Shown here in pieces: positions 1 to 32,105 of a stretch of 32,105 nt of DNA. This stretch comes from a virus. How positions within the stretch are numbered: the stretch's first letter is position 1; each line of letters begins with the position of its first letter. The translations under genes and the position numbers were made by a program. Under the pieces are notes generated by a model. It had not been told where the DNA came from, did no database searches, and saw only the letters and a list, made by a program, of their open reading frames with translations. The stretch covers positions 1 through 32,105 of IMG/VR virus record IMGVR_UViG_3300030451_000379; one strand, 5' to 3'.

Positions 1-27
1 TATGCACAGGCAGACAGAGACAAACAA

Positions 28-56
28 AATCTAAATGTAAAGTATAGGTTTAGATT
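28..56. repeat. Inverted repeat AATCTAAA / TTTAGATT
   Basis: AATCTAAA at 28-35 is the reverse complement of TTTAGATT at 49-56, with a 13-base spacer containing AAAGTATA. A near copy (ATCTAAA / TTTAGAT, spacer also with GTATA) lies at 17759-17779 in the only other long intergenic gap. It could be an operator for a dyad-binding regulator or a weak RNA hairpin. Confidence 0.4.
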
Positions 57-428
57 AAGTTTTGGGGGGGTTAAATGCGACCCCTATGTATATATAGTGT
101 GTGTACTCTAAGAAATATCTGTTAATAAATACCTATTAGATTCACTATATGTAGTGGGTACAGACTCTATAAGTACAATGTATTGTATAGTACCTATTGA
201 CTGGCTGTTTAAGCATAGCGAGCCTATTTGCTGTAAAAGCTAAAAAATTTCTAATTTTTATTGTTTGCAAGTCCTTGAGTATTAGGTTTGTGTTTCTGCT
301 TTATACTTGTTAAGTATCCCTAACTTTCTGCCCCTCGATGGCAACTTTACTTGTAACAAACTACTTAATAAAAATATTTGTATGAGGATACTATAGCAGG
401 TTGATTCGTTATGTGTAGTATTAAGAAT

Positions 429-502
429 GAGGGTTGCGTTATAGCTAGGAGTTTCCTCCTTTCGCCTAGTGCCTTTCTGCGTAGCCCTCAAGTTTTTACT
501 TG
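429..502 (+). other. Strong hairpin cluster, candidate small RNA
   Basis: GAGGGTTGCGT (429-439) pairs with GCGTAGCCCTC (479-489) as an 11-pair stem with three G-U pairs. Inside it AGGAG (447-451) pairs with CTCCT (456-460) over a TTTC loop. Alternatively CTAGG (445-449) can pair with CCTAG (465-469). Directly after, CAAGT (489-493) and ACTTG (498-502) form a small hairpin over TTTT. Such GC-rich complementary blocks stand out in AT-rich non-coding DNA. The strand is chosen because of the T-rich 3' side, and transcription is not shown. Confidence 0.4.
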
Positions 503-571
503 CATAAAAATAAAATCTAGTATACTAATTTTTATATATTAATCCCTTTGTTTAGTATGTATCTCGATTAT

Positions 572-647
572 GGTAGGGCGTCTTAGACCAAGGATGTTGG
601 AACTAGCAATAGCAACAGCATCCTCCTACCTAAAAAAAATTTTTTTT
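572..647 (+). other. Two-part stem followed by A8T8, candidate structured RNA or terminator
   Basis: GGTAGG (572-577) pairs with CCTACC (625-630). An inner stem AGGATG (591-596) pairs with CATCCT (619-624), lies flush against the outer stem on the 3' side, and extends through TTG 597-599 / CAA 613-615 after a three-base bulge. Left of the inner stem is a 13-base bulge. The structure is followed by eight A (632-639) and eight T (640-647). The T tract lies nine bases past the stem, unusual for a plain terminator, so a folded small RNA is equally possible. Confidence 0.4.
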
Positions 648-705
648 GCCCACTTTATTTATCTAGCATTCTATATTGATAAGTACACAACTGAATAAAA
701 AACAT

Positions 706-736
706 AAGACCCTGACATCAGCCCTGCCAGGGTTTT
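706..736 (+). terminator. Candidate rho-independent terminator
   Basis: ACCCTG (709-714) pairs with CAGGGT (728-733) over a 13-base loop, and the pairing can extend outward through AAG (706-708) with TTT (734-736), one pair being G-U. The T tract is short and shared with the stem, so termination may be partial. It sits immediately upstream of the promoter for the late operon. Confidence 0.4.
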
Positions 737-737
737 G

Positions 738-746
738 TGTTATGAT
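738..746 (+). promoter_or_regulatory. Extended -10 promoter for the late gene operon
   Basis: TGT followed by TATGAT (741-746) fits an extended -10 element. The overlapping TATGATAAT resembles the TATGATATAAT elements at 17784 and 29954. A start near 753 would give a roughly 20-base leader carrying the ribosome binding site TAGGAG (761-766) for the gene at 773. I see no clear -35. Confidence 0.4.
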
Positions 747-772
747 AATTAAAAACAACATAGGAGCAATAT

Positions 773-835
773 ATGCCAATGAGTAAAAAGGGTAAAAAGA
801 AAAGATACCCAAGCAAAAGAATAAACAAAAAATAA
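773..835 (+). CDS. 20-residue basic micro-protein
   Basis: A 20-codon frame beginning MPMSKKGKKK and ending INKK; eleven of its residues are Lys or Arg. A good ribosome binding site (TAGGAG, 761-766) lies seven bases before the ATG, and the stop overlaps the next start as TAATG, so translation would feed directly into the following gene. Its product could bind nucleic acid, or the frame could mainly be a leader ensuring translation of the next gene. I do not recognise a family. The site spacing and coupling are what support it; the length is too small for homology to help. Confidence 0.5.
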   Translation: MPMSKKGKKKRYPSKRINKK

Positions 836-1116
836 TGCCACACGGTGGTCCTACTCCCGAAAGAGTCAAGAAGACTATGAAACGCCTGGGGCTAAAAGGT
901 GTCAACAAACCTAAAGCTCAGAAGTCAGGTGGTAAGTCGCATGTCGTTATGGCTCATTGGGGTAAAGAATATAAAGTAATTAGATTTGGTCAAGCCGGTG
1001 TTAAGGGAAGTCCTAAAGGAACTAAACGTAATCAAGCGTTTAAAAAGAGACATGCAAAAAATATTGCTAAGGGACCGAAATCAGCAGCATATTGGGCAAA
1101 TAAGGTAAAATGGTAA
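835..1116 (+). CDS. Conserved small basic phage protein (KVIRFGQ / AAYWANKVKW type)
   Basis: 93 residues, very rich in Lys and Arg. The core HVVMAHWGKEYKVIRFGQ (about residues 36-53) and the ending RHAKNIAKGPKSAAYWANKVKW resemble a small basic protein I remember from many marine tailed phages, where its role is unknown. A nucleic-acid or packaging-related role is plausible from charge and from its place directly before the terminase, but this is inference. It starts on the TAATG overlap with the preceding 20-codon gene and is followed one base after its stop by the next small basic gene, so the set is probably co-translated. Confidence 0.85.
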   Translation: MPHGGPTPERVKKTMKRLGLKGVNKPKAQKSGGKSHVVMAHWGKEYKVIRFGQAGVKGSPKGTKRNQAFKKRHAKNIAKGPKSAAYWANKVKW

Positions 1117-1117
1117 A

Positions 1118-1267
1118 ATGAGTTTATATAGAAACATAAATAAAAGAAAGAAAGCAGGCACTAGCAGGTCGAAAAAAAATTCAACTATTAGTGCAAAAAA
1201 CTATAGGGAAATGCAAAAAGGATTTCCTAATAGTAAAAAAAATAAAGCCAAACGTAAAAAGAAATAA
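1118..1267 (+). CDS. 49-residue Lys/Arg-rich small phage protein
   Basis: The frame starts with an ATG one base after the previous stop and encodes 49 residues beginning MSLYRNINKRKKAGTSRSKK and ending in KRKKK. The pattern (YRNINKRKKAGTSRSK, then STIS, then a Lys-rich tail) resembles tiny proteins I recall beside the preceding family in marine phage genomes. No domain or catalytic motif is visible and the whole chain is basic and probably disordered. It could be a DNA-associated virion or packaging accessory. Coupling with its neighbours and the maintained frame support it being real. Confidence 0.7.
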   Translation: MSLYRNINKRKKAGTSRSKKNSTISAKNYREMQKGFPNSKKNKAKRKKK

Positions 1268-1270
1268 TTT

Positions 1271-1366
1271 TTGATAATACAATGTCCTCGATGTGGTGGA
1301 GACCTTTTACCACAAAATGGAATGAAGTGTACAAACAAAGATTGTAAAAATTATGGAAAAAAATAA
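1271..1366 (+). CDS. 31-residue zinc-ribbon micro-protein
   Basis: From a TTG start the frame reads LIIQCPRCGGDLLPQNGMKC then TNKDCKNYGKK. CPRC and the later C-K-C-T-N-K-D-C give a CxxC...CxxxxC layout typical of a tiny zinc ribbon. The stop lies 14 bases inside the terminase gene in another frame. No ribosome binding site is evident before TTG and no ATG precedes the first cysteine pair, so the start is uncertain (an upstream ATA or re-initiation are alternatives). The four well-placed cysteines are the main reason to keep it. Confidence 0.35.
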   Translation: MIIQCPRCGGDLLPQNGMKCTNKDCKNYGKK

Positions 1367-3287
1367 ATTATGTTATGCAGCAGGATGTCACAGACCTTTA
1401 CCGAAAGGTCGCTCTAAATTTTGTAGTGACAGGTGTTCTAACCGAATAGCACAACAAAAGAAACGTGCAAAGAAAGCAGGAGTTACCTGGACACAAGAAG
1501 ACGATACACTAGAAATACCTAGCCACAAAAAAAATGTATCTGCTAGACGTGGACAAGTTTATGATGACATAAAAGAATCAGGACTTGCATTAGAAATATA
1601 CGAAAAAACAAACACAATATCCGGTGTAGCAAAAATACTAGGCACAACTGATGCAGCAGTATCTATGGCATACCAGGCATACTTAGAAGATATAACAGTA
1701 GAAAAAGAACAAAAAGATTGGAAAGTACCACAAGTTGCAGAAAAAACTTTAGAAGATTTTGATAAATTTAGAGAAAGATATTTTAGAACAGAACAAGGTA
1801 TACCATACGAAACGCCTAAGTTTCATGCAAAATGGATAGAACAAATTATGCAAAGTATTGAAACTGGTGGTCAAAGAATGATACTTTCTCCACCACGACA
1901 CGGCAAAACAGATTTGCTTATACATTTTGTTATATGGCTTATTTGTAAAAATCCTAACATAAGAATTTTATGGGTAGGTGGTAACGAAGATATTGCAAAA
2001 AATGCTATGGGTTCTGTTATTGACCAGTTAGAGTTTAACGAATTACTTATTGAAGAAATATGTGGACCAGGAGTAAAATTTAAACCTAAAACAAAATCAG
2101 CTAAGTCTTGGTCACAGAGTGGTTTTACTGTTGGTACAAGAACCGTTACCGGTATTAAAAGTCCGACTATGGTAGGTATAGGTCGTGGTGGTAAGATTCT
2201 ATCAAGAGACTGTGACATAATTATTGCTGATGACATTGAAGACCACAGTTCTACTATGCAACCTGCATCAAGAGAAAACACAAGAAACTGGTGGACTACA
2301 ACATTATCAAGTCGTAAAGAAGAACACACTGCAATGATTGTTATAGGTTCAAGACAACACTATGACGATTTATATTCACATTTGTTAGAAAATGAATCTT
2401 GGGAAACAACTGTAGAAGAAGCACATGATACTGCATGTACTATAACTGATTGGAACGAAGAAGACCATACAGATTGTATGTTGTGGTCAGGCAAAAGGTC
2501 TTACAAGTGGTTAATGGATAGAAAACGAGCAGCAGAAACTACAGGTGGTAGAGCTATATTTGAAATGGTTTATCTTAATGTTGCAATGCCTGAAGGACTA
2601 AGTTTATTTAGTCGAGAAGAAATTGAAGCATGTAGAGACCAAAAGAGGGACATAGGGCAGGTACCTAGAGGCACACGCCTTATTGCAGGACTTGACCCTG
2701 CCTCTACTGGATACCAGGCAGCATTTTTGTGGGCTTATGGACCTGCAGATGGAATTATGTACATGGTAGATATGCACAATAATTTAGGTGGTGGTATACC
2801 TGAAGCACTTAAAGTTATAAAAGATTGGTGGTCAAAATATAATTGTTCTCACTGGGTTATAGAAGAAAACGGATTTCAAAAAGCTATACGACAAGATAAA
2901 TCTATACGTGATTTTGCATCAACACATGGTATATTTTTAGAAGGACATGAAACGTATTCAAATAAGTTTGACCCTATATTTGGTGTAACAGCTATGCGAC
3001 CATCGTTTCAAGAAGGTATAATTAATTTACCGTATATGGGTTTTGAAGCTCAAGAAAAGGTAAACTTATATACAAGTCAGTTAGTGTATTTTAGTTCTGC
3101 TAAGAACAAGAGCAAGACAGTAGGTACAAAGACTGACATAGTTATGGCTAGTTGGTTTCCAATGAGAGCAATTAGACGTATGCAAAAAGAACGGTTAGCC
3201 GAACTAGACACAGATTATGTGCCTAGCTTTGCTGATTATGAAACAAGTAGTTTTAATGAAGGATTATGGGATAGAGACGAATGGTAA
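1353..3287 (+). CDS. terL: Terminase large subunit with N-terminal zinc knuckle and helix-turn-helix
   Basis: 644 residues. This is the ATP-driven DNA packaging motor and headful nuclease. Residues 7-28 hold a CxxxxC...CxxxC zinc-knuckle-like motif, and residues 88-112 (SGVAKILGTTDAAVSMAYQAY) look like a helix-turn-helix, a DNA-recognition part usually found in the separate small subunit. The ATPase follows: Walker A SPPRHGKTD about 179-187, Walker B DIIIADDIED 288-297 and the IGSRQHYDDL motif 331-340. The nuclease domain has GLDPAS (446-451), WVIEENGF (501-508) and TKTDIVMAS with Asp595. The chain is longer than a typical terminase (about 450-550) by the N-terminal part. No clear ribosome binding site is seen at the ATG. 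It overlaps the portal start by 7 bases. Confidence 0.93.
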   Translation: MEKNKLCYAAGCHRPLPKGRSKFCSDRCSNRIAQQKKRAKKAGVTWTQEDDTLEIPSHKKNVSARRGQVYDDIKESGLALEIYEKTNTISGVAKILGTTDAAVSMAYQAYLEDITVEKEQKDWKVPQVAEKTLEDFDKFRERYFRTEQGIPYETPKFHAKWIEQIMQSIETGGQRMILSPPRHGKTDLLIHFVIWLICKNPNIRILWVGGNEDIAKNAMGSVIDQLEFNELLIEEICGPGVKFKPKTKSAKSWSQSGFTVGTRTVTGIKSPTMVGIGRGGKILSRDCDIIIADDIEDHSSTMQPASRENTRNWWTTTLSSRKEEHTAMIVIGSRQHYDDLYSHLLENESWETTVEEAHDTACTITDWNEEDHTDCMLWSGKRSYKWLMDRKRAAETTGGRAIFEMVYLNVAMPEGLSLFSREEIEACRDQKRDIGQVPRGTRLIAGLDPASTGYQAAFLWAYGPADGIMYMVDMHNNLGGGIPEALKVIKDWWSKYNCSHWVIEENGFQKAIRQDKSIRDFASTHGIFLEGHETYSNKFDPIFGVTAMRPSFQEGIINLPYMGFEAQEKVNLYTSQLVYFSSAKNKSKTVGTKTDIVMASWFPMRAIRRMQKERLAELDTDYVPSFADYETSSFNEGLWDRDEW

Positions 3288-5038
3288 AGTCTAAAGATGA
3301 ACTCTACGACAGAGTAGATTATTTAAGAAAAATAAATCAAGATGGTATGGTCGATAGAGCTAGAATACGTGACATTTTAAATGGTGGACAAGAAGCTGTT
3401 CGTGCATTACTTGGAGACCGTTCAAGCATGGATTTTCACGAATTGCCTGCACCAAATTTATTTTTATCAGCATTAGAAAGATTTGCACAAAAATTAGGAA
3501 GAAGTCCTGATTTAAAAATAGACGTTATTAATGCTAAAGATTCTGAAAGAGCAAAAAAGAAATCAGAAAAACTAGAACGTATTGTTGGAGCATACGATGA
3601 TATGCAAAAATTACATTTACAATTACCACAAGTAGGTAGATGGCTACCTGGTTATGGTTTTGCTGTATGGACAATAAATACTAAATACGATAAAGACAAC
3701 AACCCATATCCTTGTGCAGAAATAAGAGACCCTTTTACTTGTTATCCTGGACCTTTTGGTAATGACCAACAGCCTAAAGATTTAGCAATAATTACTAGAG
3801 TTCCAGTTAGTACATTACTTGAACAATACCCGGAGCAAAAAGCTGCAATTATAGGAGACAATGCAGAATCATCTAATGATTTTACAATGTTATATTACAA
3901 CGATGGTGCTGCTTCTTGGGCAAATCAAAATGGAGACGGCAAAGTAGTTGTTGAATATATGGATAAAGAAGGAACATATATATTTTTACCTGAAAATAAA
4001 AAAATAATAGATTTTATTCCTAATCCACTGAAAAGTGGTCCAATGTATGTTATTGCAAAAAGATTTGCTTTTGACCAAATGCAAAGTCAATTTCAACATG
4101 TAATTGGTTTAATGGCTAATATGGCAAAAATAAATATTCTTGGAACAATTGCTATGGAAGATGCAGTGTTTACAGAAACAAATATCGTTGGAGAAATAGA
4201 ATCCGGTAAGTACCGTAAAGGTAGATTTGCTGTAAACTATTTAGCTCCAGGTTCATCTGTTTCTAAACCAGTTAACAATCTTCCATATCAATTATTTCAA
4301 CAAGTAGATAGATTAGAAAGACATTTGCGTCTAGGTTCTGCATATCCTGTATCTGATGATGGACAATCCCCTAACAGTTTTGTTACAGGTAGAGGATTAG
4401 AAGAACTTGGACAATCTGCATCTATGCACGTTAGAGAATACCAAGTCATACTTAGAGAAGCATTACAAGAAGTAGATGCTAAAAGATTAGAGTTTGATGA
4501 AGTTATGTATCCTAATAAGAGAAAACCAATTGCAGGAATGCACAAAGGCACAGCTTATAAAGAATCATACACACCAAGTTCTGACATATCAGAAATGTAT
4601 AAGACAAGAAGAGTATACGGAGTAATGGCAGGTTTTGACGAACCACAAAAAGTTATTACTGGGTTGCAATTAAAACAGCAAGGTATCATAGATACACAAA
4701 CACTGCAAGAAAACCTAGACGGGTTAGATAATATTACAAACATACAAAACAGAATTAATTCTGAAAAAGCAGAAACTGTATTGTTTGAATCATTAATGGC
4801 TCAAGCAGCTCAAGGTAATCCAAAAGCTACTATGGCAGCAGCAGAGATTAGAAAAAATCCTGGACAAATGACAAAGATACTTGATAAGTTTTATACAGCA
4901 GAAGAAGAAACATCGCCTGAAGAAGAAGCGATTATTGGTGCTGCACAACAACAACCACAAGGTCCAACAGGACCACAAGATATTGCATCAGTATTAGCAG
5001 GATTAGGAGCAGGACAACAAGGAGTTCCTGGTGGCTAG
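3281..5038 (+). CDS. Portal protein
   Basis: 585 residues starting within the terminase stop (ATGGTAA overlap). The portal forms the dodecameric ring at the head vertex through which DNA enters and leaves, and docks the terminase. The length, position straight after terL, the central segment LPQVGRWLPGYGFAVWTINT with following RDPFTCYPGPFG (about residues 115-160), and the Gln/Pro/Gly-rich C-terminus (about 550-585) fit phage portals of the SPP1 gp6-like sort, as in actinophages. The middle (MQSQFQHVIGLMANMAKINILG, about 267-289) would correspond to the stem and wing helices. No protease or fused head-maturation domain is visible. Confidence 0.85.
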   Translation: MVKSKDELYDRVDYLRKINQDGMVDRARIRDILNGGQEAVRALLGDRSSMDFHELPAPNLFLSALERFAQKLGRSPDLKIDVINAKDSERAKKKSEKLERIVGAYDDMQKLHLQLPQVGRWLPGYGFAVWTINTKYDKDNNPYPCAEIRDPFTCYPGPFGNDQQPKDLAIITRVPVSTLLEQYPEQKAAIIGDNAESSNDFTMLYYNDGAASWANQNGDGKVVVEYMDKEGTYIFLPENKKIIDFIPNPLKSGPMYVIAKRFAFDQMQSQFQHVIGLMANMAKINILGTIAMEDAVFTETNIVGEIESGKYRKGRFAVNYLAPGSSVSKPVNNLPYQLFQQVDRLERHLRLGSAYPVSDDGQSPNSFVTGRGLEELGQSASMHVREYQVILREALQEVDAKRLEFDEVMYPNKRKPIAGMHKGTAYKESYTPSSDISEMYKTRRVYGVMAGFDEPQKVITGLQLKQQGIIDTQTLQENLDGLDNITNIQNRINSEKAETVLFESLMAQAAQGNPKATMAAAEIRKNPGQMTKILDKFYTAEEETSPEEEAIIGAAQQQPQGPTGPQDIASVLAGLGAGQQGVPGG

Positions 5039-5231
5039 TCCTGAACAAGAATTAAAAAAACAATTTTACGATATTATAAATGCTGAAGACTGGGATGATA
5101 CTGGTTATCCTGAAAGACCTCAAGAACAAATATCAGATGTGGCTTTAGGAGATATTATGATTCCTACACCAATACCTGGTGTATGGATACACGTTAATCT
5201 AGGTTTTGAAATAGAGGATGGTTCATGGTAA
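5031..5231 (+). CDS. 66-residue acidic protein, unknown function
   Basis: Starts 8 bases inside the portal gene with GGAG about ten bases upstream of the ATG (near 5020) and ends overlapping the next start by 7 bases. The sequence is acidic at the N-terminal half (QFYDIINAEDWDDTG) and ends with a beta-like stretch IPGVWIHVNLGFEIEDGSW. I recognise no family. Its place between the portal and the giant virion protein suggests a minor head or vertex protein, or a chaperone for the portal. No signal peptide or membrane segment is present. Confidence 0.75.
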   Translation: MASPEQELKKQFYDIINAEDWDDTGYPERPQEQISDVALGDIMIPTPIPGVWIHVNLGFEIEDGSW

Positions 5232-5530
5232 GAAAGAAAAAAATACAAGTGCCTACAAGAGCAGAAGGAGACCCAACAGGTCAGACACAGATGTTGCAAG
5301 AACAAGTAGATGCAGTATCTCCAGGACAAGAAGCAGCTTTACCTGAAGCACCTATACGTACTGCACAACCACAACCTGTTCAAGATATATTTGCTACACC
5401 TTCACAAAAATTACAAGAACCAGGTAATGAGTTGGGAGAAAACGAAGCAATGTTTACTGCTGACAACGATATTGAAATTGTAAAGGCAATTTTACTGGAG
5501 AAATTTCCATCACTAACAAGTAGGTTCTAA
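5225..5530 (+). CDS. 101-residue Gln/Pro-rich protein, unknown function
   Basis: Starts 7 bases before the preceding stop, with GAGGA about eight bases upstream, and its stop forms TAATG with the giant gene. It begins basic (MVRKKKIQVPTR), has a disordered-looking middle rich in Gln, Pro, Ala and Glu (about residues 15-70), and ends in a predicted helix (DIEIVKAILLEKFPSLTSRF, 82-101). The layout of a disordered tether with a terminal helix is seen in small head proteins and scaffolding-like peptides, but no family is recognised. The tight coupling on both sides shows that it is expressed with the portal and the giant virion protein. Confidence 0.75.
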   Translation: MVRKKKIQVPTRAEGDPTGQTQMLQEQVDAVSPGQEAALPEAPIRTAQPQPVQDIFATPSQKLQEPGNELGENEAMFTADNDIEIVKAILLEKFPSLTSRF

Positions 5531-8500
5531 TGGCTTCTTATTATCTCAAATGGGGAGAAGAAAGATTAGAAGATAAATACTATCAAGATGCTCAAAAACA
5601 ATCTATTGATGTGCAAAAAAGTATTCTTGGAGATGATGGTATAGATGCTTTAGCTGATAAAACTACAACTTTAAAAGGTATGAATCCTTTTGAATCAGAT
5701 GATTTAGCTATGGCTTCAGCAACTTTAAACCTTACAAACCAACAATATTACAATTTGTGGACACAAACAAAACCACAACAATATTATTATTCAAACGGAG
5801 AAACATCTCCTACAGTAGAATTTTCTAAAAAGTTTTTTGAAAGAATTAAAGACGCAGTAAACAACACAAAAGAAATACAAAGACAAACACAGTTAGATTT
5901 ATTTGGAGAAAACCAAATTAGAAAAAGCACTGTAATAAATGCTGCATTGGTAGCACTTAACTCTATATTTGAAACAGGTAGTACGTTTTTAGTTAACACT
6001 ATTGCATTAGAACAAAAAGCATATCAAGCAGAATGGGCTGAAAGTTTAGGATTAAATATAGATAGGGACTTTGCAAGATATGTAGGAGACAAAGACACAG
6101 AAAAAAATGAAGTACCTTTAGGAATAAAAATAAAATCTTTTGGAGCAGGTGTTAAATCTTTACTTATCAATGCAGATAGACAACAAAATAATTTAATAAA
6201 CAATATTTTAAATAACGAAACAGTGGCTCAAGCACCTTACATATCAGATAGAGCAAGAAATTATCTTATGAGCAAAAATCTTATAGATGATTTAGGAAAT
6301 CCTATGTTGCAAAAATCTGATTTGCAAGTTGTCCAGGAAGCATTTCCTGATGTTTTATCAGAACAAATAAAAATATTAACTGGTGGTGTAGAGAGAAAGT
6401 TAACTCTTAATGAATCAGTAGAAGTATATCAAATGGCTTTTAATGAAATACTTGGAGGAGGTATTGGTCAAGAAGGATTAGCAGGATGGTTTGGTCGTGG
6501 AGAATATTTAGACCAAGCAGAAGAAACAAGAGAAGGTTTTAAAAAAGCAAGCATTGCATCTAACTTTGGAGACTTAGTTAGATATACATTTACTGGTTCT
6601 TTATCAGGAGAATACAGCCCAAAGATGGCAGTAAGTCAAGATATACAAGAACAAGCAGACGTAGATTTATTTTTACTACAGTCAGCATACGATGTAGGTT
6701 CTATAACAAAAGAAGATTATGAGTTAGCAAAAACAAAAATAGAAGAGATAGAACAAAATGCACTTAGTGATATGGAGTTTGACCCTAAGCACGGATTTAA
6801 CTCTTGGATAGGTTTTACTACTAACTTAATTGGAATGATAAAGACTGACCCTTTTATCATGTCAAGCAAAGGTGTAGGAGTTGGTGGTAGAGGAGTTGCT
6901 AGCGAAGAAGTATTAACAGGTGTTGGTAAACAACTTGATGAGCATTTAAAAGCAGGAGGAACTGCTGCAGATTTTTTTGCTGAAGGACAAGACGATGCTA
7001 TAAGAATACTTGCTGACAAAGTACAAGTATTAGCAGAAGCAGATGCACCTTTGTTTAGTGAACTTACTATGAGAGGTTTTAGTCCTGAAGTTGCATATCG
7101 TATAGTAGATAATCCTGTAAATAATCCACAAGGTTATTTTGATATTATTAAAGACTCTTTGACTAGAGGTTATATATCAGACATAAGAGTAAACGGAAAG
7201 ATGAGTTCTAATGCAAAAGACTTCCATTTACAGCCAAAAGTATTTAGTGATAACTTCTTAGACAATATAGCCGATACTATGACAGGAAATACTACTACTG
7301 CAAACTACATTAGAGGTGGTGGCACAAAAGCAAAAGGTAAAATTAGAACAGCTACATCTAGTGCAAAAGATATATTTTTAGGCACCGATATTAGGTTACC
7401 TTCAAGACCATTTGCTTTTTTAACAGATACATCAAGGTCTGTTGACACATTTGTAAAGACAGGAAGAATGATGAGTGTTCCTACACCAATCATAGAAGAT
7501 TTGTCTAAAAAGTTTTATATAGCAATACAAGATAAAAATTATAAACTAGCTCAAAGCATATATTATGACGAGTTAGTTATGAGAGAAGGTGCTATACAGT
7601 TAAAAGCAACATTCGGTTTATCAGACAAAGAGTTGCAATTATTTTTTAGAGAACACTTAGATGATGTAAGAGGATTTAGTGACAGGGGTAAAACGTATAG
7701 ACCTGCACAAAGTTCTAAATATTATGATGATGATTTTGTAGACCCATTTGTAAAAGCACAGTATGCAGACCAAATAATTAATGAAGAAGAGTTAGTGCAA
7801 TGGTCACAAAAAGCTCTAGGTATGGCAGGACAGGCAATGGATTTATCAATAAACATTCCTGATTTAAGAGCTACATTACGCCATACAGGTATAAGAAGAA
7901 GATTACGAAACAAACTCGTAGGTTCTAATCAAGTAGATGAAAGCATAGCATTAATACGTGCAGAAGCAGACAAAGGAGTCAAAGGAACATTTTTTGACCC
8001 TGACACACCACTAGGACAAATTACAAAAGGTGCATTTGATGATTTGCCTGATGAAAGTTTCTTATATAAAAAATTAGTAATGGATGTGCCTTCTGCATTA
8101 GAAACAGGACTGTTTACTTTTATATCAAGAGTTTGGATGCCATTACAGTTAATAACACGTATTGCATTCCCACTTAAAATAACTACAGACGGTATGTTAA
8201 GAGTATCTACAAAAGGTTTAGCTTCTATATTTAGAGACCCTGCAGAATACATGAAGATGATATTTAATGACCCTGACGGTCTTATGATACGTTACTTAGA
8301 AAGTAAAGGTATTGATGTATCTCCTCTTACAAGTTTGCGTGGACCATTTAGAGTTACTAAACCAATACAAGGTGGTACTTTATCAGAAAAACTACCACTT
8401 AAATATAGAAAAACATTAGGTGCTTTGACTGAAGGTAACTCAGAATTTGGTGTGCCTGAAGTGCGTGATTTGTACGAAAGAGACCCAAAGTTTACTTCTG

Positions 8501-11500
8501 TATTTAGAAAAGACAATGGTGTTTGGGTTGATATAGAAAAAACAGGAAGAAAGAATGTAGCACAAACAGACGGTAGTGTTTTAGCTTTTGATTTAGATAA
8601 TGACTATATAGAAGCGTATATTGATTATCTAATTACACAAATGGCACATGACCCGTTTATGCCTATTGTTGCAGGTGCTATGAGACAAGGTTTGTCTGAT
8701 GCAGATATTGTAAAAGCAATACAAGACAATAAATACTTAATGGATGAAATAGCTGCTCTTAACAGAAAAATTATGTCAAGACAAAACGTAGATGGTAGAG
8801 CAAACAATATTGTTGTAATTAAAAATGAAAAAGACTTTTTAGATTTTGTCAAACATCATCGTATGACTATAAATAATTTTACAGGAGCATCTGATGAACT
8901 TATAGAAGTTATTGCACAAGGTAAAGTTGGCAAAATAGATGTAAGAGATTTTGAAGTATTAAGAACAATAAATTCACAAAGAATAAAAAATACTTTAACT
9001 CCAATTATAAATAAGAACTCAGCAGAGTTACCTATAACAGTTCCTGGACTAGAAAAAATATCAAGTAAAGGAATTATAAATAATTTTAAAGCATTTACAG
9101 ACGCATTGTTTTTTACAGTAGGTCAGTCAGAAGCAGCACTTGTACGTATTCCAACATTTAAGCAAGCATACTTACATTACGTAGATGCCAATATGATATT
9201 TGCTCAAAGAAATGCTTTAGCAGAAATGTTAGAAAATCATTTTGACCCAAACAAAGCTATAAATTTATCTGATGAAATGGTTGAAAAAGCAAAACGATTA
9301 CTTGCAGATAAAAAACTAGACGCAGAAGAGATAGATAGTGTTATGTCAAAGATTGTAAAACAATCTGTTGTAGCTAAAGACGATAATTTAACTATTCTTG
9401 CGTATCATTCTAACGGTATACATACACCTAGAGTTTTAGGTGCAACAAACAAACCACAGTTAGATTTACAAGTTAACTTACAAAATGCAGAAAGAAGTGC
9501 TTACGTTACAGATAAAAATATTGCAAACATTAGATTAGGAGATGAGAATACAAAGATTGGTACATACTACTCAAATGTAAACAAACAAGAAGTAGTTTTA
9601 AACGGTAAGTTAACATCAGAACAACAAAACACATTGCGTAAAGTATTAGTAGAACATTATGGTCCTAATACAAAAAAGAATGTTGATGAAGTTATAAAAG
9701 ATTTTAAGAGTTTTTTAAAGGACAATCCTACACCTAACACAAAAGAACTTAGAAGTTTGTTAAAACTAGGAAATGTTAAGTATGAAGATACAGTAGCCAT
9801 TGCACAACGTGGTGGTTTAAGTTCTTTCTTAGATGAAAAAACAGGAAGGTTTGTTATAAACAATCCAAAACAAAGTCCTATTGTTCAGGAATTAACTGAG
9901 CTAGATTATCACATGGTGTTAGATAACAACAATGTAAGAACAGATATAACACGTAACATGACATACGATGATTTAGATAGAAGAGCAGCAGAAGCAGCAT
10001 TTGAAGTACACAATAGATTGTTGTACAACTTGTTAGAAAGAGGTTACGTAGCTGAAGCATACAGAGTAGGACTGCCATTCTTTGAAGCATATAGAGAAGT
10101 TTTAGGTAGATGGTTTCAACTAGGAACAACAAATACAAGAGCAGCAGCACAAGTTGCATTTGCTTATAGAAAAGGTTTAGAAGAAAACTTAATATACAAA
10201 GATAAGTTTGGAGAAAACTATTTAATTATTCCTGTAGGTGGTACAGCCTTAGAGTCTTATGTACAAAGTGGAGGCGAAGGGTTGTGGAAAGATGACATGA
10301 GTATAGAAGATAGTGGCATTATTCTTAAAAGAAGTTTTCCATTGTCAGCATTAGGTGTTGCAGGTGGTGGTTTGTTTCCTCCACTTGGTCCAGTAGTTGC
10401 CATACCAGTAGGTTTAATTACAGCAGATAATCCTGAAGCTAGAAGATTATTAGAAAGAACTATATTTCAGTTTGGATTACCGTTTGAAGGTGGTGCAGGA
10501 GATTTAGGAGATTTAGTATCACAAGCTCTTATTGAAGAAACTATGCCTGCTACAGGTAAAAATATATTAAATGCAGTAGCAGATAGATTAGGATTTGCAG
10601 GTGTTGACGAAGATTTATACATGTTAGCAACAACACAAGCAACACAGATAGCAGCAATGTTATTTCCTGAAGAGGTACAAGATTCAGAATTTTTGTTAAA
10701 TAAAGCAGCAATTATTAGAGATAACATTTATCAACTAAAAGCATGGGATAGAAACGTAAATCCATTAGTACCTAAGATGAATGTTTTGTATAGAGCAGAT
10801 TTAGAAGACAGCACATTTGAAGAATGGTATGGAAAAGAAGGAGAATCTAGTGGACTTGTATGGAATGGTTTTGTAGAGCTTTCTGTAATACATAGTTTTT
10901 GGCGAGATATGAAAATTGAATATGCAGTTACTATGGGTAAAAAAGAAGCAGACTTCCAGGCAACAAAAGATATTGTTAGATTTTTAGGATTAGATAAATA
11001 TTCTTTAGAAGATAGTTTTACTTCTGCATCTATGCAATTACAAGGTAAATCAATTAATGAAGAAGGTAAGTTGCCTATGACTAAACCTGAATACGATTTT
11101 TACTTAGAAGAAAAAGAATTGTTTGATGATTATGGTGGCAATGTTTTGTATTTGTTTGATGGCTTAGGTCAAGGAGAAATAGATTATTCAGGATACGGAA
11201 CACTTAAAGGATTAGGAACTATAACACCTAAAACTAAAGAAGAGTTTTATTATGCAAGTGCAACATACGCTGCATCTATTGTAGAGCGTGCTGCAAAAGC
11301 AGAAAAAGTAAGAAAGTATGAAGAAGCAGGACTAGGTCAACAGGCATTGAAAGCAGAACTAGCAAAAGTAGATATTGTTTTATCACAATTGTTTCCATTA
11401 GCTTATGGAGACCCAGTAACAAAAGCACAATTGTTAGATGATTTACCTGGTTATCAAGTAGGAAAAGGTGCAGATTATTCAGCAAATGCTGAACTAATTA

Positions 11501-11790
11501 CAGCTTTAGTAAATGACCCAAGAGCTGCAAAGTTTGAACTTACATCTGTTATAAAAGAATATACTGATTACAGAGATGATGTGCTAAAAGGTGTACAGTT
11601 AGCAGAAAAGAAAGTTACAAAGCAAGATGCTGCTGAATGGGTAGCTAATACTGATAGCGAAAAAGCACAAGCAATTAGAGATTTACTATATTTCCAGGCA
11701 TCAAAAATAATACAGAAAGAACCTATGTTTGGTGTTGTCTTTGAAGAAGTGTTCTATAATGAAGTAGTTAAGTACGGAGTTAATGAATAA
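5530..11790 (+). CDS. Giant virion protein, candidate internal or ejection protein
   Basis: 2086 residues in one uninterrupted frame, starting on a TAATG overlap. It is mostly predicted helical, with hydrophobic patches at about 859-883 (TGLFTFISRVWMPLQLITRI) and 1604-1631 (a Gly/Pro-rich run with GLFPPLGPVVAIP). There is no signal peptide and I recognise no catalytic motif. It lies directly after the portal and before a transglycosylase-like protein, which recalls the T7 internal core proteins (gp14-gp16) that leave the head and bridge the cell envelope during DNA ejection; in that system gp16 is also the giant. A tape measure is less likely because the tail genes downstream look podoviral. 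The WMPLQLITRIAFPLK patch resembles motifs I remember from giant proteins in actinophage contigs, a weak hint. Confidence 0.7.
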   Translation: MASYYLKWGEERLEDKYYQDAQKQSIDVQKSILGDDGIDALADKTTTLKGMNPFESDDLAMASATLNLTNQQYYNLWTQTKPQQYYYSNGETSPTVEFSKKFFERIKDAVNNTKEIQRQTQLDLFGENQIRKSTVINAALVALNSIFETGSTFLVNTIALEQKAYQAEWAESLGLNIDRDFARYVGDKDTEKNEVPLGIKIKSFGAGVKSLLINADRQQNNLINNILNNETVAQAPYISDRARNYLMSKNLIDDLGNPMLQKSDLQVVQEAFPDVLSEQIKILTGGVERKLTLNESVEVYQMAFNEILGGGIGQEGLAGWFGRGEYLDQAEETREGFKKASIASNFGDLVRYTFTGSLSGEYSPKMAVSQDIQEQADVDLFLLQSAYDVGSITKEDYELAKTKIEEIEQNALSDMEFDPKHGFNSWIGFTTNLIGMIKTDPFIMSSKGVGVGGRGVASEEVLTGVGKQLDEHLKAGGTAADFFAEGQDDAIRILADKVQVLAEADAPLFSELTMRGFSPEVAYRIVDNPVNNPQGYFDIIKDSLTRGYISDIRVNGKMSSNAKDFHLQPKVFSDNFLDNIADTMTGNTTTANYIRGGGTKAKGKIRTATSSAKDIFLGTDIRLPSRPFAFLTDTSRSVDTFVKTGRMMSVPTPIIEDLSKKFYIAIQDKNYKLAQSIYYDELVMREGAIQLKATFGLSDKELQLFFREHLDDVRGFSDRGKTYRPAQSSKYYDDDFVDPFVKAQYADQIINEEELVQWSQKALGMAGQAMDLSINIPDLRATLRHTGIRRRLRNKLVGSNQVDESIALIRAEADKGVKGTFFDPDTPLGQITKGAFDDLPDESFLYKKLVMDVPSALETGLFTFISRVWMPLQLITRIAFPLKITTDGMLRVSTKGLASIFRDPAEYMKMIFNDPDGLMIRYLESKGIDVSPLTSLRGPFRVTKPIQGGTLSEKLPLKYRKTLGALTEGNSEFGVPEVRDLYERDPKFTSVFRKDNGVWVDIEKTGRKNVAQTDGSVLAFDLDNDYIEAYIDYLITQMAHDPFMPIVAGAMRQGLSDADIVKAIQDNKYLMDEIAALNRKIMSRQNVDGRANNIVVIKNEKDFLDFVKHHRMTINNFTGASDELIEVIAQGKVGKIDVRDFEVLRTINSQRIKNTLTPIINKNSAELPITVPGLEKISSKGIINNFKAFTDALFFTVGQSEAALVRIPTFKQAYLHYVDANMIFAQRNALAEMLENHFDPNKAINLSDEMVEKAKRLLADKKLDAEEIDSVMSKIVKQSVVAKDDNLTILAYHSNGIHTPRVLGATNKPQLDLQVNLQNAERSAYVTDKNIANIRLGDENTKIGTYYSNVNKQEVVLNGKLTSEQQNTLRKVLVEHYGPNTKKNVDEVIKDFKSFLKDNPTPNTKELRSLLKLGNVKYEDTVAIAQRGGLSSFLDEKTGRFVINNPKQSPIVQELTELDYHMVLDNNNVRTDITRNMTYDDLDRRAAEAAFEVHNRLLYNLLERGYVAEAYRVGLPFFEAYREVLGRWFQLGTTNTRAAAQVAFAYRKGLEENLIYKDKFGENYLIIPVGGTALESYVQSGGEGLWKDDMSIEDSGIILKRSFPLSALGVAGGGLFPPLGPVVAIPVGLITADNPEARRLLERTIFQFGLPFEGGAGDLGDLVSQALIEETMPATGKNILNAVADRLGFAGVDEDLYMLATTQATQIAAMLFPEEVQDSEFLLNKAAIIRDNIYQLKAWDRNVNPLVPKMNVLYRADLEDSTFEEWYGKEGESSGLVWNGFVELSVIHSFWRDMKIEYAVTMGKKEADFQATKDIVRFLGLDKYSLEDSFTSASMQLQGKSINEEGKLPMTKPEYDFYLEEKELFDDYGGNVLYLFDGLGQGEIDYSGYGTLKGLGTITPKTKEEFYYASATYAASIVERAAKAEKVRKYEEAGLGQQALKAELAKVDIVLSQLFPLAYGDPVTKAQLLDDLPGYQVGKGADYSANAELITALVNDPRAAKFELTSVIKEYTDYRDDVLKGVQLAEKKVTKQDAAEWVANTDSEKAQAIRDLLYFQASKIIQKEPMFGVVFEEVFYNEVVKYGVNE

Positions 11791-11855
11791 TGGACAGTGT
11801 AGATATGGATATTGAATTAGCTTTAGGAAAAGAACAACTTGGAGAAGAAGAATAA
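11790..11855 (+). CDS. 21-residue coupled micro-ORF
   Basis: ATG overlaps the stop of the giant gene (TAATG) and its own stop overlaps the next start (TAATG). It encodes MDSVDMDIELALGKEQLGEE plus one final Glu. Its GGAGAAGAAG (11841-11850) also serves as the ribosome binding site of the next gene. The acidic peptide could be made, or the frame may mainly relay ribosomes between two large genes. The perfect coupling on both ends is the only support. Confidence 0.45.
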   Translation: MDSVDMDIELALGKEQLGEEE

Positions 11856-12799
11856 TGGCAGGAAGTATATACATACCTAGAACAGCAGCAATATCAGATA
11901 TTATTGAAACAGATAATGTTGAACCTACAGGACCAGGTGCAGATACAACACAGTTTGTTGTTGATTTATTAGGAGACCCTGATAGGAATAAACCTTTAGG
12001 AGAAGGATTTCAAAATGTATATCCATCAGAAATAGATTTTGAAGGAACTAAAGTAAAAAAGTTTATTGATGCTGAAGAATATTTAAAACAACAAGGATTT
12101 AGACATGTGTATTTTGCTTTTGACCCAGGAGAAGTAGCAAGAGATTTAACCAAACAAAACATAGCTTTACTTAAAACACAGATGGCAGGCGTAGGAATTA
12201 TAGACGCAAGTAAGACTGTAGGTCTTGCACCTGATGAAGAGTTTGTAAAAGGTATTAAAACACTTATGGAGTTTTCTATGAATGGTGGAGGCAAAATAAG
12301 TTGGTTAGGAGCATTAGCTGCAATACGTTCAGATTACAATGCTAGACAGTCTTTAATAACTAGCAACCCTAAGATTGAACGAGAACAACTAGATGAACTG
12401 TTAGATAGCACACTTACAAAAGCTAGAAGCAGAAAAGGTGGTGCATTAAGTGCTGAAGAAACACAATACATTGCTAATAGGGTATCTTCTATAACAAGAG
12501 AATTTAATACTGCTAGTGCAAACTTAACACAAGGAACTCCTGCAGAGTTTGGATATACACCTGCAAGGTTAGAAGGTATGAGAATAGTTGACCCTGTTGA
12601 GACATTTACACCTGCAATACCTGCACAAGAACCTGATGTAGAAGGATTAGAAGACGACATAGGTGGAGTATTAGATGAAGTATTTGAAGGCAGAGAAGAG
12701 TTACAACAAGAGTCTGAAGCTGCCGGACAAATAGGAGCTAGAGCTGCACGTACTATAAATAGTCTTACAAACTTAAGTAGAAGAGCAGTATCTAGGTAA
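11855..12799 (+). CDS. 314-residue candidate virion protein
   Basis: The gene has a GGAGAAG ribosome binding site upstream and couples by TAATG to the next gene. The chain begins MAGSIYIPRTAAISDIIETD, carries a mixed alpha/beta middle (about 60-200) and ends in a helical Glu- and Ala-rich segment (about 255-314). No catalytic motif, signal peptide or membrane segment is seen. It lies between the giant protein and the transglycosylase-like protein in a block with the order and size of podoviral internal core proteins, so a minor internal virion protein is my best inference. No family recognised. Confidence 0.7.
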   Translation: MAGSIYIPRTAAISDIIETDNVEPTGPGADTTQFVVDLLGDPDRNKPLGEGFQNVYPSEIDFEGTKVKKFIDAEEYLKQQGFRHVYFAFDPGEVARDLTKQNIALLKTQMAGVGIIDASKTVGLAPDEEFVKGIKTLMEFSMNGGGKISWLGALAAIRSDYNARQSLITSNPKIEREQLDELLDSTLTKARSRKGGALSAEETQYIANRVSSITREFNTASANLTQGTPAEFGYTPARLEGMRIVDPVETFTPAIPAQEPDVEGLEDDIGGVLDEVFEGREELQQESEAAGQIGARAARTINSLTNLSRRAVSR

Positions 12800-13707
12800 T
12801 GGAACCTGATTCATATACCACGATAGAGGTAATCGAAGCACTGCAAAGTGTTGGCGTTGCACAAGAAGTTATAGAGTATGTTGTACCTATAGCAGCTTAC
12901 GAATCAAGAGTTGATGGTATACCTTTTACTAGAGACGCAGAAGATAAATACTCTCCATCATTAGGTATATTTCAAGCTAACTTAAATTCAATGGCACCAG
13001 GTATATACAAAGCTATGAAAGAACTTGGTGTAGAAGTACCAGGAGTTACAAGTAAACAAGACAAAGTATTAGTAACAAACAACGCACAACCAGGTCAAGA
13101 AAATTTACTTAGATTCACAAGTGAACAAAAAGAATTTGTAGCTAACTGGTTTAAAACACAAGCAAATCTAAAAGACAATGCACTTGTTTTTAAATATATG
13201 CTTGAGCAAAAGTTAAAAGATGCAAACACAGATGATTTCAAAGAAGCTATGAAAGAGTTGTATGTTTTAACTATTGAAAAGTTTGAAGACCCAAACAATG
13301 AAGATGCACAACAACTAAAGCAAACGATAGAAAATGAAATGTTTATGACACCTCCGACAACAACGACTACAATACCTAGTACGGAAACAACAACAGTAGA
13401 CAACGAGGAAGATGTGCCACAAGAAGCAATAGACCCGACAAAAAGAACTAGAAGAGAGATGGAGTTTAGAAATAGATACTCCGGTAATTCTAAGTATGTA
13501 GAACAAGTACCTTCAGGTACGTTTCAAAAATCTTATGACCAGTTAGTAGATTTAGTAGAAGCACAGATTAACAGCCAAAGAGCAGTTAATGGACTTCCTC
13601 CCATAAAAAGAGAACAAGCTGATGCACAGGTCTATATGTCCGGCTCAGATAGCTTTAGAAAAGCTATTGATGTATTAAGAGGCGTTAGAGATAACGATGA
13701 CTCCTGA
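12799..13707 (+). CDS. Virion lytic transglycosylase-like protein
   Basis: 302 residues. Residues 32-62 carry the lysozyme-like transglycosylase pattern: AAYES with Glu35 as the likely catalytic acid followed by Ser, then a spacer and SPSLGIFQANL (52-62), which matches the S-x-G-(L/I)-F-Q-(I/A)-N signature of SLT domains. Such enzymes cut the glycan backbone of peptidoglycan. A Thr-rich linker (PPTTTTTIPSTETTTVD, about 184-202) separates the domain from a charged C-terminus. With no signal peptide and a place among virion genes, it probably acts from the particle to open the wall locally at infection rather than as the lysis enzyme. It ends with an 11-base overlap with the next gene. Confidence 0.7.
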   Translation: MEPDSYTTIEVIEALQSVGVAQEVIEYVVPIAAYESRVDGIPFTRDAEDKYSPSLGIFQANLNSMAPGIYKAMKELGVEVPGVTSKQDKVLVTNNAQPGQENLLRFTSEQKEFVANWFKTQANLKDNALVFKYMLEQKLKDANTDDFKEAMKELYVLTIEKFEDPNNEDAQQLKQTIENEMFMTPPTTTTTIPSTETTTVDNEEDVPQEAIDPTKRTRREMEFRNRYSGNSKYVEQVPSGTFQKSYDQLVDLVEAQINSQRAVNGLPPIKREQADAQVYMSGSDSFRKAIDVLRGVRDNDDS

Positions 13708-14899
13708 AGAGATACTTGAAAAAATAGGTCTCAACGGAAAGATACTTAAAAAATTTGCTCTAGGTAAATTACTTACTGATGCAAATTATACTCATGCTGA
13801 TGTACTGCTTGATATAGAAAGATATCTTGCTTCTTTAGATGTGCCATTAGATTTGTCATACGACATACAAGAAGCTCTATTGTTTGAACTTAAAAGCATG
13901 GTTCCTGAATCTATGACATTTAAACAAATACTTAGAAAAAAAGATGATATTGGTTCTGAAATTGTTAGTTTGCAAAATAAATTTAATAACTTAGTAAAAG
14001 CACATTTAAGAATGCCATTAAGTATGGATACTGTAACTAAACTTACAGAAGCAACAAATGATTTTGATGAAACATTTCGTGCAATGAAATCTACAAGAAC
14101 ACAAACTCAAGGTTTATCAGACACAGTACAAGCATTTGATGATTTTCAAATGGGTATTTTTGATGAAAAGTTTAATAGTTTTGAAACATTGAAAGATTAT
14201 ATTGAAACAAATATAGGAAAACCACCACAATACGTTGACGACATTGTATTACCTGAAGGTTTTTCAAAGGGAGATATACCACCTCCTGGTATGTCTTTTA
14301 TGGGAACAGATACACCACCAATAGAAAAATTAATTAAAGGACCGTTTGATGACCTAATACAATTTACTGCAGCACAAGAACTAGGTAACTTAATTGACCC
14401 TGAGTTAGCTGCAAAGGCTGCAAAAGTTTTAGAATCAAGCAAAGAGATAGGAGAACAAATAGTTAATTCTGCTCAGAAGTTTGCAAAAGACGCTATAAGA
14501 GTTACAGGTAAAGCAGCAGGAGCATTAGACCCAGGAGACGTTGCAGTAAGAACTGCTGTTCCAAGATTGCTTGCAAGTTTAGGTATAGGTTCTATATCAG
14601 CACCTGCATTAACACTATATGCTATATACGAAGGTGCATTGTTACTTGCTGATGCAGTAGATGGAATAGAAGAAGCTGTTACAAACATGGATGATAATGA
14701 AAGTATTAAAGACTTTGGTAAAGATTTTTGGAAAGGATTTACAGAAGATTCTTTATCAGAAAAGTATTCTATAAGTTATAAACTAACAGAACCAATACAT
14801 AACCGTTTATTTGGTAATGTTTATGATACAATGGCTGAAACACCAATGACCCCTGTAACTACAGGTGGTGGTGGAGGAAGTAGAGTTAGAATTTTATAA
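13697..14899 (+). CDS. 400-residue virion protein with a central hydrophobic region
   Basis: Starts 11 bases inside the preceding gene. The N-terminal 200 residues look helical and charged. Residues 291-318 (RLLASLGIGSISAPALTLYA and onward to LLLADAV) form the only long hydrophobic stretch, compatible with membrane insertion. The C-terminus is Gly-rich (GGGGGS). An internal protein that enters the host membrane during DNA ejection is plausible given the transglycosylase neighbour, but no family is recognised. A structural role in the particle with a buried core helix is the alternative. Confidence 0.7.
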   Translation: MTPEEILEKIGLNGKILKKFALGKLLTDANYTHADVLLDIERYLASLDVPLDLSYDIQEALLFELKSMVPESMTFKQILRKKDDIGSEIVSLQNKFNNLVKAHLRMPLSMDTVTKLTEATNDFDETFRAMKSTRTQTQGLSDTVQAFDDFQMGIFDEKFNSFETLKDYIETNIGKPPQYVDDIVLPEGFSKGDIPPPGMSFMGTDTPPIEKLIKGPFDDLIQFTAAQELGNLIDPELAAKAAKVLESSKEIGEQIVNSAQKFAKDAIRVTGKAAGALDPGDVAVRTAVPRLLASLGIGSISAPALTLYAIYEGALLLADAVDGIEEAVTNMDDNESIKDFGKDFWKGFTEDSLSEKYSISYKLTEPIHNRLFGNVYDTMAETPMTPVTTGGGGGSRVRIL

Positions 14900-15111
14900 T
14901 GGAAGCAAAAGTTAATTTAAGTCAAATATTACAAGGTGGTTTAGCTGCTTTAGTTGGTTGGCTATTTAAAACTGTAAATGATTTACAACAAGAAGTAGCA
15001 ACTCTTAAAGCACAAGTTCAAGCCTATCAAGAATCTATTGCAGGATTTAATCAAAATTTAATAGTTATTGAAGAAGTTATTAGAGAAATATTATTTAAGG
15101 TAGGTGGATAA
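14899..15111 (+). CDS. 70-residue small membrane / coiled-coil protein
   Basis: Linked to both neighbours by TAATG. Residues 8-26 (SQILQGGLAALVGWLFKTV) are hydrophobic with a Gly-rich face and could span the membrane once. Residues 27-66 follow a heptad-like pattern (VNDLQQEVATLKAQVQAYQE). The topology of short membrane segment plus coiled coil resembles small phage ejection or holin-like proteins. Its place amid virion genes favours a virion function. No family recognised. Confidence 0.65.
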   Translation: MEAKVNLSQILQGGLAALVGWLFKTVNDLQQEVATLKAQVQAYQESIAGFNQNLIVIEEVIREILFKVGG

Positions 15112-16898
15112 TGGCAAACGAACAAGAAAGAAGACTGTTAAGAGATTTAATTGATGGTCGTATTGATAAAGATACCTATGAGCGAGAAGTAGCTAAGATA
15201 AGACAAGCAGAAGTTTTAGAAGAAACATCAAAGTCTAATATAAAATACACAGTTCCAGGTGGTGGACCATTAACACTTGAAGCTATTGAGCAAGAGCAAA
15301 GAGATGCTTTAAAAAAAAGTATTGAACAAACTGGAAACATAGATATTTCCGTAGCTAGAGCTGCCCAAGCAACTGCAGAACAAAAAAGAAATTATTTGTT
15401 AAGTGATGAATATTTAGAAGATATTGAAAAAGATAAAATAGATGCAATTAAAGAAGAAACTATAGCTACAGAAGGAGCACCAAATATAGATGTTTTAGAA
15501 GCTATAAGAAATACTGCTGAACTTACAAAATCAAAAATTACAGAAGCACAAAATACATTAAAAGAAAGAGAAGAAAATTTATCTGCTGATAATACAACAA
15601 TTGCATCTGACAATATTTTTGAAGATGATGATTTAACAGACGATGATGAAGATGATGATTTAACAGACGATGATGATGATGAAGGTAAAGAAGAAACAGT
15701 AGTAGTAGAAGATGACCCATTGTTTGGTAGATTAGGTGGACAAATATGGAATGTTGGTGGACAGAAATACATAGCATTTGATATACCTAACACAGGTTTA
15801 TCAATGGCATATACAGCTACAGAAGAACAAATAGATAACTTTTTTACTGTAGATAAACCACAAGAACAAGTTATAGATGCAGAATCAGACAAATGGAGTA
15901 AGTCATTTCAAGCAGGAAACATAGTTGAAGTAGATGTTGTAAATATGGAAGCATCAGGTACTGGTGGTTTTTTTGAACAAATAGCTTCTAACTTTGACAA
16001 AGTAAAAGCTGTAAGACCATGGATGGAAGATGACGAAATGTATTCACTATGGTTAGAAAGTATTGTTGAAAATAGAGACATTGAAGATTATGAATGGGAA
16101 GGAACAAACTGGTGGCAAACACATAGTCAAGAAGAAAGAAACTGGTTACTACTATCACAAGACAAGGATTTATCTAAACTTCCTGCAGATGCAGAAGCTC
16201 TACTAAAAAATAATCATATAAAAGCTAGAGAAACTTTAAGACAAAACGGTGTAACTAATCCTGACCAAGTAACTTTTGAAGGAGAGACTTTAACAGAATG
16301 GTTTGGAAATAAATTAACAACAGGTACTTGGACTGAATTGCAATGGTTTAATCAAGCAAAAGCATTAGGAGACCCTATGTCAGGTATTGCAAGAGAAGAA
16401 GCATTAACTTCTTGGTTAGAAGGTTCTGCAGCACAACCTACTGCAACACAAGCAGGAGTAGCAACAGCAAGAGCTTTGACATTAGAATATTTAGGACCTT
16501 TGTATGGAGAGTTTGAAGATGTTTCAAAGTATGCAGGTATGATTCGTAATGCAGAAAGTGAAGAAGTAGGAAAACAAATGGTTATTGACGATTTAAAAAA
16601 TATTAGAAAAGTATTATTTAGCACAGATATTTATGATGAAAATTTAACTTACGAACAAATAGCTCAACCTTGGAGAAACTTTTCATTTCAGTTATTAGGA
16701 GGAAGAGTTGATGAAACAAGTACAGATTGGATAGATGTTTTGAATGCAAATAATCAAGAAGAAGCAACAAAAATATTAACAACTGTTGGATTGAATGACG
16801 GTAATAAAAATGTTATGGATAAAGTTACAGATGAAATTGGTACATTTTTAGGACTTAGTCCACAATCAAGAGGTGTTGTGAGAGGACAACCTACATAA
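15111..16898 (+). CDS. 595-residue candidate virion protein with an acidic repeat
   Basis: A strong ribosome binding site (AAGGTAGGTGG, ending five or six bases before the ATG) and TAATG overlaps at both ends. The N-terminal 170 residues are helical and charged. Residues 171-193 are nearly all Asp and Glu because of a tandem 27-base repeat. The rest is a mixed globular part with many Trp (for example EWEGTNWWQTHSQEERNWLL, about 330). No enzyme motif is seen. By position it belongs to the internal or ejection protein block. It is not recognised. Confidence 0.7.
   Translation: MANEQERRLLRDLIDGRIDKDTYEREVAKIRQAEVLEETSKSNIKYTVPGGGPLTLEAIEQEQRDALKKSIEQTGNIDISVARAAQATAEQKRNYLLSDEYLEDIEKDKIDAIKEETIATEGAPNIDVLEAIRNTAELTKSKITEAQNTLKEREENLSADNTTIASDNIFEDDDLTDDDEDDDLTDDDDDEGKEETVVVEDDPLFGRLGGQIWNVGGQKYIAFDIPNTGLSMAYTATEEQIDNFFTVDKPQEQVIDAESDKWSKSFQAGNIVEVDVVNMEASGTGGFFEQIASNFDKVKAVRPWMEDDEMYSLWLESIVENRDIEDYEWEGTNWWQTHSQEERNWLLLSQDKDLSKLPADAEALLKNNHIKARETLRQNGVTNPDQVTFEGETLTEWFGNKLTTGTWTELQWFNQAKALGDPMSGIAREEALTSWLEGSAAQPTATQAGVATARALTLEYLGPLYGEFEDVSKYAGMIRNAESEEVGKQMVIDDLKNIRKVLFSTDIYDENLTYEQIAQPWRNFSFQLLGGRVDETSTDWIDVLNANNQEEATKILTTVGLNDGNKNVMDKVTDEIGTFLGLSPQSRGVVRGQPT
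15621..15674 (+). repeat. Perfect 27-base tandem repeat, two copies, coding EDDDLTDDD
   Basis: The unit beginning GAAGATGATGATTTAACAGA is repeated exactly at 15621-15647 and 15648-15674, then runs into more GAT codons. Because the two units are identical in DNA, the duplication looks recent. Copy number may vary between related phages. Confidence 0.85.
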
Positions 16899-17758
16899 TG
16901 GCAGTATTAAGTACATCAGCAAGAGCAGCTATAATATCAGAAGCTAAGTCTAATTTTGGTCCAAACTTTCCTGACAATCTTTTATCTATTTTTATAGATG
17001 CTTACATAGACAGTGGTAATGATGCAAATGAAGCAGGTAACATAATGAGGCAAAGCACAGAGTATGCAGATGCTTTCCCAGGCAATTTAAACCCTGATGG
17101 TGTCACTGTTAAATATACTGAAAATGAATATCTACAAATTGTAGATTCATTTAAAAGAAAAATAGAAAGTTTAGGAGTTAATGCAGATTTGATTGTTACT
17201 AATGACAGAATAAAAACATTAATAGAAAACGTAGTATCTCCTAAAGAGTTTGGAGAAAGAGTACAAAATGTATATCAAAATGTTTTAACTGCATTGCCAC
17301 AAGTAAAAGAATATTATCAATTAAATTTTGGACAAGAGTTGACTGACGCAGAAATAATTGCTAGTGCAATAGACCCTAACATAAGTCAACAATTAGCAAG
17401 TGGTGCAATAGATGCAAATGCAGTGATATCACAAAATATTGTACGTGGACAAATTGGTGGTCTTGCAGCAGCAGAAGGAATATCGCTTACATTAGAACAA
17501 ACTGAATCTTTAAGACAACAAGGAGTTACTCCAGGAAGAGCAAGAGAAACATTTAGACAAGCTACACAAATACAAAGTCTTGCAGAGCAACAAGGAAGAA
17601 CAACAGAAGTTGTAGATATTGTAAGTGGTCTTGGTGGGGATACAGCAGAACAAAAAAGAATAGAAAGAATACTTGCACAACAAGCAGGTTTGTCATCAGC
17701 ACAAACTGGAGCAGTCAGAACGCAAACAGGACAATACGTAGGTTTAGAAGAAATATAA
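16898..17758 (+). CDS. 286-residue candidate virion protein (SPKEFGERV domain)
   Basis: Starts by TAATG overlap and ends the block of candidate internal proteins; an untranslated gap follows. The stretch YADAFPGNLNPDG...YTENEYLQIVDSFKRKIESLG...VSPKEFGERV (about residues 50-127) resembles a repeated domain I recall from minor virion proteins of actinobacterial phages, where a phrase like Y-x-x-R-F-x-G-N is followed by EYL and later VSP-E-ERV. The C-terminal third is Gln-rich and helical (TPGRARETFRQATQIQSLAE). The match is from memory and unsearched. Confidence 0.7.
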   Translation: MAVLSTSARAAIISEAKSNFGPNFPDNLLSIFIDAYIDSGNDANEAGNIMRQSTEYADAFPGNLNPDGVTVKYTENEYLQIVDSFKRKIESLGVNADLIVTNDRIKTLIENVVSPKEFGERVQNVYQNVLTALPQVKEYYQLNFGQELTDAEIIASAIDPNISQQLASGAIDANAVISQNIVRGQIGGLAAAEGISLTLEQTESLRQQGVTPGRARETFRQATQIQSLAEQQGRTTEVVDIVSGLGGDTAEQKRIERILAQQAGLSSAQTGAVRTQTGQYVGLEEI

Positions 17759-17779
17759 ATCTAAAGTATACATTTAGAT
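17759..17779. repeat. Inverted repeat ATCTAAA / TTTAGAT next to a promoter
   Basis: ATCTAAA (17759-17765) and TTTAGAT (17773-17779) flank GTATACA. The same dyad with a longer spacer is at 28-56. Here it starts directly after the stop of the upstream gene and ends nine bases before the -10 hexamer, where the -35 would be, a good place for an activator or repressor. Confidence 0.45.
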
Positions 17780-17784
17780 ATTTA

Positions 17785-17793
17785 TGATATAAT
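17785..17793 (+). promoter_or_regulatory. Perfect extended -10 promoter for the scaffold-capsid operon
   Basis: TGA then TATAAT (17788-17793) matches the extended -10 consensus TGnTATAAT exactly, inside TTATGATATAAT. No good -35 is found 16-18 bases upstream, which extended -10 promoters can do without. Transcription would begin near 17800 and give a leader of about 155 bases before the scaffold start. The same ATGATATAAT occurs at 29954-29963. Confidence 0.6.
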
Positions 17794-17810
17794 AATTTTG
17801 ACACTGTACT

Positions 17811-17924
17811 GAGGTCCGGTGGTTAAACTTGACCTAGAACGAATACGGTCTTGATGCCTACTAACAAGACCTGCCAAATAAAAAAAGTAGTGTAAAAAAT
17901 AGGCAGAGGATACCTGATGACCTC
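17811..17924 (+). other. Structured 5' leader RNA of the scaffold-capsid operon
   Basis: GGTCTTG (17847-17853) pairs with CAAGACC (17865-17871) over an 11-base loop. The loop bases TGCCTA (17855-17860) are complementary to TAGGCA (17900-17905), which would make a pseudoknot across an A-rich linker. GAGGTC (17811-17816) pairs with GACCTC (17919-17924) and would close the whole domain. CTGCC (17871-17875) can instead pair with GGCAG (17902-17906), which excludes the pseudoknot, so two states are possible. The domain ends about 30 bases before the scaffold start. It may regulate translation or stability of capsid messages. It does not match an RNA family I know. Confidence 0.5.
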
Positions 17925-17953
17925 TTGTAAAAAAACATTAGAGAAACGGACAA

Positions 17954-18424
17954 GTGAATATGACAGAAGAACAAGAGTTAGACTCTTCTGAAGCAAGCGA
18001 AGACAAAAACTGGAAAGCAATGAGAGAAGAAAATAAAGCTCTCAAAGAAAAGCTAGAAGTTTTTGAAGAACAGGCAAAAGTAACTGTGTTTAAAGATGCA
18101 GGACTTGATACAACACAAGGTATCGGTAAAGCAATAAGCCAGGTTTATAAGGGAGACTTAAATGTCGAAGCTATAAAAACTTTTGCAGCAGAGGAATACG
18201 GAGTCACTACAGAGACTGATGTTGGGCAACAAGACGGTATTCGTGAGGAGATTCAAGATAGCCAAACAAGGTTAAGCAACATAACTAAGAACTCAGTAGT
18301 TGATAGCTTTAACGCAGATGATTTAATTGAAGCAGTAAAAAAATCAGAAGCAGAGGGCAATGTCAGAAACTCTATGCGTCTAAAACTTGCAGCTATAGAA
18401 GAAGCAAAAAAGAACGACAAATAG
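17954..18424 (+). CDS. Capsid scaffolding protein (candidate)
   Basis: 156 residues if started at GTG 17954. ATG 17960, two codons later, has GGA nine bases upstream and may be the true start. It is an acidic, helical protein with a coiled coil (NWKAMREENKALKEKLEVFE, about 19-38), then a region ending DAGLDTTQGIGKAISQVYKGDLNVEAIKTFAAEEYG that is typical of phage scaffolds I know from actinophages, and a charged helical C-terminus. It sits just upstream of the major capsid gene, the usual place. Scaffolds guide assembly of the procapsid and leave or are digested before packaging. Role inferred from context and composition. Confidence 0.75.
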   Translation: MNMTEEQELDSSEASEDKNWKAMREENKALKEKLEVFEEQAKVTVFKDAGLDTTQGIGKAISQVYKGDLNVEAIKTFAAEEYGVTTETDVGQQDGIREEIQDSQTRLSNITKNSVVDSFNADDLIEAVKKSEAEGNVRNSMRLKLAAIEEAKKNDK

Positions 18425-18480
18425 TAGCTTTTACTTCTTCTAAAAAAACAATTAGACAATTTATATAGGAGAAGAAAAAA

Positions 18481-19599
18481 ATGGCAGACATATCGTTAAC
18501 TAATAATACGATTTATGCACAAAACATTAATAACTTTACTGGTGAATTGTTTAAAGTTGGTGGTCAAAGAACACCTTTATTGTCAGCAGTTGGTGGTTTG
18601 AACGGTGGTAAGACATTAAACTCTACATTTTGGCAAGTCCAAGTAGAAGATAATGCAACCATTTCTTCAGAACCAACAAAAGGACAAGAAGGTGCTGCAC
18701 CTACAGAATATTTAGGAAGAGACAGAGCTGCATATACTTATGTAACTCAAATTTTCCATAAAGGTGTACAAATGACTTATACAGCTTTAGCATCTACCGG
18801 AAATCAAAATCCTTTTGATTTGTCAGCTAATATTGCTAACGCCTCCGATGGAGACGGAACAGTAACAGCAGGCGATAAATTAGGATTATTTGGTGGTAGT
18901 CCAGTAAATGATGAATTTGCATTGCAGCTTGAAAAAGCAATGGAAAAAGTAGCAAGAGAAGTTGAGTGGTTTGCATTCAATGGTTCTTTCTCAGATGGTG
19001 CTAACACAACACCTGGGTCAGGAACTAGAGAAATGTATGGTATTGATGTATGGATTACATTAAACAAAAACGCAAGCAACGCAGCAGCCGTAAACCCATT
19101 GGGTGGTAACTGCTACTACAACGACACAGACGGAGACGGTACTGGTTCAACACAAGTTATCTCATTCGCAACTATTTCAGGTGCGTTAAAGAGAATGTAT
19201 GACAACCATGCACCAATGACACAACCAGTATTGTGCGTTAGTCCAAAACAATTACTAGACCTTAACAACGAACTTGTTAAAGGTACAGTTGATATAGCAG
19301 GAGCAATCATTCCTAGAGATAGAAATGTTGCAGGTGTTGATATTGATACAGTCGTTACACCATTTGGTTCAATAGGACTAATGGTTATCGACCCTGATAT
19401 CATGCCTGATAATACTGCTTTTATCTTGGACTTAGCTTACATTCAACCAGTGTTCACAAATATCCCTGGATATGGAACAGTGTTTGTTCGTGACTTAGAC
19501 CAAGATGCAAACGCTAGAATTGGAAAAGCAATTTATATGGAGATGGGATTCGAGTTCGGACCTCCTTCATATCACTGCAAAATTCAAGCAGTTTCATAA
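18481..19599 (+). CDS. Major capsid protein
   Basis: 372 residues. It forms the icosahedral shell. A strong AGGAG site (18467-18471) lies nine bases before the ATG, as expected for the most abundant protein. Residues from about 240 (MYDNHAPMTQPVLCVSPKQLLDLNNELV) through VDTVVTPFGSIGLMVIDPDIMP to FILDLAYIQPVF and GYGTVFVRDL resemble the C-terminal half of HK97-fold capsids of the SU10 / DUF5309 sort. No N-terminal protease-cleaved delta domain is obvious, in keeping with a separate scaffold. A terminator follows the gene, so it and the scaffold form a short, strongly expressed unit within the late operon. Confidence 0.88.
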   Translation: MADISLTNNTIYAQNINNFTGELFKVGGQRTPLLSAVGGLNGGKTLNSTFWQVQVEDNATISSEPTKGQEGAAPTEYLGRDRAAYTYVTQIFHKGVQMTYTALASTGNQNPFDLSANIANASDGDGTVTAGDKLGLFGGSPVNDEFALQLEKAMEKVAREVEWFAFNGSFSDGANTTPGSGTREMYGIDVWITLNKNASNAAAVNPLGGNCYYNDTDGDGTGSTQVISFATISGALKRMYDNHAPMTQPVLCVSPKQLLDLNNELVKGTVDIAGAIIPRDRNVAGVDIDTVVTPFGSIGLMVIDPDIMPDNTAFILDLAYIQPVFTNIPGYGTVFVRDLDQDANARIGKAIYMEMGFEFGPPSYHCKIQAVS

Positions 19600-19615
19600 A
19601 TTAAAATTGAAGATT

Positions 19616-19642
19616 AGGGTGGAACTCCACCTCCACCCTTTT
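19616..19642 (+). terminator. Rho-independent terminator after the capsid gene
   Basis: AGGGTGGA (19616-19623) pairs with TCCACCCT (19632-19639) over an eight-base loop, followed by TTTT and further pyrimidines. It begins 16 bases after the capsid stop. Some readthrough is expected because no clear promoter precedes the next gene. Confidence 0.8.
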
Positions 19643-19664
19643 CTTCTGCTATAGTAAGGAAAGT

Positions 19665-19997
19665 ATGATTAAGTCAAAAACAGCTTTAATAGATGTATCA
19701 GCAGACAACAACAATTCTTTAGGTGTTGCTACAGATGGAATGCTACTTTGTGGTATTCAATTTCCTGCAGCTATGACCGGTACAAGTGTTACATTTGATT
19801 TTTCAATGGACAACAGCACATTTGTTGACGTAAAAGAAACAGACGGAACAGACGTAACTTACACAATATCTGTAGGAGATATGGTAAGAGTTGACCCTTC
19901 AGGATGGGCATTTGCTAGCAATGGTTACGTTAGGGTAACTTCAAATGGTAGCGAAGCTGCAGACAGAAAAATAATATTACACTTTAGACACAGTTAG
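19665..19997 (+). CDS. 110-residue beta-rich protein, candidate head decoration
   Basis: AAGGAAAG lies just before the ATG. The sequence alternates polar and hydrophobic residues throughout (GVTFDFSMDNSTFVDVKETDG-like strands, about 45-70) and ends VRVTSNGSEAADRKIILHFRHS, suggesting one beta-sandwich. Its place right after the capsid gene is where many phages have a head decoration or stabilising protein; a small fibre or adaptor is the alternative. No family recognised with certainty. Confidence 0.65.
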   Translation: MIKSKTALIDVSADNNNSLGVATDGMLLCGIQFPAAMTGTSVTFDFSMDNSTFVDVKETDGTDVTYTISVGDMVRVDPSGWAFASNGYVRVTSNGSEAADRKIILHFRHS

Positions 19998-20005
19998 GAG
20001 CAACC

Positions 20006-20191
20006 ATGGGTATGCTCTTAATGCTCAAAGAAGGTAAAAACGAAATTAGAATCGATATTGATTCTAAAGGTACTGACGAAATAGAATCTTCAGTTTCATT
20101 GTTTGAAGATGAAGCAGCGAAAAGTGGCGAGTTTACTATGGCTACTTTTGGTATATCAGCTTACGCAAAAGAAATAGAGAGGACTGCTTAA
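20006..20191 (+). CDS. 61-residue acidic protein, unknown function
   Basis: TTAGGAG sits about nine bases before ATG 20006, and the stop overlaps the following gene by TAATG. The peptide is acidic with a short beta-like start (MLLMLKEGKNEIRIDIDSKG) and a helical end (ISAYAKEIERTA). A second Met at codon 3 could also start it. No family is recognised. Coupling to the tail adaptor gene suggests a head-tail joining or assembly role. Confidence 0.65.
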   Translation: MGMLLMLKEGKNEIRIDIDSKGTDEIESSVSLFEDEAAKSGEFTMATFGISAYAKEIERTA

Positions 20192-21201
20192 TGAGTTCAA
20201 CAGTAAGAGATTTAGTAGATAGAACATTTAGAGAGTATTTAGAACCTGCTGATGAACTTAATTCTTATACAGCAGTTGCATCAACGTTAAGTTCTTCTGC
20301 AACAACATTATCATTTGACCCTGACCTTCTTACACAAGAAGAAGAAGATGTTATGGATGCAGGAACAATATTAGAAATAGACCAAGAACTTTTATATTGT
20401 ACTGGATTAGATACTGTAAATAACTTTGTTACAGTAGTTAGAGGTGTGAGGGGAACAACAGCAGACTCACACGATGTGGGAGCTATTGTTAAAATTGCAC
20501 CTGCTTTTACAAGATTAGCTGTATTTGAAGCTGTTAAAGACCAAATAAATAATTTGTTTCCAACATTATTTGCAACAGAAACAAAAGAACTATCATCTTC
20601 TACAGGTTATACATTAATTGGTTCATACGATAGTCCAGGAGATGCAAACTATCTTGTATCAATACTGAGTGCTATATCTCAATATACAGATTTTGCTTCA
20701 GGTAGTGACACTACAGGAGTTAGCTTTTTACCAGTAACTTGTTCTTTAGTAGAACTTCCAAATCCTTTTACATATACAGATTCTGATGGAGTTTCCAGGA
20801 CTATAACATATTCATCAGGACCTAATGTTGTTCATGCTGTACAATTTTCAGGTATAGCTCAAGGACAAACAGCTTATGTAACATTTAAAAAAAAGTTTAT
20901 TGAGCCTACTGCAGAATCAACTTCACTGTCTTCAGTAGGTTTAGAACCTGAATATGAACCTATAATTATGGCAGGTGTTGCTGCACAATTAATGTCAGGT
21001 AGAGATATACCATCTGCAACAACAAAATTTATAACAGAACAAATGGCAATACAAGGTTATCCTGTTGGTTCAAGTAATAGTATTAGAAATTCTTTATTGC
21101 AATATCAACAGTTGCTTATAAATCAAGCAAGAAAATATCTCAGAGCTAAATATCCTGAATCAGTATCTGTTGATGGTTTGGTTTATGGAATACAGGCATA
21201 A
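20191..21201 (+). CDS. Head-tail adaptor (tail tube-like) protein
   Basis: 336 residues. The start MSSTVRDLVDRTFREYLEP, the domain TTLSFDPDLLTQEEEDVMDAGTILEIDQELLYCTGLDT...VVRGVRGTTADSHDVGAIVKIAPAFTRLAVFEAV (about 33-115) and the C-terminal helical part with LRAKYPESVSVDGLVYGIQ fit ring-forming adaptors below the portal of podoviruses. The VVRG-x-RGT...H..G phrase recurs in the N-terminus of the downstream fibre (ITRDIDGKHGTDPTHAAG). It is TAATG-linked to the tail protein after it. Assignment is by layout and remembered pattern. Confidence 0.7.
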   Translation: MSSTVRDLVDRTFREYLEPADELNSYTAVASTLSSSATTLSFDPDLLTQEEEDVMDAGTILEIDQELLYCTGLDTVNNFVTVVRGVRGTTADSHDVGAIVKIAPAFTRLAVFEAVKDQINNLFPTLFATETKELSSSTGYTLIGSYDSPGDANYLVSILSAISQYTDFASGSDTTGVSFLPVTCSLVELPNPFTYTDSDGVSRTITYSSGPNVVHAVQFSGIAQGQTAYVTFKKKFIEPTAESTSLSSVGLEPEYEPIIMAGVAAQLMSGRDIPSATTKFITEQMAIQGYPVGSSNSIRNSLLQYQQLLINQARKYLRAKYPESVSVDGLVYGIQA

Positions 21202-23141
21202 TGCCAAGAATAGCTACAAGAGGGGATGTATCTAATCCAAAAAGAAAAGGATACGATTTTCGTATTGATGACTTTTTGTTTAGAGCTGCAGTAGGACCTA
21301 ACAGACAGATGACAATAGAGTCATCAGATGTTAGAGGTCAAGAAATAGATGTTAGACAAAATGCAGAAGACTTTTCTAAAAATATAGGTCGTATATATTC
21401 ACGTAATGATTTTTCAGGTGGAAGTAATTTAGATATTGCACATAGAAGAAATGGTGGTGCAACAGATATACAAAGATTTTGGGATAGTAAAGGAGTAGAA
21501 GTATTTGGTAAAGATAGAGGAACAACTTATGATGTGCAATTACTTCACACTACACAACAATCAACAGGTGCTTCTTTTTCGTCAACAGATGATGACAATG
21601 CTTTAGCTATTGTTGGCACTACAATTTATGTATCTGATGATGCAACATTAAAATTTTCTACAGACGGAGGAGAAAACTTTAACCCAGTAACAACAGGTTT
21701 AACTGCCGGTTATCATATAAAAGGATTAGCTGCACATGGAGATTTGTTATACATTACTGCAAACAATGGTTCTGCAGGAGAAATAGAAACATGGGATGGT
21801 ACTACCTCAACACAAAAATTATCAGCAGCAGTTTATGACAAAATATTTTCAGTTAAAGGTAAATTTTTAGTAACAATAGGAAATGCAATACATCAATATG
21901 ATGGAGCTACAACAGTAGGTTCTGCAATAGTTACACTACCTTCCGGTCAAACATTTACAGATGTTGCAGATGTTGGTGCAGTTATTTTAGCTACAGCAAC
22001 AGACGGAAGAATATATGCTATTAAAGATGTAACTGGGACCTTTACTGCTAATGGTCAAACAGAATTATCGTCCAATGAAATTCCTACTTGTGTTGCTGAA
22101 GTACAAGGAGAGATTTTTTATGGAACAAAAGAAATACAAACATCTGCAGCAAAAGTTATAGGAAGACTGTACAGAGCAAGACTTACTACTGCAGATAATT
22201 TATATATATTGTCTAATCAGCAATTAATTAAAGAATGGAACATAGATTCAGTAACAGCACAACCTATGTTTTTATTTTCAACCAGGGATTCTGTCTATAC
22301 AGGTATTAAGGAATCATCTACAGAAACATTTTTGTGGAGATATTATTTACCTACTGCAGGTATAGCTAGAGACCTTGAGTTTGAAGCAGGTGGATTAGTA
22401 AAAGGAATAAATAAATTAGACGAAAAACTTATAGGAATAGTAGGTGGTAGTGGTTTTTATAAAGAAACAGATAACTTTTTACCTGAAGGATATTTAATTA
22501 CAGCAGCAGCAGACTTTTTTACAGCAGAAAAGAAACAATTTGTAGAAGCACAAATAGAAACAAGCAATATAGATTCAGGTACATCTGCTGAATTACACAT
22601 ATCAGATAATTTAGAAAGTATAAACAATAGTGATGATGCTAACTGGGACTTAGTGCTAAATGTTATTTCAGGAGAAGGAACAGTAACAGCACAAACCAAT
22701 AAAGTTTCAAGGTACATTTCTATGAAACTTGTTATAAAATCTGCAGTACCAAATGTAACACCAAAAGTACAATCAATACTTACAAGAGCATTAGCAAGAC
22801 CTGAACTTGTAGTTGTACAAATACCTGTAAACCTAAGTGATAGAGTTGAAAGACCTTTTAGAAAACCTATAACAGTTAAAAATTTAGGAGAAACTATATA
22901 TCAATCTTTAAAAGATAAAGAGGGAAGTTCTGTAACTTTAGAATTGTTTGACCCTGCTGAAGTAATTAGAGGAGTTGTAGAGTCTATACAATATCCTATA
23001 ACAGGTGGATTACCTGACTGGGGCAGTGTAACTCAATATGCAATTATTACAGTAAGAGGGACAAGGCAAGAGATTTATGGTACTGTTACATCAGGCGATA
23101 TATATGCCGTAAATAGTTTTGCAAAGATAAGATTTGGATAG
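21201..23141 (+). CDS. Beta-propeller tail nozzle / hub protein
   Basis: 646 residues. After an N-terminal segment (FRIDDFLFRAAVGPNRQMTI) come repeated beta-strand units spanning about residues 110-400 with propeller-like spacing: VYVSDDATLKFS, GLAAHGDLLYIT, KIFSVKGKFLVT and VILATATDGRIYAI. Residues 153-160 (STDGGENF) form an Asp-box (S-x-D-G-G-x-x-F), the hallmark of BNR propeller blades. The C-terminal 200 residues are beta-rich. Adaptor followed by propeller is the order seen for podoviral tail nozzles such as P22 gp10 or T7 gp12, so this likely closes the tail and carries fibres. A glycan-cleaving activity is not supported by visible catalytic residues. Confidence 0.7.
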   Translation: MPRIATRGDVSNPKRKGYDFRIDDFLFRAAVGPNRQMTIESSDVRGQEIDVRQNAEDFSKNIGRIYSRNDFSGGSNLDIAHRRNGGATDIQRFWDSKGVEVFGKDRGTTYDVQLLHTTQQSTGASFSSTDDDNALAIVGTTIYVSDDATLKFSTDGGENFNPVTTGLTAGYHIKGLAAHGDLLYITANNGSAGEIETWDGTTSTQKLSAAVYDKIFSVKGKFLVTIGNAIHQYDGATTVGSAIVTLPSGQTFTDVADVGAVILATATDGRIYAIKDVTGTFTANGQTELSSNEIPTCVAEVQGEIFYGTKEIQTSAAKVIGRLYRARLTTADNLYILSNQQLIKEWNIDSVTAQPMFLFSTRDSVYTGIKESSTETFLWRYYLPTAGIARDLEFEAGGLVKGINKLDEKLIGIVGGSGFYKETDNFLPEGYLITAAADFFTAEKKQFVEAQIETSNIDSGTSAELHISDNLESINNSDDANWDLVLNVISGEGTVTAQTNKVSRYISMKLVIKSAVPNVTPKVQSILTRALARPELVVVQIPVNLSDRVERPFRKPITVKNLGETIYQSLKDKEGSSVTLELFDPAEVIRGVVESIQYPITGGLPDWGSVTQYAIITVRGTRQEIYGTVTSGDIYAVNSFAKIRFG

Positions 23142-23172
23142 TAAAAAAAACTATATGTTAAAAAATATTGTG

Positions 23173-23178
23173 TATAAT
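23173..23178 (+). promoter_or_regulatory. TATAAT -10 element eight bases before the fibre start
   Basis: TATAAT preceded by TGTG lies in the 45-base gap before the fibre gene and is separated from its ATG (23187) by eight bases. A transcript from it would begin at about the ATG itself and lack the GGAGAAG (23179-23185) site. Readthrough messages would keep that site, so the gene may be translated by two routes. Confidence 0.4.
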
Positions 23179-23186
23179 GGAGAAGA

Positions 23187-25364
23187 ATGACAGCAAGAGA
23201 AACTAATTTAGTAAACGCTTTTGAGACTACCCTAGCAGCTCAGTTAGCTAGTGGTGGTACATCAATGAACCTAACAGATGACCCAGGTATTGACGCACCT
23301 GTTTATTTTGTAATAGACCCGGACAATGACAGCAACAGAGAAGTTGTATTGTGGTCATCAGGAACAAACCATGCAGCAGCAACCATTACAAGAGACATAG
23401 ATGGCAAGCACGGAACAGACCCAACACATGCAGCAGGAACACAAGTTAGATTAGCTGTTGTAAAACAACACATAGAAGAAGCACACGATGCTATACAGCA
23501 AGGTTTTGTATTAGAAGATGGAGACGGAACAGAAGTAACAATAGCTCCTTCCGTAGCTTCAGGTGTATATACACAAAGAGAAGTTAAATTTATTGATTCA
23601 GGTGGTCTTGATATTAACTGGACAGATACTGACGCAGGTACTGACGGAGACCCTTATGATTTAACATTCACATTAGATTTAAATGGATTAACTGCAGGTA
23701 CGGTAGACATAGCTGCAGATAGTATTGCAATAATAGATGCTGATGATTCTAATTTAACAAAGAAAGAGTCATTAGCTGATGTTATAGCAGCTATAGATGG
23801 AACAGGTTTGACAGCTAGTTCCGGTGTATTGTCTGTTGACGCTTCACAAGCTATTACAGCTTTGACAGGAGGAGACCTTACAATATACGATGATACAAAT
23901 AATGCTGATGTATCTTTAAAGATGGGTACTTCTGCAACAGAAGCATTAAGCATTGAAGTATTAAATGGAAGTAGCAATAAGACTGCTGAAGAAATTAAAA
24001 TATCTACATCTACAGCATCAGGCACAGCTAACCACGGTAAAATATCAATTTATATTGACGACACAGAAATACTAGATATTGACGATGGTGGTATTGATAT
24101 GGCATCAGGTAAGACTGTAGCTATAGACGGAACAGACATAGTAGCACATACAGCAGGTGCATTAATAGATTTTGATGGAACAGACATTGATGTAGATTTA
24201 TCAGAAGCAGCAGAAGCAGCTATTGCTGATGGCGATTACGTATTATTTTTAGATGGTGGTGCTACAGGTACTGCTGCTAAAGAAGCTATTGCAGATGTTG
24301 CAACATTGTTTGCAGGAACAGGACTTACAGCTTCAAGCTCAGTCATATCTGTAGATGCTTCCCAGGCTATAACAGCTTTAACTGGAGGAGATTTAACTAT
24401 CTATGATGATACTAACAATGCTGATGTTTCACTTAAAATGGGAACATCTGCTACTGAAGCATTATCTATAGAAGTATTAAACGGTTCTTCTAACAAAACA
24501 GCAGAAGAAATTAAAATTTCTACATCAACTGCTTCAGGTACAGCTAATCATGGAAAAATTTCTATATACATTGATGACACAGAGATTTTAGACATTGATG
24601 ATGGAGGTATAGACCTTGCATCAGGAATGACTTTTGCAATTGACGGAACTAATTTACCTACTGTAGGTGGAGATAGTTTAAATTCTGTAGCAGCAGGAGC
24701 AGTAAATCAAGCAGCAGACAGTATTGTATTTATAGATGCTGATGATAGCAATGCAACAAAGAAAGAAAGTATTGCAGATTTTGTTGATGCTATAAACGGT
24801 TCAGGTATAGATGCGTCATCAGGAACATTAGTTAACGCAGCAATAGGTAAACAATCTATGTGGATTCCTGCAGCAGCTATGTATCCTACAGCATCAAATG
24901 GTTGTGCAGCTATTGCAGCAGCAGAAACAACAGCAGGAAGACCTGATATGTACACTTTAGATTTCGATGCTTCATCAGATGAAAACGCACAGTTCTCAGT
25001 AGCAATGCCTTCATATTGGAATGAAGGAACAGTAACTTTCCAAGTTTATTGGACAACAGCAGCAACAGATACAGACGGTGTTGCTTGGGCATTATCAGGA
25101 GTAGCTTGTTCTGACAATGACACTATAGATGTGGCATTTGGAACAGCAGTTGTTGTAACAGATGATGCACTAGGTGCAGCAGAAGATTTATGCGTAACTG
25201 CAGAGTCAGGTGCAGTAACATTAGCAGGAAGCCCTGCAGCAGGAGACTTAGCTTACTTTAATATTTTAAGGGATGTCTCAGACAGTAATGATGACATGGC
25301 AGAAGACGCAAGACTTATAGGGATTAAATTATTCTACACAGTAGATGACGTACACGAGGCTTAA
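23187..25364 (+). CDS. Tail fibre protein with duplicated beta module
   Basis: 725 residues. The N-terminal 105 residues (REVVLWSSGTN...ITRDIDGKHGTDPTHAAGTQ) would anchor to the tail. Then come modules of the type ADSI-x-x-IDADDSN-x-TKKES-x-AD...GTGLTASS, present near residues 178-213 and 510-550 and in a divergent form near 350-385, alternating with a large beta module found twice (216-304 and 388-476). The C-terminal domain (558-725, MWIPAAAMYPTASNGCAA to IGIKLFYTVDD) resembles a jelly-roll found at the end of many marine phage fibres, as I remember it, and is the likely receptor-binding end. It binds the host surface at adsorption. GGAGAAG precedes the ATG. Confidence 0.85.
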   Translation: MTARETNLVNAFETTLAAQLASGGTSMNLTDDPGIDAPVYFVIDPDNDSNREVVLWSSGTNHAAATITRDIDGKHGTDPTHAAGTQVRLAVVKQHIEEAHDAIQQGFVLEDGDGTEVTIAPSVASGVYTQREVKFIDSGGLDINWTDTDAGTDGDPYDLTFTLDLNGLTAGTVDIAADSIAIIDADDSNLTKKESLADVIAAIDGTGLTASSGVLSVDASQAITALTGGDLTIYDDTNNADVSLKMGTSATEALSIEVLNGSSNKTAEEIKISTSTASGTANHGKISIYIDDTEILDIDDGGIDMASGKTVAIDGTDIVAHTAGALIDFDGTDIDVDLSEAAEAAIADGDYVLFLDGGATGTAAKEAIADVATLFAGTGLTASSSVISVDASQAITALTGGDLTIYDDTNNADVSLKMGTSATEALSIEVLNGSSNKTAEEIKISTSTASGTANHGKISIYIDDTEILDIDDGGIDLASGMTFAIDGTNLPTVGGDSLNSVAAGAVNQAADSIVFIDADDSNATKKESIADFVDAINGSGIDASSGTLVNAAIGKQSMWIPAAAMYPTASNGCAAIAAAETTAGRPDMYTLDFDASSDENAQFSVAMPSYWNEGTVTFQVYWTTAATDTDGVAWALSGVACSDNDTIDVAFGTAVVVTDDALGAAEDLCVTAESGAVTLAGSPAAGDLAYFNILRDVSDSNDDMAEDARLIGIKLFYTVDDVHEA
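23832..24098 (+). repeat. Fibre beta module, copy A (residues 216-304)
   Basis: Encodes SVDASQAITALTGGDLTIYD and onward to DIDDGGID, 89 residues identical to copy B 516 bases downstream. At DNA level 60 of 267 bases differ, all synonymous, by my codon-by-codon comparison. Confidence 0.95.
24348..24614 (+). repeat. Fibre beta module, copy B (residues 388-476)
   Basis: Same 89 residues as copy A with different codons in 53 of 89 positions, including serine switches between AGC/AGT and TCT. Identity drops sharply on both sides (MASGKTVAIDGTDI against LASGMTFAIDGTNL). Confidence 0.95.
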
Positions 25365-25367
25365 TAA

Positions 25368-26210
25368 ATGGTAGGACCAAGCTCATTCGGTTATCAAGTC
25401 TCAGGATTCGGTGGAGGTTCAGCTCCAAAACCTGATTTAGTAGTTTCATATTTAGTTGTAGCAGGTGGTGCCGGTGGTGCTACAGGTAATGACGCAGGTG
25501 GTGGAGGTGGAGCAGGTGGTTATCGTACATTTGCTGACCAAACACTCACTCCAGGCACAGCTTACGCAGTTGTAGTAGGTGCAGGTGGCAGCAGTGGTAG
25601 TGGAAATGGTAACAACTCAACTTTTCATAATAATTCATCATCTTATGGTGGTGCAGGTCGTGCCAATGCTAACGGTAACAATGGTGGTTCAGGTGGTGGA
25701 CCAGGTTGGCAAGGACAAACAGGTGGCTCAGGAAACGTTGGTGGATATTCTCCATCCGAAGGTAATAATGGTGGAAACCTTTACTTTGCAGGTGGTGGTG
25801 GAGGAGGTGCCAGTGGTGCCGGTGGTTTTGGAGGAACTGGTGGAGGAAACGGTGGTGCCGGTTCTCAATGGTTAGACTCTAACTACTACGCAGGTGGTGG
25901 TGGTGGAGGTGGCGACCATAACAGAAATGGTGGAGCTCAATCATCAGGTGGACAAGGTGGTGGAGGAAACGGACAAGGTGGTGGTCAAGGTTCAGCAGGT
26001 GCAGCTAACACCGGTGGTGGTGGTGGTGGCTCAAGAAGTCACAACAGCAAAGCCAGTTTCAGTGGTGGTTCAGGAGTTATAGGTTTAAAATATCCAAAAG
26101 AATATGTGTTAACAGCAGGTGCAGGAGTTACTATAAGTTCTGAAACTGTAGATGGAGATAGTAAATACGCTTACTGCACAGCAGGCAGTGGAAACGTTAG
26201 TTGGAGTTAA
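25368..26210 (+). CDS. Glycine-rich adhesin-like tail protein
   Basis: 280 residues, with Gly-rich runs from about 35 to 240 (GGGGGAGGYRTFADQTLTPG, GGGGGGASGAGGFGGTGGGN). The segment PDLVVSYLVVAGGAGG...ADQTLTPGTAYAVVVGAGG (25-85) matches the start of glycine-rich phage tail proteins. Repeated short Gly tracts separated by loops recall the polyglycine-II sandwich of T4-like gp38 adhesins (for example phage S16), where loops between Gly helices bind the receptor. The C-terminal 60 residues lose the Gly bias (SGVIGLKYPKEYVLTAGAGV). It starts three bases after the fibre stop. A distal adhesin or fibre cap is inferred. Confidence 0.75.
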   Translation: MVGPSSFGYQVSGFGGGSAPKPDLVVSYLVVAGGAGGATGNDAGGGGGAGGYRTFADQTLTPGTAYAVVVGAGGSSGSGNGNNSTFHNNSSSYGGAGRANANGNNGGSGGGPGWQGQTGGSGNVGGYSPSEGNNGGNLYFAGGGGGGASGAGGFGGTGGGNGGAGSQWLDSNYYAGGGGGGGDHNRNGGAQSSGGQGGGGNGQGGGQGSAGAANTGGGGGGSRSHNSKASFSGGSGVIGLKYPKEYVLTAGAGVTISSETVDGDSKYAYCTAGSGNVSWS

Positions 26211-26214
26211 TTAA

Positions 26215-26631
26215 ATGGCTCATTACGCTTTATTAGATGGAGACTCAATAGTCACACAAGTTATTACTGGTATTGATGAAGACGATACAAGCACTTTACC
26301 TTCTGAATTTTCATCATGGGAAGAATTTTATGGAGACCAACATGGTAAAACATGTAAAAGAACTTCATATAATACCGTAGGAGGAAGTCATCTTCTTAGT
26401 GGAACACCTTTTAGAGGAAACTATGCAGGTATAGGTATGAAGTATGATGCAAGTAATGACGTATTTTATGAACAACAACCTTATGCTAGTTGGACTTTAA
26501 ATACATCAACATGGGAATGGGAAGCTCCAGTTGCATATCCAACATTAACAGAGGAAGAACATACAGGAGACGAAGTAGTTAGTTATGAATGGGACGAAAG
26601 CGTAACTAATTGGGTTAGAAGAACTCCTTAA
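26215..26631 (+). CDS. Conserved tail-associated protein (PFRGNYAGIG type)
   Basis: 138 residues: MAHYALLDGDSIVTQVITGIDE, then SSWEEFYG, TSYNTVGGSHLLSGTPFRGNYAGIGMKYD, then QPYASWTLNTSTWEWEAPVAYP and a C-terminal YEWDESVTNWVRRTP. This ordered set of aromatic motifs is familiar from cyanophage and pelagiphage tail-fibre regions, where the protein is annotated only as structural or hypothetical. It lies last in the tail module. Fibre chaperone or tip subunit are both possible. Confidence 0.75.
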   Translation: MAHYALLDGDSIVTQVITGIDEDDTSTLPSEFSSWEEFYGDQHGKTCKRTSYNTVGGSHLLSGTPFRGNYAGIGMKYDASNDVFYEQQPYASWTLNTSTWEWEAPVAYPTLTEEEHTGDEVVSYEWDESVTNWVRRTP

Positions 26632-26634
26632 ATA

Positions 26635-26640
26635 TATAAT
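26635..26640 (+). promoter_or_regulatory. Possible -10 element before the accessory cassette
   Basis: TATAAT lies within the run AATATATAAT, directly before AGGTGGA (26641-26647) and ATG 26651. There is no extended -10 and no clear -35, and the hexamer may be chance in AT-rich DNA. It could give the halogenase cassette its own transcription. Confidence 0.25.
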
Positions 26641-26650
26641 AGGTGGAGCT

Positions 26651-27343
26651 ATGACAACAAACATATATTGGTTTCTTATACAAAAAGAAGATTTGCCCCC
26701 TGCAATGTTGTACGAAGATGTACAATTTAAAAAAACAATAGTGCCTATATGTCCACAAACTGTTGCTTTAGACAAAAGAACATTAGTTATTAATATGCCA
26801 TTTAACTTAACATTACAAAGAAAAGAAGATGGTAGTTATTATGCAGAAAGCACAGAAGTAGTAGGTCAATCTTTATGGGAAGATAGACCTGTATTAGCAA
26901 TAGATACTGAAACTAAACTAAAAGGTTATGAAGAATACCCTATACTGCATATTAAAATACCATATATATTTCTTACTGAAAATAAAAATATAACTTATTA
27001 TTTACAAGGTCCTAAATCTAACACTAAACATAGTTTAAAAAATGTTATATTTGCAGAAGGTATGTTAAGTCCTGGACAATATGCAAGAGCAGTAGACGTA
27101 GCTATGATTATTCCTAATAACGAAAAGGTAACATTTGTTAAAGGAGAACCACTTGTTTATTTATATTTCAGTGATGATATTAATTTAAAAGAAATAATAC
27201 CTAATCAACCAATATTAAATTACATGACATCCATATACGGTGTTACTAATTATGTAAGAGGAGTTAGAAAAATATTTAAAAAAGCAAGCAGAAAATACCC
27301 TTACAAAGAATTAAAAAATTGTGAGATTGTAAATGCCGACTAG
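26651..27343 (+). CDS. Halogenase-associated family protein, copy 1 (unknown function)
   Basis: 230 residues with a strong AGGTGGA site. I do not recognise a named family. It shares with the two downstream proteins a Cys-Pro pair (C34-P35) followed by a short variable stretch and a proline (MPFNL), and a late strand ending in V-K-GEPL (165-168). The layout suggests a common beta-rich fold: PILHIKIPYIFLT (97-109) corresponds to the I-x-P-W/Y-F/Y-x-x-T strand of the others. It is the most divergent copy and lacks the N-terminal QPA-x-x-F-x-P-x-W motif. It overlaps the halogenase start by 11 bases, so it is surely co-expressed with it. Possible roles: partner, substrate carrier or enzyme of the same pathway. 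Confidence 0.7.
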   Translation: MTTNIYWFLIQKEDLPPAMLYEDVQFKKTIVPICPQTVALDKRTLVINMPFNLTLQRKEDGSYYAESTEVVGQSLWEDRPVLAIDTETKLKGYEEYPILHIKIPYIFLTENKNITYYLQGPKSNTKHSLKNVIFAEGMLSPGQYARAVDVAMIIPNNEKVTFVKGEPLVYLYFSDDINLKEIIPNQPILNYMTSIYGVTNYVRGVRKIFKKASRKYPYKELKNCEIVNAD

Positions 27344-28475
27344 ATTAGCAGTTATTGGCAAAGGAACAGCAGGTGCTATGGCTTATAATCATTTTGCAAA
27401 TTATACAAATTATGAAATAGATTGTTACTTTGACAGTACAAAAAAAGAACAAAGTGTAGGAGAAGGAACAACAATAAGTTTACCTAGAACACTACATCAT
27501 ACTATAGGTTTTGAATACTATATGTTACCTGAAGTAGATGGGCATTATAAAAATGGTATTGAATATATTGACTGGACTAATAAAAATTTTATGCACACAT
27601 TTCCTGCTCCTGACATATCTATGCACTTTAACGCAGTTAAATTACAAGAATATTTAAAAGATAAAAATAAAAATAGAGTAACTTTTAAAGATGTAAATGT
27701 AGAAAATATATATGATATAAATGCAGATTACATAATAGATTGTTCAGGCACTCCAAGTAATTATGCTGAACATAGTGTTGCAAAATATATACCAGTAAAC
27801 GCAGTTTACGTTAGACAATGTATGTGGGATTTCCCAAGATATGATTATACATTATGTATTGCTAGACCTTACGGATGGATATTTGGGATACCATTAAGAA
27901 ATAGAATTTCTTTTGGGTATTTGTATAACAATAAAATAAATAAATTAAAAGATGTTGAAGAAGATTTGTTAAATGTAATTGAATCATACAAGTTAAAAGA
28001 TAATTTAACAGAAGTGCAAGGCAAAGCACAGTTTAAAAATTACTATAGAAAAGAAAATTTTTATGAAAGAATTACGTACAACGGTAATGCTTCGTTTTTC
28101 TTAGAGCCTATGGAAGCTACCAGTTTAACTACAGTAGACAACATTAACAGAAAAGTATTTGATATATTAGAAAATAATGCAGATTACAACACACAAAATA
28201 TATGGTATAAAGAAAAATTTAAAGAACTTCAAGATATTATTGTGATGCACTACTTAGGTGCAACTAAATATGACACAGAGTTTTGGGACTATGCAAAAGA
28301 ATTAGCACAAGATTGTTTAAGCAATACATCATACAGATTTAAAGATATACTTAAAAATGTACACGATAATAATTACGAATTAGATGATGATTATGGTGTA
28401 TGGGGAATGCACAGTTTTAAACAAAACATATATTCTATGAATATATTAAAAGCATTGGAGGATTTAAATGTTTAA
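27333..28475 (+). CDS. Flavin-dependent tryptophan halogenase-like protein
   Basis: 380 residues. FAD-binding G-x-G-x-x-G is VIGKGTAGAMA (residues 7-17), in the form usual for this family. SVGEGTTISLP (41-51) and HYKNGIEYIDW (71-81) follow, with Lys73 where the catalytic lysine of PrnA (Lys79) is expected. The halogenase signature W-x-W-x-I-P appears as W182-I-F184-G-I186-P187, so the second Trp is Phe. FFLEPMEATS (255-264) matches the family's F-L-E-P-L-E-S-T-S segment that carries the active-site Glu. At 380 residues it is shorter than PrnA or RebH (about 530), mainly at the C-terminus. These enzymes chlorinate, brominate or iodinate aromatic substrates with FADH2, O2 and halide; a cyanophage homologue (VirX1) is reported to iodinate. 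No flavin reductase is nearby. Substrate unknown. Confidence 0.85.
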   Translation: MPTRLAVIGKGTAGAMAYNHFANYTNYEIDCYFDSTKKEQSVGEGTTISLPRTLHHTIGFEYYMLPEVDGHYKNGIEYIDWTNKNFMHTFPAPDISMHFNAVKLQEYLKDKNKNRVTFKDVNVENIYDINADYIIDCSGTPSNYAEHSVAKYIPVNAVYVRQCMWDFPRYDYTLCIARPYGWIFGIPLRNRISFGYLYNNKINKLKDVEEDLLNVIESYKLKDNLTEVQGKAQFKNYYRKENFYERITYNGNASFFLEPMEATSLTTVDNINRKVFDILENNADYNTQNIWYKEKFKELQDIIVMHYLGATKYDTEFWDYAKELAQDCLSNTSYRFKDILKNVHDNNYELDDDYGVWGMHSFKQNIYSMNILKALEDLNV

Positions 28476-29220
28476 AAAAGAAAATCCATTGGTAGAATTT
28501 AGCACACCATTCAAAGGGTTAGAAAAAATACCTAGTTGTAGACCACAACCTGCTAAAAATTTTATACCAAAATGGTTTGAAAACTTAAGTCCTACTATAG
28601 ATGTCATACCTGATACTAGAAAAAATATACTTAGAGAATTAGATACAGTAGAAGATAGCGTAGGTAGATTAAAACCTAAAATGAAAACCGTAAAAACTTG
28701 TCCTAGTTTTGCTATGTTATTTCATAGTGGATGGGTAATACCTGCACATACAGATATGTATTTAAGGTGGGATGCACAGGGAGGTTATGCTTGGGAAACA
28801 CCTTATGAAAAATATGAAATACAAATACACGATGATGAACAAATGGTAAATCATTTACCTCCTGCTGCTAATGCGTCAAAAGTATTTAAAATAATAAGTC
28901 CTTGGTTTGTAAAGACTGCACCTGGATATAGTATGTATCAATTGCCTATGTTTTATCACTATAATCCTGATTGGTATATTCCTTTTGGTGTATTAGAAAC
29001 AGATAAACACCCTGTGCTTAACCATCAAGTAATAATGACCACTGATAAATATGAAGTAGTTATTAAACAAGGAGAACCATTAGCACATTATTTACCTTTT
29101 AAACGTGAAGAGTACGATATGAATATAGTTCCCTGGACTAATAAATGGGATGACCTTGTAGAAGAAAATGTAGTAAAAATACATGGTAAGTTTCGTGGAG
29201 GTTATTACAAAAATGTCTAA
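28468..29220 (+). CDS. Halogenase-associated family protein, copy 2 (unknown function)
   Basis: 250 residues, GGAGG (28457-28461) before the ATG, starting 8 bases before the halogenase stop. Motifs shared with copy 3: RPQPAKNFIPKWFENL (25-40), C78-P79, G-x-V-x-P-x-x-x-D, KIISPWFVKT (141-150) and QGEPL (201-205). This copy alone has His94-x-Asp96 after the Cys-Pro segment, with later histidines (H164, H186), which could be an iron-binding facial triad as in 2-oxoglutarate or cupin oxygenases. That is speculation, because the other copies lack the His. No membrane or signal segment. It is probably a cytosolic enzyme or binding protein of the halogenase pathway. Confidence 0.75.
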   Translation: MFKKENPLVEFSTPFKGLEKIPSCRPQPAKNFIPKWFENLSPTIDVIPDTRKNILRELDTVEDSVGRLKPKMKTVKTCPSFAMLFHSGWVIPAHTDMYLRWDAQGGYAWETPYEKYEIQIHDDEQMVNHLPPAANASKVFKIISPWFVKTAPGYSMYQLPMFYHYNPDWYIPFGVLETDKHPVLNHQVIMTTDKYEVVIKQGEPLAHYLPFKREEYDMNIVPWTNKWDDLVEENVVKIHGKFRGGYYKNV

Positions 29221-29947
29221 TTCTATAAAAGTATTTCCAAGAATTAAAGAGTATGAACCATTAGTGGAGTTGTACCCACCACAACCTGCCAATAAATTTT
29301 TACCTGATTGGTATAAAACACAAACTAAATTACAACGTGAAGACTCGGATACTTTGTTTGCTTCTAGTTGCCCTGCTATAAAAGATTACATGTTAGACGG
29401 AATAGTCTTTCCGTTGTGGTCTGATGTTGAAATAACTATAGAACATAAAGAACAAGTAACTTGGAATGTAAGAGTAGGAGATAGTTTAGCAATGCCTAAA
29501 GGACATCATTGGGTGCAAACACACCATAACTCACAGACAATAGGTATGAAATTAAATTCTTTAGAAAGTTTAGGAGCATTAAAATTTATACCTCCTTATT
29601 ACATTAAGACAGAAGATAACATTGGATTAGAATTTATAGATACGTTTTATCATTTCAGAAAAGATATAAGACTTTTACCTGGACAAGTGGAAACAGATAT
29701 ATGGAATGAAGTAAACTTTCCTTTTGAATTTTATAAAGATGTAGATGATTTAATAGGAACAACTATAAAAATAAAAGCAGGGACTCCTCTAATATTAGCT
29801 AAACCTTATGACATAAAAAGACACAAGTACGAAGTTGACGTACTTGAATACGATGATAAAGCCACTAAAGACTTTATAAAAAATGATGTATTAAATGCAG
29901 CTAGTTCTTATGATTGGACTACTTATAGGAAACGCTTTAGAAAATAA
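29213..29947 (+). CDS. Halogenase-associated family protein, copy 3 (unknown function)
   Basis: 244 residues from ATG 29213. An in-frame ATG exists at 29183, but the chosen start has GGAGG (29197-29201) 11 bases upstream and repeats the 8-base overlap seen at the halogenase / copy 2 junction. Shared motifs: PPQPANKFLPDWYKTQ (22-37), C53-P54, G-I-V-F-P-x-x-x-D, KFIPPYYIKT (124-133), and AGTPL (189-193) where copy 2 has QGEPL. Aromatic and histidine-rich GHHWVQTHH (97-105) is unique to this copy. The divergence between copies suggests separate substrates or subunits of a hetero-complex rather than recent duplicates. Last gene of the cassette; a promoter follows directly. Confidence 0.75.
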   Translation: MSNSIKVFPRIKEYEPLVELYPPQPANKFLPDWYKTQTKLQREDSDTLFASSCPAIKDYMLDGIVFPLWSDVEITIEHKEQVTWNVRVGDSLAMPKGHHWVQTHHNSQTIGMKLNSLESLGALKFIPPYYIKTEDNIGLEFIDTFYHFRKDIRLLPGQVETDIWNEVNFPFEFYKDVDDLIGTTIKIKAGTPLILAKPYDIKRHKYEVDVLEYDDKATKDFIKNDVLNAASSYDWTTYRKRFRK

Positions 29948-29954
29948 TATTATA

Positions 29955-29963
29955 TGATATAAT
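29955..29963 (+). promoter_or_regulatory. Perfect extended -10 promoter, probable leaderless start
   Basis: TGA then TATAAT (29958-29963) inside ATGATATAAT, identical over ten bases to the capsid-operon promoter. The ATG of the next gene is eight bases after TATAAT, and no ribosome binding site lies between. Transcription should begin at or within a base or two of the ATG, so the message would be leaderless. Confidence 0.6.
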
Positions 29964-29971
29964 CCTACATC

Positions 29972-30103
29972 ATGGATTTTTTAACAGGTTTTATTATAGG
30001 GTATCTTATAAAAGAAATAGGATTATATCTTAAAAGATTAGCTAATTATAAGCCACATCCAAAAGAAGATTGGGATTGGATTTCACACGAGGATTTACCG
30101 TAA
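29972..30103 (+). CDS. 43-residue membrane protein, lysis candidate
   Basis: MDFLTGFIIGYLIKEIGLYL starts with a hydrophobic segment (3-20) and is followed by KRLANYKPHPKEDWDWISHEDLP, a charged tail. It is the first gene after the extended -10 promoter and has no ribosome binding site, in keeping with a leaderless message. The stop is directly followed by the ATG of the next tiny membrane protein. Paired small membrane proteins late in a phage genome are often holin-type or host membrane modulators. No endolysin is visible in the window, so the lysis role is inferred. Confidence 0.65.
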   Translation: MDFLTGFIIGYLIKEIGLYLKRLANYKPHPKEDWDWISHEDLP

Positions 30104-30271
30104 ATGACCAACAACAATGGCTACACACAGAAGGAATTACTCAATATGGTCATTGAAAGACTTGATAGATTGGAAGAAAAACTAGATGCAAAACTAGATA
30201 AAGCAGAGTTTTACAAAGTATTAACGCTACTTGTAGCATTAGGTGGAGTTGTTGCAGCGATTGTAATGTAA
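30104..30271 (+). CDS. 55-residue coiled-coil / transmembrane protein, holin-like candidate
   Basis: MTNNNGYTQKELLNMVIERLDRLEEKLDAKLDK forms a short coiled coil (about 10-33), then a C-terminal membrane segment VLTLLVALGGVVAAIVM (39-55). Coil plus one terminal membrane span is the plan of XhlA-type holin-associated proteins and many actinophage lysis-cassette proteins. It begins right after the 43-residue gene's stop and ends with a TAATG overlap into the exported protein. Function inferred from architecture. Confidence 0.65.
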   Translation: MTNNNGYTQKELLNMVIERLDRLEEKLDAKLDKAEFYKVLTLLVALGGVVAAIVM

Positions 30272-32105
30272 TGCTGCGAGTCTTATTCGCAGTTTTTTTA
30301 CTGCTACCATTACCTTTGTATGCTAATGAAAATAGTACAGATACTACAGATACTTCTACCACTACTACTACTAGCACTACTACTACTACTATCCCAGGAG
30401 AAACCGAAGAAGTAGAAACCTTTGATGGTCCACCTCCTGTAGAAGAAGAGGAAGTTTTAGAGGAAGAGACTACTACAACTACTTCTACTACTACAACAAC
30501 TGTACCTGAAACCTGGGAACAAGCTACTGACATAGTTTTACCTGAAGATGAATTAGATACACAAGGTAATGAAGTAGAAAATAATATTGTCATAGATGAT
30601 ATTTGGTCAGGTAAGTATGGATGTACAGATTTTTGTATGAACCTTGAATACCAACAACACGGTGGAGATGGTGCTAATTATTCTTTTGATTTGCCTGAAA
30701 CAATAACAGTAGATGAAGAAGAACTTGAAATAGAAATATACGAAGTAGGTTTTATTGTAGGTGCAGTAAACAATGAAGGTAGTGTAACTTACACACATAC
30801 AGATGAAACAACAGAAACAGATACAATATCTGTACAACAATGGGTATCAGATGAAACTATGTGGGAAGAATATATTTATAACATATACGATACCTTAGAT
30901 ACATTTATTGATTCTTTTACTATTTATCTAAATGATTGGTCTTTACTAGATGACATATCTTTCAAGTATGTTATGCCTACTACAACTACCACCACTACAA
31001 CAACTACTACAACTTTGCCACCTCCACCACCTCCACCACCTCCACCACCACCACCTAAAGTTGTGGTTGTAATGGATGATGGTTCTGAAGCAGAATATGA
31101 AACTTATGAAGTAGAAGATGGAACAGTAGAGCGTGACAATGAGCGTAAAGCTAATGAAGATAAGTTTGGTTGTTATATGACTGATGCACAAATAGAGCGA
31201 GGAGATTGTGACATACCTGAAGAAGAACCTGTAGAAGAAGTTATAATTGTAGAAGATGAAGAACAATACGATACCGAAAAAGAGTTTTACGAAGATGATG
31301 ATATGGTACTTGACCTGGAGTCTGAAGATGAAGTGGAAGAACTTGAATCTATCAAAGAAGAGGATATTGTTGAAGAGGAGTTTGAGATTGACCTTGAGGA
31401 ACTTGAAGAAGAGTTTAAATTTGAAGAGGAAGATTTTGAACTAGAAGAAATAATTATAGTTATTGAGGAAGAGGTTGAAGAAAATGAGTTGGACGAAAAG
31501 GTACTTCGAGATGACGACATCGGAGAGAAAGAAATTCAAGAAGAAGATGTCCAAGACGAAGTTATACAGGAAGTAAAAGTACTTAAAGAAGATATTGTAG
31601 AGGAACTTACAGAAGAAGAAGTAGCTTTAGAAGTAGCAGAGATAGAAGAAGTTGTAGAAGTTCCTATCGTAGAAGAAGATGCAACAGAAGAAGAAGTTGC
31701 TGAAGCTATAGAAGAATATGTAGAGGAATTAGAAACAGAAGAAGTCATAGAAGTTCTTGAAGAGGTCAATGATATTGGTGTGCAGGAACTAGAAAATGTA
31801 TCAGAAGAAGTACAAGAAGTTATCCAAGCAGTAGTAGAGGAAGCTATTGAAGACGTAGAAGAACTTACAGAAGAGCAAGTTGCAGTCGTAGCAGAAGTAT
31901 TACAAGTAGAAGAAGATGATGTTGAGATTATTGCAGAAGCAGTTAAAGAAGATGAAGTTGTAGCTGAAGCAGTAGAAGAGTATGTAGAGAGAGCAGTAGA
32001 AAACTCAGACGTAGAGAATTACACACTCGCTGATGTTGTCACAGAAGTAACTTATGAGGCGTTCCTCGAAAATCCTGTAGAAGTTTTTGTTGATTTAGAT
32101 TTTGA
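30271..32105 (+). CDS. Exported Thr/Pro-tract and Glu-rich protein, truncated by window edge
   Basis: The frame begins at ATG 30271 (TAATG overlap) and stays open for 611 codons to the right edge, so the C-terminus is missing. Residues 1-18 (MLRVLFAVFLLLPLPLYA) are a clear signal peptide. Then come Thr tracts (about 24-40 and 67-77), a globular part (about 80-232) with C118 and C122, a run of 12 Thr (237-248) followed by 13 Pro (250-262), a short segment with C301 and C313, and a very acidic, mostly helical part (315-611) full of E-E-V and V-E-E repeats ending ENYTLADVVTEVTYEAFLENPVEVF. The four cysteines could form disulfides outside the membrane. Thr/Pro tracts look like wall-spanning or glycosylated stalks. 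Role unknown: surface exclusion, envelope binding, or a lysis accessory are options. Confidence 0.8.
   Translation, partial: MLRVLFAVFLLLPLPLYANENSTDTTDTSTTTTTSTTTTTIPGETEEVETFDGPPPVEEEEVLEEETTTTTSTTTTTVPETWEQATDIVLPEDELDTQGNEVENNIVIDDIWSGKYGCTDFCMNLEYQQHGGDGANYSFDLPETITVDEEELEIEIYEVGFIVGAVNNEGSVTYTHTDETTETDTISVQQWVSDETMWEEYIYNIYDTLDTFIDSFTIYLNDWSLLDDISFKYVMPTTTTTTTTTTTTLPPPPPPPPPPPPPKVVVVMDDGSEAEYETYEVEDGTVERDNERKANEDKFGCYMTDAQIERGDCDIPEEEPVEEVIIVEDEEQYDTEKEFYEDDDMVLDLESEDEVEELESIKEEDIVEEEFEIDLEELEEEFKFEEEDFELEEIIIVIEEEVEENELDEKVLRDDDIGEKEIQEEDVQDEVIQEVKVLKEDIVEELTEEEVALEVAEIEEVVEVPIVEEDATEEEVAEAIEEYVEELETEEVIEVLEEVNDIGVQELENVSEEVQEVIQAVVEEAIEDVEELTEEQVAVVAEVLQVEEDDVEIIAEAVKEDEVVAEAVEEYVERAVENSDVENYTLADVVTEVTYEAFLENPVEVFVDLDF

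Follow-up and report, generated by a model that had tools for sequence, protein, structure and literature searches.

A marine phage cassette joins a short flavin halogenase homologue to three proteins of one family with a predicted dUTPase-like fold

What does a halogenase do in a virus of bacteria, and what are the proteins encoded beside it? To our knowledge, no natural substrate has been assigned to VirX1, a cyanophage enzyme reported to iodinate, or to other viral halogenases. The question is raised by a 32,105-base record of a marine virus of bacteria (the window). An initial annotation had noted there a cassette of four overlapping genes, a tryptophan halogenase-like flavoprotein and three members of one unrecognized family, and had proposed that they function as a unit. 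We computed the anatomy of this locus, the homology and predicted fold of its proteins, and the linkage of its genes.

Four overlapping genes occupy positions 26651 to 29947 of the plus strand, as first described, in the order subfamily B partner (P1), halogenase, subfamily A partner (P3), and subfamily A partner (P4) (Table 1). The overlaps are 11, 8, and 8 bases when P4 is taken from 29213. This start is most likely the right one, and not 29183, because a good ribosome-binding site, GGAGG (cgtggaggttattacaaaaATG), lies upstream of the ATG at 29213 and none lies upstream of 29183. The hairpin downstream is possibly the end of the cassette transcript, although terminator-like hairpins are no more numerous in this region than expected by chance. 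A search of the window for tRNAs and Rfam families was negative. An ORF of 2086 aa at positions 5530 to 11790 of the window had no PHROG or Pfam match.

Table 1. Features of the cassette and its surroundings (positions in the window)
Feature	Position	Strand	Basis or remark
Gly-rich tail/fiber-like protein	25368..26210	+	Pfam Gly_rich_2 PF21722, E 7e-14; directly upstream
Small conserved protein, phrog_7759	26215..26631	+	E 1e-38; between fiber gene and cassette
Partner P1, subfamily B, 230 aa, predicted dUTPase-fold family	26651..27343	+	Profile homology, AlphaFold2, Foldseek
Short flavin-dependent halogenase homologue, 380 aa	27333..28475	+	GKGTAG, K73, WIFGIP, LEPMEATS
Partner P3, subfamily A, 250 aa	28468..29220	+	phrog_7084, predicted dUTPase fold, pLDDT 92
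Partner P4, subfamily A, 244 aa from ATG 29213 (ORF opens 29183)	29213..29947	+	phrog_7084
Terminator-like hairpin and T tail	30273..30293	+	Two small ORFs after cassette

All three partners belong to one family. BLASTP relates P3 to P4 (1e-13), and both match the phrog_7084 profile (E = 2e-48 and 3e-31, respectively). P1 showed no significant BLASTP similarity to either, had no listed match to phrog_7084, matched only phrog_17480 weakly (E = 2.4e-5), and found no match in phage records by tblastn. A family-profile search resolved two subfamilies, A (P3 and P4) and B (P1). An early HMM scored P1 at 19.7 bits, against 10.8 for the best of 500 shuffles. However, a few B sequences remained in that model, so an HMM built from 86 A sequences and zero B sequences is the cleaner test of P1. 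With it, P1 scored 13.3 bits (E = 0.006), close P1 orthologues scored up to 24.7 bits (E = 2e-6), and B members reached E values down to 2e-7. A profile built from just four near-identical P1 sequences gave Prob 6.5% by hhalign; the deeper B alignment settled the kinship of the subfamilies, whose profiles match with Prob 96.5% and E = 9e-10. For contig search, an alignment of twelve sequences proved too diverse.

P1, P3, and P4 have a conserved core with the CP, I-x-P-(Y/W), and G-(E/T)-P-L motifs seen initially. The conserved Cys is present in 97% of the A-type sequences by weight, and CP is present in all B sequences. The shared motifs reflect homology and not chance, and the kinship of P1 is visible solely by profiles and structure.

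The single family proposed at first is thus borne out, but only P1 lies outside phrog_7084, and the label "unrecognized" needs qualification. P3 and P4 belong to that group, and a family homologue in S-CREM1 carries the GenBank name "triphosphate nucleotidohydrolase." All three partners are weakly related to DUF6065 (PF19541), with scores of 18.8 (P3), 12.3 (P4), and 11.4 bits (P1), below the curated cut-off of 26.6 bits. At E ≤ 0.05, 15 of 61 family members show this similarity; among the matches listed the best member reaches 26.4 bits, short of the cut-off. A second contig profile scan yielded nine bacterial DUF6065-like loci; the first had given zero bacterial relatives. DUF6065 has no record in the literature searched, nor does that literature describe these partners or connect them with halogenases, the VirX1 paper lying outside the scope of the search.

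We then considered the fold. An AlphaFold2 model of P3 from an alignment of 61 relatives had a pLDDT of 92 and a pTM of 0.86, and all 50 of its best solved structures were dUTPases or dCTP deaminases. Against viral models, uncharacterized phage homologues ranked first and dUTPases next. The P1 model, made from B sequences only (pLDDT 82), again had dCTP deaminase/dUTPase as its top Foldseek matches. For the two models, matches of this kind made up the whole or almost the whole of the top 50, mostly with Foldseek probabilities of 0.95 to 1.0. The E values are modest (1e-3 to 2e-2, with TM-scores by target up to about 0.65); therefore, what supports the fold is that the matches are nearly unanimous, that the two alignments were separate, and that the partners have weak profile matches, mostly to dUTPases. 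Among solved folds, that of dUTPase/dCTP deaminase is thus nearest to the models of both P1 and P3, in keeping with a single family, and the GenBank name of the S-CREM1 homologue agrees with it. Known members of this fold bind nucleotides, and dUTPases are trimers. However, dUTPase motifs II (PRSG/S) and V (RGxGGFG) occur in none of the 86 A members and none of the 15 B members. Because both motifs are missing from all 101 members, the partners are probably not dUTPases, and we rejected active dUTPases as an identity for them.

The second gene encodes a flavin halogenase-family protein, as initially recognized. It matches Trp_halogenase (PF04820) with E = 7e-31 and 107.9 bits, against a curated cut-off of 21. 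The GxGxxG dinucleotide-binding motif is GKGTAG at residue 9; K73, in YKNGI, aligns with a Lys that is invariant across 56 phage homologues; and EPMEA is intact at residue 258. The WxWxIP position reads WIFGIP, keeping the first Trp and the IP and replacing the second Trp by Phe. The enzyme is predicted to be an active halogenase. The earlier description needs one correction: the protein is a shortened form outside the VirX1 clade. In the alignment, VirX1 residues 100 to 161, 195 to 213, and 474 to 516 have no counterpart, and the cassette halogenase is therefore a compact form. Its own clade in the halogenase tree is supported and well separated from that of VirX1, and its length of 380 aa compares with about 530, so it does not belong to the VirX1 subgroup. 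Three partner-adjacent halogenase homologues on the opposite strand (L010:6946-7974, L040:4968-5978, and L044:3450-4541) have lost the canonical GxGxxG and WxWxIP but kept the catalytic lysine.

The pairing of halogenase and partner recurs in other phages. The protein in PDB 6qgm, VirX1, is identical to the product of L012:7278-8867 from cyanophage Syn10, and a 17-bp overlap joins its gene to a partner gene of subfamily A; the neighborhoods in S-CREM1 and P-TIM40 are similar. Among 54 non-redundant partner loci, a halogenase directly adjoins the partner in 24 and lies within the sequenced stretch in 26. In a sample of 49 partner-bearing viral contigs, which includes many related cyanophages and is seed-biased by one of two contig searches that started from partners already known near halogenases, the distance to a partner is at most 3 kb for 30 of the 41 halogenase copies. 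Uniform placement within the contig predicts 7.4, about one-fourth of the observed linkage. Kinship within the sample and the seed bias are partly answered because partner adjacency changes at least four times on the halogenase tree and the clade of the cassette halogenase is well separated from the VirX1 clade. Gene orders vary (B-H-A(-A), A-H-A, inverted H with A..A, and H-H-A), subfamily B is always accompanied by A (12/12 loci), and the halogenase and partner genes often overlap by 8 to 17 bases. In two partner-bearing contigs, L054 and L063, a long halogenase lies elsewhere, more than 3 kb off. A methyltransferase-like protein of about 157 aa is encoded between two partner genes at L010:8683-9156 and L040:6692-7168; the L010 copy has no Pfam match.

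The proposal of a functional unit therefore stands in part: the pairing recurs beside phage halogenases, including VirX1, but it is not obligate. The stretch examined holds no halogenase in 28 of the 54 partner loci. Halophage HF2 has a partner and no halogenase; the search that found its partner also turned up partner genes in relatives of HF2. Halogenases occur without a partner in S-PM2, Syn1, S-ShM2, S-SSM5, S-SSM7, S-B64, CP21, S-SCSM1, and AG-345-E15, and S-RIM4 and Sf-CH5 have both genes far apart. None of the nine bacterial DUF6065-like loci has a halogenase nearby. These partner-only and halogenase-only genomes led us to reject an obligate halogenase unit.

The surroundings of the partners are also patterned. 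The order Gly-rich gene, phrog_7759 gene, cassette is kept in five other loci (L004, L009, L032, L037, and L039), and Gly-rich tail-fiber genes often precede the modules. Counting up to six genes from the partner, 35 of the 54 loci have a halogenase or an Fe(II)/2-oxoglutarate oxygenase and 26 have a Gly-rich ORF; Pfam confirmed the oxygenases that we sampled, and some partner loci that lack a halogenase carry such oxygenases in its place. By its position, the Gly-rich fiber protein upstream of the cassette is a possible halogenase substrate. However, closeness to tail genes could reflect a mere insertion hotspot. In L030 and at L036:1186-5265, partners A and B lie near 2-oxoglutarate oxygenases and no halogenase is present. 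In a phage-like stretch of a bacterial assembly (L130:6469-8636), a Gly-rich fiber-like gene is followed directly by a subfamily A partner.

We tentatively favor, at somewhat less than even confidence, a reading in which the cassette is part of a broader phage oxidative-tailoring module of halogenases and Fe(II)/2-oxoglutarate oxygenases, where the dUTPase-fold partners would present the halogenase with its substrate, possibly a tail adhesin. The complex, its substrate, and the halogenation itself we infer. At the halogenase, O2, halide, and reduced FAD supplied by a host reductase would yield a lysine-guided hypohalous species. The partners, perhaps as a (hetero)trimer like that of dUTPases, would hold the substrate over the trimmed, open active site. 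The targets may be tail adhesin proteins or a surface-related product made late in infection. Substrate presentation is suggested mainly because the pairing recurs, the active-site region is trimmed, and the cassette sits beside fiber genes. Against this reading we count the roughly half of partner loci without a halogenase, the many halogenases without partners, the bacterial DUF6065-like genes that stand apart, and the Phe in place of the second Trp of WxWxIP. The S-CREM1 virion proteome counts against it as well: its 14 proteins comprise four structural proteins, nine of unknown function, and one without a database match, and the text mentions no halogenase among them (PMC9964418).

The chief rival is a small-molecule pathway. 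Here the product modified by the halogenase and oxygenases would be a diffusible metabolite or one linked to capsule or sugar, and the partners would serve as enzymes for, or binders of, a nucleotide-like or activated intermediate. Earlier work has suggested that phage halogenases have antibiotic or secondary-metabolite roles (PMC9964418, PMC2984593, PMC7824862). Iyer and colleagues proposed that cyanophage clusters of a halogenase and 2OG oxygenases produce a halogenated secondary metabolite or decorate the capsule (PMC7824862), and in vitro VirX1 accepts many small aromatics as halogenation substrates (PMC8407142). The nucleotide binding of known dUTPase-fold members fits such a pathway. However, no further biosynthetic enzyme (carbamoyltransferase, sugar enzyme, or ligase) was recognized beside the cassette in the window, and the partners lack dUTPase motifs II and V. 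We regard this rival as possible but doubtful.

We consider it unlikely that the genes are independent cargo, auxiliary genes gathered in a tail-adjacent variable region. The partners would then do something of their own, such as binding a ligand or decorating the virion, and would not be physically linked to the halogenase. Partners that stand alone in HF2, in the 28 viral loci, and in bacteria speak for this account, as do halogenases alone in S-PM2, Syn1, S-ShM2, S-SSM5, S-SSM7, and others. It sits poorly with a linkage that is about four times the within-contig expectation and arises on several tree branches, and with frequent overlaps of 8 to 17 bases, and a hotspot does not easily explain direct adjacency in the inverted orders of L010 and L040. 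Finally, it is very unlikely that the flavoprotein no longer halogenates and acts on a macromolecule as another flavin monooxygenase or oxidase: WIFGIP, the loss of about 90 residues and of a C-terminal part, and the relatives without canonical GxGxxG point that way, but the protein has intact GKGTAG, K73, and EPMEA, and even its divergent relatives retain the catalytic Lys.

The tailoring-module reading has a wider form, which we think quite unlikely, in which phage halogenases including VirX1 form complexes with dUTPase-fold partners that present a dedicated macromolecule, for example the phage's own tail adhesin. If true, halogenation would be a new kind of virion modification, interchangeable with hydroxylation by the neighboring 2-oxoglutarate oxygenases. 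Because VirX1 also has a neighboring partner, a hidden accessory protein may be key to the natural role of viral halogenases. Experiments on the complex and the substrate can start directly from this partner family, which is conserved, co-translated, and identifiable in fold.

Among known systems, VirX1 and the cassette halogenase are both PF04820 proteins with the catalytic Lys and EPxE, and the VirX1 gene likewise overlaps a subfamily A partner gene. However, Syn10 has one partner whereas the cassette has three, and the enzymes (530 versus 380 aa) share 21% identity over aligned columns and fall in different tree clades. The short "tryptophan halogenase" of S-RIM4 (RW110999_041) is similar in length, with 387 aa and 41% identity, but its genome carries the partner gene far from the halogenase, unlike the cassette. 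DUF6065 resembles all three partners weakly, and its bacterial loci have no halogenase nearby. The P1 and P3 models have their nearest solved structures in the trimeric dUTPase/dCTP deaminase superfamily; the partners differ from it in being about 100 residues longer, with an extra N-terminal part that bears the conserved Cys-Pro. As for phrog_7084, a family without prior function that includes P3 and P4 and not P1, it gains a predicted fold and a link to halogenases and 2-oxoglutarate oxygenases near tail-fiber genes.

Follow-up and report, generated by a model that had tools for sequence, protein, structure and literature searches.

What would a phage do with a large exported protein that carries threonine tracts, a proline stalk and a long glutamate-rich region? 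This question is raised by the right-hand end of the viral contig IMGVR_UViG_3300030451_000379, of which positions 1-32,105 were analysed (in the following we refer to this whole stretch of 32,105 nucleotides as the window). A frame on the plus strand (30271-32105) starts with the ATG at 30271, which overlaps the stop codon of the upstream gene (TAATG), and remains open for 611 codons through 32103, until it is interrupted by the contig end with ~30 codons missing. The absence of a stop within the window had already been reported in a preliminary description of this DNA and is confirmed here.

The frame represents a real exported protein. Indeed, when this stretch was shuffled 500 times, the longest open frame obtained had 185 codons, as compared to the 611 observed. 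A read error or frameshift, one of the reservations attached to the preliminary description, is ruled out: the frame is unbroken in 13 relatives, with dN/dS values of 0.11-0.44 per region, and the nearest relative (L001) is 97% identical to the window protein. The Ser-rich frames on the opposite strand are likewise ruled out as genes, being no more than Glu codons read as TCT, in agreement with the earlier view that they mirror Glu and Thr codons.

Residues 1-18 (30271-30324, plus strand), MLRVLFAVFLLLPLPLYA, read directly as a signal peptide and are followed by NEN, which gives a cleavage site of the A-x-A type. A fixed, rule-based test with controls, used instead of SignalP, found a signal peptide-like N-terminus in 100 of the 102 distinct members of the family, but only in 6 of 321 control ORFs taken from the same contigs. 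No lipobox Cys occurs at these A-x-A cleavage sites (e.g. YA/NEN, LA/DH and FA/EE, the slash marking cleavage). Three loci (L044, L066 and L085) show short Cys/Gly-rich reading stretches (MDCCG or similar) directly before the signal peptide. Downstream of it, Thr-rich linkers precede a head or ectodomain (residues ~84-234; 30520-30972, plus strand), and the last of three Thr tracts forms, together with a proline run, the stalk T12-L-P13 (residues 236-262, with the tract itself at 237-262; 30976-31056, plus strand). A TTTTTIP linker similar in style to this stalk is also present in a protein of the structural block (12799-13707).

The protein contains four Cys (118, 122, 301 and 313), the last two of which lie in a small folded domain behind the stalk (31057-31212, plus strand; pLDDT ~80 in the AlphaFold model). 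This Cys pair is complete in 63 members and entirely absent from 25, while a single Cys was never found, although shared ancestry may lower the number of independent events behind these counts. Since both residues are kept or lost together, they may well form a disulfide, as expected outside the cytoplasm. The remaining part of the window protein (residues 314-611) consists of 34.6% Glu and has a net charge of -121, and net charges range from -105 to -205 across members. It begins with an acidic, mostly disordered and indel-rich stretch of ~180 residues (31216-31755, plus strand; low pLDDT) and continues into a helical, Val/Glu-rich part (31762-32103, plus strand), cut in the window ahead of a hydrophobic tail; in the relative L002 helices are predicted for residues 451-593. 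Among 14 sequences dN/dS amounts to 0.13 for the signal peptide, 0.17 for the head, 0.44 for the acidic region, 0.11 for the C-terminal helices and 0.12 for the tail. The acidic region is therefore a loosely constrained, fastest evolving spacer and the C-terminus the most constrained part. The full-length AlphaFold model is of low confidence (mean pLDDT 48.9) and was set aside for the C-terminus. In sum, signal peptide, Thr tracts, stalk, Cys and Glu-rich part had all been described correctly from the composition.

The end missing from the window is supplied by full-length relatives such as L002 (641 aa), which suggest a complete window-type protein of ~641 aa terminating in ...DMTQDQKEKAQEVVVPVILTRIASMAAFVFRRSL. 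In each of the 65 complete members of the initial set, the last 34 residues contain a strongly hydrophobic 17-mer (mean Kyte-Doolittle value 2.13, low helical moment) with two or three basic residues behind it. In a fixed tail test the hydrophobic-plus-RR tail was recovered from 98 of 102 members, as opposed to none of the 321 control ORFs from the same contigs. The C-terminus, which it had earlier been suggested to locate, thus shows a membrane-type tail, and the topology is well supported: in its simplest reading, the protein is probably a type-I membrane protein with its N-terminus outside. A peripheral or processed tail is conceivable, as the candidate anchor helix extends over only 15-18 residues and in most cases contains one conserved Arg. 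The C-terminal motif KAQEVVVP was not found in 41 of the 42 genomes that represent the presumed host order; by this motif test, it is therefore no general sorting signal of the host.

The head of the window protein appears to be a jelly-roll beta-sandwich like those of carbohydrate-binding modules (CBM). When the head of the close relative L002 was modelled alone, its core reached pLDDT values of mostly 72-94, and the best Foldseek match of this model was CBM61 (2xom; E 3.9e-5, TM 0.52 on the target). The VIA comparison with CBM61 gave Z 8.8 and an rmsd of 3.3 over 121 residues, and CBM6 and CBM29 structures are also similar. What is shared is the fold only; neither Pfam nor profiles against PDB sequences place the head in any CBM family. 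Jelly-roll folds of this kind are common and the scores are modest, and the models therefore no more than suggest that window-type heads bind glycans. Among the 102 distinct members, four head types can be distinguished (A in 51, B in 38, C in 8 and D in 5). The jelly-rolls of types A and C are related to each other, and type D looks alike by eye. Type B heads are FN3-like: a repeat in L023 matches PF00041 with 29.7 bits (cut-off 25; E 7.8e-7), while the fn3 profile fails to recognise the first type B unit itself. None of the 102 carries an enzyme in its head, and no catalytic wall-hydrolase domain was found in Pfam, PHROGs or NCBIfam. Comparison of otherwise near-identical backbones indicates that ectodomains are exchanged: L065 and L104 are 90% identical in the C-terminus and the downstream DNA, yet their heads cannot be aligned, and a second swap is seen between L044 and L073 (backbone 87% identical). 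A weak test revealed no obvious link between head type and the family of the neighbouring tail adhesin.

The family is new and widespread, and as far as tested it is unnamed. A scan of viral contigs yielded 44 relatives and a profile scan at least 526 IMG/VR stretches with the family. No family match was obtained from Pfam, PHROGs or NCBIfam, nor from PADLOC at E 0.01 (three members and their neighbours), and the protein has no match in the cultured phage collection. In 84,980 species genomes only four loci were detected, all of them phage-like. Some relatives (L048 and L049) occur in a MAG named Gammaproteobacteria MED855, and we assume that they are mis-binned phage contigs. The 44-kb contig IMGVR_UViG_3300030380_002584 bears, near its ends, two differing copies of the gene's C-terminal part (L019 and L087), which reflect either a chimeric assembly or a second copy.

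The gene is part of an operon that is preceded by an extended -10 promoter (29936-29963, plus strand), with TGATATAAT at 29955-29963, a -35-like TTTAGA at 29936 and a distance of 8 nt to the ATG at 29972. This is the best-scoring promoter-like site with TG. Extended -10 motifs 6-9 nt ahead of the ATG of the first small gene are found in 77 of 80 distinct loci, but in only 8 of 1002 control ORFs. The plus strand of the window holds three extended -10 sites, of which two are intergenic; the other intergenic one (17785) lies in the gap ahead of the genes leading to the capsid gene. Because only 6-9 nt separate motif and ATG, the mRNA is probably leaderless. The first gene (29972-30103, plus strand) specifies a small membrane protein of 43 aa (MDFLTGFIIGYLIKE...), with homologous ORFs in 80 distinct loci. 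It is followed by a 55 aa protein (30104-30271, plus strand) with a coiled part and a C-terminal membrane helix, whose stop overlaps the start of the surface-protein gene. This second protein is XhlA-like by architecture only, with no significant Pfam match, and its homologue is located directly upstream of the surface-protein gene in most relatives and downstream in a few. The proposal of a promoter with no leader, from which two small membrane proteins are expressed ahead of the surface protein, is thus supported.

In relatives, the downstream genes encode tm60 (with two membrane passes), a DUF5675 protein (E 1e-29) and an r1t-type holin (PHROG holin, E 8e-6), so that the order in most loci is small TM protein, XhlA-like protein, surface protein, tm60, DUF5675, r1t-type holin. 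Relative to the stop of the surface-protein gene, tm60 starts at -3 or 0 in 55 of 65 cases, and the distance does not exceed 7 nt in 61 of 65. Every testable tm60 gene (76/76) is preceded by a copy of the surface protein, in a scan that favours close relatives. No regular promoter was found ahead of the lysis genes, and the operon is probably transcribed together with them and apart from the tail genes. Upstream of the operon are accessory genes, including one for a tryptophan halogenase-like protein (27333-28475; PF04820, E 7.4e-31; PHROG 2928). Two overlapping neighbouring genes (28468-29220 and 29183-29947) are mutually 22% identical, weakly DUF6065-like and situated near the operon in many relatives.

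Window-type phages probably infect tiny ocean actinobacteria. The window capsid protein has matches in no more than 24 phages, whose host, where named, is nearly always an actinobacterium, and copies from MAGs stem from phage contigs of the Actinomycetota MAG RS345. On one MAG contig a 12 kb stretch occurs twice, 43.9 kb apart and with 99.98% identity, and the contig is therefore a phage genome rather than a chromosome. The order of the gene-bearing MAG comprises 42 genomes, 0.6-1.1 Mb in size; of these, 30 of 41 contain T8-hydrophobic-Pro tracts, as against 2 of 39 genomes of a gammaproteobacterial order, and the order's own stalked proteins bear FN3-like and jelly-roll-like domains, as judged by eye. 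The impression that the composition recalls marine actinobacteria accordingly holds for the style of the stalk. By contrast, there is no support for the idea that the ENYTLADVV...NPVEVF segment was captured from a host: this segment and the C-terminal motif were met only in phage copies in the ~42 genomes of the order, where a single-sequence search missed even copies known to be there and so carries no weight alone, and the four loci from the species-wide scan are phage-like as well.

A second genome of the order (G048) contains a 29,719-bp phage contig (35.4% GC) that encodes a capsid and a portal of the HK97 type as well as an amidase and an enlarged WhiB protein (7964-8611 in L130; PF02467, E 1.6e-10). 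It fits the Actinomarinales phage published from the single cell AG-919-G14 (29 kb, 35.5% GC, WhiB of twice the normal size; PMC7771536), with which we infer it to be identical. WhiB was absent from 11 viral contigs of window-type phages and was dropped as a host marker for them. The contig of the WhiB phage is broken off within a surface-protein homologue of type B, with an XhlA-like gene before and tm60 after it, and an amidase endolysin lies downstream. The operon lacks the conserved promoter, and the window's TerL, portal and capsid have no match in this contig. Two unrelated virion lineages hence share the envelope module. Six tandem genes for proteins of ~170-210 aa precede the operon in this phage (4819-8150 in L131); two have relatives in window-type phages and are perhaps tail adhesins.

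These features lead us to propose, with a probability of roughly 0.4, that the protein is displayed on the host surface and acts around lysis as a receptor mask or exclusion factor, and that it is probably not part of the virion. The signal peptide would export it, and the C-terminal hydrophobic helix would probably hold it in the cytoplasmic membrane, leaving the RR tail on the inner side. Acidic region and Thr/Pro stalk could then span the cell wall and present the folded head, CBM-like in the window and composed of FN3-like units in relatives, at the surface. It would be made with its partner tm60 from an operon that runs on into endolysin and holin candidates. Late in infection the head may occupy or hide surface receptors, whereby progeny and rival phages would be kept from adsorbing to the doomed cell or its fragments. 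Export and envelope anchoring, as in the class of exclusion proteins, are predicted for nearly all members (100 and 98 of 102, respectively). Action at the host envelope had been anticipated in the preliminary description and is supported by the membrane-type tail and the co-operonic holin- and endolysin-like genes, while the option of wall remodelling is disfavoured by the absence of a catalytic domain.

The same operon could, however, point to lysis itself. The protein would in this case control or aid envelope rupture together with tm60 and the XhlA-like protein, e.g. as a membrane-wall link that holds or releases holin or endolysin, and the head would merely bind host-specific wall glycans. 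The gene order, the overlap with tm60, the lack of a separate regular promoter for the lysis genes, the amidase endolysin of the second phage type and a C-terminus more conserved than the head are all consistent with such a role. On the other hand, no catalytic domain was found in Pfam, PHROGs or NCBIfam, and known holin/antiholin regulation needs no such large exchangeable surface head. We consider a lysis factor possible, and lean towards masking or exclusion because the exposed head varies and is swapped, no enzyme is present and a precedent exists in Llp of phage T5; the lysis role stays at almost equal weight since the gene is co-operonic with holin and endolysin candidates.

Evidence from the sequences favours a role at the host envelope over a virion component, e.g. 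a tail adhesin whose hydrophobic N-terminus is not a signal peptide. The gene does follow the tail genes, and its jelly-roll heads are akin to minor tail protein and tail fibre domains in BFVD. Nevertheless, signal peptide and A-x-A site are retained across unrelated heads, the C-terminal tail is of membrane type, the promoter is the operon's own and is probably shared with the lysis genes, and a conserved C-terminus with a variable N-terminus is the opposite of usual tail fibres. The set of surface protein, tm60 and XhlA-like protein recurs with unrelated TerL, portal and capsid, so that a host-directed role fits better, and we regard a virion component as the least probable reading. Only slightly less improbable is another function at the surface, such as sticking infected cells together or to particles, deterring grazers, or binding of a nutrient or cation by the acidic region. 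Adhesion-like modules (FN3, CBM-like) and the high negative charge would agree with this, but it would not predict the conserved tie to the lysis operon or tm60.

Receptor masking would be analogous to the function of T5 Llp, an exclusion protein whose gene is next to the receptor-binding gene and which keeps phages from adsorbing to infected cells and their fragments (PMC9586334). Like Llp/Cor, the surface protein is made by a phage for the envelope, its gene adjoins an adsorption gene, and its proposed role is to prevent adsorption to cells already infected and to lysed fragments. It would do so by another route: Llp is a small lipoprotein of the periplasm whose target is a Gram-negative receptor, whereas the surface protein has ~640 aa and no lipobox, bears exchangeable heads on a stalk and has a C-terminal tail; no relationship to Llp/Cor was found at the sequence level. 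Furthermore, Llp-type proteins are described as expressed early (PMC9586334), whereas the surface-protein gene is co-operonic with lysis genes, which counts against masking. A large exported cell-surface protein with a constant anchor and a variable head is also known from Clostridioides difficile, where CwpV combines a constant anchoring part with several exposed types and blocks phage infection, probably at DNA injection (PMC4737114); CwpV differs in being host-encoded, wall-anchored via PF04122 and phase-variable, with no known homology to the phage protein. Similarly, stalked surface proteins of streamlined marine actinobacteria have, between FN3-like and jelly-roll-like domains, long Thr tracts that end in hydrophobic-Pro, but head and C-terminus have no detectable homology outside the phage copies. 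Finally, small TM proteins adjoin endolysin or holin candidates in actinophage lysis cassettes too, from which the present cassette is set apart by a large modular exported protein absent from Pfam, PHROGs, NCBIfam and PADLOC.

In combination, masking and the exchange of heads would amount to a surface-coating system, which we put forward tentatively: infected marine actinobacteria may be dressed before the burst in membrane-tethered lectin-like or FN3 heads that hide receptors from progeny and rivals, and the cassette may be traded among phages that have a host in common but unrelated virions. To our knowledge, almost nothing is known about how phages act on the surface of streamlined ocean actinobacteria, as host and phage are uncultured. 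The family, which is abundant in marine viral contigs, provides a concrete candidate for such action. As heads are exchanged on a constant anchor, the head could be read as a marker of receptor or competition type, and the promoter, sharply conserved and probably leaderless, offers access to how these phages express their genes.
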